Shown here piece by piece: positions 1 to 64,000 of a stretch of 64,000 bases of DNA. The position numbers and the translations under genes were made by a program. Origin of the DNA: Alphaproteobacteria bacterium. Its GTDB lineage: Bacteria > Pseudomonadota > Alphaproteobacteria > Paracaedibacterales > CAIULA01. The notes beneath the pieces are model-generated. The model was not told the DNA's origin, made no database searches, and was given only the letters and a program-made list of their open reading frames with translations. Each line of letters starts with the position of its first letter. The first letter of the stretch is position 1. The stretch is from positions 1 to 64,000 of the forward strand of contig CANJLN010000004.1 in assembly GCA_947475175.1 (NCBI GenBank), given 5' to 3'.

Positions 1-221
1 CTTAATTCTGGCACAAAAGAACGAGTGTATTCGCCATCTGGATCAAACTTTTCTCCCTGAGTAATAGGGTTAAATATTCTAAAATATGGCGAGGCATCTG
101 CACCTGAGCCTGCAATCCATTGCCAGCCAGTACTGTTATTTGCAAGGTCAGCATCTACCAAACAATCCCAAAACCAATCGCGACCATGGTGCCAATGTTG
201 TAATAGGTTCTTGACTAAGAA
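1..221 (-). pseudogene. phrB: DNA photolyase, 3' remnant cut off by IS21
   Basis: Read on the minus strand, this segment encodes the conserved C-terminal part of a cryptochrome/photolyase (motifs HHGRDWFWD, GWQWIAGSGADASPYFRIF and NPITQG, which line the FAD pocket). It continues in the same frame from the fragment at 3106-4142 if the IS21 element and one 7-bp target copy are removed. The gene runs off the left edge of the window. With no start of its own this part cannot make protein. Photolyase repairs cyclobutane pyrimidine dimers in DNA using light. The identification is secure from motifs; the split is directly visible. Confidence 0.9.
215..221. repeat. Target-site duplication of IS21, left copy
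   Basis: CTAAGAA lies directly before the IS end TGCATATTCC and is repeated at 3106-3112 directly after the other IS end. Seven bases is within the range known for IS21-family insertions. Confidence 0.9.
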
Positions 222-226
222 TGCAT

Positions 227-367
227 ATTCCAGTCCAATTCGATCACTGATTCCAGTCCAAATCGATCGGTGAATCCAGTTCAATTCGATCACCAATTCC
301 AGTCCAAATCGATCGGCGAATCCAGTTCAATTCGATCACCGATTCCAGTCTAAATCGATCATTAATT
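227..367 (+). repeat. Repeated left end of IS21 (about six copies of a ~23-bp unit)
   Basis: Units like ATTCCAGTCCAAATCGATC and ATCCAGTTCAATTCGATCA alternate in tandem between the IS tip and istA. In IS21-family elements such end repeats are transposase binding sites; that role is inferred here. Confidence 0.8.
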
Positions 368-475
368 CCGAGAAATGAACAAGAACTAAAGAGTCCTTTT
401 ATAGGTTTCTTGAGTTAAAGAGTCATATTTTATTTACACTGTATCCTTTCAAACAAATTACGAGAGGTACAGTTT

Positions 476-2035
476 ATGTCAAGGAGTAATATATCGATGA
501 GAAAAATTAGAGAAATAATGAGATTAAAATGGGAATGTGGTTGCAGTCACCGAGCGATTGGCAAAAGCATTAAAGTCAGCGACAGCACTGTCAGCGACTG
601 CTTGCAGCGTGCCAGAGAAGCTAACTTAAGTTGGCCGTTACCCGATGACCTTACCGACGACCAATTAGAAAAGAAATTATATTCCCCGGTTAGAAATACA
701 ATAGGAGAAGAAAAGAGAGGAAAAATTGACTGGTCTTATATCCATAAAGAGTTGAAGCGCAAGCATATGACTTTAAGATTGTTGTGGCTCGAATATAGAG
801 AAAAATATCCTCAAGGAATTGGCTATAGCCAATTTTGTAGTGTTTATCGAGAATGGGGGAAGCCACTGGACGTTTGGATGCATCAAGATCATAAAGCAGG
901 AGAAAAGCTCTTTGTGGATTATGCGGGCCAGACGATGCCTGTTGTCACTAATAATAGTACGGGCGAAGTAGGTGACGCACAGATTTTTGTATCAGCACTT
1001 GGGGCTTCAAGTTTTATCTTTACAGAAGCGACGTGGACACAAAGTCTGCCAGATTGGATTCAGTCTCATGTTAATGCCTTCGAATTCTTTGAAGGATGTC
1101 CTGAAATTCTCGTTCCTGACAACCTCCGCAGTGGCATTCGAAAAACTCATCTTTACGAACCTGACATCAATCAAACCTATCAAGATATGGCGACCCATTA
1201 TGGTGCAGTTGTCATACCGGCACGTGTAAATTCGCCCAAAGATAAATCTAAAGTAGAAAATGCGGTATTACAAGTGGAGAGGCAAGTTTTAGCAAAGCTT
1301 CGTAACCGCACCTTTTTTAGTTTAGAAGAATTAAATCAAGCCCTCAGATTATTGCAAGATGAACTCAATCAGCGTCCTTTCCAAAAGCTACAAGGATCTC
1401 GTTTAAGTCAATTTCTAGAATTAGAAAAACCAGCTCTCAAGCCTCTTCCACCAACGCGGTATGAATATGCTGAGTGGAAAAAGGCTAAGGCTGGATTCAA
1501 TTATCACGTTGAAATTAATAAGCATCATTATAGTGTTCCTTTTACCCTGATTAAGAAGGAACTTCAAGTCCGTTATAACAGTAAAACTGTTGAGGTTTTT
1601 TACCAAAACGAACGTATTGCCTCTCATGTCAGAAGTTACGTTGCTCATGGGTATACGACGAGCCAGCTTCATATGCCAAAGAACCACCAACATCAAGCAG
1701 AATGGACGCCTGAGCGTATTACTTCTTGGGCAGAAAAAATAGGATCAGAAACGGCCCATCTTATAGAAGCCATTATGATCTCACGGCCTCATCCTCAGCA
1801 AGGGTTTCGCTCGTGTGTAGGTGTTCTCAGATTAGCCAAACCCTATGGAAATGAACGACTAGAAGCAGCTTGTAAGCGTGCTTTATCGATTGGCACTTAC
1901 AATTACAAAAGCGTCGAATCCATTTTAAAACACAACCTGGAAAAACAGCCCTTACCAACGGATTCAGTTTCTACTCATAAAAACACAACCTCAGGCTCTC
2001 ACGAGTATGTCCGGGGACAAGGTTACTTTCAATAA
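476..2035 (+). CDS. istA: IS21-family transposase IstA
   Basis: This 519-residue protein is the DDE transposase of the element. It has an N-terminal helix-turn-helix region (about residues 10-45, GCSHRAIGKSIKVSDSTVSD) and an RNase-H-like core. The core shows the first Asp in EKLFVDYAGQ (about 140-150), the second in VPDNLRSGI (about 215), and the Glu in SPKDKSKVENAVLQVER (about 250-265). Length is normal for IstA. ATG is preceded by GAGAGG at a good distance. It is co-oriented with istB 18 bases downstream. Nothing in the ORF looks broken. Confidence 0.96.
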   Translation: MSRSNISMRKIREIMRLKWECGCSHRAIGKSIKVSDSTVSDCLQRAREANLSWPLPDDLTDDQLEKKLYSPVRNTIGEEKRGKIDWSYIHKELKRKHMTLRLLWLEYREKYPQGIGYSQFCSVYREWGKPLDVWMHQDHKAGEKLFVDYAGQTMPVVTNNSTGEVGDAQIFVSALGASSFIFTEATWTQSLPDWIQSHVNAFEFFEGCPEILVPDNLRSGIRKTHLYEPDINQTYQDMATHYGAVVIPARVNSPKDKSKVENAVLQVERQVLAKLRNRTFFSLEELNQALRLLQDELNQRPFQKLQGSRLSQFLELEKPALKPLPPTRYEYAEWKKAKAGFNYHVEINKHHYSVPFTLIKKELQVRYNSKTVEVFYQNERIASHVRSYVAHGYTTSQLHMPKNHQHQAEWTPERITSWAEKIGSETAHLIEAIMISRPHPQQGFRSCVGVLRLAKPYGNERLEAACKRALSIGTYNYKSVESILKHNLEKQPLPTDSVSTHKNTTSGSHEYVRGQGYFQ

Positions 2036-2053
2036 TTTAAAGGAGATCCATTT

Positions 2054-2878
2054 ATGTTAATTAACCCCATTATCGATAAGATCCAGCACCTTCGCTTACA
2101 TGCTATGGCCAGAGCTTTTAAGGAGCAACTGGAGCAACCTGGAATAACACAATTAAGTTTTGAAGAGCGTCTTGGTTTATTAGTGGATATAGAAGTGACA
2201 GCTCGTGAAAACCGGCGATTACAGACACGGCTCCGCAGTGCCAAATTACAGCAATCTGCTTGCTTAGAAGATATTGACTATTATTCTTCCCGCAATCTAG
2301 ATAAATCTTTATTGGCGAGTCTTTCTCATTGCCAATGGGTGACTTCTCACCAAAATATCTTAATTGTTGGTCCTTGTGGAACAGGCAAAACTTTCTTGGC
2401 TTGTGCACTCGCTCATAAAGCATGCCTCTATGGTTACACCGCCCACTATTGTCGAATCGGTCGTCTTTTGTCCGAGTTACAGCTTAATAAAGGGGACGGG
2501 CAATATAGAAAACGCATCAGTGAGCTTGCTAAAACCGATGTGCTTATTTTAGACGACTTTGGGTTATCTCCTCTTTCAGATGAACACCGGCGAGATTTGT
2601 TAGAGATTTTAGATGATCGTCATGATAAAAAATCAACCATCGTGACAAGTCAACTTCCCATTAAGCTTTGGCATGAAATGATAGGCAACGAAACTCTTGC
2701 AGATGCTATTCTTGACAGGCTCATTCATAACTCTCATCGGGTTGAAGTGAAAGGGGAATCAATGAGAAAAACACGCAGCACTATTGAAAAGACAACCGAT
2801 AACTCAAAAGAAAATGAGAAAACTAAAAACAAAGAAACCGGCACCACAGATACATATTCTGAAAAGGGAGCCAATTAA
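2054..2878 (+). CDS. istB: IS21 helper ATPase IstB
   Basis: This 274-residue AAA+ ATPase is related to DnaC and helps IstA choose and capture target DNA. It has a Walker A motif GPCGTGKTF (about residue 105), a Walker B motif VLILDDFG (about 168), and the usual sensor region around TSQLP. The C-terminal ~30 residues are a low-complexity polar tail rich in Lys, Thr and Glu. A ribosome site AAGGAG lies about 9 bases before ATG. It follows istA by 18 bases, so the two are probably co-transcribed. Confidence 0.95.
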   Translation: MLINPIIDKIQHLRLHAMARAFKEQLEQPGITQLSFEERLGLLVDIEVTARENRRLQTRLRSAKLQQSACLEDIDYYSSRNLDKSLLASLSHCQWVTSHQNILIVGPCGTGKTFLACALAHKACLYGYTAHYCRIGRLLSELQLNKGDGQYRKRISELAKTDVLILDDFGLSPLSDEHRRDLLEILDDRHDKKSTIVTSQLPIKLWHEMIGNETLADAILDRLIHNSHRVEVKGESMRKTRSTIEKTTDNSKENEKTKNKETGTTDTYSEKGAN

Positions 2879-2919
2879 GTTGGCGTAAGAAGAGCCAACA
2901 AACTTGGTGGTTGGCAAGG

Positions 2920-2946
2920 AAGCCATCTTATGATGGCTTTATTTTA
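2920..2946 (+). terminator. Rho-independent terminator after istB
   Basis: AAGCCATC-TTAT-GATGGCTT forms an 8-bp stem with a tetraloop, followed by TTATTTT. It is placed just inside the right IS end. Confidence 0.7.
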
Positions 2947-3015
2947 CAAAAAATATTTTGACGAAGGAGACGTAACGAAGTAATTTGATAAGTATATCTT
3001 TTCTTGGATTTATGA

Positions 3016-3105
3016 TCGAATAAAACTGGAATCGGTGATCGATTTGAATCGGAATGAGTGATCGAATAAAGCTGGAATCGGCGATCGAATTCACTGGAAT
3101 ACGCA
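3016..3105 (-). repeat. Repeated right end of IS21
   Basis: Three or four inverted copies of the left-end motif (TGGAATCGG.GATCGA type) lead to the tip. They match the left array in reverse complement, as expected for the binding sites at the other end. Confidence 0.75.
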
Positions 3106-3112
3106 CTAAGAA
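3106..3112. repeat. Target-site duplication of IS21, right copy
   Basis: CTAAGAA repeats the seven bases at 215-221. Removing the element and one copy restores the photolyase frame (GSFLV then KNLLQHWHHG). Confidence 0.9.
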
Positions 3113-4142
3113 TGAGCCAACAATCATTCGCACTCGATTATGCATGTAACCAGTTTGCCAAAGTTCGCGCATGCCAGCATCAACTATAGGGTATCCTGTT
3201 TGTCCTGTTTGCCAAGCTTTTAGATAAAGTGGGTTTTTTACCCACGGAAAAGCGTTAAACTTTTTTTGGAAGTTTTCATTAGCCAAATCAGAAAAATGGT
3301 AAAGTAATGAATGAGAAAACTCCCGCCAACCCAATTCACTTAAAAAACAATCACTATCTTTTGCCCAGTCATGTCTTAATCCTTGAGCGCCATGCCAAGC
3401 CTGATTCGGCGAAATTTCCGCAAAGTGCAAATGAGGAGATAGTCGTGAAACATTTTTTTTGACTGGGTAGTTTCTATCTTCTTTGTAGCCTTGTAAGCCA
3501 TCTTCTAAAAATTCTATAAGTCTTGACTGAGCAGCATACTCACCTATCTTCCAACATGATTGCATTTGTTCATGCCAATTAATTTTAGGCAGCAACTCTA
3601 AACTTTTTAAGGTTGTAGAGTTATGGGCATCTTTAATTAAGGTTAGTTTTTCTGGTTTTGGTAGAGGATGCCTCGGTGACTTTGCCTGCAAACACGCTCT
3701 GTAAAAAGGTGTGAAGACTCTATAGTGAGTTTTATCATTTTTAAGAACTTCCCATGGTTCCCAAAGCAACGACCCATTAAAGCTTTTGCATTCAATGTTT
3801 ATGTTTTTAAGTTCAGTTTTAATTAATGAATCTTTTGCTATACGCTGCGGTTCATAACACCTATTCCAGTAAACTGCATGTACCGTATTTTTTTTGGAGT
3901 ATTTCAAAAATAATGCTTCTTGCGCTACGAACATACACATTTAATGTGTTTTTTAAACTTTTATTCAGAGCATTCAAAGAATGGTGTAACCACCATTGGC
4001 TGGCACCACCCATTTTGTATGTGTCAGTATCTAGAATATAAATGGGCATTACTGCGCCATTTTGAGCTGCTTTAAAAAGCGCTGGATTATCAGCAATTCG
4101 TAGGTCTTGGCGAAACCAAAAAATTGTTGTTTTACCTGTCAT
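3106..4142 (-). pseudogene. phrB: DNA photolyase, 5' part, frameshifted and cut by IS21
   Basis: The N-terminus reads MTGKTTIFWFRQDLRIADNPAL, the classic start of the photolyase antenna-binding domain. The rest holds the FAD-binding domain, with VYWNRCYEP, PHLHFAEISPNQ, LGWREFSHSLLYHF and YPIVDAGMRELWQTGYMHNR. The first ~90 residues and the remainder lie in different frames. The switch is at a run of eight T (eight A in the coding sense) at 3888-3895, so a one-base indel in the homopolymer is the likely cause. The gene is then interrupted at 3106 by IS21 and continues at 1-221. The first lesion could be a sequencing error, but the IS insertion cannot. Start chosen at 4142; an upstream ATG at 4157 adds five residues. 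Confidence 0.9.
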
Positions 4143-4759
4143 TTTGCAACTGTTCAAAATTAAAGATTAGAATGTTTGGTTGTACTTCATTTTCAAAAAG
4201 TGAAAACGATTAGAACTTTCTAAGGCGCCGTCAAGTTAAATGATAACGGTTAGAAAAAAAGGGGGGCAATGTTACGCAGAATCCCTTCATACTGCTTTGT
4301 GTGTCGAGTCCGGAAAAATCCTGCGGCCACGGGGCTGATCTTTTTTCTTTCACACATCGCTTCTGATCCATCACTTTCATTGTTAAATTTAACATAAATT
4401 TTGCTAAAAAGCAAATTTTGAAAAAGCCCATCAAATATGTATAGCGGTGGTTTTGGCTGTATATTTCGAATATAGAAACTGCCATTCTCGGACTCGTTCC
4501 TAGAATCTTTTGAGATCCTCGGAACAAGTCCGAGGATGACAAGGTGTGAGTAGCGAGGATGACAGTGGTGGAGTTGAAATGGCGTTACACGGTATAGCTG
4601 AAGGAGTACAAAGAAGAAAGAAAGTTGTCATCCTCGGATTTATTCCGAGGATCTCAAGACGTAGTCACGGAGCTCACAAAGATTCTCAGGTTCCCTTTTC
4701 GTCAAAACCTTGGCGAAGTGGGGCATCAGAAAAAACAAGAGAGAGGGAAATATTCTGCG
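4143..4759. other. Gene-poor stretch with REP palindromes
   Basis: I see no convincing gene here. Open frames on both strands run through the REP repeats and look spurious. A 35-codon ORF on the minus strand (4357 to 4250) has a protein-like composition but no ribosome site. The region separates the photolyase fragment from the decayed secreted-protein gene. Confidence 0.5.
4514..4653. repeat. Inverted pair of REP-like palindromes (REPIN-like)
   Basis: Copy one (4514-4540) reads GATCCTCGG-AACAAGT-CCGAGGATGAC. Copy two (4627-4653) is the same element inverted, with the centre changed to ATTTATT. Each copy is itself a hairpin (CCTCGG/CCGAGG stem). After copy one there is an additional GAGGATGACAGTGG. 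The same convergent arrangement recurs at 21997-22251 and 46761-46857. Confidence 0.85.
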
Positions 4760-5264
4760 TTAATCTAGAATTTTGTCTACAACCATAAATGGAATATCAA
4801 GAAACAGCGAGCTCAAACGTGTGTTTTCTTTCATAGGTGAAAAACTAATATGACGAGTTTTTGTCTCACCCCTCTCCCACAACTGTTTGATTAAATAAGG
4901 TTTGACATCCCCAAGTGTGTCTGTTGGTGACGATACGACGCATGAAATTGAAGTCTTACTTAATGAATCAACGAACGTTACGGTTTTACCAGGATTTCCT
5001 GGTTCGAAACGGCTGAGGCTGCTGGAGAGTTTTTCTCCAAATATCACTGACGCTAACTTATCTGCAACTGCCGATCTTTCAGAAATTCAATGTATCGAAT
5101 TTTGTTTCGAGAACCTTAATCTCTTTGGTTAACTCTTCAAGCTTCTGTTGTAAGGCCTGGTCTTGCGCCGTGTCATCCATGGAAAATACAGGCGTGCTCA
5201 GAAAAACATAAGAAAGCAGCAGAACTTTCAGATATAGTGTGATTTTATTTGATTTGCGCATCAT
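4760..5264 (-). pseudogene. Secreted protein of unknown function, frameshifted
   Basis: The first frame (5264 to 5079) gives 61 residues: a positively charged start, a hydrophobic segment LYLKVLLLSYVFLSTPVFS that looks like a signal peptide, and a heptad-like charged helix (QQKLEELTKEIKVLETKF). At about 5090 the frame stops, and a second frame carries on without a gap in composition (ISERSAVADKLASVIFGEK) to 4760. Together they would make a periplasmic protein of about 160 residues with a coiled-coil start. I do not recognise the family. A one-base indel near 5085-5095 is the simplest reading; two separate small genes are less likely because the second lacks a ribosome site. Confidence 0.5.
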
Positions 5265-5651
5265 CTTATTCCCAAACTTTTCAAGTAAACTCTTGTGTCC
5301 ATCTCTATAAGATAAAATAAAAAAGTTAAAAATAAGTAAATAAAGAATTTGTGTGGAAAGTAAGGCGTTTTTATGAGAAAAAAATGAAAATAATTTCCGA
5401 AAATTAGCAATTTGTTAATTATTTCGCATTATTATTATAATTGCAGACGTTTGCATTGGCGCCCATAAAAAGGTACCCGCCCTGGTTTTTTTTTCGACAG
5501 GTTTAGCGGCATGGGAGAGGATTTTGTCCAATTTCAGCCGGGACGGGGGTAGTGGGTGGCCCCACCCTTGTTGTTGGGGAGATGTAGGAAAAGTTAATTT
5601 TTAGTTAATTTCCCATACAATTTTAGGTAATTAAAGTCTCTTAATGCTTTC
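5265..5651. other. Non-coding stretch downstream of ftsQ
   Basis: No gene is visible. The left part is very AT-rich and probably holds the promoter of the decayed minus-strand gene. The right part has a GC-rich block with the palindrome GGGTGGCCCCACCC at about 5556-5569, not followed by a T run on either strand. ftsA and ftsZ, which often follow ftsQ, are not here. Confidence 0.5.
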
Positions 5652-6566
5652 TCAAGTCTCTTTCCCTTTAATCTTTATGCGAACAGCTGCAGCTTTTGAG
5701 AGACGCAAGATAATTTGTTTGGGAACGCGTAAATCCACAACAGATGTTTCGTCTTTACTAATTTTTTTCTGTTCAATCAAAAGAGAAAGGCGAGCCAATG
5801 CATCTTCGACAGAATCTTCAGGAAGTTTTACAAGAATGCTGTTTTCAAGGCTTAAATCCCAACGACGTTCACGGATTCTAACAAGGGAACTAAGCCTTTT
5901 TCTAATTTCAGGAAATTTCTCAAGCAGTGCCAGTATTTTAGGAGCATGGACAGGAGCATCAGCACCAACAACAACGGGTAAGTGTTGGAATTGAGTGACA
6001 CCAGGGCTTGTAATGACGACACCCTCTTGATCAACCAAAAAGAAACTTTTTTGGTGGTGCCAAAGGGCAATGGGTTTACGTTCTATCATTTGAATATAGA
6101 GCAAATTTGGTAAACGCCTTTGAACAGTTGCTGATTTAATCCAATCAATTTTTTCAAGATTGGATTTAATTGCTTCTAGGTTGTAGGCCAGTATGGGGTG
6201 CCCTCTTTGTGCCTGAACTGCGGCTAGAATTATATCTTGAGGAGAGTGTTGACGGCCTTCTACAAAGACCTCATCAATCCGCAATCCCATATGAGCTGAG
6301 AAATCGATTGTTTTTTGAGAAAAATAAATCAAGGCTGTTTGCATATATCCAAACCATATGCTGCCTGCGCCTAAGATGATAAAAAATCCAAGAAATCCAA
6401 GAATAAGCATTTGTCTATAATAGTTTCGATTCCATTTTGATCTGGATTTTCGAACAGAATGCCGCTGTTTTCCTTTGTTTTTTGAAAAGAAAGAGCTGAC
6501 CCAGCTAAAAGAAGAGGAAGGGTTTTGATTTCTGCTTGGTCTTGGACTTGCCTTTAATGATGACAT
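5652..6566 (-). CDS. ftsQ: Cell division protein FtsQ
   Basis: FtsQ links cytoplasmic and periplasmic divisome parts through FtsB/FtsL. The 304-residue protein has a long basic cytoplasmic tail (residues 1-50), one membrane segment (about 53-75, MLILGFLGFFIILGAGSIWF), a POTRA domain (about 95-165, IDEVFVEGRQH through LYIQMIERKPIALW) and the beta domain (QEGVVI onward). This is the usual alphaproteobacterial FtsQ form and length. Its start overlaps the end of ddl by 13 bases, so translation is probably coupled. It is the last gene of the dcw cluster here. Confidence 0.92.
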   Translation of the reverse strand: MSSLKASPRPSRNQNPSSSFSWVSSFFSKNKGKQRHSVRKSRSKWNRNYYRQMLILGFLGFFIILGAGSIWFGYMQTALIYFSQKTIDFSAHMGLRIDEVFVEGRQHSPQDIILAAVQAQRGHPILAYNLEAIKSNLEKIDWIKSATVQRRLPNLLYIQMIERKPIALWHHQKSFFLVDQEGVVITSPGVTQFQHLPVVVGADAPVHAPKILALLEKFPEIRKRLSSLVRIRERRWDLSLENSILVKLPEDSVEDALARLSLLIEQKKISKDETSVVDLRVPKQIILRLSKAAAVRIKIKGKET

Positions 6567-7474
6567 TTCGCTGCTCTAAGCTTTCTTTCAATTAACTCAC
6601 CATACGATATGCCAACATATTCTGCTATTTCTGGAACCAAAGATAATGGTGTTAATCCTGGTTGTGTATTTAATTCTAACAGATAAAAGGTTGGTTTATC
6701 ACCTGTGTCATCATAACGGAAATCAGAGCGAGTGACACCATGGCATCCAAGAGCTTTATGTGCTTTTAAAGCAAGGTCTAAGGATTCTTGATAGGCATCT
6801 GGTGATATGCCGGCTGGCATAATATGTTTGGCTTTTCCAGGCGTGTATTTTGCGGTGTAGTCATAAAATCCCTCGAGAGGGCAAATTTCAATAGCACCGA
6901 TGGCTTGATCATCAATAACAGCCACATGGATTTCACGTCCTGGAATAAATTGCTCAATTAAAACTTGGTCACCGTAACACCATTCATTAAGACTGGTCTG
7001 AAGGTCTTCATCTTTAAAAACAAGAGTGACCCCGCGACTTGATCCTTCACCAATGGGTTTAATGACATAAGGGATATCCATCGGATGACCTTTTTTAAGC
7101 TCATCAAAAGAAATAACTTTCCATGGTGGGGTTTGAATGCCGATATGTTGAAATATTTTGCGAGATAGAATTTTGTTCATAGCAAGAGCAGATGCTGTTA
7201 CACCGCAATGCGTGTAAGGGATTCCAATCATTTCCAAAACTCCTTGAATAACGCCATCTTCACCACCAACGCCATGAAGAGCATTAAAAATCACATCGGG
7301 CTTTGCATCCAATAATTCTTTTAACAATTGAGGAAGGTTGCGCTTTACATCAATGGCTTTGACAGAATAACCAAGGTTATTTAATGCTTTTACAACGCCC
7401 TCTCCTGAAGAGAGAGAGACCTCGCGTTCAGATGACCATCCACCCATTAAAACAGCAACATGCTTTGACTTCAT
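6554..7474 (-). CDS. ddl: D-alanine--D-alanine ligase
   Basis: This ATP-grasp enzyme joins two D-Ala for the end of the peptidoglycan stem peptide. Motifs seen: VLMGGWSSEREVSLSSG at the start, HGVGGEDGVIQG, YVIKPIGEGSSRGV, the metal-binding LELNTQPGLT near the C-terminus. I chose ATG at 7474 (MKSKHVAVLMGG, 306 residues), because a longer frame to 7528 would overlap murB and add residues unlike the family. It follows murB by 20 bases and overlaps ftsQ. Confidence 0.95.
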   Translation of the reverse strand: MKSKHVAVLMGGWSSEREVSLSSGEGVVKALNNLGYSVKAIDVKRNLPQLLKELLDAKPDVIFNALHGVGGEDGVIQGVLEMIGIPYTHCGVTASALAMNKILSRKIFQHIGIQTPPWKVISFDELKKGHPMDIPYVIKPIGEGSSRGVTLVFKDEDLQTSLNEWCYGDQVLIEQFIPGREIHVAVIDDQAIGAIEICPLEGFYDYTAKYTPGKAKHIMPAGISPDAYQESLDLALKAHKALGCHGVTRSDFRYDDTGDKPTFYLLELNTQPGLTPLSLVPEIAEYVGISYGELIERKLRAAKCHH

Positions 7475-7494
7475 TAATTTAATCTTTCTAATAC

Positions 7495-8412
7495 TTAAAG
7501 AGGAGCCCCAAGGCGAATGATTTCCCATTCCAGCTCTTGTCCCGTTATTTCTTTCACTTTCTGTTGAACCATCATCCCAAGAGTTTCAATGTCACTGGCC
7601 TGTGCTGCATCAAGATTAAGCAAGAAATTGCAATGTTTTTCAGAGACTTGCGCATCGCCAATGCGAAGGCCTCTACATCCAGCTTGATCAATCAATTCCC
7701 ATGCTTTTGGCCCTTGAGCGGGATTCTTAAATGTGCTTCCGCCAGTGCGACCTCTAATAGGTTGACTTTCTTCTCTTTTTTGCAAATACGCGTTAACTTT
7801 CATTTTAATCTCAAGAGGATCTTTTTTTATACATCTAAAAGCGGCTCTTACAGCAATTGAATCCATTGGCAGATTTCCATGACGATACGTCATATGAATT
7901 TCATGACTATGTAAACGATGCAGATTTCCTTGTGGATCAACAAATTCAAACCATTCGAGGAAATCTTTTGTTTCATTGTCATAAGCACCGGCATTCATAG
8001 CCAGAGCCCCACCAATTGTACCAGGAATACCTACAAGAAATTCAAGACCGGATAATCCAGCTTCTTGGCATTTCATGACAAGGGTTCTGTTTAAACAACC
8101 CGCTCCTGCAATAACGATGTCGTCTTCTATGGAAATCTCAGAAAATCCACTGCCTAATTTGACAATGCAGCTGTCAATTCCACCATCTCGAACCAAAATA
8201 TTAGAGCCAGCGCCGATACACATGACTTTTAAGTTAGATGGTTTATTTTTTAGAAAATAACATAAATCATCTGTATTGGCAGGCTTGAAAAAAATTTCAC
8301 AAGGACCACCAACTTTAAACCAAGTTGCTTTGGACATTAAATAACCAAAGGAATATCGACCTTGAACGACAGGAAGATCTTTTACAAAAGGACTCTCTTT
8401 TAGTTGCATCAT
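7495..8412 (-). CDS. murB: UDP-N-acetylenolpyruvoylglucosamine reductase MurB
   Basis: MurB reduces UDP-GlcNAc-enolpyruvate to UDP-MurNAc with NADPH and FAD in the cytoplasm. The 305-residue protein has TWFKVGGPCEIFF and GAGSNILVRDGG in the FAD-binding domain, LVGIPGTIGGALAMNAGAYD, the catalytic-Ser motif GRTGGSTFKNP and the closing DAQVSEKHCNFLLN. Length fits the shorter type without the extra E. coli-like insert. It lies 11 bases after murC. Confidence 0.96.
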   Translation of the reverse strand: MMQLKESPFVKDLPVVQGRYSFGYLMSKATWFKVGGPCEIFFKPANTDDLCYFLKNKPSNLKVMCIGAGSNILVRDGGIDSCIVKLGSGFSEISIEDDIVIAGAGCLNRTLVMKCQEAGLSGLEFLVGIPGTIGGALAMNAGAYDNETKDFLEWFEFVDPQGNLHRLHSHEIHMTYRHGNLPMDSIAVRAAFRCIKKDPLEIKMKVNAYLQKREESQPIRGRTGGSTFKNPAQGPKAWELIDQAGCRGLRIGDAQVSEKHCNFLLNLDAAQASDIETLGMMVQQKVKEITGQELEWEIIRLGAPL

Positions 8413-8423
8413 CGAGATAGCTT

Positions 8424-9911
8424 CTAACCGGCCTTTTCTTGAATGGTGTCATGAGTAGTATCATCCCAGAGAGGATCCATTTGCGAAGGCAAAGAAGCCG
8501 CCCAATAAGTAATACTGCCCGCCCCCATACATAGAACCATATCTCCTGGTTTTGCGATGCGTTTTAAGAGAAAGGGGAGTTCTTTTTGTTCTTCAATTTG
8601 AAACACTTGCGAAACACCCCCTTTTTGACGGACGGCTTCGGCTAAGTGGCCAGACGTCGCTCCTTCTATGGGGTCTTCTCCTGCACTAAAAACAGGGGCA
8701 ATGACAACCTGATCGCACCCAGAAAAGCAGGTGGCAAAATCATCAAATAAATGGCTTAATCGGGTGTAACGATGAGGTTGCACGACTGCAATAATGTTCC
8801 CTTTTGTTGCTTGTTTTGCTGCATCAATAACGGTTTTAATTTCAACTGGATGGTGAGCATAGTCATCAATAATGGTAACACCTCCCGTTACACCTATTTT
8901 AGTGAAACGGCGTTTAACCCCTTTGAAATTATCAAAAGCTTTTCGGATAACATCTTCACTGAGTCCTAACTCTTGGGCAATGGCTATAACAGACAAAGCG
9001 TTTTGAACGTTATGTTTGCCAACCATAGGCAGAAACAAATCTTTAATACGATGAGGTAAGGATGTAATGCTGAGAGAATTCTTTTGTATGAGGGCTTCTT
9101 GTGGCAGTGGTCTTGAGATATCAACATCAAAAGTTGTCCCTTCTTCGCCAAGACGCAAATTAAAAGCACGAACCATTGAATCAGGATGAAATCCATAAGT
9201 CATAATGCGTCTATCTGTAATCTGAGGGAGTAAGGACATAACATTTGGATGATCTGCGCATAAGATTGCAAGGCCATAAAAGGGAATATTGCCAATGAAC
9301 TTTAGAAAAGCTTTGTTTAGATTTTCTAATGTTCCGTAAAATTCCATGTGTTCTGGGTCAATATTGGTGACAATGGCAATTGTTGCGGACAATTTTGTAA
9401 AACTGCCATCTGATTCATCAGCTTCGACGGCAATCCAATCACCTGTTCCCAGACGAGCATTTGTATTGTAGGCATTAATGATGCCGCCATTGATGACTGT
9501 TGGGTCAAGGCTCGCTGCTTCTAATAATGCTGCGGCAAGAGATGTTGTTGTTGTTTTTCCATGCGTTCCAGAAATGGCAATCGACATTTTCAAACGCATA
9601 AGCTCTGCCAGCATTTCAGCACGCTGAATGACAGGGATACCATACCCACGAGCAGCTGTCACCTCTGGGTTATCGCCCTTAACAGCTGATGAAACAACTA
9701 CAACCTGCGCACCTTCTATGTTTTTGGCATCATGCCCGATGGATACGGATATGCCAATTTTCTGAAGTCTGGCTGTATTATTATTTTCCGCAACGTCGCT
9801 TCCTTTGACTTGATATCCTAAGTTATGAAGAACTTCGGCAATTCCACTCATACCAATACCTCCAATACCAATGAAGTGAAGGTGGTGTACGGTTTGAGAT
9901 GGTATACGCAT
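8424..9911 (-). CDS. murC: UDP-N-acetylmuramate--L-alanine ligase MurC
   Basis: MurC adds L-Ala to UDP-MurNAc, the first residue of the stem peptide. The 495-residue protein has the Rossmann start FIGIGGIGMSGIAEVL, the P-loop SGTHGKTTTTSLAA (about residues 113-126), NIDPEHMEFYG and DDYAHHPVEI of the Mur ligase C-domain. The C-terminal 20 residues are a charged tail. The gene follows murG by 46 bases in the same direction. Confidence 0.96.
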   Translation of the reverse strand: MRIPSQTVHHLHFIGIGGIGMSGIAEVLHNLGYQVKGSDVAENNNTARLQKIGISVSIGHDAKNIEGAQVVVVSSAVKGDNPEVTAARGYGIPVIQRAEMLAELMRLKMSIAISGTHGKTTTTSLAAALLEAASLDPTVINGGIINAYNTNARLGTGDWIAVEADESDGSFTKLSATIAIVTNIDPEHMEFYGTLENLNKAFLKFIGNIPFYGLAILCADHPNVMSLLPQITDRRIMTYGFHPDSMVRAFNLRLGEEGTTFDVDISRPLPQEALIQKNSLSITSLPHRIKDLFLPMVGKHNVQNALSVIAIAQELGLSEDVIRKAFDNFKGVKRRFTKIGVTGGVTIIDDYAHHPVEIKTVIDAAKQATKGNIIAVVQPHRYTRLSHLFDDFATCFSGCDQVVIAPVFSAGEDPIEGATSGHLAEAVRQKGGVSQVFQIEEQKELPFLLKRIAKPGDMVLCMGAGSITYWAASLPSQMDPLWDDTTHDTIQEKAG

Positions 9912-9957
9912 GGTTACAAAAACCTTAAAAAATAGAAATGAAAATGAAAAATAAGAA

Positions 9958-11070
9958 CTACACCTTTACTGTTAGCAAATCTCCTATAACTTGTGCAACA
10001 GTATTTGCAAGATTAATACTTGCGTCAGGTTCGGAAAGTTTACGCATAGCCTTAGCGGCTTTCGTTAGTTTCTCTGGGTTTGACATCAATAGGATCAGCT
10101 GTTCGGACAGTGTAGAGGGGGTAAAACTTTTTTCTCTAAACACCCAAGCTGCACCTGCATTGACAAAAACTTGTGCGTTATACCACTGATCGCCTTCTAA
10201 GGATGCAGCATAAGGAATCAAGATAGCAGGTTTTCCAACAATGGCAAGTTCTGCAACGGTAGAAGCGCCCGATCTTGCAATAACAAGGTGCGCAGACGCA
10301 TAAAGTTCATCCATGTTTTTGAAAAAAGGTTGTATTTCTACATCTAAAAGAGATTGACGATAAGCGGCTTTGGTTTGTGTGAGATATTCAGGACGGCATT
10401 GTTGTGTAATTTTTAAACGACGTTGAAGGTCAAGCGGAAGATTGGTCAACGTTTCTGGAACAACCTCTGAAAAAATCCTGGCCCCTTGACTGCCGCCTAT
10501 AATAAGCAAATGAAAAGGGTCATTTGTTTGTGATACTGAATAGGAGTGGTCTTTTAAAGCTAAGATTTCTGGGCGAACTGGGTTACCAGTGCATGTTGAA
10601 TTAGTTGAACTAACGCCTCTTGTGTCTAAAAACGATGTAGCAATACGAAAGGCTTTTTTAGAAAGAAGTCGATTTGCTCTTCCGAGAACAGCGTTTTGTT
10701 CGTGGATAACTGTTGGAATGCCAGAAAGTTGCGCTGCTAAAAGAGGAGGGAGTGAAGGGTATCCTCCAAAACCAACGACAATGGTTGGTTTGAGTTTTCG
10801 ATAAAGCCAGTAGCAATATAAGGTGTTCCAGAAAAGACTGAAATACAGCATCATTTTGCCAATAATTGGTGCGCGCCTTTTAATGGGACGAACGAAAATT
10901 TCCTCAAAGCAAGAAGCCTCATTCAAGGCTTGTCCACGGTTGTCTGTTATAAGGTAAACTTTTCTACCTTGATTCTTTAATTCCTCTCCTAAACTGAGCG
11001 CAGGAAACAGGTGTCCACCAGTTCCTCCGCTTGCTAATAAATAAATCGGTTTTTGAAAATGGCGTGTCAT
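9958..11070 (-). CDS. murG: Undecaprenyldiphospho-muramoylpentapeptide GlcNAc transferase MurG
   Basis: MurG turns lipid I into lipid II at the inner face of the cytoplasmic membrane. The 370-residue GT-B enzyme shows LLASGGTGGHLFPALSL at the N-terminus, VVGFGGYPSLPPLLAA, VIHEQNAVLGRANR and the C-terminal sugar-donor region VIARSGASTVAELAIVGKPAILIPYA. Its start overlaps the end of ftsW by four bases (ATGA type), so the two are translationally coupled. Confidence 0.96.
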   Translation of the reverse strand: MTRHFQKPIYLLASGGTGGHLFPALSLGEELKNQGRKVYLITDNRGQALNEASCFEEIFVRPIKRRAPIIGKMMLYFSLFWNTLYCYWLYRKLKPTIVVGFGGYPSLPPLLAAQLSGIPTVIHEQNAVLGRANRLLSKKAFRIATSFLDTRGVSSTNSTCTGNPVRPEILALKDHSYSVSQTNDPFHLLIIGGSQGARIFSEVVPETLTNLPLDLQRRLKITQQCRPEYLTQTKAAYRQSLLDVEIQPFFKNMDELYASAHLVIARSGASTVAELAIVGKPAILIPYAASLEGDQWYNAQVFVNAGAAWVFREKSFTPSTLSEQLILLMSNPEKLTKAAKAMRKLSEPDASINLANTVAQVIGDLLTVKV

Positions 11071-12209
11071 AAAACCTCAGTAACGCCGTGACGGCGTCTT
11101 GTCAGAGAAAGAAGCATACCCATTGCAATTCCAAGAGCAACCAAAGAGGAACCACCGTAACTGACAAAGGGCATGGTCATTCCTTTCGTTGGTATGAGAT
11201 GAAGAGCAGAGGCCATGTTGATAAACGCTTGAAGTCCAAACTGCATGGCAATTCCGGACGTCCCCATAATGACAAACAGACTAGAGTCTTGCATGGCTCG
11301 AAGGAGTGAGCGAATAACGATGAATGCAAACAATCCAACCATAGCAAGACAAAGGACAAGCCCAAATTCCTCACCAGCGACTGCAAAAACGAAATCAGCA
11401 TGCGCATCTGGTACGTTTTTTTTGATAATGCCTTCGCCAGGACCCCGGCCAAATAGACCCCCATTCATAAACGCTTCTAGGGATTGGTTGACTTGATAAA
11501 GATCGTGCTTTGGGTCACCTGACGTTGGGTCAAAAAACTGATCAATACGTCTGGCAACGTGAGGGAATAAGAAATATGCCCCACAAAAACCTGAGACGCC
11601 CAAACCACCTAAAATAACCATCCATATGATGGGCATGCCTGCGATAAACAGTTGACCAATCCAAGTTGATACGACCACCAAAGTCATTCCTAAATCCGGT
11701 TGTAGAAGAAGTAATAACACAAGAATGGAGAGTAAAATAAAGGATATCAGCAAGCCAGGGAATTGAAAATCTCGGTATTTTTCAGCTAACATCCATGCAA
11801 CCATAATAGCGAAAGCTGGTTTTATGAATTCTGAAGCTTGAATAGATGTCCCAGCAATCATAACCCATCGCCGAGCTCCTTTGATTTCAGCGCCGTTAAA
11901 CAATGTAATAACAAGCAAAATGACGCCGACTAGGTAAATGAGAGAGGCAAATCTTCGGACTTGTTGAGGAGAGAGAAGAGAAACACTAATCATTAAAACA
12001 AGGGCAGGGGGCACCATAATCATATGGCGTTTCACAAAGAAAAACGTTCCCAAATTAAGACGGTCAGCAACAGGTGGGCTTGCGGCAAAACTGAGCAGGA
12101 CTCCAAGTGCTACGATAATGAGGATAGCACCCAGGCTCCAACGGTCAACAGTCCACCACCATCTTCCAAGAACACTTGTATCACGACGGGAAAAAGGTGC
12201 CGTGCTCAT
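11067..12209 (-). CDS. ftsW: Septal peptidoglycan polymerase FtsW (SEDS family)
   Basis: FtsW is the SEDS glycosyltransferase that polymerises lipid II at the septum with FtsI. The 380-residue protein has about ten membrane segments, the signature GRGPGEGIIKKNVPDAHADF (residues ~275-295), the FAVAGEEFG motif, and TKGMTMPFVSYGGSS near the end. It overlaps murD upstream and murG downstream by four bases each. Confidence 0.95.
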   Translation of the reverse strand: MSTAPFSRRDTSVLGRWWWTVDRWSLGAILIIVALGVLLSFAASPPVADRLNLGTFFFVKRHMIMVPPALVLMISVSLLSPQQVRRFASLIYLVGVILLVITLFNGAEIKGARRWVMIAGTSIQASEFIKPAFAIMVAWMLAEKYRDFQFPGLLISFILLSILVLLLLLQPDLGMTLVVVSTWIGQLFIAGMPIIWMVILGGLGVSGFCGAYFLFPHVARRIDQFFDPTSGDPKHDLYQVNQSLEAFMNGGLFGRGPGEGIIKKNVPDAHADFVFAVAGEEFGLVLCLAMVGLFAFIVIRSLLRAMQDSSLFVIMGTSGIAMQFGLQAFINMASALHLIPTKGMTMPFVSYGGSSLVALGIAMGMLLSLTRRRHGVTEVL

Positions 12210-13540
12210 AAAAGACTCCTGACTAGGTTGCGGAATACTTCTCCGCGATGTTCAAAATCTTTAAACTGGTCAAAGCTAGCACAAGCCGGAGAAAAAAGTA
12301 TCACAGCTTGTTTGGAATTATCTTTTTGAGCCATATCAAACGCTCTTTCTACTGCTGTGTTTAAGTCACCACATTTTGAATAAGATGCTTTTGAGTCCAA
12401 TGTTTTTGGAAAATCAGCTTCTGCTTCACCAATAAGAAAAGCGTGCTTAATTTTTGAGAAGTAGGGGATTAAAGGAGTAATACCATTGCTTTTAGGTCGC
12501 CCTCCTGCAATCCAATAAATAGAAGCATCTTGGTAGGTATCTAAGGCTTTTGCTGTGGCATCAGCATTTGTTGCTTTGCTGTCATTGACAAAGAGAATAT
12601 TGTTATTTTCACTAACAATCTCTAAACGATGAGCAAGGCCGGGAAACGTGACCATCGCGTTTTGAATGCTATGAGTTGATAACCCATGAAGGCGCATCGT
12701 TGCATAAGCAATGGCTGCGTTTTGATGGTTGTGTTTCCCTTTAAGAGTTGGGATGAAGTTTAAATCAATAGCAGGAGAGCCGCCGTCAAACAAAGTTCCT
12801 TGTGATACCCATATGTCTGCAGGTCCTCGGGTCAAGCCCGAGGATGACAGAGAGGTGTTCGAGGATGACAGAGGAGAAACAGACACACTTAAGGTTTGAA
12901 TTTGTTTGCTTATCTGTTCATAGACTTTCAGAGAATAGGAATCATCGATGCCGATGGTGGCTTTTTGACATCCTTCAAAAATTCTCATTTTGGCTTTCAC
13001 GTAACCATCCATTGATCCATGACGTTCTAGATGATCTTCCGAAATATTGAGCCAGGCAGCAATGTTCAAATTGAGAGAAGAGGAGAATTCTAACTGATAA
13101 GAAGAAAGTTCTAAAACATAAGTGCTGCTGCTTCTCAGTTGAGGTAGAGATAAGGCTGGTATCCCAATATTTCCCCCAACTTCCACGTCTTTTTTGTTTG
13201 CTTTCAAAATGTGACCGATCAAAGCGGTTGTTGTTGATTTCCCATTGGTACCAGTAATACCAATAAAAGCGGCTTTGTCTTGAGATTGTCGGAGAAGATT
13301 AATATCGCTGAGGATGGGGATATTTCTTGATAAAGCTTCGGCGGTGATTGCATGTGGTTTCGGCAGGCTATAAGGAATACCAGGGCTTTGAATGACAGCC
13401 GTAATTTCATCCCAAGGTATAGTATTAGAATCTTCCCCCTTTTTGGGATCATCATCGCAAGTGATTACTTTTTCATTTCTGTCTTGCAACCATATTGTTG
13501 CTGCTTGACCAGAGCGTCCCATTCCTAAGATTAAGTACAT
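12206..13540 (-). CDS. murD: UDP-N-acetylmuramoylalanine--D-glutamate ligase MurD, with inserted repeat
   Basis: MurD adds D-Glu to UDP-MurNAc-L-Ala. The 444-residue protein shows ILGMGRSGQAA, the P-loop ITGTNGKSTTTALIGH, NISEDHLERHG, FPGLAHRLEIV and NDSKATNADAT. Between the middle domain and the WVSQGTLFDGG strand lies a Ser-rich block SSSNTSLSSSGLTRGP (about residues 222-239). It is the translation of a REP-like palindrome and is not part of the family fold. The frame is kept, so the gene is probably still functional with an extended surface loop. It sits 12 bases after mraY. Confidence 0.94.
   Translation of the reverse strand: MYLILGMGRSGQAATIWLQDRNEKVITCDDDPKKGEDSNTIPWDEITAVIQSPGIPYSLPKPHAITAEALSRNIPILSDINLLRQSQDKAAFIGITGTNGKSTTTALIGHILKANKKDVEVGGNIGIPALSLPQLRSSSTYVLELSSYQLEFSSSLNLNIAAWLNISEDHLERHGSMDGYVKAKMRIFEGCQKATIGIDDSYSLKVYEQISKQIQTLSVSVSPLSSSNTSLSSSGLTRGPADIWVSQGTLFDGGSPAIDLNFIPTLKGKHNHQNAAIAYATMRLHGLSTHSIQNAMVTFPGLAHRLEIVSENNNILFVNDSKATNADATAKALDTYQDASIYWIAGGRPKSNGITPLIPYFSKIKHAFLIGEAEADFPKTLDSKASYSKCGDLNTAVERAFDMAQKDNSKQAVILFSPACASFDQFKDFEHRGEVFRNLVRSLL
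12822..12870 (-). repeat. REP-like palindrome inserted in frame in murD
   Basis: GGTCCTCGG-GTCAAGC-CCGAGGATGAC (12822-12847) is followed by a second partial unit GTTCGAGGATGACAGAGG, the same pattern as intergenic copies at 4514 and 21997. It resembles the protein-coding palindromic repeats (RPEs) known in Rickettsia genes in behaviour, not in sequence. Confidence 0.8.
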
Positions 13541-13552
13541 TGTGACACAAAC

Positions 13553-14641
13553 CTAGCGTAATTTGAGTGTGGATAGTCCAACAAGGGCAAGGATACTGGC
13601 AATAATCCAAAAACGGATCACAACGGTTGGTTCAGCCCAACCTTTCTTTTCAAAATGATGATGAATAGGGGCCATCAGGAATATCCGCTTTCCAGTTAAT
13701 TTAAAGTATCCAACTTGTAAGATCACAGATACTGCTTCTAACACAAAGAGTCCACCAACAATTGCTAAAACAATTTCGTGTTTGGTAATAACCGCAACAG
13801 TCCCAAGTGCTCCACCGGCAGCTAAAGACCCAGTATCCCCCATAAAAACTTTGGCTGGAGGAGCATTGAACCATAAAAAGCCAAGACCAGCTCCAATAAG
13901 GGCTCCTAAAAAGATGGTTAATTCGCCGGTGTTAGCTACATGATGAATCTGTAGGTAGTTAGAGAAAATGGTGTTTCCAACCAAATAACTAATTAAGCAA
14001 AAGCAGGCAGCGGCAATCATGACGGGTACGATTGCCAAACCATCTAGGCCGTCCGTTAAGTTAACAGCGTTAGAAGAGCCGACAATAACCAGGATGGCCC
14101 AGATATAGTACCAGTAGCTTAAATTCAAAACAAAATCTTTAAAGAACGGAAAAGTGACACTGTAGCTTAGTGTATCTGCATTGTAATGAGTGATAAAGTA
14201 CGTTGCTACTAAAGAGAGGGTAATTTGTCCCAAAAGCTTAATACGTGCCGACATTCCTTTGTGGCTTCTTTTGGTGAGTTTGAGAAAATCATCATAAGCT
14301 CCTAAAAGCCCAAATCCAAAAGTCACAACTAAAACAATCCAAATGAGCGGATTTGACCAGTCTGTCCATAAAATTGTACTAAGACCAATCGCAAGCAAAA
14401 TAAGGCATCCCCCCATGGTTGGGGTTCCCTTTTTTGTTAGCAAATGACTTTCTGGTCCATCTGTTCTGATGGGCTGCCCTTCGCCTTGTTTCTTTTTTAA
14501 CCATCGAATAATAGGCTTACCACATAAAAAACTAAGAACAAGAGCAGTCATAACTGCTCCTCCTGTTCTAAAGGTGATATACCGAAAAAGATTAAAAAAG
14601 GAAATTTGGTCTGATAAGGGATAGAGCAGATAATATAACAT
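13553..14641 (-). CDS. mraY: Phospho-N-acetylmuramoyl-pentapeptide transferase MraY
   Basis: MraY makes lipid I from UDP-MurNAc-pentapeptide and undecaprenyl phosphate in the cytoplasmic membrane. The 362-residue protein has about ten membrane segments, GTPTMGG, the catalytic DD in [42 protein letters not shown] and the MraY-specific [13 protein letters not shown]. Length matches the family. It follows murF by six bases. Confidence 0.97.
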
Positions 14642-14647
14642 AAATAG

Positions 14648-16051
14648 TTATGCAGCCACCGTAGAAGGTTGAGATAAAAGAGAGTCGACAACTTTGCTTA
14701 CTTTGCTCCCATGAGATCCTTTTACAAATACGATATCACCGTCTTGAATATGAGAGATGACATGAGAAACTAACGCATCTGCTGTGAGCTCGAATTTTCC
14801 TTGTAGATTCTGAGGAAGAATATCAAACAAGGGCTCCATTCCACTTCCTGTTGCAAATACAGTATCGACGCCGGCCGCCACAATTGCTGGTTCTAACCCT
14901 TTGTGATAATCAGCTGATTTATAGCCAAGTTCTAACATTTCCCCTAAAACAGCGATTTTTCTACCTTTTGTTTCGAGAGATCCAAGAACACTTAAGCCTG
15001 CTTTCATTGAAGTCGGATTCGCATTATAGGCATCGTCGATCAGGGTAAATGTGCCGCCATTTGTAAGTTTTAGAGTATGTTGTAGTCCGCGGCCTTTGAT
15101 AGGTTGAAGAGTAGATAATGCCGTTGCGGCTTTATCTACTGATAAACCCAAAGCATCGATACACGTCAAAATAATCAAACTGTTTATAGCATAATGTTCG
15201 CCCTGAAAGGGTAATGTATAGCGTATCTCTTTTCCTTTAATCTCAGCGACTATTGAAGCCCCATTTGGGTTAACTTCATAAGAAAGCAGTCTTGTGTCTG
15301 CTCCTTGATTTTTGCCAACGCCATAAACATGAGCAGCGCCTTTTGTTCGTGCAGCTTTGGCTAAAGTGTCAAATTGAGGAATATCATAATTGATGATGGC
15401 AGTGCCGCCCGTTTTTAATCCTGAAAAGATCTCAGATTTTTCTGTTGTAATTGCTTCTAACGAACCAAGACGTCCGATGTGCGCTTCTGTGATTGTTGTG
15501 ATAATGGCTATATCAGGATTTACCATTTTTGTTAAAGGAGCAATCTCACCTGGGGAATTTGTCCCAAGTTCAAAGACGCCGTATTGTGTGGTTTTATCAA
15601 GAGAGGTAAGACTTAAAGGAGCTCCCCATTGATTGTTAAAGCTTGCTGGCGAAGAAACAGTTTTTCCAAAATGACCTAAGATTTGGCGTAACCATTCTTT
15701 TGTTGTTGTTTTGCCCGAGCTTCCTGTTATGGCAATAATTTCAGCTGTACTTTTTGCGCGGGCATATGTGCCCAAAGCTGTAAGAGCTTGAAGTGTATCA
15801 TCAACTAGGAAATAGGTGTGGCAATTCAGGCTTAAATCGAGGGGATCACTTATAATAACAGCAGAAGCACCTTTTTCAAGAGCATCGTTGACGTAATCAT
15901 GTCCATCAAGAGATTCACCCTTTATAGCAATATAAATCTCGCCTTTTTTAAGAGTTCGAGAATCTATAGAAATACCCGTTGCTTCGAAATCTGAATCTAT
16001 TGCAATAAGTCCTAAAGCTTGCGTGATATCTCTTGCTGTCCATAGTGACAT
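14648..16051 (-). CDS. murF: UDP-MurNAc-tripeptide--D-Ala-D-Ala ligase MurF
   Basis: MurF adds the D-Ala-D-Ala dipeptide made by Ddl to complete the pentapeptide. The 467-residue protein shows GISIDSRTLKKGEIYIAIKG at the N-terminus, the P-loop ITGSSGKTTTKEWL (about 108-121), ITTITEAHIGRLGS and IDDAYNANPTSMKAGL. Its end has VFVKGSHGSKVSKVV. It follows murE by 19 bases. Confidence 0.96.
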   Translation of the reverse strand: MSLWTARDITQALGLIAIDSDFEATGISIDSRTLKKGEIYIAIKGESLDGHDYVNDALEKGASAVIISDPLDLSLNCHTYFLVDDTLQALTALGTYARAKSTAEIIAITGSSGKTTTKEWLRQILGHFGKTVSSPASFNNQWGAPLSLTSLDKTTQYGVFELGTNSPGEIAPLTKMVNPDIAIITTITEAHIGRLGSLEAITTEKSEIFSGLKTGGTAIINYDIPQFDTLAKAARTKGAAHVYGVGKNQGADTRLLSYEVNPNGASIVAEIKGKEIRYTLPFQGEHYAINSLIILTCIDALGLSVDKAATALSTLQPIKGRGLQHTLKLTNGGTFTLIDDAYNANPTSMKAGLSVLGSLETKGRKIAVLGEMLELGYKSADYHKGLEPAIVAAGVDTVFATGSGMEPLFDILPQNLQGKFELTADALVSHVISHIQDGDIVFVKGSHGSKVSKVVDSLLSQPSTVAA

Positions 16052-16070
16052 GAGGCTACTCCTACTACCG

Positions 16071-17543
16071 TTATATATGTTTTAACACTTCATCTTGGTC
16101 GCTAAAGGGGAGAATTATATCGCCAACAATTTGACCACTCTCATGACCTTTGCCTGCAATCAACAATACATCATCTTCTTTTAATCCTGCAATTGCTACT
16201 GCAATTGCTTCTCCACGACTACCAACTTCTTTAGCCGTCGTGCAGGCCTCGAGAATCATTTGACGGATGATAGCAGGTTCTTCAAAGCGAGGATTATCAT
16301 CTGTCACGATAACTTTGTCAGCGAATTTTTCAGCAATTTGCCCCATCAACGGTCTTTTTACAGCATCACGATTCCCACCACAACCAAAGACAACCCATAA
16401 ATTTCCCTTAGTGTGAGGTCTTAGATTTTTTAAGGCACATTCAAGTGCATCAGGTGTGTGAGCAAAGTCGACAAAGATGGGCGCGTTATTTTTAAAGCCA
16501 ACGAATTCCATGCGGCCTTTTATGCTTTTAATTGAAGAAATGTTTTCTACAAGAATATCTTTTGTAAGTCCGGTTGAAAGCCCAAGAGCCATAGCACACA
16601 AAAGATTTTCTAACTGAAACTGCCCAGCCAAATTGAGACGTTGTTTTAAAAACGACTCTCCTTGAATGACAAGGTCAAATTCAACCCCATGTCCTATTTG
16701 CTGGATATTTTTCGCATATAAATCAGCTTTTTCTGTTAATCCATAGGTAAGAACTTTTTGTTTACGTTCAATACAAAGGGAGTGAAGTCTTTCAAAATAA
16801 GATGAGTCTGCATTGAGAACGGCTGTTTTTCCAACAGGAAGAATTTCCGTAAAAAGCTTTGCTTTGGCTTTAAAGTATTCTTCCATGGTTGGGTGATAAT
16901 CAAGATGGTCTTGAGTCAGGTTGGTAAATGCAGCGGCTTCTATCTCTGCTCCATGATGACGGTATTGATCTAATCCGTGGCTAGAAGCTTCGATGGCTAA
17001 ATGATTTATGTCTTCCGCTTTGAGCGCATTTAACGCTTGATGAAATTCAACAGGCCCCAAACTTGTTAGATTGGGTAAGTTGAGTTTTATTTTTTTTTGT
17101 AAATCCGGAGAGAGCGTTAACCCCAGAGTGCCCAAAGCCGCTGCTTTTAAGTGAGTTAGATTCCAAAACTGAAACAGCATATTTACAGTGGAACTTTTTC
17201 CGTTTGTTCCGGTGACTGCAACGATAGTTTTCGGTTGTTGATTGTGGTAAAGAGCACTGACCATTTTTGAAAAGACCAAGCGGGGCGTAGGAGAGGGGAT
17301 AAAAGACACCTCTTTATACTCTTGTTTTAACCGAGAACAGATAAGCTCTTCTGCGACAACAATTTTAGCACCTGCTCTGATGGCGTCATTAACATGCGCA
17401 AGAGTTTGTTTGTTAGGAATGGCTACGAATAAATCACCTGGCTTTATGAGCCTGGAATCACAAACAACGGAAAAAGAAGAATCAAGCCCAGCTATCAAAG
17501 ATGTTTCAATGTCAGCTGCTTTTAATAAATTAATCGTCTGCAT
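16071..17543 (-). CDS. murE: UDP-MurNAc-tripeptide synthetase MurE (meso-diaminopimelate type)
   Basis: MurE adds the third stem residue. The P-loop is VTGTNGKSSTVNMLF, followed by NLTSLGPVEFHQ and NLTQDHLDYH. The DNPR motif in VTDDNPRFEEP (about residue 405) marks enzymes that use meso-diaminopimelate. The start is chosen at ATG 17543 (MQTINLLKAADI, 490 residues), which overlaps the end of ftsI by 14 bases. A frame to 17579 would add 12 residues with no support. Confidence 0.95.
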   Translation of the reverse strand: MQTINLLKAADIETSLIAGLDSSFSVVCDSRLIKPGDLFVAIPNKQTLAHVNDAIRAGAKIVVAEELICSRLKQEYKEVSFIPSPTPRLVFSKMVSALYHNQQPKTIVAVTGTNGKSSTVNMLFQFWNLTHLKAAALGTLGLTLSPDLQKKIKLNLPNLTSLGPVEFHQALNALKAEDINHLAIEASSHGLDQYRHHGAEIEAAAFTNLTQDHLDYHPTMEEYFKAKAKLFTEILPVGKTAVLNADSSYFERLHSLCIERKQKVLTYGLTEKADLYAKNIQQIGHGVEFDLVIQGESFLKQRLNLAGQFQLENLLCAMALGLSTGLTKDILVENISSIKSIKGRMEFVGFKNNAPIFVDFAHTPDALECALKNLRPHTKGNLWVVFGCGGNRDAVKRPLMGQIAEKFADKVIVTDDNPRFEEPAIIRQMILEACTTAKEVGSRGEAIAVAIAGLKEDDVLLIAGKGHESGQIVGDIILPFSDQDEVLKHI

Positions 17544-19290
17544 TTGGTAATCCAGGAGAAGAGACAACGTGATTAACATTAATCAATTCTGGGCTTCGTG
17601 TTTCAGCTTCATCTTCTTCTATTTGAGGATGAAGTCCTAAGATAGGGGCCATTCGTTCAATCATTTTACCTGCAGCTGCAGCTGAGTTCCAGCCAGCTGT
17701 TGCATACCCGAATGTGGATTTATTGGCTTTCGGATTGTCTAAAACGACAATTAGTATGTATTTTGGGTTGTTGTAAGGAAAGGCACCAATGAAAGTATTG
17801 GTACGTGTTTTTCCGCCATCATATTTGCCGAATTTAGCCTGGTAAGCGGTGCCTGTTTTTCCAAAAACTTGATATCCTTGAATATCAGCTTTTTTCCCTT
17901 TTACCCTTGTCGCTATGCGCATCAATTTCCGAATGATGGCCGATGTTTTTTCAGAAACGATAGGGGTTGCATTTTTGTTGTCTTGGATGATGAGATCACG
18001 TTGTTCATCTGTCTTATATAAAAGTGTTGGTTGAGTTAGAATCCCATTATTAATAATACCATTAACCGTTGCGAGAACCTGCAAAGGTGTTACTGATATT
18101 CCATAGCCATAAGAAACGGTCATGGTGGTTGATTCTCTCCAGGTCGCTGGAATTAACGGTTGCCCAATCTCAGGAATTTCCACTGTTGTTGGTTTGAAAA
18201 TACCAAATTTATTTAAGTATTCTTTTTGGTTTTTTGTGCCAAACTCAAGGGCAATTTTAATAGAAGCGATGTTTGATGAATAGACGAAAGCTTCAGAGAG
18301 CGTTAAAACGCGACCTTTGCCTTTAAAGTCATTCACTTGAAAACGGCCAATGTGTACAGGATTGGTTGCATCATAACGACTGTTTAGGTTTGCTCTTCCA
18401 GATTCAAGCGCAATGGCGATATTTAAAATTTTAAAGGTTGATCCTGGTTCATAAACGCCTAATGTGTTCCGATTAAAGGCTGCATCTTGAGGGGCTTGGT
18501 TTGGTAAATTAGGATCAAACACAGGGAGAGAGGTCATCGCCAACAGCTCTCCTGTATGCATATCCATAACCATGGCGTTCCCAGCGACGGCATTAAATTC
18601 AACGATAGATTTGGCTAGTTCGTCATGGACGATATGTTGAATTCTGATATCAAGAGATAACTTAAGAGGTTCATTGTTTTTGAGAAGCTTGATATCAAAG
18701 AACTTTTCAGTGCCCGATAGGCCCCTATTATCAATGCCGCAATAACCTAAAACATGGGCACCGAGTGGACCGTAAGGATAAACGCGTCTTGTATCTTTTT
18801 GAAGATAAACGCCCGGAATTCCAAGATGGTTTAGGGATTGCTGTAATCTTGGTGGGATATGTCTTACAATCCAAACAAATCCTTTGTCAGAAGTTAATCT
18901 TTGATACAGAACATCAAATCCAATTTCAGGTAATAGTTTCGCGAGTTTTTCTGCTGCGTCGCGCGCATTTAAAATTACTTTTGGATTGGCATAAACAGAC
19001 GCTGTGACAAGATGTGTCGCCAATATTTCACCGTTGCGATCAACGATATCAGCGCGGGGGAGTACGTTTGCATGCTCTGTGATTGGATTTGCCGAAGTTT
19101 TGACAGTCCGCACAATCATAACATCGACCAATCGCACACAAATCAATAAATACGCAACCGCAACCAAACTGCCCGCGACAAAGACACGTTGTCTTGCCAT
19201 TTCCAAGAGAGAACGATGATGAACAACCTGATGCCAAAGGCTTAGGTGTTTTGCGAGGCTGACAAAGGGGCGTTTGATGAAATGTTTCAT
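17530..19290 (-). CDS. ftsI: Penicillin-binding protein 3 / FtsI, septal transpeptidase
   Basis: FtsI crosslinks septal peptidoglycan with FtsW. The 586-residue class B PBP has an N-terminal membrane anchor (about residues 35-53), a dimerisation/pedestal domain (RADIVDRNGEILATH), then the transpeptidase domain. The active-site Ser is in EPGSTFKILN, with SSN in VYSSNIASIK and KTGT in FGKTGTAYQAKFG. The last ~25 residues are an acidic tail. It follows ftsL by 12 bases. Confidence 0.96.
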   Translation of the reverse strand: MKHFIKRPFVSLAKHLSLWHQVVHHRSLLEMARQRVFVAGSLVAVAYLLICVRLVDVMIVRTVKTSANPITEHANVLPRADIVDRNGEILATHLVTASVYANPKVILNARDAAEKLAKLLPEIGFDVLYQRLTSDKGFVWIVRHIPPRLQQSLNHLGIPGVYLQKDTRRVYPYGPLGAHVLGYCGIDNRGLSGTEKFFDIKLLKNNEPLKLSLDIRIQHIVHDELAKSIVEFNAVAGNAMVMDMHTGELLAMTSLPVFDPNLPNQAPQDAAFNRNTLGVYEPGSTFKILNIAIALESGRANLNSRYDATNPVHIGRFQVNDFKGKGRVLTLSEAFVYSSNIASIKIALEFGTKNQKEYLNKFGIFKPTTVEIPEIGQPLIPATWRESTTMTVSYGYGISVTPLQVLATVNGIINNGILTQPTLLYKTDEQRDLIIQDNKNATPIVSEKTSAIIRKLMRIATRVKGKKADIQGYQVFGKTGTAYQAKFGKYDGGKTRTNTFIGAFPYNNPKYILIVVLDNPKANKSTFGYATAGWNSAAAAGKMIERMAPILGLHPQIEEDEAETRSPELINVNHVVSSPGLPNADD

Positions 19291-19302
19291 TGCATGCTGC
19301 CC

Positions 19303-19662
19303 CTAATCCATATCTTGACTAGGCGCACCTTGGTCGTGTGCGGCTTCAGCAATTAAATTATCAAGTGCTTTTGGATCATAACCACCATTAGTGCCGGCAA
19401 CATCGGCAAATGAAATAAGTTGTGAACCGCCAACAGGGGCAATATCAAGATATTTTTGGGCCAAGACCTGTAGACGGCTGGGATCGTTAAGGTGAGCCCA
19501 CTCTGCGCGTAAGACGTGGATAGCTTCACGGGTTTCTTGGATATTCTTTTTAATTTGTGAATGCTGTTGTTCAAGGCTCATGACAGCATATTTTGTTTTG
19601 AATAGAGCTAATCCTACCACCAGCGTCAACCCACCAACAACAAGAGTAGAGCGTCTTATCAT
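19303..19662 (-). CDS. ftsL: Cell division protein FtsL-like
   Basis: This 119-residue protein has a short cytoplasmic start, one membrane segment (about residues 5-25, TLVVGGLTLVVGLALF) and a heptad coiled coil (EQQHSQIKKNIQETREAIHVLRA). It ends with a polar tail. The HLNDPSRLQVLAQKYLDIAPV stretch is typical of alphaproteobacterial FtsL. The sequence alone is weakly conserved; the position between rsmH and ftsI is decisive. It overlaps rsmH by four bases. Confidence 0.85.
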   Translation of the reverse strand: MIRRSTLVVGGLTLVVGLALFKTKYAVMSLEQQHSQIKKNIQETREAIHVLRAEWAHLNDPSRLQVLAQKYLDIAPVGGSQLISFADVAGTNGGYDPKALDNLIAEAAHDQGAPSQDMD

Positions 19663-20585
19663 GACCCGCTCCAGATAGTTTTTGTTGAGATAAGCTGAAC
19701 GGCTCTCAGTTTTGCAGAGCGACTACGAGGGTTTTTTCTAACTTCCTCGTCGCTTGGGCAAATTGGTTTCGAGAAAAGAGCCTTTAAGGTATAGCCCGAG
19801 TGTTGTAATGCAGAGTGGTCACTCCGAATCCAATTCTTAATCAGTCTATCTTCTAGGGCGTGAAAACTCACCGCTACCACTTTTCCTCCCGCAGATAAGT
19901 GTGACAACGTTTTTTTTAGTACCGTATCAATCTCTATTAACTCATTATTTACAAAAATACGCAAGGCCTGAAACGTTAATGTGGCTGGGTCGAGACCATC
20001 ATGACGCTTGACAAATTTGCGAACTAACTGAGCGAGCTCAATGGTTGTCTCGAATGGTTTGATTTTCCGTTGTTCTACAATGGCTCGTGCGATAATTCGT
20101 GATTTTTTCTCGTCTCCGTAGAACCAAATAATTTCGGCTAATTCTTCGGCTGAATACGTATTGACCACATCCGCTGCTGTTAAGCCGAAATCTTTAGACA
20201 TTCTCATATCCAAAGGACCATTTAAGCGAAAGGAAAATCCACGATCCGCTTCATCTAATTGAAAAGATGACATTCCAAAGTCAAAAACAATTCCATCGCA
20301 CAAGCTATCTTTGGGTAAAAGATTATCTAAATCACTGAAAGTTCCAGAAATAAATTGAAAGCGATCTTTATACTTGTTTTCAAAGGGAAGGGCGCGTTTT
20401 TGAGCATCAGGATCGCGATCAATGGCGATGACTTTGCAGTTGGCTGTATTTAAAATAGCATCAGTGTAGCCGCCGCCGCCAAAGGTAGCGTCAATGTAAG
20501 TGCAACCATCCTGTGGTGCTAAAGTATGCAGCATTTCTTGCAGTAAAACTGGAATGTGCGTTTCTGTCACGACGTCAGCCAACAA
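19659..20585 (-). CDS. rsmH: 16S rRNA m4C1402 methyltransferase RsmH (MraW)
   Basis: RsmH methylates N4 of C1402 in 16S rRNA using SAM. The 308-residue protein shows HIPVLLQEMLHTL at the start, the SAM site YIDATFGGGGYTDAIL, FDFGMSSFQLDEADRGFSF, GPLDMRM, and AVSFHALEDRLIKNW in the second half. It is the first gene of this dcw cluster. The usual upstream gene mraZ is absent. Confidence 0.96.
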   Translation of the reverse strand: MLADVVTETHIPVLLQEMLHTLAPQDGCTYIDATFGGGGYTDAILNTANCKVIAIDRDPDAQKRALPFENKYKDRFQFISGTFSDLDNLLPKDSLCDGIVFDFGMSSFQLDEADRGFSFRLNGPLDMRMSKDFGLTAADVVNTYSAEELAEIIWFYGDEKKSRIIARAIVEQRKIKPFETTIELAQLVRKFVKRHDGLDPATLTFQALRIFVNNELIEIDTVLKKTLSHLSAGGKVVAVSFHALEDRLIKNWIRSDHSALQHSGYTLKALFSKPICPSDEEVRKNPRSRSAKLRAVQLISTKTIWSGS

Positions 20586-20612
20586 TAAAGATCACGTTAA
20601 AGTTAAAGTAAT

Positions 20613-20648
20613 GCTGTTGCTTTTATTAGTTATTATTATCGCAACAGC
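20613..20648. promoter_or_regulatory. Inverted repeat in the dcw / secreted protein divergent promoter region
   Basis: GCTGTTGC (20613-20620) and GCAACAGC (20641-20648) are perfect 8-base inverted arms 20 bases apart, overlapping the proposed dcw promoter. This could be an operator for a dimeric regulator; no regulator is identified. Confidence 0.4.
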
Positions 20649-20658
20649 AGCTTGTCAA
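20630..20658 (-). promoter_or_regulatory. Candidate sigma70 promoter of the dcw cluster
   Basis: On the minus strand TTGACA (20658-20653) is followed after 17 bases by TAATAA (20635-20630), 45 bases before the rsmH start. A second TTGACA lies a little further upstream (about 20685-20680), 17 bases from TATTGA. Confidence 0.5.
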
Positions 20659-20746
20659 TAGCAGTTTTCTTAGAATTTGTCAATAAAGTTTAAGATTTTA
20701 ATGAAATGTAAAATTTTATTAATTCTTTATTGTTTGCTTTCTACTC

Positions 20747-20775
20747 TTGAAAATATGATGAAAGGTATATATATG
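20747..20775 (+). promoter_or_regulatory. Candidate promoter for the secreted-protein gene
   Basis: TTGAAA (20747) and TATATG (20770) are 17 bases apart and about 48 bases before the start codon. Match to consensus is moderate. Confidence 0.4.
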
Positions 20776-20823
20776 TCTCGTGTGTAGTTAATTATAATTT
20801 ACCTTATAAAGGAAATGAATACG

Positions 20824-21465
20824 ATGAAAAAAATGACAAAAATGATCCCAGCGTTGTTGCTCGGTGTTGCGCTTTTAAGTACAACAGCTGTGATGGCGAT
20901 GGATGTGGAGGATGGATCTACAACTTCTGCAAGGAGCGGTGCAAGTGGTTTTAAGTTAGAAAGCCCTCTTCTAGATGAGCTTTTTTCTCAAATTGGAACG
21001 CAAGTACGTCAAAATATAGCAGCTGCAAGGGCACAGATTGAAGAGCTTAATGCTCTTAGTGCTGATGTTGCAGCAGCAGAAGCTGTAGCTGCATTAAATA
21101 AAGCATTTCCTGGTGTTGTAAGTGCTCAAGGAAGAATTGGTACTGTGCCAAATGGCAGAGAGACAGAATTCCTTGGTTTAAAAGGAAAAGCTGATAGTGC
21201 TCAAAGTCGTGCAGACGCTGTTTCTGTAAGATTGTCTCATCTAGCAAGCAGAATAGAGCAAGAACAAAAGACAGGTGCATTTTTTGGAAATGCTCCAAAA
21301 ACGCTTGCTGTTTTAAAAGCATTACAAGACGCTGTGGTTTCAAAGGAAACATTATATCCTGAAGCTTTTGCACCAACACAACCTCAAGCAGGCATGATGC
21401 ACATGGCGTATGCATATCCTCCAAAGCTATATAACGCATTCGGCGGAGATCGTATGACAAAATAA
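20824..21465 (+). CDS. Secreted alpha-helical protein of unknown function
   Basis: This protein of 213 residues starts with a clear signal peptide (MKKMTKMIPALLLGVALLSTTAVMA) and then is Ala- and Gln-rich and predicted to be mostly helical (VRQNIAAARAQIEELNALSADVAAAEA). It has one Gly/Pro-rich break (GVVSAQGRIGTVPNGRETEF) and a Pro/Tyr/Met-rich end (QPQAGMMHMAYAYPPK). ATG at 20824 was chosen because AAAGGAA lies 9 bases before it; an in-frame ATG at 20815 is too close to that site. I recognise no family. The frame continues after its TAA stop into the next entry. Confidence 0.8.
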   Translation: MKKMTKMIPALLLGVALLSTTAVMAMDVEDGSTTSARSGASGFKLESPLLDELFSQIGTQVRQNIAAARAQIEELNALSADVAAAEAVAALNKAFPGVVSAQGRIGTVPNGRETEFLGLKGKADSAQSRADAVSVRLSHLASRIEQEQKTGAFFGNAPKTLAVLKALQDAVVSKETLYPEAFAPTQPQAGMMHMAYAYPPKLYNAFGGDRMTK

Positions 21466-21468
21466 AAT

Positions 21469-21915
21469 TTGAGAGACGAGAATCTCAGCCACTTTACAAT
21501 AGGTGCTCTGAAAGGAAAATCTCAAAGTGACCTTTATGTTGACTTTGGTTTTTCTAGGTTTCATTCAATTTCGGATGCTGTAAGAGCGCAATTAGCAAGT
21601 ATTGTTGGAGATGATGTTAGGCAAGCTCAGAATGAAATCAATGCTTGGTTGTCAGCATTCCCAGAGTATTTTAATCGTGCCGGTTTTGCTGTTGCTGGTG
21701 CCGAAAGTCTAGCAAGAGCAACTGATGCTAAACTGAGTTCATTACTCACAAATGTATCCGCTAGCATAAGTGATCTTGATGCTGCAACAAGTGATGCTCG
21801 TGTTTTTGCTAAAACGCAAGCGGAAGAAGGCAAAAAGGTTTCAGCGCTTGGAACAGTAAAAAAATGGTTAGACGAAGTAGCAGACCATTTACGTGTAAGA
21901 GGATTTGTATCCTAA
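21469..21915 (+). pseudogene. In-frame continuation of the secreted protein after a stop codon
   Basis: This open frame of about 148 residues is in the same frame as the gene before it, separated only by TAA and one codon. It has no ATG near its start (only TTG), no ribosome site and no signal peptide. Its make-up resembles the first part: Ala-rich helices (AVRAQLASIVGDDVRQAQNEI; AGAESLARATDAKLSSLLTN). It is most likely the second half of one longer secreted protein split by a nonsense mutation, or a second domain expressed by readthrough. A free-standing TTG-started gene is possible but less likely. Confidence 0.5.
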
Positions 21916-21921
21916 AGTCTG

Positions 21922-21948
21922 ATGGGGGGCTTATGGGGCCCCCTTTTT
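21922..21948 (+). terminator. Rho-independent terminator
   Basis: GGGGGC-TTATGG-GGCCCCC is a GC-rich stem followed by TTTTT, just after the stop at 21915. Its presence here and not at 21465 fits one original transcription unit across both frames. Confidence 0.8.
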
Positions 21949-21996
21949 CTATGGTATGTTTGGCGTATGAAACGAAATGTTTTTTCGATGTTTGTA

Positions 21997-22251
21997 GATC
22001 CTCGGAACAAGTCCGAGGATGACAGCGTGGGGTCCAAAAATGACAGTGTGGAGTTTTAGAGGATGATAATAGTTTTAGGTCAGAAAATGACAGGTCCGTG
22101 GATGTGTTAAATACAAAAAAGAATAAAAGTACTAGTCCTCGGACTTTCCTTTGTCATCAGACTCCTCTTTGTCATCAGACTCCTCTTTGTCATCAGACTC
22201 CTCTTTGTCATCAGACTTCCCTTTGTCATCCTCGGACTTGTTCCGAGGATC
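21997..22251. repeat. Inverted pair of REP-like palindromes with expanded middle
   Basis: The first copy (21997-22023) and an inverted second copy (22225-22251) are identical in reverse complement (GATCCTCGG..CCGAGGATGAC). Between them are degenerate GATGACAG..GTGG units and the 18-bp tandem repeat. The arrangement matches the pairs at 4514-4653 and 46761-46857. Confidence 0.85.
22149..22224. repeat. 18-bp tandem repeat, four copies
   Basis: The unit CTTTGTCATCAGACTCCT repeats at 22149, 22167, 22185 and 22203, and a fifth start at 22221 runs into the REP copy (CTTTGTCATCCTCGG). It probably arose by slippage from the REP flank. An apparent Ser/Asp-rich ORF extension through it is spurious. 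Confidence 0.9.
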
Positions 22252-22267
22252 TAGAGATATAAAGTTA

Positions 22268-23552
22268 ATGACCATGCGCTTCCTTAAAAACCTCCTCTCC
22301 TTTGAAACAGTCTTTGTTCTGTTTTTGTTTTCTTACCAATACAAAAACGCTCATCCTATTTTTCTGAACCCCGATATCACTCTAACGTTAATTGGGATTC
22401 TTATACCTTGGGCTCTTGTTTTGGGGCGTAAATTCCCTCAACGGATGTTAACGCCTACAACAATTTCTCTTCTTTTTTTCAGTGCCTGGTGCGTCGTCAG
22501 CGCGTTTTTAGCGCCAAAGTCATCGTATACGATTAGCAAAGCTCTCTGCTTTGTGGTTTATACGCTGCCTGCTTTTTTTATGGGGTATAAGGTGATTGGT
22601 GCTGATTCTCAGCGAATAAAGCGATTTATTATTGGGATTGCTGTATTTTCTATTTTTGTCCATTATAGTGGCTTACCAAGCATTTTACTATTCAGGTGGT
22701 TATATCTTTGATGTTTTGGGAAATAATTATTTGGTAACAGGTCAAACTTTGGGGTGCGGATTTATTTTATTGGTTGTTGATTCATTGTTTTGTATCAAGT
22801 CCAAGAATGACAAGAAAGGCCCATATTGGGCGCTCATGTTCCTATGCGCGACATTCTTCTATATCCAATTAAACCTAGGGGGTAGAGGGCCAGTCGTTGG
22901 CGTTGCGTTGGTTTTAATTACATTTTATTCATACGGAATGACGCAGACATCAGATCGCAAGTTGTATCTTCGTCATTTATTTCATCTAACTCTTATTTGT
23001 GTGTTGGGTTATTGGCTGGTGAAGTGGTTATTCACAGCTGGGACAAATCATTTTACAGCGCGTACAGTTGCGATGATTACAAATCCAGAATTGGATGATC
23101 CTATAAACTTTAGGTTTGGTTATTACAAATCAGCAATAGAGGCTTTTTTAGCGCATCCTTTGATGGGTGTTGGTTTTGGCAGATGGGTGCATTATCACGA
23201 CATGGGAGGCTTGCCTTGGAAACATCCACATAACATTATTCTAGAGGTGTTATCAGAAACGGGATTAATCGGCGGCGTTTTTGGAGCTTGGTTTGGTTGG
23301 AGTGTTTTAAAAAATATTCCTTACAAAAATTTAAACCATTCTTTTTTGAAAATGGGCACGGTTTGTCTATTTCTTTTTAGTGCTTTCAATGCTCTGAAAT
23401 CAGGTGATTTGAACGACAACATCCTGTTGTTTGTAATGGCGGGGATTATGTCTAGCCGATTTCCGGCTATTCCTTCAGGTTTCTTGAAATTCATTCGCTA
23501 TTATAGTGGAGAATTTGCGTTATTAATGCTTAAACTCAAGGGCAAACTCTGA
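22268..23552 (+). pseudogene. O-antigen ligase/polymerase family membrane protein, frameshifted
   Basis: The first frame from ATG 22268 (MTMRFLKNLLSFETVFVLF) gives several membrane segments and stops at 22711. The second frame, open from about 22632, carries on with membrane segments and the ligase-type periplasmic loop (GRGPVVG; HPLMGVGFGRWVHYH; WKHPHNIILEVLSETGLIGG), ending at 23552. The switch lies near the T-rich 22645-22660. Intact, it would be about 427 residues and would join or polymerise O-polysaccharide at the outer face of the inner membrane. A sequencing indel cannot be excluded. kdsB follows 36 bases downstream. Confidence 0.75.
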
Positions 23553-23588
23553 TAGCTTGAACCCACGTTTAAAAACCAAGGAATTGTT

Positions 23589-24329
23589 ATGTCACAACCT
23601 CTGATCGTCATTCCAGCACGTTTAGCATCCACTCGTTTGCCCAATAAACCCCTGGCTCTTATCAATGGCAAACCCATGATTGTCCATGTGTGGGAGCGAG
23701 CTATAAAAGCCGACATAGGCGAGGTTGTTGTTGCTTGTTGTGGGCCAGAAATTGCTAATGTGATTACAGAGGCTGGCGGGAAAGCATATATAACAGATCC
23801 TGATTTACCGTCTGGCAGTGATCGTATCAAAGCTGTTTTGGATAACATGCCTCATATCAAAGAGGATGCGATTATCTTGAATCTTCAAGGTGATCTTCCA
23901 ACCATATCAGCGGAGGCTATGACAGCTGCATTGGAACCATTAAAGAATCCAAAAGTTGATATTGGGACAGTTGCAACGATCATTAAAGATCCTGCGCAAA
24001 TTGATAATCCGAATGTGGTTAAGGTAGCGATGACACCGGTTGGTGATGGTATGGGACGTGCTCTTTATTTCTCCCGGGCCAGCATTCCTTATGGAGCATC
24101 TGAGTATTATCATCACATTGGTCTTTATGCGTACAGACGTGTTGCGTTGGAAACGTTTTTGTTACTGCCAGCATCACCTTTAGAAAAGATTGAAAAATTG
24201 GAGCAGTTAAGAGCCCTAGAGGCAGGTATGAGAATTGATGTTCGTTTGGTAGCAGAGGCTCCGCATACAGTTGACACGCCTGAGGATTTGGAGGCGGTTG
24301 TACGGTATTTGGAAGGCGTTGGTCGTTAG
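23589..24329 (+). CDS. kdsB: 3-deoxy-manno-octulosonate cytidylyltransferase (CMP-KDO synthetase)
   Basis: KdsB activates KDO with CTP for addition to lipid A, which implies the cell makes at least a minimal LPS core. The 246-residue protein shows IPARLASTRLPNKPLALI at the N-terminus, LNLQGDLPTISAEA in the nucleotide-sugar fold, SRASIPYG, HIGLYAYRR and the closing VDTPEDLEAV. Length fits. It lies behind the frameshifted O-antigen ligase and faces the CorC-like gene. Confidence 0.95.
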   Translation: MSQPLIVIPARLASTRLPNKPLALINGKPMIVHVWERAIKADIGEVVVACCGPEIANVITEAGGKAYITDPDLPSGSDRIKAVLDNMPHIKEDAIILNLQGDLPTISAEAMTAALEPLKNPKVDIGTVATIIKDPAQIDNPNVVKVAMTPVGDGMGRALYFSRASIPYGASEYYHHIGLYAYRRVALETFLLLPASPLEKIEKLEQLRALEAGMRIDVRLVAEAPHTVDTPEDLEAVVRYLEGVGR

Positions 24330-24340
24330 TTTTTGTTTTC

Positions 24341-25618
24341 TTAAGACCCAGGCATTTTGTCTACTGAGGAGGGAATAATTTTAATCAACGTTATTTGATT
24401 TCGTTGGCGCCTTAAGATTTCAAATCTAAACTCACCTAATATAAAAGTTTGCCCCACATTTGGAATCATGCGAACTTGGTAAAGCAATAACCCAGCAACT
24501 GTTGATGCGGGTTCATCGGGTAAGTTCCAATCAAATTGACGGTTAAGATCGCGAATGGTGACATTGCCATCAACAATGAAAGATCCATCTGATTGGGGTC
24601 TGAGCCCTCTGACGGTGATGTCATGCTCGTCTGAAATTTCACCAACAATTTCTTCCAAAATATCTTCTAAGGTGACAATTCCTAAAAGCACGCCATATTC
24701 ATCAACAACGAGTGCAAAGTGTTCTCGGCGTTTTCTAAAGGCTTGTAACTGTTCTAAAAGATCGGTGCTTTCAGGGACAAACCATGGTTTTGTTGCAATA
24801 TTAATAATACTGAGACCATCTATGCTTCCGGAATGAGAACGTACCGCTCGAAGCAAAGCTTTAGCATTCACGATACCGATAATATTGTCTGGATCACCCT
24901 GCCATAAGGGCAAACGCGTAAAAGGGCAGGATAAGACTTGGTCCACAATTGAACTCAATGGGTCATTTGCATTGAGCATGGTTACATTTTTACGGTGAAC
25001 CATGATTTCTTCCACATGCACGGAACCGAGGTCCAAAATGCTTTTCAGCATGGCCCGTTCATGAGGTACATCCTGACCTGGTCCTTTGTGCAGATCAATA
25101 ACACCTTTTAATTCATCCAAAGAGGCGTGATCCGTGTCTGAACTGGTTGTCTTAAAACCAAATAGCCCCAACGTTTTTCGAGCCAGAAAGTTAATGGCTT
25201 GGTTTAGGGGGCGAAAGAATTTAAAGATGAAACTTAAAAAACGTGCCGAGGAGAGCAATAGTTTTTCAGGGGATTGCAGAGCAAGCATTTTTGGCATAAC
25301 TTCGGCATAAATTAAAACCAGCGAACCCATGATGAGCGAGGCATAAGCAACACCTTCTTCACCGACAAGGTTAATCATCAGCCATGTTCCCAGAGAAACA
25401 GCACCTGAGTTGATCATTGTGTTGCACATTAATAAAACACTGATAACCAATCCAAGTCTTTGTTGTAGATAGCGGATGATAATGGCGCGGGTATCTCCTT
25501 CTTTAGCAAGGAAATGGAATTTAGCTTTAGATGAAACTGTAATTGCCGTCTCACAGGCTGAGAAAAACGCTGAAACTAATAACAGAACTAAAATAACGGC
25601 AATAAGAAGAATGGTCAT
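24341..25618 (-). CDS. CNNM/CorC-HlyC family membrane protein with CBS domains
   Basis: This 425-residue protein has an N-terminal CNNM/DUF21 membrane domain with about four segments (LLIAVILVLLLVSAFFSACE through VLIYAEVMPK), then two CBS repeats (about 210-340, HVEEIMVHRKNV; FALVVDEYGVLLGIVTLEDI, with EEIVGEISDEHD) and a C-terminal CorC_HlyC domain. Family members are linked to Mg2+/Co2+ transport or haemolysin-like functions; the substrate cannot be told from sequence. It may share a transcript with the secreted protein gene upstream at 25622, whose stop lies three bases before it. Confidence 0.88.
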   Translation of the reverse strand: MTILLIAVILVLLLVSAFFSACETAITVSSKAKFHFLAKEGDTRAIIIRYLQQRLGLVISVLLMCNTMINSGAVSLGTWLMINLVGEEGVAYASLIMGSLVLIYAEVMPKMLALQSPEKLLLSSARFLSFIFKFFRPLNQAINFLARKTLGLFGFKTTSSDTDHASLDELKGVIDLHKGPGQDVPHERAMLKSILDLGSVHVEEIMVHRKNVTMLNANDPLSSIVDQVLSCPFTRLPLWQGDPDNIIGIVNAKALLRAVRSHSGSIDGLSIINIATKPWFVPESTDLLEQLQAFRKRREHFALVVDEYGVLLGIVTLEDILEEIVGEISDEHDITVRGLRPQSDGSFIVDGNVTIRDLNRQFDWNLPDEPASTVAGLLLYQVRMIPNVGQTFILGEFRFEILRRQRNQITLIKIIPSSVDKMPGS

Positions 25619-25621
25619 ATT

Positions 25622-26236
25622 TTAATGTATAAAACTCTCGTCAGCGGGGTCAGGGGGTAATATTTGTGCACCAGAAACTTGATACTTAACATAAGGACGT
25701 GAATGGTCTTCCTCATCTCCATTCAGTTTTCTACCCAGTGGCTTGAATCCTCTTGGTTTGCGACGTCCTTTTTGATTAACAGTCGTTGATAAACGCTTGC
25801 TTTTATGAGGAAACATCTCAGATTTTAATGGAGAATCATTCGGATTAAGTTCATTGATTGCTGCTTGCAGATGTTCCATTAGTGTCTGAAAATAAGCTAA
25901 TTTTTCCAAAGCATTTTTATTTAATTTGTCGCTGGCTGTGACCAATGTTGACTTGTTTTCATTGCTTGTATTTTGTAGTTCTATAAAACTGTGAATTTCT
26001 TGAAACAAGCTATTTAAAAGAGTGTGCGCTTCGTCGAAGGTGGTATCAAATTTTGACTCCATACCGCGGGCGACAGCTTTTTGTCTTTGTCCCCAGGTAT
26101 GATCAAGACTTCGACGTAAACCTTCGGCAATTTTTTTAATGGATTCAATTGAAGTTCCATTGCTTGGAGAAGAGAAAGCTTCTGTTTGAAAAAAACAGAC
26201 CCAAAACAGCAAAGTAAACAAGACTGCTTTTCTCAA
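25622..26236 (-). CDS. Secreted protein of unknown function
   Basis: The 204-residue product starts with a signal peptide (MRKAVLFTLLFWVCFFQTEAFS). A mostly helical middle follows (about 25-130), then a basic segment (KSKRLSTTVNQKGRRKPRGFK, around 145-165) and a short acidic/Pro-rich end. I recognise no family. The strongly basic tail would suit binding to DNA, RNA or an acidic surface, but that is only inference. It sits immediately upstream of the CorC-like gene on the same strand. Confidence 0.7.
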   Translation of the reverse strand: MRKAVLFTLLFWVCFFQTEAFSSPSNGTSIESIKKIAEGLRRSLDHTWGQRQKAVARGMESKFDTTFDEAHTLLNSLFQEIHSFIELQNTSNENKSTLVTASDKLNKNALEKLAYFQTLMEHLQAAINELNPNDSPLKSEMFPHKSKRLSTTVNQKGRRKPRGFKPLGRKLNGDEEDHSRPYVKYQVSGAQILPPDPADESFIH

Positions 26237-26321
26237 TTCATCCTCACTTTTAAAACTGTTTCCCTTTCATAACATAATAACTACTTTTTTTCACCTTTTT
26301 CCACGATGAATTTTAAAATAT

Positions 26322-26349
26322 TGACAAATATGGGTATTTTTTGTATAAT
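26322..26349 (+). promoter_or_regulatory. Strong sigma70-type promoter of the interrupted brnQ
   Basis: TTGACA (26322-26327) and TATAAT (26344-26349) are exact consensus hexamers 16 bases apart. Transcription would start near 26356, about 240 bases before brnQ, leaving room for the leader ORF. Confidence 0.8.
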
Positions 26350-26390
26350 TGCCCTAATATTGGTAGAAAATTAAAATTTAGTTCTGTTAG

Positions 26391-26534
26391 ATGAGAATGA
26401 GTAGTTTATCATTAAAAAGACCGGCGATGCTATCTTTTGAGGATTCAAAAGATAAAGGCTCGGTTATTGCTCTCTTCTCTACCATTTCTTCCATCTTTAT
26501 CCTTTCCATCGTCGTCGTCCCTTTCGGGACATAA
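26391..26534 (+). CDS. Candidate branched-chain amino acid leader peptide
   Basis: A 47-codon ORF lies between the promoter and brnQ, starting at ATG 26391 or 26397. Its last ~25 codons are packed with Ile, Val and Leu (SVIALFSTISSIFILSIVVV: five Ile, four Val, two Leu in 20). Such runs are the hallmark of attenuator leader peptides for Ile/Val/Leu genes. The gene behind it is a branched-chain amino acid carrier, which fits. No clear ribosome site is seen. A small membrane peptide is the main alternative. Confidence 0.55.
   Translation: MRMSSLSLKRPAMLSFEDSKDKGSVIALFSTISSIFILSIVVVPFGT
26431..26530 (+). promoter_or_regulatory. Possible attenuator RNA structures in the brnQ leader
   Basis: TATCTTTTGA (26431-26440) and TCAAAAGATA (26445-26454) make a perfect 10-bp hairpin. 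The 3' arm region GATAAAG (26451-26457) could instead pair with CTTTATC (26495-26501). A smaller GTCCC/GGGAC hairpin (26517-26530) overlaps the end of the leader ORF. The last is not followed by a T run, so the terminating structure is not clear. Confidence 0.4.
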
Positions 26535-26595
26535 ATATCATCACACGCTATTTTTGAAATTTTTTCTTTAACCTCACAAAGTTGGAGTGGGTGCG

Positions 26596-26881
26596 ATGTT
26601 AATGCGACGACATATTTTTATTTATGGTTTTTCCATGTTTTCCATGTTCTTTGGGTCTGGGAACTTGGTATTTCCTCTTCAAGTAGGATTTGAATCCGGA
26701 GGAGCCTGGTTTCTGGGATTCATGGGACTTTTCTTGACGGGTATTATTTTGCCCTTCTTAGGGCTTTTTGTGATCAAACTTCACAATGGTAATTATCTTT
26801 CTTTTTTCTCAGAGGCTGGCAAAAGTGCAGGTTTATTCCTGCCCTTATTTACGCTTTCTTTGCTGGGGGCTTTTGGCGTTG
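26596..26881 (+). pseudogene. brnQ: Branched-chain amino acid carrier BrnQ, 5' fragment
   Basis: The fragment encodes the first ~95 residues of a BrnQ/LIVCS-type carrier. FSMFSMFFGSGNLVFPLQVG is almost the same as in the intact paralogue at 58087-59205 (AMFSMFFGSGNLVFPLLIG). ATG 26596 has GGAG eight bases upstream. At GAFGV the gene meets the inserted cassette and stops eight codons later. Excision of the cassette plus one 10-bp duplication restores GAFGVVPRC, as in the paralogue (GPFGVIPRC), and a full gene of about 378 residues. Confidence 0.92.
26872..26881. repeat. Target duplication of the inserted cassette, left copy
   Basis: TTTGGCGTTG is repeated at 28419-28428. It is the brnQ codons for Phe-Gly-Val, which shows the cassette moved in as one unit. 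Confidence 0.85.
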
Positions 26882-27046
26882 CAATGTCATTCGGTTAAGT
26901 AAAAAAGTTAAGTTGCTGCTGTGTAAAAATTGAAAATAACGAGCAAAACTGATAAATGAACTAGCACGAATAGCGCATAAAACCATAGTAAAATGGAGTT
27001 CTGTAGCTCTGTACTTTCAATGTCCATCGTTAACCAAATGCCATTG
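26882..27046 (+). repeat. MITE-like unit, left copy (165 bp)
   Basis: The unit has terminal inverted repeats (CATTCGGTTAA / TTAACCAAATG) and about 90 percent identity by eye to the right copy. The two share GTGTAAAAATTGAAAATAAC and TAGCGCATAAAACCATAGT. A short duplication near its end (CTGTAGCTCTGTAC) makes it 9 bases longer. Confidence 0.85.
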
Positions 27047-27341
27047 CTCCTACTCCCCCCGGGGTCAAGAGGAAGGCAAGGGCGGTCTGTGAGTCCCTCC
27101 TTGATTAGAGAGGTGTTTTCTGTCGTTTGTCTGTAATGTCAGTCATTCTGTGGCTTGTCGTGTCCTGTTTGGGGGTGTCTGCCCGGGACTATTTAGTAGA
27201 CCAGTAGACTGTCTCTAAAATGTCACAGAAAAGAGACTCCCCCTTAAAATATCAGGAGGAGATTCTTATTGAGGTTTAATTTTGATCACATCTTTGATAT
27301 AGGTTTGTTTGTATCAAGTTCAAAAATAGGAAAGGTTCAAA
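27047..27341. other. Non-coding left arm of the cassette
   Basis: No gene is seen. It is more GC-rich than its surroundings at the left (CCCCCCGGGG at about 27055) and probably holds the promoter of the outer-membrane gene toward its right side, where AGGAAAGG lies just before the start codon. No strong promoter hexamers stand out. Confidence 0.4.
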
Positions 27342-28106
27342 ATGAAAAAATTGTCTTTAGTTCTTTTGGGAAGCTTAGCAGCAGCCCAAATTGCACAAGC
27401 AGCTCCAGGGTCTTTTAACGGATTCTATGTTGGTGGCCAATTAGGGTTGACACAGCGAAACCATAAAATTAATACCGATGATTCTTTTTCCAAATATGCC
27501 CGGGATCCGTTGAGTAAAAACAGAAAAGTAAACGGAATGACCTATGGCCTTTACGCAGGGTACGGACAAAACAATAATGGTTTTTATTGGGGGGGGGAAT
27601 TTGGCATTGAGCACAGTACGGCCAATAAGAGATTTAATTGTGATCATGAAATTCCACAGGAAAGGAGGAATCCAGCAGGAAGAGTTATCAGGCCTATCGA
27701 GATGGAGCAAATCAAAAGAGAAATGAGCTATACCTACCGGAGAGGGGTTGTTTTTTCCTTAACTCCCAGGCTTGGGGCCGTTATTGCGACCGACCATTTG
27801 ATTTACGCCAAACTGGGAATGGAACTGAGTCGAGACACGGCAAGAGCGGTAGTAGCTGGAGTTGAAAGAGAGGTAGTAGGCCCAGTAGCAGCTGGAGTTA
27901 CAAGAGCTGTAAACTTCAGAGCTGAGAGCAATCAATCAAAGACAAACCTCGTTTTTGTTCCCGGTTTTGGTTATGAACACGCCTTTGGTAAGGTATTGGG
28001 ACGTGTTGAATACGGCTACAACATGGGCGGAAAAGTTAAATTCAGCAATGCCACTGCTAAATATTCGCCTCATGTGCTTAAGGTTGGCGTCGCTTATAAA
28101 TTTTAG
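27342..28106 (+). CDS. Outer-membrane beta-barrel protein (cassette cargo)
   Basis: The 254-residue product has a signal peptide (MKKLSLVLLGSLAAAQIAQA, cleaved before APGSF) and then alternating strands of the small OmpA/OmpW-like barrel type (FNGFYVGGQLGLTQ; GMTYGLYAGYG; GFYWGGEFGIEH; LVFVPGFGYEHAFG; GRVEYGYNMGG). It ends in VGVAYKF, the C-terminal Phe signal read by the BAM machinery. A short internal near-repeat occurs (VVAGVEREV / VAAGVTRAV, about residues 170-190) in what is likely an exposed loop. Alphaproteobacterial surface antigens are of this type. The exact role is unknown. Confidence 0.85.
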   Translation: MKKLSLVLLGSLAAAQIAQAAPGSFNGFYVGGQLGLTQRNHKINTDDSFSKYARDPLSKNRKVNGMTYGLYAGYGQNNNGFYWGGEFGIEHSTANKRFNCDHEIPQERRNPAGRVIRPIEMEQIKREMSYTYRRGVVFSLTPRLGAVIATDHLIYAKLGMELSRDTARAVVAGVEREVVGPVAAGVTRAVNFRAESNQSKTNLVFVPGFGYEHAFGKVLGRVEYGYNMGGKVKFSNATAKYSPHVLKVGVAYKF

Positions 28107-28235
28107 GGTATAAAGGCTTTTTTCTGTGCCTGATTGAGGCCCTATTTGGAAATTTGGTAAAAATAATCCAGTCCCTAGAATTGGAGCTGGGTCTATCCAC
28201 GGCCCCTGATAGGACTCTCATACACGCCATTAAGA

Positions 28236-28262
28236 GAGATGGGGGCAGACTCCCCCCATCTC
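28236..28262. other. Strong GC-rich hairpin inside the cassette
   Basis: GAGATGGGGG and CCCCCATCTC form a perfect 10-bp stem around a 7-base loop, directly before the right MITE copy. There is no T run, so it is not a typical terminator, but it could stabilise the 3' end of the outer-membrane protein mRNA. Confidence 0.6.
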
Positions 28263-28418
28263 CAAGGGCATTCGGTTAAGCAAAAAAGTCAAGTTGCTTC
28301 TGTGTAAAAATTGAAAATAACGAGCAAAATTGATAAATGAACTAGCACGAATAGCGCATAAAACCATAGTAAAATGGAGCTCTGTACTTTCATGTTCATC
28401 GTTAACCGAATGCCATTG
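28263..28418 (+). repeat. MITE-like unit, right copy (156 bp)
   Basis: Direct repeat of 26882-27046 with terminal arms CATTCGGTTAA and TTAACCGAATG. Its last part supplies an ATG (28374) in frame with the rest of brnQ. Confidence 0.85.
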
Positions 28419-28428
28419 TTTGGCGTTG
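28419..28428. repeat. Target duplication of the inserted cassette, right copy
   Basis: TTTGGCGTTG, identical to 26872-26881. Confidence 0.85.
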
Positions 28429-29279
28429 TCCCTCGTTGTATCACCGTTGCTCATGGTGGAATTGAGTATATTTTTAAAGATTTATCCTTAATTCTATTCA
28501 GCTTTGTATTTTGCGCCATTTCTTATCTGATTTCTCTGAAAGACGCGAGAATGATTGAAATTTTAGGTAAGTGGTTAACGCCCATCAAATTGCTAAGTTT
28601 AGCTATCTTAATTGGTTGTGGTGTTTTTTATGCTCCTTCACTTCAAGATATACCTTCAAATGGCTTTGCAATAGGCTTTCATGAAGGGTATAAGACGATG
28701 GATCTTTTTGCCGCTTTCTTTTTCTCGGCTTTGATTTTTAAGCAGCTTCAACAGTTTACGAACGGTTCAGAAGATCCAAAGACCATTATCAAAACAGCCT
28801 TAAAGCCAAGTTTAATTGGTGCATTTTTACTAGCGGTTGTTTATTTAGGGTTCGTTTATCTGGGAGCTGCTTATAGACCCATTATTACCAACGTGACGCC
28901 TGAACTCATATTGCCAACAATAGCGTCTCATTTAATGGGTGACAAAGCCTCGCTTTTAATTGGCATTACGGTTGTTTTTTCGTGCCTGAGTACGGCAATT
29001 GCCCTTAATAATATTTATGCGCGCTATCTTTGCGCCACTCTCAAACTAAAAGAAACAGTGTTTCCCTACATGTTGCTGGTAACAACGATTGTATCGTTTC
29101 TTGTTTCTTTATTGGATTTCAAAGGGATTGCTGCTTTCTTGGGGCCTCTTCTCGAGATTTCCTATCCAGGGCTTATCGTTTTAACCATTGTGTCTATTTT
29201 TGTAAAAGATAAGGTAGTCCTTAAAAAGGTTGCTTTTTACGGGATGGTTGCTTTGACGCTGTGGCATCAATATGGGTGA
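28419..29279 (+). pseudogene. brnQ: Branched-chain amino acid carrier BrnQ, 3' fragment
   Basis: From the repeated TTTGGCGTTG the frame reads FGVVPRCITVAHGG and continues through about nine membrane segments typical of BrnQ (GFHEGYKTMDLFAAFFFSAL; TVVFSCLSTAIALNN), matching the second to last parts of the intact paralogue. It also opens at an ATG in the MITE (28374), so a truncated protein missing the first ~3 segments could be translated. Transport without them is unlikely. Confidence 0.9.
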
Positions 29280-29281
29280 GG

Positions 29282-30028
29282 TTAAACCTGTCTCTCTACC
29301 TTTGGAGTGATTCCAAAACTTTCAACCATGGCTATCACGGCCTCAGTTGCTTTGGTGATTAGATTTTTATCTTGCCCTCTGATCACCAAGCTAGTCCCAA
29401 TATTTGGTATTGTATAAAAGGGATAACTACCGATCGAAACACCCGGATGTTGGTTTTGCACTTCGGTTAGTTTTTCTGCAATGGTTCCCTCTAGGATACC
29501 GCTTGTAACCGTATTGTAATAAAAGGGTTTGCCTGTTGTTAAGCGTGGTAAAATATATTCCAACATACCTTGCATGACGGACGGCATGCCGGCTAATACA
29601 AACACATTTTCAATTTGAAAAGACGGCGCTTTGCTCACTGGATTTTCGATAAGGGTTACGCCCTCGGGCATCATGGCCATACGACGGCGACTTGTGTTAA
29701 AACGTTCCTTGTAATGATTTTCCAAAATTTGCAAAGCTTCTTCGTTTTCAACTAAAGGTTTTTGAAAAGCTTTGGCAATGCTGGCAGCGGTTATATCGTC
29801 GTGGGTGGCTCCAATGCCACCTGTAGTGAAGACATAAGTGTAGCGTGGACGAATTTCATTAACAGCGTCAATGATTCGGTCTTCCTCGTCTGGAATCACT
29901 CGTACTTCTAAAAGGTCTATACCAACGCTTGCTAGTTTTTTTGCGATATAGGCAATGTTGGTGTCTTGAGTGCGTCCTGATAAAATTTCATTGCCAATAA
30001 TAATGATGGCTGCGGTTGGCTGTATCAT
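29282..30028 (-). CDS. CinA N-terminal / molybdopterin-binding-like domain protein
   Basis: This 248-residue protein has the MoCF/MogA-like fold seen at the start of CinA: AAIIIIGNEILSGRTQDTN, FTTGGIGATHDDIT and VFVLAGMPSVMQGMLEYI. It lacks the C-terminal nicotinamide-nucleotide deamidase domain of full CinA. In full CinA, this domain has ADP-ribose pyrophosphatase activity; that cannot be assumed here. Start placed at ATG 30028, two bases after the stop of the SLC13 gene; a longer frame to 30124 would lie inside that gene. Confidence 0.85.
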   Translation of the reverse strand: MIQPTAAIIIIGNEILSGRTQDTNIAYIAKKLASVGIDLLEVRVIPDEEDRIIDAVNEIRPRYTYVFTTGGIGATHDDITAASIAKAFQKPLVENEEALQILENHYKERFNTSRRRMAMMPEGVTLIENPVSKAPSFQIENVFVLAGMPSVMQGMLEYILPRLTTGKPFYYNTVTSGILEGTIAEKLTEVQNQHPGVSIGSYPFYTIPNIGTSLVIRGQDKNLITKATEAVIAMVESFGITPKVERQV

Positions 30029-30030
30029 CG

Positions 30031-31434
30031 TTACCAAATCCCAATCACTTTCCACCAAATACCGCCCGCACCAAACCAAATAATTAAGTTCACAATGCTG
30101 ACAATAAGACCAAGGCTCCACCAAGCACTGATTGGAACATACCCTGTACCAAACAAGACAACAGCTGCAGAGGTTCCATAATGGGTCATACTAGAGAAAA
30201 GACTGCTGAAAAAAGCTAAGCAGAGTGCCGCTAGTAAAGGCGGTGCTCCGGCACTAACAGAGACTGCTAAGAAGGCAGCGTACATAGAACTAACATGAGC
30301 TGTATTGCTTGCAAAGAAATAATGACTATAGAAATAGACTAAAGCCAAGACTCCAAAGGCGTGAATCCACGACCATCCTTGGACAAGGGTGCCCATCCCA
30401 TTGCTAAACCAGCTTACAAAACCATATTTTTCAAGATAAGAGGACATCATAACCAAAATAGACATCCAAAGAAGCGTATGCCATGCTTCATGCTCGTTTA
30501 GAATATCTTTCCATTCCAAGACATTTGTTATTAAAAGAAGACATAAACCCATCAAAGCTGTTGTCGTTGCTGTTATGCCCCAGCGTTCTCCAAATACCCA
30601 GAAAAACAACATAAAGAAAAATATGCCAAGCATAGTCCATTCAACTCTGCTCATAGAACCCATTTCGTGAAGTTTTTTTCGGGCTACATCAACAGCTTCG
30701 GGCAATTCTTTGATTTCGGGAGGGTAAATAAAATATAAAAGCAAAGGAATGATGATGATGCTTAAAAGGCCGGGGACGATAGCTGCTATAAACCAATTGG
30801 TCCACGTAATTTCGATTCCCTGTTTGGCAGCTATCGCTTGTGCCATAGGGTTTGCAGCCATTGCTGTTAAGAATATGGCGCTAGTAATCAAATTTCCTTG
30901 ATAACAAACTTGTGTTAAAAAGCTTCCCATTTTTTTTGCAGTGCCATCTTCGGGTCTACTACCCATCGATTCTGCAATGGCTTTTAAGATAGGGAGCATA
31001 ATACCACCAGCTCTTGCCGCATTGCTTGGAATAACAGGGGCAATCAGAAGTTCAGTTAGAATGATACCGTAGCCTAGACCCAAAGTTCGACGTCCGAGCA
31101 ATCTTACGAAAACATAAGCAATGCGCGTGCCCAGTTGGCTTTTTATAAAACCTCTGGCGATAAAGAACACATAAACAATGAGCCAAATAACAGGGGAGGC
31201 AAAGCCCGTGAGTCCATCCTTTCCAAGATCTAAAACCCCGGTTAGAACGGAGACAAGCAGTCCGAAAAGGGCAATAGGCCCCATAGGGAGAGGCTTGAAA
31301 ATAATCCCTAAGATTGTTGGAACAAAAATTGAAAATAACTGCCAACCTTTAGGGTCTAAACCAACAGGAACCGGCATAGACCACAATCCCACACCAACGA
31401 GTACGGGGATGATTAGTCCAAGTATTTTATTCAA
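30031..31434 (-). CDS. SLC13/DASS family anion:Na+ symporter (dicarboxylate type)
   Basis: The 467-residue membrane protein has about 12 segments and DASS-family motifs: a first conserved region with VIPSNAARAGGIMLPI, and a second with SNTAHVSSMYAAFLAVS and MTHYGTSAAVVLFGTGYVP. The closest type is the 2-oxoglutarate/malate translocator group found in chloroplasts and intracellular bacteria. Uptake of host dicarboxylates is a sensible but unproven role. It is followed two bases later by the CinA-like gene, so the two are likely co-transcribed. Confidence 0.87.
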   Translation of the reverse strand: MNKILGLIIPVLVGVGLWSMPVPVGLDPKGWQLFSIFVPTILGIIFKPLPMGPIALFGLLVSVLTGVLDLGKDGLTGFASPVIWLIVYVFFIARGFIKSQLGTRIAYVFVRLLGRRTLGLGYGIILTELLIAPVIPSNAARAGGIMLPILKAIAESMGSRPEDGTAKKMGSFLTQVCYQGNLITSAIFLTAMAANPMAQAIAAKQGIEITWTNWFIAAIVPGLLSIIIIPLLLYFIYPPEIKELPEAVDVARKKLHEMGSMSRVEWTMLGIFFFMLFFWVFGERWGITATTTALMGLCLLLITNVLEWKDILNEHEAWHTLLWMSILVMMSSYLEKYGFVSWFSNGMGTLVQGWSWIHAFGVLALVYFYSHYFFASNTAHVSSMYAAFLAVSVSAGAPPLLAALCLAFFSSLFSSMTHYGTSAAVVLFGTGYVPISAWWSLGLIVSIVNLIIWFGAGGIWWKVIGIW

Positions 31435-31512
31435 CCTTATTCTCCTAAAATATTAGGTCTTACATTTATGTTCACACTGCCTTGTCTCAAAATGGATGGC
31501 AAGCAAAAATTA

Positions 31513-32457
31513 TCACTTCTGGCTATAAGATCCCGCTGGCTTAAACATAAGATAGTGGATTCGTTTTAGTTCTTTTCTTCCATGACTCAAGCTGTCCAAA
31601 ATAAACCCGCAGGTTAAACTTAGAAAACCCAAAAGCATGATGCCCGTGCTTAAAATAGCTGTTGGTAATCTGGGGACAAGTCCTGTTCTCAAATATTCTG
31701 TTATAACTGGATACCCCAAAAGAATTGAGAGTGTTGTGAAAAAAATAAAAATCAGACCAAAAAACACCATCGGTTTTATTTCCTTAAACAAGAAAAACAT
31801 TCTCCACAAAATAAGAAATCCGTCTCTAAAAGTGCTGAGTTTGCTAACGGATCCTTCGACTCTGTCAAAAAATGGGGTTTCAATCTCTTTAACAGGCAAA
31901 CCCATTTCAAGCGAATAGATCGAAAGTTCTGTCTCTACATCAAATCCTGACGAGAGAGCTGGAAATGATTTCACAAAACGTTTTGAAAAAACACGGTAGC
32001 CTGAAAAAATGTCCTTATATTTACTTTTGAATAATAAAGCCAAAACCCAATTAAAAAGCTGATTGCCAAGTTTATGACCAGGTCTATGTGCTGTCTCTGT
32101 TTCTTCTTTACGAGCGCCAATGACCATATCTAAATTCTCATTGATAAGCATTTCGATCATATAGGGAGCGGCTTTAACATCATATGTTCCATCGCCGTCG
32201 ATCATCAGGTAAATGTTCGCTTCAATATCAGCAAACATGCGTCTTACAACATTTCCTTTTCCTTGCTTTGGCTCAAAGCGGACAATAGCCGCCGCTGACA
32301 ATGCTTGTTCACACGTATCATCTGTTGAGTTGTTGTCATAAACATAAATCAAAGCCTGAGGAAGCTGTTGTCTTATGGATTGCACAACATGATAAATGGC
32401 TGCTCCCTCGTTATAACAAGGAATCAGAACCGCAATTGAAATACCCGTTATTTGCAT
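31513..32457 (-). CDS. Family 2 glycosyltransferase, polyprenyl-phosphate sugar synthase type
   Basis: The 314-residue protein has a GT2 catalytic domain (VLIPCYNEGAAI, DNNSTDDT, the DXD-like IDGDGTYD, FSGYRVFSKRF) and two C-terminal membrane helices (about 228-250 and 262-288). This is the layout of DPM1/GtrB-like enzymes that put a sugar on polyprenyl phosphate. It overlaps the end of the GT-C-like gene by ten bases. Together they could build a lipid-linked sugar and transfer it on the periplasmic side, for instance to LPS or a surface protein. Confidence 0.85.
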   Translation of the reverse strand: MQITGISIAVLIPCYNEGAAIYHVVQSIRQQLPQALIYVYDNNSTDDTCEQALSAAAIVRFEPKQGKGNVVRRMFADIEANIYLMIDGDGTYDVKAAPYMIEMLINENLDMVIGARKEETETAHRPGHKLGNQLFNWVLALLFKSKYKDIFSGYRVFSKRFVKSFPALSSGFDVETELSIYSLEMGLPVKEIETPFFDRVEGSVSKLSTFRDGFLILWRMFFLFKEIKPMVFFGLIFIFFTTLSILLGYPVITEYLRTGLVPRLPTAILSTGIMLLGFLSLTCGFILDSLSHGRKELKRIHYLMFKPAGSYSQK

Positions 32458-33890
32458 AATTTAACCTTTTTAAAAACGAACCCAATTCCACTGAAAACCA
32501 TCATAAATAGATAGGGCCACATAGGCATAGCATATCGTGGAAGACCTGCTTGCACCATCGCTACGCTCAAATAGCTGGCATGAATACACGCTGCACAGAA
32601 AAATCCATAGGCTAATAAATCTCTCATTTTTGAACCAACTATCAAAGAATAGCTGCCCCAACCAAGAAAAAACAAACTTAAAACAAAGCCTCCATACAAA
32701 AACAATCGCACAGCATAGACAAAAACATCAGACTTAGAGCGAAACTTGTAAAAGCCGTAATCCATCCCTATTTTCTGAAATTCAGGGGTTTCTTTGACTT
32801 GATCAATTAATCCCTTTAATTTTTTTGTCTCTGTGTTTGTTTTAAGATCACCTAAAAACCACAAGGCAGCATAGTTGATCAAGATATCTTGAGCATAATC
32901 CAAAGAATTTTGTTTTATAACGTTTAAAGAAACTCTTTTGTAAAAGGAGTCCAGGTCATCCAGAGATTTTATTTCCTCCTGAAGATCGATTCTAAATTGT
33001 TGTAATAGAGGGTAACGCAGCTTGTCATATATGGGGGAGGCAAGTACGTAGTAAAATCCCCAGGACTTTACAGGTTCTAGAATTTTTTGAATGGGGATCA
33101 TTACGGATGCCATTTTTTTAATCATTTTGTCTTCTGTTGGATCTTGAGCCTTTGTGTCCTCTTTTACGATAAACGCAACTTTTCCATACAAATTATGTCC
33201 CAAAAAAGACTGTGTGGAAAAAATACCATGCAAATAATAATTTGCTAGAGCTCCTATGAAAAGGCATGCAAGCAAAGGAGGAAGAAAAAAAGCTAAAATC
33301 CCTTTCCACAACGGACGATAGAAAATAAAAAAACAAATAATAGCACCCAAAAGAGCATAGGATGATGGTCTTACCAAAATGTTTATCCCTGTTAATAACC
33401 CCACTAAAAACAGTGACTTCTTTGAATTTGTTTTAATAAAAAACATGATTGAAGCTGAAAGCAGTAACAGACAAGAAACAGCCAGTGATTCTGTGAAAAT
33501 CTCAAAACAAAATTTTACTATTTCTCCCAACGAAAGCATGCACAAAATAAGCGTTAAACCAAGAAAAAATGAGTTTACAAACCGAGCAAAAGTGAAAGCC
33601 GTTATAAAACAACACAAACCAAAAATAACCAATTGTATTAATGAAATGGCTTCATAGCCACCAGTTATCCACTTTACAGTCGACAAAAAAACAGGATAAC
33701 CAATCGTTCTCGAGGGATCATAATTGATGTAACTAAAAGCATCATCTGAAAATAGCTTTACATCGGGTGGATTCACGAAATGGAAAACACAAAGAACTGC
33801 TACTGTTAAAAGAAACCACAAAGACAAAAACGACGTTTTTTCTGAAGCGTCTCTGTCCCACTTAAGAGTTTGGCAAATAATGTTTAGCAT
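32448..33890 (-). CDS. Multi-pass membrane protein, probable GT-C glycosyltransferase
   Basis: The 480-residue protein has about 10 membrane segments and a large loop after the first one. That loop contains LFSDDAFSYINYDPSRTIGYPVFLSTVKW, in which an acidic pair (SDD) sits where GT-C enzymes place catalytic Asp/Glu. It has no clear match that I can name. Its overlap with the GT2 gene suggests it is the enzyme that uses the polyprenyl-linked sugar. Its start overlaps coaE by seven bases. Confidence 0.65.
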   Translation of the reverse strand: MLNIICQTLKWDRDASEKTSFLSLWFLLTVAVLCVFHFVNPPDVKLFSDDAFSYINYDPSRTIGYPVFLSTVKWITGGYEAISLIQLVIFGLCCFITAFTFARFVNSFFLGLTLILCMLSLGEIVKFCFEIFTESLAVSCLLLLSASIMFFIKTNSKKSLFLVGLLTGINILVRPSSYALLGAIICFFIFYRPLWKGILAFFLPPLLACLFIGALANYYLHGIFSTQSFLGHNLYGKVAFIVKEDTKAQDPTEDKMIKKMASVMIPIQKILEPVKSWGFYYVLASPIYDKLRYPLLQQFRIDLQEEIKSLDDLDSFYKRVSLNVIKQNSLDYAQDILINYAALWFLGDLKTNTETKKLKGLIDQVKETPEFQKIGMDYGFYKFRSKSDVFVYAVRLFLYGGFVLSLFFLGWGSYSLIVGSKMRDLLAYGFFCAACIHASYLSVAMVQAGLPRYAMPMWPYLFMMVFSGIGFVFKKVKLCK

Positions 33891-34468
33891 AAATTTTGGA
33901 TAATATTCTGAAGTTGTTGAAACATATCGTTTTTGGATAAATTACTCGAAAGACAATAGTCTGCCCATTTAATTTTTTCTTGCGCTGGTAATTGATTTTT
34001 CAAAATAGTCTCTACCTGAAAATCTGTCAGCCCTCTTTTGCGCAAACGCCCTATTTGGATATTTTTATCACACCAAAGCACTATTGTCTTGCAACAAAAA
34101 ATATCCCACCCTTTTTCAAACAAAAGAGGGATGTCCAGCACACACAAAGTCTGTCTTGCTTTATATTGTCTGGAAATAAAATATTGAATCTCTTTACGCA
34201 AATGAGGATGGATAATTTCTTCGAGTGCAATCAAGGTGTCTGGTTCTGAAAAAGCTATCTGTCTGAGTAAAGAACGATTAACATGTCCTTTTTTTATAAC
34301 TGACGGAAAAAGATGTTCAATTTGTTTTATAATCATCGCGTTTCTTAGGTACAGCTCTCGTACAGCTTGGTCCGCATCCCAAACAGGGATTCTAAAAGCT
34401 GTTCTTAACTGTTGAGTCACCGTTGATTTTCCAGCTCCAGCTGATCCCGTAATTCCAATAATCTTCAT
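33884..34468 (-). CDS. coaE: Dephospho-CoA kinase
   Basis: CoaE phosphorylates dephospho-CoA in the last step of CoA synthesis. The 194-residue protein shows the P-loop IGITGSAGAGKSTV, VWDADQAVRELY, HPHLRKEI and LDIPLLFEKGW, which are the family signatures, and a length close to the norm. It is the first gene of a run with the two glycosyltransferase genes. Confidence 0.94.
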   Translation of the reverse strand: MKIIGITGSAGAGKSTVTQQLRTAFRIPVWDADQAVRELYLRNAMIIKQIEHLFPSVIKKGHVNRSLLRQIAFSEPDTLIALEEIIHPHLRKEIQYFISRQYKARQTLCVLDIPLLFEKGWDIFCCKTIVLWCDKNIQIGRLRKRGLTDFQVETILKNQLPAQEKIKWADYCLSSNLSKNDMFQQLQNIIQNLC

Positions 34469-34557
34469 AGTGACTACATTTTGTGAGTGTCTTGCATTAA
34501 TTGTATCTCATCCTATATCTGTTGCCCAGGGGATCGCTTTGGCTCATCACCAGACTC

Positions 34558-34586
34558 TTGATATTCGATGAAAGACAAGATACAAA
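34558..34586 (+). promoter_or_regulatory. Candidate promoter for the nitronate-monooxygenase-like gene
   Basis: TTGATA (34558) and TACAAA (34581) are separated by 17 bases, about 40 bases before the start. The -10 match is only moderate. Confidence 0.35.
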
Positions 34587-34624
34587 GAGGGTTAAGTATT
34601 ATTTTCATCATGTAAGGAAAAGTA

Positions 34625-36028
34625 TTGGTGATCAAAGCGTTGAACCCTGTTTTTATTTCTGGAAAAGAGGTATTTCCCTTGGTTGAGGGAGGTAAAGGGA
34701 TTGCTGTCTCTAATGGAGAAAGCTCAGGAGCGTGGGCAGCTGCCGGAGGTGTAGGTACTTTTTCTGCTGTTAATGCTGATGCACACGATGAAAATGGAGA
34801 TCTACTTCCCATTGTATATCATGGAAAAACACGCCGAGAGCGTCATGATGAATTGATCAATTTTTCAATCAAGGGCGGCATTACTCAAGCTCGAATTGCG
34901 CACGAAGCATCAAATGGCAACGGTCGCATCCACATGAATGTTCTGTGGGAAATGGGAGCCGTTGAACCTATTCTTCATGGTGTTTTATCCCAAACAAAAG
35001 GTTTGGTGCATGGGGTTACATGCGGCGCTGGGATGCCTTATAAGCTTGCTGAAATTTGCACCCATTATGGCGTTTATTATTACCCTATCGTTTCTTCAGC
35101 ACGTGCCTTTAAAATTTTGTGGAAGCGCGCTTACAATAAATTTTCCGATGGCCTTGGTGGTGTTGTTTATGAAGATCCATGGTTGGCTGGGGGGCATAAC
35201 GGAATTTCGAATAGCGAAGACCCCTTAAAACCAGAACCACCATTGCAACGTGTTATTGATTTAAGATCTGCCATGCGTGAGTGTGGATTAGACAACACGC
35301 CCATCTTTATGGCGGGGGGTGTTTGGGCTTTGAGTGAATGGGAAGACTGGTTGGATAATCCAGCAATTGGGCCTATCTCTTTTCAGTTTGGAACGAGGCC
35401 TTTGTTAACGCAAGAAAGCCCCATTTCAGGTGCGTGGAAGAAGAAACTTTTAACCCTCAAAGAAGGGGATATTTATCTGAATCGTTTCAGCCCGACTGGT
35501 TTTTATTCATCTGCTGTTCGAAACGATTTTTTGGGAGATCTTCATGGCCGCGCAACCAGACAGGTTGCTTATAGTATTTCTCCGATTGGAGACCATGAGG
35601 CTCCTTTCCCAGTTGGTGCACGTGGGCGTTTAGTTTATTTAACGCCACATGATAAAGAACATGCTGAAGCCTGGGTCAAAGCCGGTTATATCTCGGCAAT
35701 GCGGACCCCAGACTCCACCCTCATTTTTGTCACACCAGAAAAAGAAAATGAAATCCTTCGAGATCAAATTAATTGCATGGGATGTTTATCGGCTTGTATG
35801 TTTAGTAACTGGGCACAAAATGATGAAGGGACAACGGGTAAAAAAGCAGACCCTCGTTCTTTTTGCATTCAAAAAACTTTGCAAGAAATTAGTCATGGTG
35901 ATGATGTGGACAACGAATTGATGTTCGCAGGGCATCAGGCTTACCGCTTTGCAAAAGACCCATTTTACGCCAATGGATTTGTTCCAACAGTGAAGCAGTT
36001 GGTGGAACGTCTACAAACTGGATTATAA
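34625..36028 (+). CDS. Nitronate monooxygenase / NAD(P)H-dependent flavin oxidoreductase-like protein
   Basis: The 467-residue TIM-barrel flavoprotein resembles 2-nitropropane dioxygenase types (GAWAAAGGVGTFSAVNAD; LVHGVTCGAGMPYKL; PIFMAGGVWALSEWEDW; FQFGTRPLLTQES). It is longer than ordinary nitronate monooxygenases. Its C-terminal part contains INCMGCLSACMFSNWAQ followed by a further Cys (RSFCIQ), a spacing that could hold an Fe-S cluster. The start is TTG 34625 or GTG 34628, with AAGGA upstream; no ATG fits. The small gene behind it is probably co-transcribed. Substrate unknown. Confidence 0.8.
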   Translation: MVIKALNPVFISGKEVFPLVEGGKGIAVSNGESSGAWAAAGGVGTFSAVNADAHDENGDLLPIVYHGKTRRERHDELINFSIKGGITQARIAHEASNGNGRIHMNVLWEMGAVEPILHGVLSQTKGLVHGVTCGAGMPYKLAEICTHYGVYYYPIVSSARAFKILWKRAYNKFSDGLGGVVYEDPWLAGGHNGISNSEDPLKPEPPLQRVIDLRSAMRECGLDNTPIFMAGGVWALSEWEDWLDNPAIGPISFQFGTRPLLTQESPISGAWKKKLLTLKEGDIYLNRFSPTGFYSSAVRNDFLGDLHGRATRQVAYSISPIGDHEAPFPVGARGRLVYLTPHDKEHAEAWVKAGYISAMRTPDSTLIFVTPEKENEILRDQINCMGCLSACMFSNWAQNDEGTTGKKADPRSFCIQKTLQEISHGDDVDNELMFAGHQAYRFAKDPFYANGFVPTVKQLVERLQTGL

Positions 36029-36044
36029 CTAAGGAGTTTTACTA

Positions 36045-36311
36045 ATGTCTAATAACCAACCCGTACGACCAGAAGATATTTTAAAAGATGGTGAAGATTT
36101 TGTATCAGGAACAACTGCCAGAAAAGGTTCTATTGCCGCGTTTATGAGAAACATTGATGTCATCGAAAATTCAGACTTGGAAAAAGAAGTCCATGATGCC
36201 GCTATAGAAATTATGCAAGAATTAGCTCCAGTTTTGGTGCAGTTTAATTTTCATAAGCACCTAACTTTCAAAAATTCCGTTGTGCAAAAAATTCTGATGG
36301 ATGCCGTTTAG
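36045..36311 (+). CDS. Small conserved-looking protein of unknown function
   Basis: This 88-residue soluble, acidic protein begins MSNNQPVRPEDILKDGEDF and is probably helical in the second half (DLEKEVHDAAIEIMQELAPVLVQF). A ribosome site AAGGAG lies 9 bases before ATG. It sits 16 bases after the flavin oxidoreductase gene and 15 before gltX, so it is likely part of the same transcript. I recognise no family. Confidence 0.75.
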   Translation: MSNNQPVRPEDILKDGEDFVSGTTARKGSIAAFMRNIDVIENSDLEKEVHDAAIEIMQELAPVLVQFNFHKHLTFKNSVVQKILMDAV

Positions 36312-36326
36312 AAGTAAAAGTAATAC

Positions 36327-37715
36327 ATGACCAAACCCATCGTTCGATTCGCTCCTTCACCCACCGGATATCTTCATATTGGCAGTGCCCGCACAGCTCT
36401 TTTCAACTGGTTGTTCGCACGGCATTATCAGGGTAAATTTTTATTGCGGATCGAAGACACCGACCGCGCCCGTTCCACAACGGGTGCGGTTGATGCCATT
36501 TTTGAAAGCCTTAAATGGCTTGGACTTGATTGGGACGAAGAGCCTGTTTTTCAATTTTCCAGAGCTGATCGTCATGCAGAAGTAGCCCATCAATTATTGA
36601 CAGAAGGCAAAGCATACCATTGTTATTGCTCTCCTGACGAATTAGAGAAAATGCGCGAAGACGCCAGAACAAATGGCCTCCCGCCAAGATACAATGGATT
36701 ATGGCGCGATCGTGATTCCAAAGAGGCCCCTACAGGTGTTTCTCCTGTTATCCGCTTTAAAGCACCTCAGACCGGAGAAACAATTGTAGAAGACCATGTT
36801 CAAGGGACAGTACGTTTAGATAACTCACAATTGGATGATATGGTACTCCTTCGAGCTGATGGCACCCCAACCTATATGTTATCTGTCGTTGTTGATGATC
36901 ATGACATGAACATTACCCATATTATTCGCGGTGACGATCATTTGAACAATGCATTTCGACAAAAACATCTTTATTTAGCTGCTGGTTGGACTATCCCTGA
37001 ATTTGCTCACATCCCGCTTATTCATGGTGCGGATGGCGCAAAGCTATCTAAACGTCATGGTGCACTTGGGGCTGAACAGTACCGTAATATGGGTTTTCTG
37101 CCAGAGGCCATGCGCAATTACCTGCTTCGCCTTGGTTGGGGACATGGTGACGAGGAAATCATTCCAACAGAACAGGCCATTAAATGGTTTGATCTACCAG
37201 CGATTGGTCGTTCTCCTGCCCGCTTTGATGTTGCTAAGTTAACGCATCTGAATGCTCATTATATTCGCCAACGCTCAAACAATGAATTGGTTGATTTGAT
37301 AACACCAATGCTTCCAGATGATGCATCCATTGAAGGGTTGAAACGCATTGAAAAAGGGATGCCCGGATTAAAAGAACGTGCCAAAACCATGATTGAACTT
37401 GCTGACAGTTCTTTGCTTTATTTTGGTGTTTTGGAAAAAGATGAAAAAGCTTTGAAATTCTGCGAACCTAATCATAAAGCTCTGGTTGCCAAAGTTGCTG
37501 AGAAATTAAAAGCATTAGAGAATTTTACTCATGACCCCATCGCTGACACGATTCGTGCTATAGCTGAAGAAAATTCAGTCAAACTTGGTGACATTGCCCA
37601 ACCTTTACGAGTCGCCATCACAGGTCGCACAATCTCCCCCAGTCTTTTTGAAGTGATCGAAGTGTTAGGGAAAACTGAAACTCTAAAACGGTTAGAGCAG
37701 TTTGCTCAAGAATGA
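36327..37715 (+). CDS. gltX: Glutamyl-tRNA synthetase
   Basis: The 462-residue class Ic synthetase charges tRNA-Glu, and in organisms with GatCAB also tRNA-Gln. It has the HIGH-type motif in APSPTGYLHIGSARTALFNW, RIEDTDRARS, and the KMSKS-type loop KLSKRHGALG. Length is normal. Its stop overlaps the tsaD start (ATGA). Many alphaproteobacteria have two gltX copies; only one is in this window. Confidence 0.96.
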   Translation: MTKPIVRFAPSPTGYLHIGSARTALFNWLFARHYQGKFLLRIEDTDRARSTTGAVDAIFESLKWLGLDWDEEPVFQFSRADRHAEVAHQLLTEGKAYHCYCSPDELEKMREDARTNGLPPRYNGLWRDRDSKEAPTGVSPVIRFKAPQTGETIVEDHVQGTVRLDNSQLDDMVLLRADGTPTYMLSVVVDDHDMNITHIIRGDDHLNNAFRQKHLYLAAGWTIPEFAHIPLIHGADGAKLSKRHGALGAEQYRNMGFLPEAMRNYLLRLGWGHGDEEIIPTEQAIKWFDLPAIGRSPARFDVAKLTHLNAHYIRQRSNNELVDLITPMLPDDASIEGLKRIEKGMPGLKERAKTMIELADSSLLYFGVLEKDEKALKFCEPNHKALVAKVAEKLKALENFTHDPIADTIRAIAEENSVKLGDIAQPLRVAITGRTISPSLFEVIEVLGKTETLKRLEQFAQE

Positions 37716-38722
37716 AACTTCTTGGTATTGAAACCAGCTGTGATGAAACATCAGCTTCTGTTGTGCAAGATTCAACTGACCTAAGTGCCCGTATTTTATC
37801 AAATGTTGTATTATCACAAATAGAAGAGCACGAGCCTTATGGAGGGGTTGTTCCAGAAATAGCCGCTCGCGCTCATTTACATTATCTGCAAAATATTATC
37901 AAACAAGCCATCATAGAAGCCAAGACAACCTTAGAAGAACTCGATGCTATCGCTGTGACAGGCGGTCCTGGCCTGATTGGTGGCGTATTGGTTGGCGTAA
38001 TGATGGCAAAAGCTTTGACTATGGCACTTCAGAAACCCTTTATTGCAGTCAATCATTTAGAGGGACACGCATTAACACCAAGGCTGAGTCATGATATAAA
38101 ATTTCCTTATTTATTGCTGTTAGCATCGGGGGGGCATTGTCAGTTTTTAGAAGTGTTAGGCGTTGGTCAATATAAGCGTCTTGGCACAACCATTGATGAT
38201 GCCGCCGGAGAAGCCTTTGATAAGGTCGCGAAACTGATGAATATTGATTATCCAGGTGGACCCGCAATGGAACGGCTGGCCAAAACGGGGAACCCAGATC
38301 GATTTTCTCTCCCCCGTCCGTTAAAAGGTCGTGAGGGTTGTGATCTGTCCTTTTCAGGCCTTAAAACGGCGGCACGTGTATTGATCCAAAAGCAAGAGAT
38401 GTCCACACAAGACACAGCTGACATGTGTGCTAGTTTTCAAAAAGCTGTCGCTGAATCGTTAGCAGAACGCGCTGAACATGCCATCAAAATGACCTCCTCT
38501 GAAATTACTCACTTTGTAGTTTCAGGAGGTGTTGCAGCTAACCAAACGATTCGGCATTATTTACAAGAAATTGCCACAGCGAATAACTTAGAGTTTATAG
38601 CGCCCCCCTTAAAGCTTTGCACAGACAATGCCGCCATGATTGCCTGGGTTGGTTTAGAAAAGTTTAAATTGGGGCAAATAGATGATCTTTCTTTTGCCCC
38701 CAGGCCTAGGTGGCCGCTTTGA
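37712..38722 (+). CDS. tsaD: tRNA threonylcarbamoyladenosine transferase TsaD
   Basis: TsaD transfers the threonylcarbamoyl group to A37 of tRNAs that read ANN codons, with TsaB and TsaE. The 336-residue protein shows LLGIETSCDETSAS at the N-terminus, the metal-binding HLEGHALTPRL, GHCQFLEV and the late FVVSGGVAANQTIR. It overlaps gltX by four bases. Confidence 0.96.
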   Translation: MKLLGIETSCDETSASVVQDSTDLSARILSNVVLSQIEEHEPYGGVVPEIAARAHLHYLQNIIKQAIIEAKTTLEELDAIAVTGGPGLIGGVLVGVMMAKALTMALQKPFIAVNHLEGHALTPRLSHDIKFPYLLLLASGGHCQFLEVLGVGQYKRLGTTIDDAAGEAFDKVAKLMNIDYPGGPAMERLAKTGNPDRFSLPRPLKGREGCDLSFSGLKTAARVLIQKQEMSTQDTADMCASFQKAVAESLAERAEHAIKMTSSEITHFVVSGGVAANQTIRHYLQEIATANNLEFIAPPLKLCTDNAAMIAWVGLEKFKLGQIDDLSFAPRPRWPL

Positions 38723-38786
38723 GTTTTCTTTTGTCTTGCTTCGAAAAAAGCCTTATTACTTTTATTAAAGAAAGATTTTAGTAAAA

Positions 38787-39803
38787 ATGATGACAACAAA
38801 TAAACATATTGCCGTCTTAGGGGCTGGCGCTTGGGGAACAGCTTTGGCTGTGTCTATGTATCAGGCTGGGCATCAGGTGACTTTGATTCCACGTCGACAA
38901 GAGCATGCCGAGGAGATCAATAACGTTCGTGAAAATCAGCGTTACTTAAAGGGAATTCGCCTCGAACCCTCTGTTAACGTTAGTACGGATCTTTCAATCT
39001 TAAAAACGGCTGAAATTTTACTATGGGTTGTTCCTGCTCAACACACCAGAGAAATGGCAAAGACTGTGTTGCCGTACTTACCCTTTGATATTCCTATCGT
39101 GATATGTTCCAAAGGCATTGATACGCATCTTGAAATCATTGATGAGAATTCACTTTTAACTTCGGTTTTGGCTAAAACTTTGCCCAACCCCATGGCCATT
39201 CTATCAGGACCCAATTTTGCTATAGAAGTTGCTCAAGGATTGCCAGCAGCCGCCACACTCGCTGCTTTTTCACGAAAATTAGCCCTTGATCTGGCTTGGA
39301 CCTTGAGACATCCACGCTTTCGTATCTACGCAAGTGATGATCCCATTGGTGTTCAAATTGCAGGAGCGACAAAAAACGTTATTGCTATTGCTTGTGGTAT
39401 CGTTCTTGGCAAAAAGATCGGCAACAATGCGAATGCGGCCTTAATCACGCGCGGACTTGCAGAGATCAGACGCTTAGGGATGTCTTTGGGCGGAAAAATT
39501 GAAACATTCTTGGGACTTGCTGCTGTTGGAGATTTAACGCTCACTTGTTCTAGCCAACAATCGCGCAACATGGCTTTGGGAATGGCACTTGGCAGTGGCC
39601 AAAAACTTGAAGAGATTCTGGCAGGTCGTAACACTGTAACAGAAGGTGTTCATACGGCAGAAGCATTGCATAAATTTGCAATCTCAGAAGAAATCTCTAT
39701 GCCCATCTGTCAGGCTGTTTATGAGATTTTGTATAAAAAAAGAGATGTTGAGGACGTCATCAACGCTCTTTTGTCGCGTCAATCGGACTGGGAAGAGTTT
39801 TAA
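38787..39803 (+). CDS. gpsA: Glycerol-3-phosphate dehydrogenase [NAD(P)+]
   Basis: GpsA makes sn-glycerol-3-phosphate from dihydroxyacetone phosphate for phospholipid synthesis. The 338-residue protein has IAVLGAGAWGTALAVSM (NAD site), ILSGPNFAIEVAQGLPAA, the catalytic Lys in IAGATKNVIAIACG, and GLAAVGDLTLTCSS. Either of two adjacent ATG codons could be the start. Its TAA overlaps the ATG of the EVE gene by one base. Confidence 0.96.
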   Translation: MMTTNKHIAVLGAGAWGTALAVSMYQAGHQVTLIPRRQEHAEEINNVRENQRYLKGIRLEPSVNVSTDLSILKTAEILLWVVPAQHTREMAKTVLPYLPFDIPIVICSKGIDTHLEIIDENSLLTSVLAKTLPNPMAILSGPNFAIEVAQGLPAAATLAAFSRKLALDLAWTLRHPRFRIYASDDPIGVQIAGATKNVIAIACGIVLGKKIGNNANAALITRGLAEIRRLGMSLGGKIETFLGLAAVGDLTLTCSSQQSRNMALGMALGSGQKLEEILAGRNTVTEGVHTAEALHKFAISEEISMPICQAVYEILYKKRDVEDVINALLSRQSDWEEF

Positions 39804-40207
39804 TGAACTGCTGGCTTATTAAAACGGAACCCTCCACCTGGTCATGGGATGATCAAAAGAAAAATAAAACAACCTCCTGGGATGGTGTTCGTAATTACCA
39901 AGCTTCCAACAACTTAAAAGCTATGAAAATAGGCGACCTTTGTTTTTTCTATCATTCAGTAACAGGTAAAAGTATTGTTGGGATTGTTCAGGTTATCAGA
40001 ACTTATTACCCAGACTCAACAGATGAAACCGGTCGCTTTGGTATGGTTGATGTTGGATATGTAAAAGAGCTTGCAAAGCCCGTTAGTTTAGAGACTCTTA
40101 AGGCTGATCTAAGGCTATCTAATATGGCTTTGATTCGCCAAAGCAGATTATCTGTTATGCCAATTTCATCAGAAGAATGGAAAATCATTCTTGAGTACAG
40201 TGTATGA
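39803..40207 (+). CDS. EVE domain protein
   Basis: The 134-residue protein is a single EVE domain (NCWLIKTEPSTWSWDD; TTSWDGVRNYQASNNLK; GDLCFFYHSVTGKSIVGIVQV; GMVDVGYVKE). EVE domains are PUA-like and bind modified nucleic-acid bases. In alphaproteobacteria a stand-alone form like this is common in housekeeping contexts. It overlaps gpsA by one base and the next gene by four. Confidence 0.9.
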   Translation: MNCWLIKTEPSTWSWDDQKKNKTTSWDGVRNYQASNNLKAMKIGDLCFFYHSVTGKSIVGIVQVIRTYYPDSTDETGRFGMVDVGYVKELAKPVSLETLKADLRLSNMALIRQSRLSVMPISSEEWKIILEYSV

Positions 40208-41412
40208 GTCAATGCTTATTCGCCAAACATCAACGCACAGTTGTTTTTGTAATCGCGTTTTTACTCTGTCCTTTGTCCTTTTTCGTTCCACGGTCTGCAA
40301 CCTGGCTTTTGACAATTGGTGGACTTTTAGGTTTAGTTGTTTGCAGATCAAGAATTTTTGAAACCGTTAAATCACCTCTTTCCCTGACAATTTTAGCCCT
40401 CATTTTATGGGGAGGGCTAAGTACTTTTTGGTCATTAGACCCGAAAGGCTCTTTGACTCTTTTTAGCAGACTCTTTGGTTCTTACATTCTTGGGATTGGA
40501 TGGTATTCGCTTTTAAAAACACAGCCACCCAACGATATTAAAGTCACTCAGTTTTATTTGTTTTTGGGGATCTCGCTTACCTTTGTGTTTTTAACAATGG
40601 ATCATTTTCTAGGAAATCCATGGCAAGAATTGTGTCTTAAAACATCCGCTAAAGCCTTTGTTCCAATCGCTTTGACATTATCAATAGCAGTCTGGCCAGC
40701 AATGTTATGGTTGCATATGAAATATAATAGCTATCTAGCCATTTTATTTGCTTTATCCACCCTCCTATTTTTGTCATTCGTTGACTGCGACACAGCCCCC
40801 TTTGGTTTATTGGCTGGAATTATTATTGGTGGAGTCGCTTATTTTGCTCCGAAATTAGTCGGTCGCACAGCTCAGTTTTTATCGGTTGTCATCATACTCA
40901 GTTTACCTTTTGCTATTCATTCATTTTTATCCGTTGACCGCATTCATCAAATCAATACCATTTTTCACAACTTCAGTCACATTCATCGCCTTTATGTGTG
41001 GCAAAATGTAAGCGAGAAAATTCAAGAGCATTGGGTTAGAGGATACGGTTTGGATACCTCTCGCCATGAAGATTTGGGTGGTGAAAAGAAAACGTGGACA
41101 GTCACAACCATTCAAGGTGACGTCGTTCCAATTAACTCAAAAGCAATCCCCATGCATCCTCATAATGCTCCCCTTCAGTGGTGGTTAGAACTTGGTGTTG
41201 TTGGGGCGGCCCTGGGGGCTTTGCTTCATTTTCAATGTTTGTCTTATTTGTCGCGCTACAAAGGAATCATTGCTTTAACAGGAATGGGGTTGCTTGTCAG
41301 TAGCAGTTTCATCGCTTGGATTAATTTAGGATTCTGGCAAAGTTGGTGGTTGGCCGTATTGTGGATTTTAGGAGGATTGTTTATCTCTTTTCTTCCTGAC
41401 AGAAAAACCTAA
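40204..41412 (+). CDS. O-antigen ligase family membrane protein
   Basis: The 402-residue protein has about 10 membrane segments and a large periplasmic loop late in the sequence with VRGYGLDTSRHED and IPMHPHNAPLQWWLELGVVG. The final motif, with H-x-H-N followed by a Gly-rich segment, is the Wzy_C/O-antigen ligase signature. The substrate could be O-antigen, a teichoic-like polymer or glycoprotein oligosaccharide. It is intact, unlike its relative at 22268-23552. Confidence 0.85.
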   Translation: MSQCLFAKHQRTVVFVIAFLLCPLSFFVPRSATWLLTIGGLLGLVVCRSRIFETVKSPLSLTILALILWGGLSTFWSLDPKGSLTLFSRLFGSYILGIGWYSLLKTQPPNDIKVTQFYLFLGISLTFVFLTMDHFLGNPWQELCLKTSAKAFVPIALTLSIAVWPAMLWLHMKYNSYLAILFALSTLLFLSFVDCDTAPFGLLAGIIIGGVAYFAPKLVGRTAQFLSVVIILSLPFAIHSFLSVDRIHQINTIFHNFSHIHRLYVWQNVSEKIQEHWVRGYGLDTSRHEDLGGEKKTWTVTTIQGDVVPINSKAIPMHPHNAPLQWWLELGVVGAALGALLHFQCLSYLSRYKGIIALTGMGLLVSSSFIAWINLGFWQSWWLAVLWILGGLFISFLPDRKT

Positions 41413-41460
41413 AATTAGACTTGCTGTTTTTTCACTTTTCAGCCAGTATTGGGATCAAAT

Positions 41461-41550
41461 GGATGGGTGGCCGAGCGGTTGAAGGCACCGGTCTTGAAAA
41501 CCGGCGAGGGTGCAAGCTCTCCGTGGGTTCGAATCCCACCCCATCCGCCA
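41461..41550 (+). tRNA. tRNA-Ser (anticodon TGA)
   Basis: A 90-base class II tRNA begins GGATGGG and ends CCCATCCG with CCA encoded. The anticodon stem CCGGT/ACCGG encloses loop CTTGAAA, so the anticodon is TGA. The T arm has GGTTCGAATCC, and the long variable arm is typical for serine. Confidence 0.97.
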
Positions 41551-41562
41551 TTTTTATAAATT

Positions 41563-41584
41563 AAGAGCTAAAAGCTCTTTGTTT
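41563..41584 (+). terminator. Terminator after tRNA-Ser
   Basis: AAGAGCT-AAA-AGCTCTT is a 7-bp stem followed by TGTTTG, 12 bases after the tRNA. It may also serve plsC from the other side, since the opposite strand continues into an AT-rich run. Confidence 0.6.
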
Positions 41585-41591
41585 GTAAGAA

Positions 41592-42320
41592 TTATTTGAA
41601 CGAAGGAAGCTCCAAACAGGCCCCTTCAATCCTTTCCTGTAAAGATGTCATAAATTCCTCACGTCTCAGACCAGCTGGGATTTCTTTTAGGAATCTGAGC
41701 GTAATCACGCCTGGTTTTTTAATAGGACTGCGGCGCCCCCAAAAAACACCCGCGTTTAGGGCAACAGGGACAACAGGGACATTTAGATCTCGATATAAAG
41801 CTGTAATTCCAGGCTGATAAATACCTGGCTCTCCTGGACGGCCACGCGTTCCTTCTGGGAAAATAAGAATACATCTTTTATTGCGGATGGCTTCGCGCCC
41901 TTGTCTTAAAAGATCTTTGATAGCCTTGCTACCAGCGTCACGATCAATGACAATTGCATTTAGCTTTTTAAGGTACGATCCAAAAAACGGGATATACAGC
42001 AATTGTCGTTTGAGGACAATCTGAAAATCCTCTAATAAAATAGAAAATACAATGGTTTCCCAAGCAGATTGGTGTTTGCAGGCAATAATACAAGGTCCAT
42101 TTTTTAATGCTTCGTTCAGATCATCTTGCCCTTCAATGGTGTAGCGTAATCCAACAACTACTTTTAAAAAAATAAGAACAAGCCGTGTCCAGGTACGGAA
42201 TAACTTGAGAGTAAAGGACCTAGGGAGAAACAGCATCAATGGACTGAGCAACAACAAATACACAAAAGTAAATGTGTAGAAAATAAAATCGAAGAGAAGA
42301 GATCTAAGTGTTGTTATCAT
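41592..42320 (-). CDS. plsC: 1-acyl-sn-glycerol-3-phosphate acyltransferase
   Basis: PlsC adds the second acyl chain to make phosphatidic acid. The 242-residue protein has an N-terminal membrane segment, then the acyltransferase block KHQSAWETIVF (H-x4-E where many have H-x4-D, as is usual in alphaproteobacteria), LNAIVIDRD, the FPEGTRGRPGEPG motif and VVPVALNAG. Its start overlaps the small gene upstream by 17 bases. Confidence 0.92.
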   Translation of the reverse strand: MITTLRSLLFDFIFYTFTFVYLLLLSPLMLFLPRSFTLKLFRTWTRLVLIFLKVVVGLRYTIEGQDDLNEALKNGPCIIACKHQSAWETIVFSILLEDFQIVLKRQLLYIPFFGSYLKKLNAIVIDRDAGSKAIKDLLRQGREAIRNKRCILIFPEGTRGRPGEPGIYQPGITALYRDLNVPVVPVALNAGVFWGRRSPIKKPGVITLRFLKEIPAGLRREEFMTSLQERIEGACLELPSFK

Positions 42321-42522
42321 TTTGTTTTTTAAGAACCGACTTAAGTTTTTGAAGGGCCAGAGTTTGCATGTCTTTTTGGCTTAAGGTATAGGGAGCAATC
42401 GTGCAAACCTCAATGCCTGTTTTTTCATCAATGGCGATAATTTTTACATTGATCCCAATTTGATGAAAGGCAAAAATACAGCCTTCTTCTGGAGGGTGGG
42501 TATTAGGTGAATCACTCATCAT
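42304..42522 (-). CDS. Small conserved alphaproteobacterial protein
   Basis: The 72-residue protein has a pattern seen in short conserved alphaproteobacterial proteins (GINVKIIAIDEKTGIEVCTI then SQKDMQTLALQKLKSVL). I think it belongs with the DUF6898 type, but this is from memory of the pattern only. It is translationally coupled to plsC and stands seven bases after the PhzF-like gene. Confidence 0.65.
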   Translation of the reverse strand: MMSDSPNTHPPEEGCIFAFHQIGINVKIIAIDEKTGIEVCTIAPYTLSQKDMQTLALQKLKSVLKKQNDNNT

Positions 42523-42529
42523 TCATTAC

Positions 42530-43327
42530 TTAAAATTTAAAAATTCCTTCACAAACTGTAACAGCTTGCCCTGAGAGAGAGACGCGCTCTCCTTCCAAAG
42601 CTACCTTTAGGATACCACCTCGTTTTGAAGACTGATAGGCCAGTAATTCAGTTTTACCTAATAAATCTGACCAAAAAGGGACAAGTCGACAATGAGCAGA
42701 GCCACAGACTGGGTCTTCGGGGATTCCTACTTTGGGGGCAAAATAACGAGACTCAAAATCATAAGGAGCTTCACCTGGTGCTGTTACAATGATTGCCCGA
42801 CAATCCATTTCTTCAATTAAAGAAAGATTGGGCGTTAGTGTGCGTACCTCTTCAGCGTCTCCCAACATAACGAGATAAAGCACATCGTCTTTATAAACAG
42901 ATTGGGCAATAACATCACCTAAAGCATGATGTAAAATTTCTGGCATGGGGCAGGGGGTTACGAGGCGAGCAGGGAAGTTAAGTGTTATCCAGCTTTGATC
43001 TTTTTGAGCAGTTAAAGGTCCACCCAATGAGTCAAATGTAATCAAATTAGTCTTTGCTTTACCTTGGTTCCATAAAACGTGAGCAGCAGCCAGAGTGGCA
43101 TGTCCGCATAAGGGAGCTTCATCTCTTGGGGAAAACCATCTGATATGGAAATGCTCAGGAGATTTTTGCACAACGAAAGTCGTTTCAGACCAATTCAGTT
43201 CAGCGGCAATTTGTTGCATCATTTCTGTTTTTGGAAATTCTTTGACAAGGCAAACACCCGCAGGGTTTCCAGCAAAGGGGGTAGAAGTGAACGCATCTAC
43301 GAGCCAAATTTTAAAGTTTGGGTACAA
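42530..43327 (-). CDS. PhzF family isomerase
   Basis: The 265-residue protein has the PhzF signatures WLVDAFTSTPFAGNPAGVC at the N-terminus, the FSPRDEAPLCGHATLAAAHV block, and DPVCGSAHCRLVPFW in the second half. PhzF-like proteins are isomerases or epimerases; the substrate here is unknown. No ATG lies near the conserved start. TTG 43327 with AGG nine bases before it is my choice. A longer frame to 43405 also exists, but its extra 26 residues do not look like the family and lie in the promoter region facing rpmH. Confidence 0.88.
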   Translation of the reverse strand: MYPNFKIWLVDAFTSTPFAGNPAGVCLVKEFPKTEMMQQIAAELNWSETTFVVQKSPEHFHIRWFSPRDEAPLCGHATLAAAHVLWNQGKAKTNLITFDSLGGPLTAQKDQSWITLNFPARLVTPCPMPEILHHALGDVIAQSVYKDDVLYLVMLGDAEEVRTLTPNLSLIEEMDCRAIIVTAPGEAPYDFESRYFAPKVGIPEDPVCGSAHCRLVPFWSDLLGKTELLAYQSSKRGGILKVALEGERVSLSGQAVTVCEGIFKF

Positions 43328-43397
43328 CGAAAGAAACCTATTGAAAATGATATGTTGAATGACAATATAATCTACAACAGAATTAACACAACGATCA

Positions 43398-43410
43398 GTG
43401 GACAATCCAC
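43398..43410. other. Palindrome GTGGACAATCCAC upstream of rpmH
   Basis: A 13-base perfect palindrome (GTGGA-CAA-TCCAC) lies about 90 bases before rpmH. It could be an operator. It resembles half-sites of DnaA boxes only loosely. Confidence 0.3.
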
Positions 43411-43497
43411 AATTTTTTATTCCCTGTTGATGGGTTCTATGGTATAAGATTTAGAAATGCACAAGAGCTCTTAACCAAAAATTAAGGAATATAAAGA

Positions 43498-43632
43498 GTG
43501 AGAAGAACATATCAACCTAGTCGAATCGTTAGAAAACGCCGTCACGGATTTCGTGCGAGAATGGCAACTGTCGGTGGACGTCGCGTTATTAATGCACGCC
43601 GTTCCAAAGGCCGTACAAAATTGTCAGCGTAA
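43498..43632 (+). CDS. rpmH: 50S ribosomal protein L34
   Basis: This 44-residue protein starts at GTG ([20 protein letters not shown]) and contains [19 protein letters not shown], the full L34 sequence. It is very basic, as expected. AAAGAG lies immediately upstream and a better AAGGA at 43484. It is followed by rnpA 23 bases later, the near-universal order. Confidence 0.97.
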
Positions 43633-43655
43633 GTTTTAATAAGCTTCTCATATCA

Positions 43656-44021
43656 ATGGTGTTAACCCGTTTGAAAAAGAGGAGCGAGTTTTTGCAAGCC
43701 GCTGCATCAGGAGTGGTTGCTAAAAGTCAAACAGTGATTGTCCAATGTCTTCCTGTAAAAAAAGAAGATGGGGCTGCGGAAGTTAGAGTTGGATTTACAG
43801 CAAGTAAGCGGGTAGGGAATGCCGTTTGTCGAAACAGGGCAAAGCGGCGTCTTCGGGCATGGGTAGATCAACACCTAAATAAAAAAATACCGGAAGATAC
43901 TGTGATGAGTTATGACTTTGTGTTTATCGCTCTACGGGCAACTGGTGATGCCGAGTTTTCCAAGCTTTCTTTTGATCTAGAGCAGAGTGTTAAACGATGT
44001 CTGCAACAAGTGCCGTGTTAG
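43656..44021 (+). CDS. rnpA: Ribonuclease P protein component
   Basis: RnpA is the protein part of RNase P, which trims tRNA 5' ends. The 121-residue protein shows LTRLKKRSEFLQAAASG, the substrate-binding GFTASKRVGNAVCRNRAKRRLR (the RNR box) and FVFIALRATGDAEF. It lies between rpmH and yidD as in most bacteria. Confidence 0.95.
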   Translation: MVLTRLKKRSEFLQAAASGVVAKSQTVIVQCLPVKKEDGAAEVRVGFTASKRVGNAVCRNRAKRRLRAWVDQHLNKKIPEDTVMSYDFVFIALRATGDAEFSKLSFDLEQSVKRCLQQVPC

Positions 44022-44063
44022 TTTTGATAACAAACAATTTTTTCTAAACGTTAAGAGGAATAA

Positions 44064-44378
44064 ATGTCACGCTTGGTTATCTCTCTCATACATCTTTACC
44101 GCTGGGCCGTTTCTCCTTTTCTTGCACCAAGTTGTCGGTTCGAACCGACCTGTTCCCGGTACGCAATTACATCTATTGAATTTCATGGTCTTGCAAAGGG
44201 CACATGGATGACGCTTAAAAGACTGGCTCGTTGTCATCCTTACGAGAAATTCGCAGAAAAAATTGGAGCGAGTTGGGGATACGATCCGGTTCCTGCACCA
44301 AAACCTGCCAATCTTTCTGCTTCCACAAACCACCGCCGCGCACCAGCGCGATCTACTACTGCACAATCAAAAATTTAA
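44064..44378 (+). CDS. yidD: Membrane protein insertion efficiency factor YidD
   Basis: The 104-residue protein has the YidD core: LIHLYRWAVSPFLAPSCRFE, PTCSRYAITSIEFHG and RLARCHPY with the three conserved Cys. The tail (about residues 75-104) is Pro/Ala/Ser-rich and basic. YidD helps YidC place proteins in the inner membrane. The gene order rnpA-yidD-yidC supports the call. Confidence 0.95.
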   Translation: MSRLVISLIHLYRWAVSPFLAPSCRFEPTCSRYAITSIEFHGLAKGTWMTLKRLARCHPYEKFAEKIGASWGYDPVPAPKPANLSASTNHRRAPARSTTAQSKI

Positions 44379-44407
44379 ACTCAATTTATTTAACTCAAGG
44401 TTTTTTT

Positions 44408-46105
44408 ATGTCTGAGCAACGGAACTTAGTCCTAGCTGTTGGTTTATCGCTAGCGATTCTACTCGGTTTTAACTATTTTTATGAAAGACCGAAAGTCGTT
44501 GAATTGACGCATCAAATTGAGGCTGAAAAGACTCAAGCTTCCCCAAAAAAACCTGAACAAGTCGCTTCAATAGAAAAAGTTACGCGCCACGAAGCTGTTA
44601 ATACAGCAGGTCGCATTGCGATTCTCACATCAAAGTTGAGTGGATCAATTAATTTAAAAGGCGCACGGTTAGATGATCTGACGCTTGTTGGTTATCATGA
44701 AACAACAGAGCAAAATAGTGCTGAAATTACTCTTCTAAATCCTAGCAATACAACAGATGCTTATTTCGTGGATTTTGGATGGGAAGGCGAGGGGAAGCTT
44801 CCAGCTGCTGATACGGTATGGAAGGCAAAAGACAGCGCGCAGTTAAGTGCGTCACAGCCTGTTACTATTTACTGGGAAAATGGGACTGGTCTTCGTTTCG
44901 AGAGAACATTTTCCATTGATGAGAATTATTTGTTTTCGATCTCTAATCGTGTGATCAACAACAACAAAAGTGAATTCAAACTCCGTTCTTACGGTCAGGT
45001 GACCAGGGTCGGTACACCAAAGACCAGTGGGTACTACATCCTGCACGAAGGAGCCATTGGTATTATTGAAGGTCGTTTGAAAGAGTTTGACTATCCCAAA
45101 TTAACCAAAGAGAAAAATATTGAACAAGCAACGACAGGCGGTTGGCTTGGGTTCACTGACAAATACTGGCTTGTAGCCCTGATTCCTGATCAAAAAGAAG
45201 CTGTTCAGACGCGCTTTAAAGGAGACCAATCGCATGAAGTTTATACAAGTGCATTTGTGAATCCAGAGCAAATAGTAAAACCAGGTCAGACCATTGAGGT
45301 TAAGCAAAATGTTTTTGCAGGGGCTAAAATCTTACGTCTTCTTGATAGCTACGAGAGTGTTCTAGGAATAGATCGTTTTGATTTGGCGGTTGATTTTGGT
45401 TGGTTCTATTTTGTGACAAAACCACTCTTTTATGTTTTGGAGTTTTTACACCAACTGTTGGGTAACTTGGGCGGAGCAATTCTGGTCTTAACCGTTTTCG
45501 TTAAGTTATTATTTTATCCCCTTGCCAATAAGTCCTTTAAATCGATGGCACGCATGAAATCAATGCAACCTAAGATGGAAGCTCTCAAGCAACGCTACCC
45601 CAATGATAAAGCCCGCATGAATCAGGAATTAATGGACTTATATCGCAAAGAAAAGATCAACCCGATGTCTGGGTGTTTACCTATGTTGATTCAGGCTCCG
45701 ATCTTTTTCTGTTTGTACAAAGTGTTTTTTGTGACAATTGAAATGCGTCATGCACCGTTTTTTATGTGGATTCATGACTTATCGTCTCCTGACCCAACCA
45801 GTATTTTCAATTTGTTTGGCTTGCTGCCATTTGCATCCCCTTCTTTCTTGATGATTGGTGCATGGCCTTTGATTATGGGAGCAACCATGGTCTTGCAGCA
45901 AAGAATGAATCCTCAGCCAGCAGACCCTGCGCAAGCAAAGCTGATGATGATTATGCCGATTATGTTCACGTATCTTTTTGCATCCTTTCCAGCGGGATTG
46001 GTTATCTATTGGGCGTGGAGCAATATCTTAACCATTGCCCAACAGTACTTCATCACAAAGCAAGCGCAAAATGCACCAGTTGTGGTTAAATCAAAGAAAA
46101 GATGA
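44408..46105 (+). CDS. yidC: Membrane protein insertase YidC
   Basis: The 565-residue protein has an N-terminal membrane segment (NLVLAVGLSLAILLGFNYFY), a large periplasmic domain (about 30-340) and the conserved insertase core (FGWFYFVTKPLFYVLEFLHQ; YPLANKSFKSMARMKSMQPK; KEKINPMSGCLPMLIQAPIF; LVIYWAWSN). ATG 44408 was chosen because it begins the expected N-terminus MSEQRNLVLA; the open frame before it lies in yidD. Its end overlaps engB by four bases. Confidence 0.96.
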   Translation: MSEQRNLVLAVGLSLAILLGFNYFYERPKVVELTHQIEAEKTQASPKKPEQVASIEKVTRHEAVNTAGRIAILTSKLSGSINLKGARLDDLTLVGYHETTEQNSAEITLLNPSNTTDAYFVDFGWEGEGKLPAADTVWKAKDSAQLSASQPVTIYWENGTGLRFERTFSIDENYLFSISNRVINNNKSEFKLRSYGQVTRVGTPKTSGYYILHEGAIGIIEGRLKEFDYPKLTKEKNIEQATTGGWLGFTDKYWLVALIPDQKEAVQTRFKGDQSHEVYTSAFVNPEQIVKPGQTIEVKQNVFAGAKILRLLDSYESVLGIDRFDLAVDFGWFYFVTKPLFYVLEFLHQLLGNLGGAILVLTVFVKLLFYPLANKSFKSMARMKSMQPKMEALKQRYPNDKARMNQELMDLYRKEKINPMSGCLPMLIQAPIFFCLYKVFFVTIEMRHAPFFMWIHDLSSPDPTSIFNLFGLLPFASPSFLMIGAWPLIMGATMVLQQRMNPQPADPAQAKLMMIMPIMFTYLFASFPAGLVIYWAWSNILTIAQQYFITKQAQNAPVVVKSKKR

Positions 46106-46746
46106 CAGAAGATCTTGATCATTTAAATGATTTCTGGGGATGGGGGCAGTGGCTCTTTACTCAGGAGTGTCAGTTTTTAAGAGGTGTCGAAAAGCTTGAG
46201 GATTTGCCAGAGTTTGGCTTGCCAGAGGTGGCTTTTGCTGGGCGATCGAACGTTGGTAAATCAAGTTTGGTGAACAGCTTAACAGGACGGCTAACCCTCG
46301 CTCGAACCTCTAACACACCGGGTCGGACTCAACAGCTAAACTTTTTCTCACTATGTGAACGTTTGTTGCTGGTTGATATGCCTGGCTATGGGTATGCCGA
46401 GGCACCTAAGACGATTATTGCTAGATGGCAAAAAATGATTAAGTTTTATCTAAAAGGGCGTCCAACCCTTCAACGTGTTTTCTTATTGATTGATAGTCGG
46501 CACGGGCTCAAAGAAAACGATATTGAGATGATGAAGATGCTGGACGAGTCTGCTGTTTCTTATCAGATTGTTTTAACCAAAGCTGATAAAATCAAAGCCG
46601 ATGAAATGACTCGTGTCCATCAAAAGACAACAGAAGCCCTTGCGAACCATTTAGCAGCGCATCCTCATGTCATTTTGACAAGCTCGGAGTCAAAAATGGG
46701 AATGGATCATCTGAAAGCTGAGATTGCCCAGTTCGCGGTGCGTTAG
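46102..46746 (+). CDS. engB: Ribosome biogenesis GTP-binding protein EngB (YsxC/YihA)
   Basis: The 214-residue GTPase has G1 FAGRSNVGKSSLVN, G3 DMPGYGYAE and G4 LTKADK, with a short N-terminal extension (about 35 residues) before the G domain. It acts in assembly of the large ribosomal subunit. Its ATG overlaps the yidC stop. It is the last gene of the rpmH operon and is followed by a REP pair. Confidence 0.95.
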   Translation: MTEDLDHLNDFWGWGQWLFTQECQFLRGVEKLEDLPEFGLPEVAFAGRSNVGKSSLVNSLTGRLTLARTSNTPGRTQQLNFFSLCERLLLVDMPGYGYAEAPKTIIARWQKMIKFYLKGRPTLQRVFLLIDSRHGLKENDIEMMKMLDESAVSYQIVLTKADKIKADEMTRVHQKTTEALANHLAAHPHVILTSSESKMGMDHLKAEIAQFAVR

Positions 46747-46760
46747 ATTTTGATTTTTTA

Positions 46761-46857
46761 GATCCTCGGAACAAGTCCGAGGATGACTATTTTTATTTTC
46801 GCGCTTTTTGTGCACTTGCCTATGGCAGCTGTCATCCTCGGACTTGTTCCGAGGATC
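46761..46857. repeat. Inverted pair of REP-like palindromes
   Basis: The two copies (46761-46787, 46831-46857) are perfect reverse complements (GATCCTCGG..CCGAGGATGAC) and the identity extends to TTAGATC / GATCTAAG outside. They sit between converging engB and the minus-strand unknown gene, so the RNA could fold into one long stem from either side. Confidence 0.9.
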
Positions 46858-46891
46858 TAAGCTGAGCAATCCAAAACTTAGTCGGACTCAA

Positions 46892-47929
46892 TCACCTAAC
46901 CTTACTAACCTTTACCATCTCATAAAAAATACGCGCCAGGTTATCAAGCAAAATGGCACCCTCTTGATCAGTTTTAAAATTGTGCATAGTTGAATCCACT
47001 GCTGACCCAACAACCTCGACGTGTATGTCTTTTCTGCCTGCTTTTTGCAAAGCATTATAAATCACTAGCTGTTGATACAATACAAAAGGCTGGTTGGATA
47101 TGGCCAAATACTGACCTGGTTCTGGGTTGCACAAATCAAGCCATTTATAGACGGTTGTTTCAGTTGTTGCTCGGCGCTCTTCATCTTTTCTCAATGTATG
47201 AACAAAAATAATATTTTCGTCTTTCAACGTTGGATGCTTTGATTGAGAAAAAACAAGCTTAACCATATCTGTTTCATCTGTTGGGAGTTGTTCTGAAAAG
47301 GTCCAATCCGAGTTAAAAGCAATAATGCCATTATCCTTGTTTAAGAAAGCCTCTTTAGTTTCTCCCATGTCAGAAGTGAGCTGTCTTTCCCCTGTTAAAA
47401 CAAAAACTTTGGAAAATGTGATGCGTTTTGAATCAATTAATTTGTTCAAAAAAGAAAGACGTATGCGCGCTGATTTAAGAGTACTTCCCAAGAAAAGGAC
47501 ACCTTTGTAAGCGCGTGATTTTGGGTTTGCTTCATTTGCGAATTTTAAGTCATTAAGATAAATTTTTTTGATAAGATCCAGTTGATTTTGAGTCAGAGGA
47601 AAAGAAAGCTGCATTTCCCAACGTTCCTTATTATTAGGACGTTTCCAGGCTACATTAGGATTGGTTTTTCCTTGTACTGCATCGGTTATTTCTTCGAGAG
47701 ATCTTGATTTCAAAGTTAGCTTTGCTTCGGGCCAATTTTTGTCAGGGGTGAGGTGGTCATTTTGAATCCGAATGCCTGTTAACCCTAAAAGTCTGACAAC
47801 ATCATTTGTTGCTTGATTGTTCTTGTCAAAGAAAAGGTAAAGGGAGTCTTTGTCTTCTTTTGCAGATTTAAAAAGAATGAAGCCAATGATGATAAGGATG
47901 GCGGGGACAAGATATTTCAACGGTGTCAA
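46892..47929 (-). CDS. Membrane-anchored protein of unknown function, rubrerythrin operon
   Basis: The 345-residue protein has one N-terminal membrane anchor (about residues 5-22, YLVPAILIIIGFILF) and a soluble domain. From about residue 145 on, the pattern KGVLFLGSTLKSARIR, FVLTGER, TDETDMVKLVF and ATTETTVYKWL, YLAISNQPFVLYQQLVI faintly resembles the YdcF/SanA (DUF218) fold, in which those positions line the active cleft. I hold that as weak inference. ATG overlaps the stop of the Fe-S oxidoreductase gene by four bases, so it is the third gene of that operon. Confidence 0.75.
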   Translation of the reverse strand: MTPLKYLVPAILIIIGFILFKSAKEDKDSLYLFFDKNNQATNDVVRLLGLTGIRIQNDHLTPDKNWPEAKLTLKSRSLEEITDAVQGKTNPNVAWKRPNNKERWEMQLSFPLTQNQLDLIKKIYLNDLKFANEANPKSRAYKGVLFLGSTLKSARIRLSFLNKLIDSKRITFSKVFVLTGERQLTSDMGETKEAFLNKDNGIIAFNSDWTFSEQLPTDETDMVKLVFSQSKHPTLKDENIIFVHTLRKDEERRATTETTVYKWLDLCNPEPGQYLAISNQPFVLYQQLVIYNALQKAGRKDIHVEVVGSAVDSTMHNFKTDQEGAILLDNLARIFYEMVKVSKVR

Positions 47930-49260
47930 TTTATTACTCCATAAGCTTTGGCAAAGATTTCAATCGGGTGAGCTGTTGTAAAATTCTTGGCGCCTTCTTT
48001 TTCAATTCCCTGTAACAGATGCTCTCCTGCTAAAGGGCATTCTGACAATACTAACTGATTATTGTTTTTAATGGCCTGCCGGACAGCTGGTTTCCCAATT
48101 TTGATGGCTGTTTCAAAATGATCCACAGTCATTCCCCATGTGCCACCATGACCTGAACAGCGTTCAATAACGGTCACTTTTGTATCTGGAATAAGGCGTA
48201 GCATTTCAGCACCTTTTTGCCCCATGTTTTGCGCTCTGGCATGGCAAGCAAGGTGGAGAGTTATGTCTTTTCCTAAAGATTTCAATCCTTCTGTCAAACC
48301 AAAAGTTTTAGACAAAGAAACCACATACTCGCTAATGTCTTTGGTAGCATGGCTTAGCGCTTGGACATTTTCATCATGCGGTGTAATCAAAGGCCATTCT
48401 TGCTTTAGCATTAATGCGCATGAGGGAACAGGGGCAATTATGGTATACCCTTTTTCAATCCAAGGGCGGAGCTCTTTGGCAACGTGGATGGCGTTTGCGT
48501 TTACCTTTTCAAGATCACCTTGTTCCAGAGATGGCATACCGCAACATCCTGGATAAACAACTTGAACCTCAACTCCATTATGTGCCAAGACAGCGCGAGC
48601 AGCAAGACCAAGGGATGGGTTGTTATAGTTGCCAAAACACGTGGCATAAATAACCGCTTTTTGGCCATAAGCAGGCGCATTTGTGTTGATGAGAATGGGT
48701 TCTTTTTTCGCTTGATTCACAAGGGTTTGTGAATGGAATTTTGGAATGGCGGCTTCTTTATGAATGCCAATTGTTTTTTCCATCAACGCTCGTGTGAGTT
48801 TATTATCTGCTTTGGTTGCCCAATTCGCAATAGGTGCGGCTAGGCTTGCAAATTTTCCATTGCGATCTGTTTTAGCAAGTTCTTTGCTGACAAAAGATGA
48901 TTGATCTTCTTGAAACTCAGCGGCTTTGTAGCGGAGCATCAAATGGGGAAAATCGATGTTAAACTCATGAGGAGGAACGTAGGGGCATTTGGTTAAAAAG
49001 CACATGTCACATAAAGTGCAAGCATCAACAACCGGTTTAAAGTCGAGGCTTTCTACGCTATCCAATTCACTCGTTTTGCTTTCATCAACAAGCTCAAACA
49101 AACGGGGAAAGCTGTCGCACAAATTAAAGCAACGACGGCAGCCATGGCAAACATCAAAGACACGACGCATTTCTTCATCAATTTTTGATTGATTGACAAA
49201 GTCTGGATCAGTCCAATCAATGACATGCCTTGTTGGAGCCTCTAGGCTGCCCTCGCGCAT
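47926..49260 (-). CDS. Fe-S oxidoreductase (GlpC/heterodisulfide-reductase-like)
   Basis: The 444-residue protein has two N-terminal [4Fe-4S] ferredoxin motifs (CHGCRRCFNLCDSFP and CTLCDMCFLTKCPYVP) and two later CCG-type cysteine-rich domains (YPGCCGMPSLEQG and ERCSGHGGTWGM, the latter with one Cys of the CCG changed). This layout is that of GlpC and HdrD subunits. Beside rubrerythrin, it likely passes electrons toward peroxide reduction; that role is inferred from context. It lies nine bases after rubrerythrin. Confidence 0.85.
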   Translation of the reverse strand: MREGSLEAPTRHVIDWTDPDFVNQSKIDEEMRRVFDVCHGCRRCFNLCDSFPRLFELVDESKTSELDSVESLDFKPVVDACTLCDMCFLTKCPYVPPHEFNIDFPHLMLRYKAAEFQEDQSSFVSKELAKTDRNGKFASLAAPIANWATKADNKLTRALMEKTIGIHKEAAIPKFHSQTLVNQAKKEPILINTNAPAYGQKAVIYATCFGNYNNPSLGLAARAVLAHNGVEVQVVYPGCCGMPSLEQGDLEKVNANAIHVAKELRPWIEKGYTIIAPVPSCALMLKQEWPLITPHDENVQALSHATKDISEYVVSLSKTFGLTEGLKSLGKDITLHLACHARAQNMGQKGAEMLRLIPDTKVTVIERCSGHGGTWGMTVDHFETAIKIGKPAVRQAIKNNNQLVLSECPLAGEHLLQGIEKEGAKNFTTAHPIEIFAKAYGVIN

Positions 49261-49269
49261 TTAAAACTT

Positions 49270-49692
49270 TTACGCTGCTGCTAATGTATCAAGAGCACGC
49301 TGAAAACGGCCAGCATGAGATTTTTCAGCTTTTGCTAGGGTTTCAAACCAGTCAGCAATCTCTTCAAAGCCTTCTTCGCGAGCAGACCTTGCCATGCTTG
49401 GATACATGTCTGTGTATTCATGCGTTTCGCCAGCAATTGCTGCTTTTAAGTTATCAGAGGTTTCACCAATAGGAAGACCTGTTGCCGGATCGCCAACGGC
49501 TTCTAAAAATTCAAGATGACCATGAGCGTGACCTGTTTCACCTTCAGCGGTTGAACGGAAAACACTGGCAACATCGTTGTAACCTTCGATATCTGCTTTT
49601 TGTGCGAAATAAAGATAACGACGATTGGCTTGAGATTCACCTGCGAAAGCTTCTTTTAAGTTTTCTTCGGTTTTGGTTCCTTTTAGGGACAT
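49270..49692 (-). CDS. Rubrerythrin
   Basis: The 140-residue di-iron protein reduces hydrogen peroxide. It has the ferritin-like four-helix pattern with AFAGESQANRRYLYFA, AEGETGHAHGHLEFL, IAGETHEYTDMYP and AKAEKSHAGRF supplying the Glu/His ligands. The C-terminal rubredoxin domain of classic rubrerythrin is absent, so an outside electron donor is needed; the Fe-S oxidoreductase directly downstream is the obvious candidate. AAGGAG lies well placed before ATG. Confidence 0.95.
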   Translation of the reverse strand: MSLKGTKTEENLKEAFAGESQANRRYLYFAQKADIEGYNDVASVFRSTAEGETGHAHGHLEFLEAVGDPATGLPIGETSDNLKAAIAGETHEYTDMYPSMARSAREEGFEEIADWFETLAKAEKSHAGRFQRALDTLAAA

Positions 49693-49730
49693 AAAAATTG
49701 ACTCCTTTTAACGATAAATTCAGCATCCCC

Positions 49731-49759
49731 ACTATGCAGAGGAGTAAGATTTAGGTCAA
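49731..49759 (-). promoter_or_regulatory. Candidate promoter of the rubrerythrin operon
   Basis: On the minus strand TTGACC (49759-49754) and CATAGT (49736-49731) lie 17 bases apart, about 40 bases before the ATG at 49692. The -35 is good and the -10 moderate. Confidence 0.5.
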
Positions 49760-49820
49760 TGGAAAAAGAGTTTGAAAAAGCCGTGTCTTTAAAGAAGAAC
49801 TCTCTCTGGATTTAGCGGCA

Positions 49821-49870
49821 TTTTATCGGCATACTAGGATTCTGATGAATGCCGATAAAACGCCGATAAA
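49821..49870. repeat. Inverted and direct repeats between cvpA and rubrerythrin
   Basis: TTTTATCGGCAT (49821-49832) and ATGCCGATAAAA (49849-49860) are perfect 12-base inverted arms with 16 bases between, and a further CGCCGATAAAA follows at 49861. It could end cvpA transcription or be a binding site; no T run supports a terminator. Confidence 0.5.
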
Positions 49871-49891
49871 ATTTTCACAGAATACTAGCCC

Positions 49892-50656
49892 TCATTCACT
49901 CTCTTCTTGTGCCAACAACCGTTCCATGTCTTTGCGTTGCTTTTGAGAATAGCTTGTTTCTGGCGAAGAGGTTTGTTCTGGTGCCTTTGGTTTAAGCTCT
50001 GCTAATTTCTCAGCGGCTTTTTGCGCTTCTAGCTGAGGGTTGGCCTTTGGCAGTGGCTGTAATTGTTGTTGAAGATGTTGGTCTAAAATTGCTCCAACAA
50101 CTTGATTGGCAGCTGCATTTGAAGAAGAAAGAACACCTGTTTCAGCAGAACGTTTTTGGTGTTGCTGAGCAACAAAGTCTTTCATGGAAGAAGGAAGTAG
50201 CTGAAAAACAAAGTCACTACCTTGATAAATCAAAGATGAAAATCGACTATCTCTGAGAGATTGAGGTTGTTGAGAGCGTGTAACAAAACACCCCATAGCA
50301 ATTTCAATTAAGCAGATTAGAAAAATACCGCGCCCAATGCCAAATCCAAAACCAAGCGAGCGGTCAATTCCCCCCAAAGAACTCTGGCGAACCATGCTGG
50401 AAAAGAAATGACTAATAAGGCTAAAGATAATCAAAAACAAAATAAAGACTGCGGCCGCGGTAACTGCATCTGCAATCATAGGATTGGCAATTTGTTGACG
50501 AGCTATGCTTTGCGCCAGAGGAAGTGCAAAAAAAGTTGCAATACCAGCCCCTATCCAAGAAATGAGCGAGAGAATTTCACGTGTTAAACCACGCGCGATA
50601 CCGATCAGAGCTGATACCAGGGCAATGCCAGCAATTCCGATATCAATAAAATTCAT
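49892..50656 (-). CDS. cvpA: CvpA family membrane protein
   Basis: The 254-residue protein has four membrane segments in the first ~125 residues (FIDIGIAGIALVSALIGIAR; GAGIATFFALPLA; AVFILFLIIFSLISHFFSS; LGFGFGIGRGIFLICLIEIA), then a soluble Gln/Lys/Glu-rich tail. The start with GIARGLTREILSLISWIG is typical of CvpA, a family tied to colicin V export and envelope stress. The tail is longer than in E. coli CvpA and is probably unstructured, as in other alphaproteobacteria. Confidence 0.88.
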   Translation of the reverse strand: MNFIDIGIAGIALVSALIGIARGLTREILSLISWIGAGIATFFALPLAQSIARQQIANPMIADAVTAAAVFILFLIIFSLISHFFSSMVRQSSLGGIDRSLGFGFGIGRGIFLICLIEIAMGCFVTRSQQPQSLRDSRFSSLIYQGSDFVFQLLPSSMKDFVAQQHQKRSAETGVLSSSNAAANQVVGAILDQHLQQQLQPLPKANPQLEAQKAAEKLAELKPKAPEQTSSPETSYSQKQRKDMERLLAQEESE

Positions 50657-50665
50657 AAAATCTCC

Positions 50666-51256
50666 CTAAGCAATCTGGCATGCTTCTTTGAAATCGAGTC
50701 TTGGAGAGCGTGGAAATAACTTTTCCTCGACACCATAACCCAGATTACATAAGAAATTAGATTGAATAGTCGTTCCTTTAAAGAAGACTTCATCTACTTT
50801 TTGATTGTCAAAACCAGACATGGGACCACAATCAAGACCAAGAGCACGAGCTGCCATCATAAAATAAGCGGCTTGCAACGTCCCATTTCGAAAAGCTGTG
50901 GTTGCAGCCAAAGTGGCATTTGTATTAAACCAAGATTTTGCATCTGCATGAGGAAACAATTGGGGTAGCTTTTCGTAAAATTCTGAATCATGTCCAAATA
51001 TGGCTGTAACAGGTGCCGTCATCGTTTTTTCAAAATTGGCTTCTGGTAAGCAAGATTTAAGTTTTTCTTTGGCACTTTGGGATTTCACAAAAATAACTCT
51101 AAGGGGGGAGCAGTTCGCACTGGTAGGCCCCATTTTTGTTAAATCATATATTTTTAGCAACAGCTCATCGCTGATTTCTTTTGGTTGCCAAAAGGAATGA
51201 GTTCGAGCAGACAAAAATAATTGATCAATCGATTCCAGAGCTATAGGATCTGCCAT
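50666..51256 (-). CDS. Nitroreductase-family protein, RutE/HadB-like
   Basis: The 196-residue FMN flavoprotein has the family start [21 protein letters not shown], the FMN-binding [16 protein letters not shown] and [22 protein letters not shown]. The nearest named type is malonic semialdehyde reductase RutE, but no other rut genes are nearby, so the substrate is open. It lies nine bases from cvpA. Confidence 0.88.
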
Positions 51257-51264
51257 AAAAAAAT

Positions 51265-51969
51265 TTATCTCCGATTAGTATAATGTTTTAAAACGCCAGC
51301 ACCAGGCCCCATAACGATTTTCACAAGAGGTCGTTTTGGTTGTGTTGTCGAAGGTTCAGAGTTACTCCAGCTTACAGTTTCACTGGTTGGCATCTCGTAG
51401 CTTTCGCCTTTTGTGTCAGCCCAAGCGGAATAGACTTTATGCTTATACGTTGTATGATAAACAGAAGAGCTGGAATGATAATATTTCACTGCTGCCTCCC
51501 ATGAACCATGCTGGGCATACAATATTTTCATTAATTTTGCAGCATAAGCAATATTATTATAAGGCGTTAATATATCACCAATGTTATTGAATTTTGGTCC
51601 ATGAGATTGAAGATTGATCTGCATGCAACCAATATTGATGTTTTTAACACCTTTTGCTTTTAATTTTTGAATATGCTGAACAGCTGCTTCTTTGGTTGAA
51701 AAGAACCGTGATTTTTTCTGTGCATTAACGGCCCACGGAGACTTTTTAGATTCAACCGTCGCAATGGCCAAAAGCAATTTTTCTGGAATATTGTGAACCT
51801 TTTCAAAGTGACTGATCAATTCTTTACAGTTCGTTGAACTTTCCAGAGATCCTGCAGTCGCGAGTTTTGTATGAAGAGGAACCTTAACAGCAGCTATTGC
51901 TTGATCAGACATAAATCCGCTAACAAGCAATGTTGCGACTGAAAAGTAAACTATATTTTTAATTATCAA
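51265..51969 (-). CDS. Lytic transglycosylase, SLT type
   Basis: The 234-residue protein has a signal peptide ([21 protein letters not shown]) and one SLT domain (about 50-180): [20 protein letters not shown] with the catalytic Glu, the [14 protein letters not shown] motif, and [28 protein letters not shown]. It cuts the glycan between MurNAc and GlcNAc. The C-terminal ~50 residues are Ser/Thr/Pro-rich and probably disordered. Its start overlaps nfu by 11 bases. Confidence 0.9.
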
Positions 51970-52519
51970 CTTGTCTTACCTCCGTAACCTCAGGAACATA
52001 ATGCTTTAGCATATTTTCAATTCCTGATTTTAAAGTTGCTGTTGAGCTTGGACATCCTGCGCAAGCTCCCTGCATTTTTAGGTACACGATGCCATCCTCA
52101 TCAAAGGAGTCAAAAATAATATCTCCTCCATCTTGGGCAACGGCTGGACGAATACGCGTATCTAAAAGTTCTTTTATCTGTTTAACAATTGGATCCGAAT
52201 CTTCATTGACAACTAATTTTTTCTCGACCTTTTCTAAAAATACAGGAAAATCGTTAACAAATAGTTCCATTATCGTTCCAAGAAGCAAAGATTTTAAAAA
52301 AAACCAATCTGCTTCTGGATTTTTGGTGACTGTAATAAAGTCTGATCCTAGGAAAACTCCCTCTACACCGTCAATGGCCAAAAGGCGCTTAGAAAAGGGA
52401 GATGTTTCGCATGATGATCCAGCTGCGAACGACATGGGAGACAGATCCCCCATAACAGAACGGCCTGGCATAAATTTTAAACACTCTGGATTCGGCGTTT
52501 CTTCGGTTTGAATGAACAA
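51959..52519 (-). CDS. NifU-like Fe-S cluster carrier (Nfu)
   Basis: The 186-residue protein has the Nfu N-terminal domain (FIQTEETPNPECLKFMPGRSV; DGVEGVFLGSDFITVTK) and the NifU C-terminal domain (DTRIRPAVAQDGGDIIFDSF) with the cluster-binding CxxC in QGACAGCPSSTATLK. This is the mitochondrial/alphaproteobacterial type. It passes 4Fe-4S clusters to apoproteins such as the Fe-S oxidoreductase in this window. Confidence 0.95.
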   Translation of the reverse strand: MFIQTEETPNPECLKFMPGRSVMGDLSPMSFAAGSSCETSPFSKRLLAIDGVEGVFLGSDFITVTKNPEADWFFLKSLLLGTIMELFVNDFPVFLEKVEKKLVVNEDSDPIVKQIKELLDTRIRPAVAQDGGDIIFDSFDEDGIVYLKMQGACAGCPSSTATLKSGIENMLKHYVPEVTEVRQVDN

Positions 52520-52734
52520 ATCTTGAGGTTTCCCTTATTAAAATTTCTTCATACATTAAATCATTTTGAATTGTTTGTCAAATTCATTGGATTCTTAAGG
52601 TCTATCAGGAGTTCAAGTTACTGTTTCTTTAATACTCAATTATATTTATTGAATACAAAAATTGATTTTTTTGCGAAAAGACCACGAAAGAGCTATAAGG
52701 GATGAAAGAACAACGAGGTAGCTAAGGTTCGTTA

Positions 52735-53451
52735 ATGTTTTCTGTTCTAATTACACGTCCAAAGCCAAGTGCTCTCTCAACTGCAAAAATGTTTCAGAGC
52801 GCAGGGTTTGAGACATTAATAGAGCCTTTATTAGAAATTATACCTGCAACAGTTCTTTTAAATGATCTTAAAAAATATCAAGCTGTGGTGGCAACATCAG
52901 CAATGGCGATTAGAGCGCTTGCCAGTTTATCTGAGCAAAGAGAAGTTTCTTTGTGGTGTGTTGGAAAAACTTCTTATGAAGTGGCTAAAAAACTGGGGTA
53001 TAAAAAAATCCATTTTCCAAAAGGTGATGAAAATGCTCAAAGTTTGTTTGCTGTTATAAAAAAAGAACTGAGTCCAAAAGAGGGTCCAATTTTTTATGCA
53101 GCGGGTGACACAACAAGAGTGGATCTTAAAAAATTATTGATGGGATCTTATTTTGAAGTAGATAGAGAAATCCTTTATGAAAGCAAAATGAGCTCTGAGA
53201 TTTCTTTGAAAGCGAAAGCGTTTTTGGAACAAAAATCAGAAGGGGCGATAACGTTTTATTCACTCCGCACATTTAAATCATTTTTAAACATTTGTGAGAG
53301 ACAGCGTATTCAATTTGCTTTTGATCGCTTTATCGCTTTAAGCTTAAGTGATGTAATTTCAGCTGAAGTTGAAAAATTACCGTGGTTGCAAGTGATAACA
53401 GCGTCGACAACAACGCAGTTAGTCGCTAACTTAAAAAGAATTGTTACGTGA
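52735..53451 (+). CDS. hemD: Uroporphyrinogen-III synthase
   Basis: HemD closes hydroxymethylbilane to uroporphyrinogen III in heme synthesis. The 238-residue protein shows SVLITRPKPSALSTAKMFQ at the start and IFYAAGDTTRVDLKKLL in the middle, plus GAITFYSLRTFKSFLN. Sequence conservation in this family is low; the operon with the mitofilin-like and HemY genes supports the call. Confidence 0.9.
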   Translation: MFSVLITRPKPSALSTAKMFQSAGFETLIEPLLEIIPATVLLNDLKKYQAVVATSAMAIRALASLSEQREVSLWCVGKTSYEVAKKLGYKKIHFPKGDENAQSLFAVIKKELSPKEGPIFYAAGDTTRVDLKKLLMGSYFEVDREILYESKMSSEISLKAKAFLEQKSEGAITFYSLRTFKSFLNICERQRIQFAFDRFIALSLSDVISAEVEKLPWLQVITASTTTQLVANLKRIVT

Positions 53452-53466
53452 CTTTAGTGAGGAAAT

Positions 53467-54465
53467 ATGACGATCGCCGAGAATTCCGAACATAAAAAGA
53501 CCGAGCATAAAGGGAGTGCTGGGGACACTCATCCTTCTAAGCACGAGAATAACAAGAATTTCTTTTGGCAACATAAACACTTTTTTCATCATGTTGTTGT
53601 CAATTTAGTCATCATGCTTGTTGTGTTGGGGCTTGTGTTCGCATGGCTACCCTTTTTTGGACCTCAGCTCGAGAAATATCTTTTTCCCTCTAGTCGCCAA
53701 ATTGAAGTTTTGCAGCAAGATCATGTTGTTTTGTCCTCAAAAGTGGAGGAGTTACAACGCAATTTAGCAGAAGTGAAAGGCCATCTTTCTGAATTACCAC
53801 CGTTAAAGCAGCAAGTTAATACCTTGTCGGAAACAGTCAATGGAATTTCTACAACCATCAATGAAATCAATGAAAAGATTGCTCGCATCAAGCAAGCCTC
53901 AACGCAACCTCATCTTTTAAATGAACCCTGGGAGATTATTCAGTCCCGTTTTCAAAAGGGCGAGGCATTTGCTGATGTTTTGCACACTTTGATTCCAAAA
54001 GTAGGAGCTGATAAGCAATTGATATACACGTTGCACCAGCTAACAGTGCCAGCTAATATTGCAACCAAACCTGTTACTGTTTTAATGTCTGAACTCCAAA
54101 TAATTTATGATGAATTGAAAAAAAATAAAGAAACTGGCAATTCAATTGTTATTGGTGAAACATGGTGGCAAAGGTTAGTCAATAAGATCTATGCACTTGT
54201 TCATATCAGAAAAATGAACGAAGCCGTTACAGAAGTTAAATACGGACAAGATGATTTGCATCCCCTCTTGGCTTCTTTAGAGAATGCTATAAAGCAGTTA
54301 AATGCAGGACAGTTAACAGGGGTGCTTGAAATCATTAGACCTCTTGAAAGTAAATATAAATCTCTTTTATCTGGTTGGTTTCAAGAGGCAGAGAAGAGAA
54401 AAAGCTTAGAAGACGCGTTTAACTTATTTAAAGTGCGTTTTGAAGCATTCATAAGTAGGAGCTAA
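53467..54465 (+). CDS. Mitofilin/HemX-like membrane protein
   Basis: The 332-residue protein has a His/Lys-rich cytoplasmic tail (about 1-40), one membrane segment (about 42-62, VVVNLVIMLVVLGLVFAWLPF), a coiled coil (about 75-140) and a helical C-domain with a WWQRLVNKIYALVHIRK block. This matches alphaproteobacterial mitofilin-domain proteins, relatives of mitochondrial Mic60, usually placed between hemD and hemY as here. A role in shaping inner membranes is inferred from the family. Confidence 0.85.
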   Translation: MTIAENSEHKKTEHKGSAGDTHPSKHENNKNFFWQHKHFFHHVVVNLVIMLVVLGLVFAWLPFFGPQLEKYLFPSSRQIEVLQQDHVVLSSKVEELQRNLAEVKGHLSELPPLKQQVNTLSETVNGISTTINEINEKIARIKQASTQPHLLNEPWEIIQSRFQKGEAFADVLHTLIPKVGADKQLIYTLHQLTVPANIATKPVTVLMSELQIIYDELKKNKETGNSIVIGETWWQRLVNKIYALVHIRKMNEAVTEVKYGQDDLHPLLASLENAIKQLNAGQLTGVLEIIRPLESKYKSLLSGWFQEAEKRKSLEDAFNLFKVRFEAFISRS

Positions 54466-54469
54466 TAAC

Positions 54470-55786
54470 ATGCGCTGGATGCATGGAACACGTTTTTTTC
54501 TAAAGCTTGCCATTATATGTGGGCTTGCAGTCTTTTTGACGCTTTATCCTGGTGATGTATCGTTAAAATGGATTGGCTATCAAGTTGAAATGCCAATTGC
54601 TGTTTTATTCACTGTTTTTTTTGGCTTCACCGCTGTTTGTATTTTTCTGCATCATTTCTGGCGCAAAATTTGGGATATTCCAAAAAGGTATTATCAATTC
54701 TTGCAAAAAAAACGCCAGCAGAAAGGAGAGAAGTTACTTATTGAAAGCTTAACGGCAATTTCTGCTCACCAGCCAGAAGAAGCCCAGAGTAGTATTGAGC
54801 TTGCAAAAATTTTGTTACCCAACCATCCTTTAACCGTTTTTGTGGCTGCCCAATCAGCACATATGCTAAAAGATAATGTTAAGGCTGCTCATTATTTTGA
54901 GAGCATGCTTCATGACACAAGTATGCGTTTTCTGGGGCTGAGAGGTCTTATTTTGTTAGCAAAAGATCAGCAAGATTGGGTGCAAGCAGATCATCTTCTA
55001 AAACAAGCTTTGGCTTTAAGGCCTGATTCTCCTTGGGTTCAGCAAGAGATATTGAGTGCGCAATTACATCTAGCAAAAAATAGCCAAGAAAAAACAATTT
55101 CAACGCACGGGATTCACCGCTATCTTCCAAAAAAAGATTGGCACCAGCATCAAGCGCTTATGCTGTGGTTCCAGGCTGAAAATGTTCGCGATGACCGTTC
55201 TTCTTTTAAGGCCTTATGCCAAAAAGCACACGATTTAGCCCCTGATAAAGTCGTTTTTTCAGTGAATTTAGCGCGTGCATTGGTGCAATCGCATCACCAT
55301 TATAAAGCGCAAAAAGTTCTCATGACGACTTATAAGCATAATCCCCACAGAGAGCTTGCTTATGCATGGAATGAAACATTTTCCAAAACCGAACCTATCC
55401 AGCTCTATAAGCAACTTGAAAAGCTTACGTCAACAATGCCAAATCATCCTGAAACGTGGTGGGTGATGGCTGAGGCTGCAAAAGAAGCACAATTATGGGG
55501 GCAGGCACGTCGTTATTTGGATGCTATCTTGGCTTATGGCGACAATCAGTCAGCTTGCCGCCTTATGGCTGAAATAGAAGAGGCCGAATATCCCTATAAT
55601 CGTGAGGTTGTTCATGAATGGTGGCTAAGAGCCGCTAGTGCTCCAAAACAAGAAGGATGGTATTGCCAAAGCTGTTCTCACTCTAGTGATACGTGGTATA
55701 GTACTTGTCATCAGTGTGGCGCGCTTAATCATGCTGAATGGAGAACCTTTGGAAAAAAAGATACTGTATTACTTATTAGTGGTTGA
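54470..55786 (+). CDS. hemY: HemY-like protein with TPR repeats and C-terminal zinc ribbon
   Basis: The 438-residue protein has two N-terminal membrane segments (about 8-24 and 42-64; PIAVLFTVFFGFTAVCIFLH) and the HemY_N region, then TPR-like helical repeats (about 95-390). Near the end, WYCQSCSHSSDTWYSTCHQCG gives two CxxC pairs suited to a zinc ribbon. The same domain order is known in alphaproteobacterial HemY proteins. It lies four bases after the mitofilin-like gene. It is not the HemY protoporphyrinogen oxidase of Bacillus. Confidence 0.88.
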   Translation: MRWMHGTRFFLKLAIICGLAVFLTLYPGDVSLKWIGYQVEMPIAVLFTVFFGFTAVCIFLHHFWRKIWDIPKRYYQFLQKKRQQKGEKLLIESLTAISAHQPEEAQSSIELAKILLPNHPLTVFVAAQSAHMLKDNVKAAHYFESMLHDTSMRFLGLRGLILLAKDQQDWVQADHLLKQALALRPDSPWVQQEILSAQLHLAKNSQEKTISTHGIHRYLPKKDWHQHQALMLWFQAENVRDDRSSFKALCQKAHDLAPDKVVFSVNLARALVQSHHHYKAQKVLMTTYKHNPHRELAYAWNETFSKTEPIQLYKQLEKLTSTMPNHPETWWVMAEAAKEAQLWGQARRYLDAILAYGDNQSACRLMAEIEEAEYPYNREVVHEWWLRAASAPKQEGWYCQSCSHSSDTWYSTCHQCGALNHAEWRTFGKKDTVLLISG

Positions 55787-55800
55787 AAGTTAAGGATTTT

Positions 55801-56412
55801 ATGTTTTTGTTTAAGCGCGTATTTTTTACTTTATTAGGGGTTCTTGGCACTTTGCTTTTAGATGCAGACCCTGCTTATGGATTAAGCAAAGAAGAAGCTA
55901 TAAAAAAATGTGAGGGAAGAATAACGGCACTTGAACAACAAAAAAATCGCTGTGACGACAAAATTGCTGTTGTTTATATGCAGGTTTTGGAAGATTTAAA
56001 AGGGTTGCTCACTGATTTGAAAAAAAGCGAAGAACCTCCAAAGATTATGTCCCTTTATACAACATGCCAAGAGGGATTAACGGCAATGGAGTGGATTGTA
56101 AGTAGGTATGGCAAGTCCGCAAAAATTGAAACTGTAACAATGCCGCCTGTTGTGGCTAATAGTGCTCCAACTAAGGCTATGGCGACAAACCCTGCTCCAA
56201 CTGATAATAAGGCTATGGCGACAAACCCTGCTCCTGCAGAAACGCAGTCTCCTGCTACAGCTCGAAAAGCTAATTTTAAGAAAAAAGTTGGCTCCAATCT
56301 AAATGTTTTAAAAGTTAAGAAAAAGATAAGAGTGAAAAAGTCAAAGTCAGCACTTGTAAGAGCTAGGCATAAGGCAAGTAAAACTCACAGAAATAGAGCC
56401 AGAACGGCTTAG
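55801..56412 (+). CDS. Secreted protein with Cys pair and basic tail, unknown
   Basis: The 203-residue product starts with a signal peptide (MFLFKRVFFTLLGVLGTLLLDADPAYG) and a helical domain with three Cys (KKCEGRI, NRCDDKI, TTCQEGL). A Pro/Ala linker with the repeat KAMATNPAP twice follows, and then a strongly basic Lys/Arg tail (VKKKIRVKKSKSALVRAR). ATG 55801 was preferred over TTG 55783, which overlaps hemY. No family is recognised. The tail could contact nucleic acid or LPS. Confidence 0.7.
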   Translation: MFLFKRVFFTLLGVLGTLLLDADPAYGLSKEEAIKKCEGRITALEQQKNRCDDKIAVVYMQVLEDLKGLLTDLKKSEEPPKIMSLYTTCQEGLTAMEWIVSRYGKSAKIETVTMPPVVANSAPTKAMATNPAPTDNKAMATNPAPAETQSPATARKANFKKKVGSNLNVLKVKKKIRVKKSKSALVRARHKASKTHRNRARTA

Positions 56413-56725
56413 GTGTTCAATCCAAGCTATCTGAGACCAACCTTTTGTCTTATTCCATATGAACTCATACACCCATACAATAGTTGTTGACTTTTGCTGA
56501 TTGGTTTTGTAGAATCTCATTTGACGATATCTTTTTTTAAATAATTCGAAATTTTGCTTACCTACCCTTCATTTCCACAGACAGCGTATTTGGTTTCCTT
56601 TGCGACGATAATATCCTTAAAAGTAAAGGTGGATTTAATTATGATTGAGGCAAGAAAGACTTTTGCATGAATCATTTATGGGATATTAGCTCGTTGTTAA
56701 CAATCTAAAATTTAGGAACTAAAAT
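56413..56725 (+). other. Intergenic region with long leader of the cold-shock gene
   Basis: No gene. It holds the promoter described next and a ~200-base 5' leader. Such leaders in cspA-type genes fold differently at low temperature; similar behaviour here is only inferred. Confidence 0.5.
56487..56515 (+). promoter_or_regulatory. Promoter of the cold-shock gene
   Basis: TTGACT (56487-56492) and TAGAAT (56510-56515) are each one base off consensus and 17 bases apart. Transcription would start near 56522, leaving a leader of about 200 bases before ATG 56726. Confidence 0.65.
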
Positions 56726-56932
56726 ATGAAAGAAGGAACAGTAAAGTGGTACAGTGCTCAAAAAGGGTACGGTTTCATTCAGCCAGAAGATAACAGCCAA
56801 GACGTTTTCGTGCACGCAAGTGCTCTTGAAAAAGCTGGTTTGTTTAGTTTAAACGAAGGCCAAAAAGTAAACTACGAATTGGCTACGAATAAAGGCAGAA
56901 CTTCAGCTGCTAACATTCAACTTATAAACTAG
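56726..56932 (+). CDS. Cold-shock domain protein, CspA family
   Basis: The 68-residue protein is a single cold-shock domain: GTVKWYSAQKGYGFIQPED contains RNP1 (KGYGFI) and QDVFVHASAL contains RNP2 (VFVH). It binds single-stranded RNA or DNA. AGGA lies eight bases before ATG. The gene stands alone with its own promoter and terminator. Confidence 0.95.
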   Translation: MKEGTVKWYSAQKGYGFIQPEDNSQDVFVHASALEKAGLFSLNEGQKVNYELATNKGRTSAANIQLIN

Positions 56933-56948
56933 TACGGTTTTTACGTTT

Positions 56949-56986
56949 GAAAAAGGGGGGCGCCGGAAAGACGTTCCCCTTTTTTA
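56949..56986. terminator. Bidirectional terminator between the cold-shock gene and mnmA
   Basis: AAAAAGGGG and CCCCTTTTTT pair around a ~16-base GC-rich loop. The A run on one side and T run on the other let it end transcripts from both converging genes. Confidence 0.85.
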
Positions 56987-58087
56987 TTAGCTGTTTTGAG
57001 AAATCCAACCCCCACCCAAAATGCGATCATTCTCTAAAAAGACGCACGCTTGACCGTAGGCAATGCCATATTCTGGTGCTGTAAAGGTAACCTCAGCACT
57101 TGAATCATCCAGTTTTTTGACAACTGCTGCTACGGGTTGATGAGTGGATCGGACTTTAACAAAGCAAGAATATAGCCCTCTAAATTCTTCAGAATTTACC
57201 AACCAATTGACTTCCTTTAAAAAGATGGACGTCTTGGCCAATGCGGAATAAGGGCCAACAATAACACGATGAGTTTTAGGCTCAAGTTTGATAACATATA
57301 ATGGATCTGCCGAAGCAATGCCTAAGCCCCGCCTTTGCCCAATTGTATAATTAATAATGCCTTGATGGCGTCCCAAAATAGTGCCATCCATATGAACGAT
57401 ATCACCGGCCTCAAGTGCTCCTGGTCTGAGCTTGGAAACAACAGATGCGTACCCGCCTGTTGGTACAAAGCAAATATCTTGGCTGTCTGGTTTTTCAGCA
57501 ACCTCTAATCCAAAGCGTCTTGCGTGATCACGTGTTTCAGTCTTTTCCATTCCTCCCAGAGGAAACCGAAGGTAGTCTAATTGCTCTTGAGTCGTTGTAA
57601 ACAAAAAATAACTTTGGTCTCGGTTATGGTCAACGGCTCTTAAAAGCTGAGAACCGTTAGGAGATGGCAGGCGTCTGACATAATGACCTGTAACCAGTGC
57701 TTCCGCTCCAAGATCCTGAGCAGTTGTTAAAAGATCTTTAAATTTCACACGTTGGTTACAGCGAATACAGGGGATGGGTGTTTCCCCTTGCAAATAACTG
57801 TCAGCAAAATCGTCGATGACGCTTTGTTTAAAAATGCTTTCATAATCGAGCACATAATGCGGAAAATTGAGACGATCAGCGACCGTTTTTGCGTCATAAA
57901 TGTCTTGGCCTGCGCAGCAAGCACCTTTTTTATTGATCATCTGACCGTGATCATAGAGTTGTAGGGTAATGCCAACAACATCATAGCCAGCTTCAACCAT
58001 CAAAGCAGCAGCAACAGACGAATCAACACCTCCTGACATAGCAACGGCTATGCGACTTCCGTCTTTAATGCCGTCAAGTTTGATCAT
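56987..58087 (-). CDS. mnmA: tRNA-specific 2-thiouridylase MnmA
   Basis: MnmA puts sulfur on U34 of tRNAs for Lys, Glu and Gln. The 366-residue protein has the PP-loop AMSGGVDSSVAAALM, the first catalytic Cys in PIPCIRCNQRVKF, GHYVRR, RDQSYFLF and the second Cys in SQDICFVPTGGY. Length fits. It overlaps brnQ by one base. Confidence 0.96.
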   Translation of the reverse strand: MIKLDGIKDGSRIAVAMSGGVDSSVAAALMVEAGYDVVGITLQLYDHGQMINKKGACCAGQDIYDAKTVADRLNFPHYVLDYESIFKQSVIDDFADSYLQGETPIPCIRCNQRVKFKDLLTTAQDLGAEALVTGHYVRRLPSPNGSQLLRAVDHNRDQSYFLFTTTQEQLDYLRFPLGGMEKTETRDHARRFGLEVAEKPDSQDICFVPTGGYASVVSKLRPGALEAGDIVHMDGTILGRHQGIINYTIGQRRGLGIASADPLYVIKLEPKTHRVIVGPYSALAKTSIFLKEVNWLVNSEEFRGLYSCFVKVRSTHQPVAAVVKKLDDSSAEVTFTAPEYGIAYGQACVFLENDRILGGGWISQNS

Positions 58088-59205
58088 TAACAGGTCTCAA
58101 CCGTTTTAAAGCATGATGATTTGCGAGCAATTTGAACAATGGCATAGACAACAAGAAGGGGATAGATCCACTCTAAAATAGATCCAAGCCATGCACAGAT
58201 GAACTGGAAACCTAATAAAGATATTCCAAAGGAAATGGCCAAAGTCAGCAAGATAGAATGGGGTCTTGTTAATCTTCCTCGACTAATATCATCTTGTAAG
58301 AAATCAACAAATAGTGTTGTTAAAACAGTTGCTGTTGCAAGGCAAGAAACTGCCAATGTTAAGGCAACTAGAGGCATGGCGTATATTCCCAAAGCGTGTC
58401 TAGCAATTTCTGTCAGCATAGACTCAGCTGGAATACCTTTTAGAACAGGAGCATATTTTGCGCCAAGCATGACAAATCCAATATAGATAAGGCTTAAAAG
58501 AAAGGCCCCAATGAGACTTGAATAGATGCCCATTTTAAAAAGAAGACGTTCTTGAGTCGAAGATCCTTTTTGGTCACGGATTTTCATTTGAAGGTATTCA
58601 TATATGGTGCAAGCAAAGAAAAATCCAGCTATCAAATCCATCGTTTGATAGCCCTGCACAATACCCATCAGAAAAGCATCATTTGAAGTATGCAGAGAGG
58701 GGAGGGGATCATCACCAAAATATAAACCAGCTATGATTAAAAGAACAATGCTGCCCAGTTTAAAGGGGGTCAGAACGAGAGCGATGATGCTGACGATGCG
58801 ATTGCGTTTCCAGATAAGCGCCCCTGTAAGCCCACAAAAAATAAAACTAAATAAAGCAAAAGATAAATGTGGGATCATAAGGCTTAATCCGCCGAAAGCA
58901 ACAGTTGTGCATCTAGGTATAACGCCAAAGGGTCCTATAAGAGCTAACATGAGAAAAGTTAGAATAAAAGCGGGTGCTTTTCCAAGGCTGGAGAAATAGG
59001 CCTTACGGTCTCCATTAAATTGAATCATGCCAAGCAACCCTAAGAAAGGGACGCAAACTGCCGTTATCAAAAGGCCTGCAATTGCAAAGCTGTAGTAATT
59101 TGTTGTTTCATAACCGATTAGCAAGGGAAATACCAAGTTTCCTGAGCCAAAAAACATAGAGAACATGGCAAAACCTGCTGTTAAAACAAGTTTGTACGGG
59201 TGCAT
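58087..59205 (-). CDS. brnQ: Branched-chain amino acid carrier BrnQ, intact copy
   Basis: The 372-residue LIVCS-family carrier has about 11-12 membrane segments. Conserved stretches are AMFSMFFGSGNLVFPLLIG, GPFGVIPRCTTVAFGG and MGIVQGYQTMDLIAGFFF. It is the intact paralogue of the interrupted copy at 26596-29279, and so may now carry the Ile/Leu/Val uptake alone. No leader peptide is visible in the ~100 bases upstream. It overlaps mnmA at the stop. Confidence 0.93.
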   Translation of the reverse strand: MHPYKLVLTAGFAMFSMFFGSGNLVFPLLIGYETTNYYSFAIAGLLITAVCVPFLGLLGMIQFNGDRKAYFSSLGKAPAFILTFLMLALIGPFGVIPRCTTVAFGGLSLMIPHLSFALFSFIFCGLTGALIWKRNRIVSIIALVLTPFKLGSIVLLIIAGLYFGDDPLPSLHTSNDAFLMGIVQGYQTMDLIAGFFFACTIYEYLQMKIRDQKGSSTQERLLFKMGIYSSLIGAFLLSLIYIGFVMLGAKYAPVLKGIPAESMLTEIARHALGIYAMPLVALTLAVSCLATATVLTTLFVDFLQDDISRGRLTRPHSILLTLAISFGISLLGFQFICAWLGSILEWIYPLLVVYAIVQIARKSSCFKTVETC

Positions 59206-59311
59206 TTAAAATTCCTTTTTATCTAATCGTTCATCCTAGACGGTTCTGGAATAAAAGGCCAGATAAAACAAATAGTTAATACAGTGTGTTTTGAAAGTAT
59301 GGCAAACGTGC

Positions 59312-60046
59312 CTAAGCACATTTTAAAATATTTGACTCGCTCAATAAAGAAAGCAATCTTCCTCTAGCTTTAGGTAATTTTTTGCCTTCCATAACAAACT
59401 GGTTCAAAAAATAACCTGTTAGGCTCAAAGCCTGGAGAATATCTTTTGTGGTGGGTTGTTGATTCTCGTCAATCAAAAATAACGGCAATAAAAACAAACG
59501 TTCCGCATAAGGTTTGCCCACTTCTTCGCAAACAGCCCGTCCTGTTTTTGGGGAAACATAGGTTAAGTTTTCTTTTGTTTTAGTGACAGCGCATATACCC
59601 AAATCCAATCCAAATCCCAACGAAGATAAGAGTCTTAATTCAAACATGGCATAATGTGTGGGCCAGTCTCTATTATTTGTTAGATGATGTAGAAAATTTT
59701 TCAATCCTTCATACAATTCACTATAGGGCTGTCGCTCAGGAAGACATGTGTCAAGCAATGCGCAAATCGTACTTAAAGCTAAGAGAGGCTGAGGGCGATT
59801 GATCACTTGAATCCAAGGCATGCAAGTGGCTTCAGATGTCCATTGTCCGAGATGCTCTGATAATCTTGCATTCCAAGTTACTTCGACAAAATTACCTGGC
59901 TGAAAAGATGCGGACTGTCGCTGCGTTTTGCTAACGCGTGTTATTCCGCTGTGTCTTCCATGTGTTGCAGTTAGGATATTTAGAATAATCTGGCTTTCAC
60001 TGCAAGGGCGCTGACTTAAAATAATGCCCGTATCTTGCCACTTCAT
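59312..60046 (-). CDS. recO: DNA repair protein RecO
   Basis: RecO loads RecA with RecR on single-stranded DNA. The 244-residue protein has the N-terminal OB-fold start MKWQDTGIILSQRPCSESQ and the HGRHSGITRVSKTQR loop, then the helical domain with ELRLLSSLGFGLDLGICAVT, and KTGRAVCEEVGKPY. ATG 60046 was chosen because it begins the usual RecO N-terminus. The longer frame to 60103 lies within the WecA-like gene, which it now overlaps by four bases. Confidence 0.92.
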   Translation of the reverse strand: MKWQDTGIILSQRPCSESQIILNILTATHGRHSGITRVSKTQRQSASFQPGNFVEVTWNARLSEHLGQWTSEATCMPWIQVINRPQPLLALSTICALLDTCLPERQPYSELYEGLKNFLHHLTNNRDWPTHYAMFELRLLSSLGFGLDLGICAVTKTKENLTYVSPKTGRAVCEEVGKPYAERLFLLPLFLIDENQQPTTKDILQALSLTGYFLNQFVMEGKKLPKARGRLLSLLSESNILKCA

Positions 60047-61095
60047 GTGAATTTTAATTTGTGATGGCGTCTTTTTTGATGAAAAACCCAAGCACAAAAA
60101 CAAGTCTGTAAGACCACATATATAAAAAAGAAGGTCATGAAGTTAATGTAACTGTAATGACTTAAGAGGGTGAAACTGCCCATAACAACAACAGAGATGA
60201 AATAAAGGCTGCTGATTAGGCCGTGAGAATATCCGCAATCATTTAAAATATGGATGAGATGATCTCTGTGAGCTTCCGTTAGTCGGTTACCTAAGTAGGC
60301 GCGTCTGAGCAAGGTAAAGGCAACATCAAACCACAAAAAACTCAAGGGTGTCAGTGAATAGATAAAGCCTTTGTGGATCAGAGCTGTGTCCGTTGAAAAA
60401 GGATAGTATTTCTGAGCGATGATTGCAGAAAAGCCTAAAGTTAACCCTAAAAAGGTACTGCCTATATCTCCCATAAAAATTTTGGCTTTCGGAAAGTTGA
60501 AAATGAAAAAGCCTAAAAGAGCAGCAAGGAGCAATGAATAAAACGCAACGAACAGGAAGTCAGCCGGCCAAATTAAGCAAATTTGAAAAACAAGAGAGAT
60601 GATGATGCAGCCAGATAGTAAACCATCCAACCCGTCAATAAAATTGGCTCCGTTAATAAGTGACATGAGCGCAAAAACAGTGAAAATGCTTGGTCCCCAA
60701 ACATTGATATCGTTTCCAAAGCTTGGAAATTCAACAATCAATCCACCATAAACAAGCAAAAGAACGGAGATAAAATGCGTTAAAAGACGAATTCGATAAG
60801 AGATGGATTTGTAATCGTCTCTAAGACTAACGAGAGTCACAATGAGGGCTGCTAGACCATAATAGAGAATGTATTTTTGTAGGATGCTTGAGTCTATTGC
60901 AAACAAAGGCGAGTAATAAACGAAAAGGAATCCTAGACAAAAAGCCACCGTAAAAGCAACGCCACCAGCTGCGGGGGTTGGGTTTTTGTGTGATGATCTT
61001 TGCGTTGGAACTGCGGATATATTAACGCGCATCATCAAGCGCGTTAAGAGAATAGATAAAAAAAGCGTTGCAAAAAAAACAATAGAAAAAATCAT
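60043..61095 (-). CDS. Glycosyltransferase family 4 (WecA/MraY-like)
   Basis: The 350-residue membrane protein puts a sugar-1-phosphate on undecaprenyl phosphate. It has about 10-11 membrane segments, SHKNPTPAAGGVAFTVAF, the cytoplasmic DD in SLRDDYKSIS, NGANFIDGLDGLLSG and KIFMGDIGSTFLGLTLG. It lacks the MraY-type HHHFEKKGW motif, so it belongs to the WecA side and probably starts O-antigen or another surface glycan. Confidence 0.9.
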   Translation of the reverse strand: MIFSIVFFATLFLSILLTRLMMRVNISAVPTQRSSHKNPTPAAGGVAFTVAFCLGFLFVYYSPLFAIDSSILQKYILYYGLAALIVTLVSLRDDYKSISYRIRLLTHFISVLLLVYGGLIVEFPSFGNDINVWGPSIFTVFALMSLINGANFIDGLDGLLSGCIIISLVFQICLIWPADFLFVAFYSLLLAALLGFFIFNFPKAKIFMGDIGSTFLGLTLGFSAIIAQKYYPFSTDTALIHKGFIYSLTPLSFLWFDVAFTLLRRAYLGNRLTEAHRDHLIHILNDCGYSHGLISSLYFISVVVMGSFTLLSHYSYINFMTFFFIYVVLQTCFCAWVFHQKRRHHKLKFT

Positions 61096-61112
61096 AAAAA
61101 ATAACAGTTCTT

Positions 61113-61186
61113 TGGCTGGGGGACCTGGATTCGAACCAAGGCTACTCGTGCCAGAGACGAGAGTTCTACCACTAAACTATCCCCCA
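61113..61186 (-). tRNA. tRNA-Gln (anticodon CTG)
   Basis: The 74-base minus-strand tRNA starts TGGGGGA and ends TCCCCCAG with CCA encoded. The anticodon stem CTCGT/ACGAG holds loop CTCTGGC, so the anticodon is CTG. U1-A72 and the G discriminator fit bacterial tRNA-Gln. The T arm reads GGTTCGAATCC. Confidence 0.9.
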
Positions 61187-61365
61187 ATATTAATACAGTA
61201 CCATGGACTAAACTTTGCAGTCGGTCGACGCGGCTATGAACAAAATACATTTTTTTAAAGGTTATGACTATCATATTTTGCCTGTTTTTCGTAGAGTAGG
61301 GAAGAAGGCACTGCAGAAAGCAGTTTCAAAAACTAAAATAACTGTATCTTAAATGGCACACTGTT

Positions 61366-62466
61366 GTGATAAAACGACTTGTAAGTTCTACTATTGAGCC
61401 AAATACTTATGATAATAATGGAAGATGTGATGCTCACCATCCAATTCTAGCCGCTATTGATCTAGGTACGAATTCGTGTCGTCTTCTCGTTGCGAGCGTG
61501 AATATCGCTGGCTTAAAGAAAAGCTTTTTTAGACATCGTCCCAATTTAAATGGTTGGAAGATTGTTGATTCTTTTGCCAAAATTGTACGTCTTGGTGAAG
61601 GACTTCACAAGACGGGAGAATTATCTGAAGAGGCAATGACGAGAGCTATTGAAGCCCTTAGGATTTGTCGAAAAAAGATTGATTTTCACGGAGCGACTAG
61701 CATTAGAGCCGTTGCAACGGAAGCGTGCCGAAGAGCAACGAATGGTCATGTCTTGGTAGAAAGAGCCATGACTGAGCTTGGATTAAACATTGAGATTATT
61801 GATAGCGAAGAAGAAGCAAGACTTGCCTTGACCGGATGCGCTGCCATTTTGAACCCAAAAACGCCTTATGCTGTTGTATTCGATATTGGCGGAGGAAGCA
61901 CAGAGGCTATCTGGCTTCGTATTAATGAGACTGGTAGGAAACGCCCCGGATATCCTGTGCCTTTTGAGGTTATTGATTCAGTTTCGCTTCCGTATGGTGT
62001 TGTGACTGTCAGCGAATCTTATGCGCAATTTGCTTCAAGTCCAGAGGTTCATGAAAGTGTGCGCGCTCATGTAAGAGACGAGATTAATAGGTTCGTTGCA
62101 AAAAATGAAATTAAAAAATACATCGATAATTCTCAAGTGCAGCTTATTGGTTCGTCAGGGACTGTAACGACTTTGGCCGCTGTGAAGATGGGTTTATTAC
62201 GTTACGAGAGGCGAGCCATTGATGGTCTGTTTATCAAAACAGAAGAGTTGAAAGAAATTAGCCAGAAAATTCTTTTTATGACACAACGAGAGAGAGTTCA
62301 ACATCCCTGTATTGGCGGTGGTCGAGCGGATCTCGTTATTGTTGGCTCTGCAATTCTGGAGGGTATTTGCGATGCGATACACATCGAAGAATTACGCGTT
62401 GCTGATCGAGGAGTTAGAGAAGGTATTCTTTCTGAACTTCTTGTTGACATGCACAAGAAATATTAA
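61366..62466 (+). CDS. Ppx/GppA family phosphatase
   Basis: The 366-residue protein has the actin-like ATPase fold: AAIDLGTNSCRLLVA (about residue 30), VVFDIGGGSTEAIWL (about 167) and GSSGTVTTLAAV (about 264). Family members split polyphosphate or turn pppGpp into ppGpp. It is the short form without the C-terminal HD domain, usual in alphaproteobacteria. The start is GTG 61366; no ATG fits before the conserved region. Confidence 0.9.
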   Translation: MIKRLVSSTIEPNTYDNNGRCDAHHPILAAIDLGTNSCRLLVASVNIAGLKKSFFRHRPNLNGWKIVDSFAKIVRLGEGLHKTGELSEEAMTRAIEALRICRKKIDFHGATSIRAVATEACRRATNGHVLVERAMTELGLNIEIIDSEEEARLALTGCAAILNPKTPYAVVFDIGGGSTEAIWLRINETGRKRPGYPVPFEVIDSVSLPYGVVTVSESYAQFASSPEVHESVRAHVRDEINRFVAKNEIKKYIDNSQVQLIGSSGTVTTLAAVKMGLLRYERRAIDGLFIKTEELKEISQKILFMTQRERVQHPCIGGGRADLVIVGSAILEGICDAIHIEELRVADRGVREGILSELLVDMHKKY

Positions 62467-62468
62467 AA

Positions 62469-64000
62469 ATGTCAGACCTTGCCCCTTACATAGAACAAAT
62501 CCGCTCTCGTCTCAAAGTTTCTGAGATCATAGGGAAAGATGTGCGTCTGACTCGAAAAGGGAACGAGTTTTCAGGCTTATGTCCTTTTCATCAAGAAAAA
62601 ACACCTTCATTTACCTTGAACGACGTCAAAGGTTTTTATCATTGTTTTGGATGCGGTGAGCATGGAGATATTTTTAAATATGTGATGCAACGTTCAGGTG
62701 TTGAATTTATGGATGCTTTGCAGCATCTAGCGCAACTTGCAGGCGTTATTCTTCCTGAGAAAAAAGCTATTTCGTCTGACGGAAAAGTTTATTATGACAT
62801 TTTAAAAGCCGCTTGTGAGTGGTTTGAGGAAAATCTAAAGAGAAGCCCAGGTGAAGGAGCGCGAGAATATCTTGAGCGCCGTGGCTTTACACAAAAAACA
62901 GTTGAAGAATTTCGTTTGGGTTTTGCACCTGACAAACACCAAAACCAATCTTCTTTATATAAGGTGCTCCTTGAAAAAGGTTTTGAGAGGGAAAAGATTT
63001 TATCATCTGGCCTTATTATTCAGCCTGAAGATGACAGAGAACCTTATGATAGATTCCGTGGGCGCGTCACGTTTCCTATTCAGGATCTAAAGGGAAATGT
63101 AATTGCTTTTGGTGGAAGAGTTTTGGGGAATGGGCAACCGAAATATCTAAATTCTTCCGATACCTCAATTTTTCATAAAGGAAGAATTCTCTATAACTTT
63201 GCTCAAGCACAACGACATGTCACTCCTGATCAATCGCTCATTGTGGTTGAGGGGTATTTCGACGTTATTGCTTTGCATCAAGGCGGTTTTAAAACAGCCG
63301 TTGCCCCTTTAGGCACGGCTGTAACGGAAGAACAGCTTGAGCTCTTGTGGAGGAGAAGTCAGCAACCCTTGTTTTGTTTTGATGGGGACTTGGCAGGGCT
63401 CAGGGCTTCTTTTCGTTCTGCAAAAAAAGCACTTCCTTTGTTAACGTCAGAAAAAACATTGCGGTTTTGTTATTTACCAAAAGGAGAAGATCCAGATAGC
63501 TACATAAAGGCGCATGGTAAAGAAGCACTGGCGGCTATTTTGAATTCTTCCAGCTCTTTGTCTGAAAGTTTATGGAATAGTTTAATGATGGATCATCAAC
63601 CTTCACCTGAATCGACTCCAGAAGCAAAAGCGGCTTTTAAAAAAAATGTGTTAGCATCTGTCTCTGAAATTTCTAATGCTGACGTTCGTCATTTTTATTT
63701 TGAAGATTTTAACGAAAGACTTCGCAAATTATGGTACAAAAATAAAACCGCTTCTTTTGTTGGTGCTCCATCAAAAAAGCCAACTACTATGCCAACTCAA
63801 GGAAGAGTCTTAAAAAAAAATATACATTCACAGAAGATTTTGCTGGCAACTCTCTTAAATCATCCCACATTATTAGATGACGTTGCAGAACAGCTTGCTC
63901 TTGTAGAGTTTGATAAAGAAAGCTGGGAGCAACTTAAGCAGCATATTTTGCAAAGTGTAGATAGCTCTCATTCTTCTTTAAAGGAAGAATTGCACCTAAA
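62469..64000 (+). CDS. dnaG: DNA primase DnaG, cut by the window edge
   Basis: The visible 510 codons contain the whole N-terminal zinc domain (CPFHQEKTPSF, CFGCGEHGD), the polymerase core with FRGRVTFPIQDLKGNVIAFGG, and the Toprim motif IVVEGYFDVIALHQGG followed by PLGTAVTEEQ and FDGDLAG. DnaG makes RNA primers at the replication fork. ATG 62469 lies two bases after the ppx stop; no strong ribosome site is seen. The DnaB-binding C-domain continues past the window. Confidence 0.96.
   Translation, partial: MSDLAPYIEQIRSRLKVSEIIGKDVRLTRKGNEFSGLCPFHQEKTPSFTLNDVKGFYHCFGCGEHGDIFKYVMQRSGVEFMDALQHLAQLAGVILPEKKAISSDGKVYYDILKAACEWFEENLKRSPGEGAREYLERRGFTQKTVEEFRLGFAPDKHQNQSSLYKVLLEKGFEREKILSSGLIIQPEDDREPYDRFRGRVTFPIQDLKGNVIAFGGRVLGNGQPKYLNSSDTSIFHKGRILYNFAQAQRHVTPDQSLIVVEGYFDVIALHQGGFKTAVAPLGTAVTEEQLELLWRRSQQPLFCFDGDLAGLRASFRSAKKALPLLTSEKTLRFCYLPKGEDPDSYIKAHGKEALAAILNSSSSLSESLWNSLMMDHQPSPESTPEAKAAFKKNVLASVSEISNADVRHFYFEDFNERLRKLWYKNKTASFVGAPSKKPTTMPTQGRVLKKNIHSQKILLATLLNHPTLLDDVAEQLALVEFDKESWEQLKQHILQSVDSSHSSLKEELHL

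Follow-up and report, generated by a model that had tools for sequence, protein, structure and literature searches.

A transposase-less cassette of two IS4-type MITEs around an outer-membrane protein gene, probably inserted into brnQ by transposition

The brnQ gene of a small-genome alphaproteobacterium is interrupted by a 1537-bp element that has no transposase gene and instead carries a passenger gene, encoding an outer-membrane protein, between two MITEs. We consider it probable that this is a composite mobile insertion cassette of the IS4 type, which entered brnQ by transposition. The element lies at 26882–28418 of the window, by which we mean the whole 64,000-nucleotide stretch of DNA analysed here, and sits between two copies of TTTGGCGTTG, so that it spans 26872–28428 when the duplicated target is included.

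The boundaries of the element are sharply defined. Its two 10-bp flanking copies of TTTGGCGTTG, the left at 26872–26881 and the right at 28419–28428 (no strand assigned to either), match at 10/10 positions, while pairs of random positions drawn within the window gave exact 10-bp matches in 3/200,000 cases. Immediately inside them are outer inverted repeats of 17 bp, CAATGTCATTCGGTTAA and TTAACCGAATGCCATTG, identical at 16/17 positions; the outer termini of the element are CAATGTCATTCGGTTAA and the complement of CAATGGCATTCGGTTAA. Each extremity is formed by a MITE on the plus strand, with unit 1 (165 bp, 26882–27046) running from an outer end at 26882–26898 to an inner end at 27030–27046, and unit 2 (156 bp, 28263–28418) from an inner end at 28263–28279 to an outer end at 28402–28418. 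Both units are complete, with an end pair each, and the inner ends show one departure from the consensus apiece and the outer ends none, which is expected if the outer pair alone was used. The units are directly oriented and 90% identical overall (94% across the first 124 nt), with an indel of 9 bp, and neither contains a credible gene. Between them lies a cargo segment of 1216 bp with 44% G+C (27047–28262, plus strand), whose 295 bp of 5' non-coding sequence have no second occurrence in the genome. No RNA family was found in the element, and scans of it for promoters and terminators gave counts no higher than in shuffled sequences. A first-pass annotation of this DNA had described the 1537-bp insert with its 17-bp terminal repeats and 10-bp duplication, a single beta-barrel gene and no transposase, all of which we recover; the direct orientation of its end units also stands, and only its term 'near-identical' overstates an identity of 90%.

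Comparison with related genomes shows what the insertion site looked like before it was occupied. The 5' part of brnQ (26587–26881, plus strand; Pfam PF05525, 56.5 bits), a branched-chain amino acid transporter gene, is broken after ~98 codons, its frame ending at a stop within the element (26898), and the 3' part resumes at 28429–29279 (plus strand; PF05525, 139.3 bits). When the flanks are rejoined with a single copy of TTTGGCGTTG, an unbroken BrnQ frame that is colinear with relatives results, as the first-pass annotation had claimed, and the empty site that it had proposed to look for in relatives is present both in a genome of the same genus (G001) and in one of the same family (G007), where brnQ is uninterrupted. 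The rejoined gene aligns without gaps to that of G001 (79% over 1148 nt) and at 78% to that of G007, the sole gap there being 3 bp long and far from the junction. Since brnQ is uninterrupted in both, the insertion arose in the lineage of the present genome. The lack of stops in brnQ is too weak a basis for dating it, as 24% of simulations at 3% divergence were free of stops. Within the element, a frame of 301 aa (28374–29279) starts at an ATG in MITE unit 2 and reads on into the 3' part of brnQ. A second brnQ-family gene is found elsewhere in the window (58117–58929, minus strand; open frame of 372 aa, 41% identical), and its retention may account for the tolerated loss of the interrupted copy.

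The only credible gene in the element (27342–28106, plus strand) encodes an outer-membrane beta-barrel protein of 254 aa, which scores 39.4 bits with the OMP_b-brl family (PF13505; cut-off 28.7) and 27.1 bits with PF01389. The protein has a signal-like N-terminal stretch and a C-terminal Phe, and a structure model of moderate confidence, built from three sequences, is rich in strands over its whole length (mean pLDDT 70.8, pTM 0.63). The gene is single-copy in its own genome, and we discarded a recent duplication of a resident gene as its source, the best paralogue giving two short matches at 33–37% identity. Its nearest relatives, in genomes G002 (56% identity) and G006 (47%), occupy ordinary chromosomal loci where such ends are absent within several kb. 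In a phylogenetic tree, the cargo clusters with these two copies and apart from same-genus copies (support 100/98), which leaves two origins, an old paralogue that G001 has lost or a gene acquired within the family. The present genome has no omp gene at glyQ; a move of the glyQ-linked omp of G001 is not supported either, as the tree joins the cargo to G002 and G006 and not to G001. Searches of plasmid and phage collections returned no match to the cargo, and there was no sign of multiple cargo variants, multiple insertions, or phase or antigen variation. The suggestion in the first-pass annotation that the element serves to spread or vary surface antigens thus finds no support, given a single-copy cargo whose relatives, at no more than 56% identity, stand at ordinary loci without the ends and which is absent from the plasmid and phage collections.

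When the 17-bp end was used to scan the entire genome, three further places of interest emerged beyond the element in the window. The first is an IS of 1430 bp (G000:C39:13374–14803; L037 3375–4804) with ends CAATGTCATTCGGATAA and CAATGGCATTCGGTTAG and a 10-bp duplication, GCAGGCCTGC, which is the full IS with shared ends that the first-pass annotation had suggested searching for. Its transposase belongs to the IS4 family, scoring 184.6 bits with NF033592 (cut-off 115), and has DDE residues D128, D200 and E310 in D(60–110)D(100–150)E spacing and a YREK motif at Y303-R306-E310-K317. The IS4 subgroup is defined by ends of the form -AATR--------WTW, a length of 1400–1650 bp and duplications of 10–13 bp (Table 1, PMC2266710), and the ends (CAATGTCATTCGGATAA), length and duplication of this IS all fall within that signature. 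It is the only assembled IS with these ends in the genome, and its transposase frame, when aligned to the related transposase of Robbsia andropogonis, shifts near the C-terminus, so that it is not a single intact ORF. The frameshift concerns the activity of that copy, not its ancestry. With the sole assembled helper frameshifted, the cassette may have been moved by another copy, either lost or unassembled in a draft that is 95% complete. The IS adjoins genes that, judged by eye, are type I restriction-modification-like. The second place is a lone MITE of 163 bp (G000:C45:11798–11960), flanked by a 10-bp duplication, GTGACCCACG, and 74% identical to unit 1; near it, several open frames resemble, by eye, pieces of other transposases (L038 1735–3562). 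The third, on contig C31, comprises a half MITE at 15062 and a decayed end at 11973. The MITEs have only 16–18 bp at the ends in common with the resident IS and nothing in their interiors, and we could thus discard an origin of the MITEs as internal deletions of this IS. No IS or MITE of this kind was found in viral contigs.

An intact member of the same group exists in another host. In the plasmid collection, the closest transposase (WP_320533958.1), ~45% identical to that of the IS described above, belongs to an IS4-subgroup IS on plasmids p2 and p3 of Robbsia andropogonis (L163, L164), with ends CAATGGCATTCGGTTAAG...CTTAACCGAATGCCATTG, an intact transposase gene, and 10-bp duplications GTAAGCCCGA and TCCGGCTTGG, the boundaries having been set by comparing the two copies. 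This IS is a candidate helper for mobilisation. When 384 genomes were searched for the 17-bp end with one mismatch allowed, it was found in 24, while a reversed control gave a few single matches, and copies were numerous in several genomes of the order, such as G003 (10) and G018 (9). Most of the matches in G018 lie 131–148 bp from contig ends, a position that would be the usual mark of a multi-copy element breaking the assembly. In G003, one MITE of 130 bp has an exact duplication of 10 bp, and another, of 173 bp, lies on contig C27 (L129 6479–6651; duplication 9/10), 83 bp away from the 3' end of a gene (L129 6734–7552) that encodes an outer-membrane protein of a related family. A MITE next to such a gene is the arrangement from which a composite would presumably start, although one case proves nothing.

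A second transposase-less element was detected in G025, a genome of the same order. It is 1096 bp long (G025:C64:334–1429; L143 334–1429), has the same ends and an exact 10-bp duplication, ATTATTACAT, and contains an open frame of 250 aa and no recognised transposase; the 250-aa protein has a relative in G004 (39%), without these ends nearby. The two ends of the G025 element resemble one another, in inverted orientation, far past the terminal repeat (0/500 shuffles reach the score), and the two next-best end matches in its interior, with 4 mismatches each, lie ~156 and 168 bp in and are oriented like inner MITE ends. Both features suggest a composite with inverted units, and on this sequence evidence the G025 element is probably also a composite with MITE-derived ends.

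These observations suggest how the element in the window may have formed. Two MITEs with IS4-subgroup IS ends would have come to flank an outer-membrane protein gene, an IS4-family transposase acting in trans would have taken the outermost ends as those of one long element, and the whole 1537 bp would then have inserted into brnQ, duplicating 10 bp of target. Transposition as a composite, the reading already put forward in the first-pass annotation, is supported by outer ends that match and are flanked by an exact duplication of 10 bp, by the empty site in G001 and G007, by the presence in this genome of an IS and a lone MITE that share these ends and have 10-bp duplications of their own, by the intact IS in Robbsia with the same features, and by the second transposase-less element in G025. 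It is also supported by analogy with MIC231 and with Tn3-type MITE composites, for which cross-mobilisation has been shown experimentally (PMC4133298, PMC13367494). Counting against it, neither a donor locus nor a second composite copy was found in a search of this genome, the only assembled helper IS is frameshifted, the MITE interiors are unlike the IS past its 16–18-bp ends, and homologous recombination would likewise give units in direct orientation.

Recombination is the main rival, and we regard it as unlikely. In this scenario, a lone MITE entered brnQ with a 10-bp duplication, as the lone MITE elsewhere in the genome has done at its own site, and a circle carrying a MITE and the omp gene later crossed over into the resident MITE. 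Such an exchange requires direct units, as are indeed seen in the window, but it cannot yield the inverted end units of the comparable G025 element; it also needs a crossover inside ~160 bp at 90% identity and a circle derived from a donor locus, and no such locus was seen. Less probable still, the omp gene might have been captured within a single MITE or IS of which one end was later duplicated internally, which would make the element a simple cassette and no true composite. One-gene simple cassettes without a transposase are known (PMC3913671, PMC2600179), but the units here are complete, with both ends each, and differ by several substitutions besides the 9-bp indel, as two older copies of independent origin would. 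An assembly or binning artefact that placed a repeat-bounded fragment into brnQ is highly improbable even for a draft of 66 contigs evaluated from the contigs alone, since an exact 10-bp target duplication at the outer ends and a frame-perfect empty site would not arise in this way, and the contig that surrounds the element is 82.5 kb long.

Composite transposition, if correct, bears on a class of elements that has been described within narrow limits. Documented MITE-bounded composites mainly have Tn3-type ends and carry plasmid resistance genes, and the authors of a 2026 paper knew of no report from Enterobacteriaceae of one bounded by non-Tn3 MITEs (PMC13367494). With the element in the window, this design is seen with IS4-type ends, around a chromosomal gene for an outer-membrane protein and in a small-genome alphaproteobacterium; its 17-bp ends together with the 10-bp duplication provide a search key that turns up further members. 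We would tentatively raise the idea, which has a fairly low chance of being right, that IS4-type MITEs in this alphaproteobacterial order have given rise more than once to composites that lack a transposase, pick up single host genes, including some for surface proteins, and move them elsewhere. If true, this would be a gene-shuffling route for small genomes that annotation pipelines overlook, with the window and G025 elements as two independent cases.

Among the known systems closest to it are mobile insertion cassettes (MICs) such as MIC231 and MIC231D of Bacillus cereus, mic-qnrS2 and mic-qnrD, in which IS-type inverted repeats surround one or more genes, without a transposase and with a target duplication. 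For MIC231, the transposase that acts in trans to move it is that of IS231, an IS4-family element, and MIC231D has been termed a composite cassette (PMC3913671). Judged from its sequence, the element in the window falls under the structural definition of a MIC, having inverted repeats (16/17), a 10/10 duplication, no transposase and ends in common with an IS. It differs from MIC231, which has IS231 ends, in its IS4-subgroup ends with a complete MITE at each, and from known MICs in its outer-membrane protein cargo and its small-genome alphaproteobacterial host. An IS-bounded composite transposon does not describe it, the flanking units of 165 and 156 bp being without transposase. TIME-COMPs, which include the integron mobilization unit, likewise consist of two MITEs around a passenger segment; theirs are Tn3-derived, stand in direct or inverted orientation and are moved in trans, and the outer ends usually have a flanking target duplication (PMC4133298, PMC13367494). 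Tn3-type ends (38 bp for TIMEs, PMC4133298) come with duplications of 5–6 bp, whereas those of the element in the window are 17 bp long, of IS4 type, and come with 10 bp, and because of these differences in ends and duplication length it is TIME-COMP-like but not a TIME-COMP. The Robbsia andropogonis IS shares the terminal sequence CAATGGCATTCGGTTAAG and the 10-bp duplications with the system in the window, but it is autonomous, with its own intact transposase, and the element in brnQ is not. The design is thus that of a known cassette, and its variation is a whole IS4-subgroup MITE at each end.
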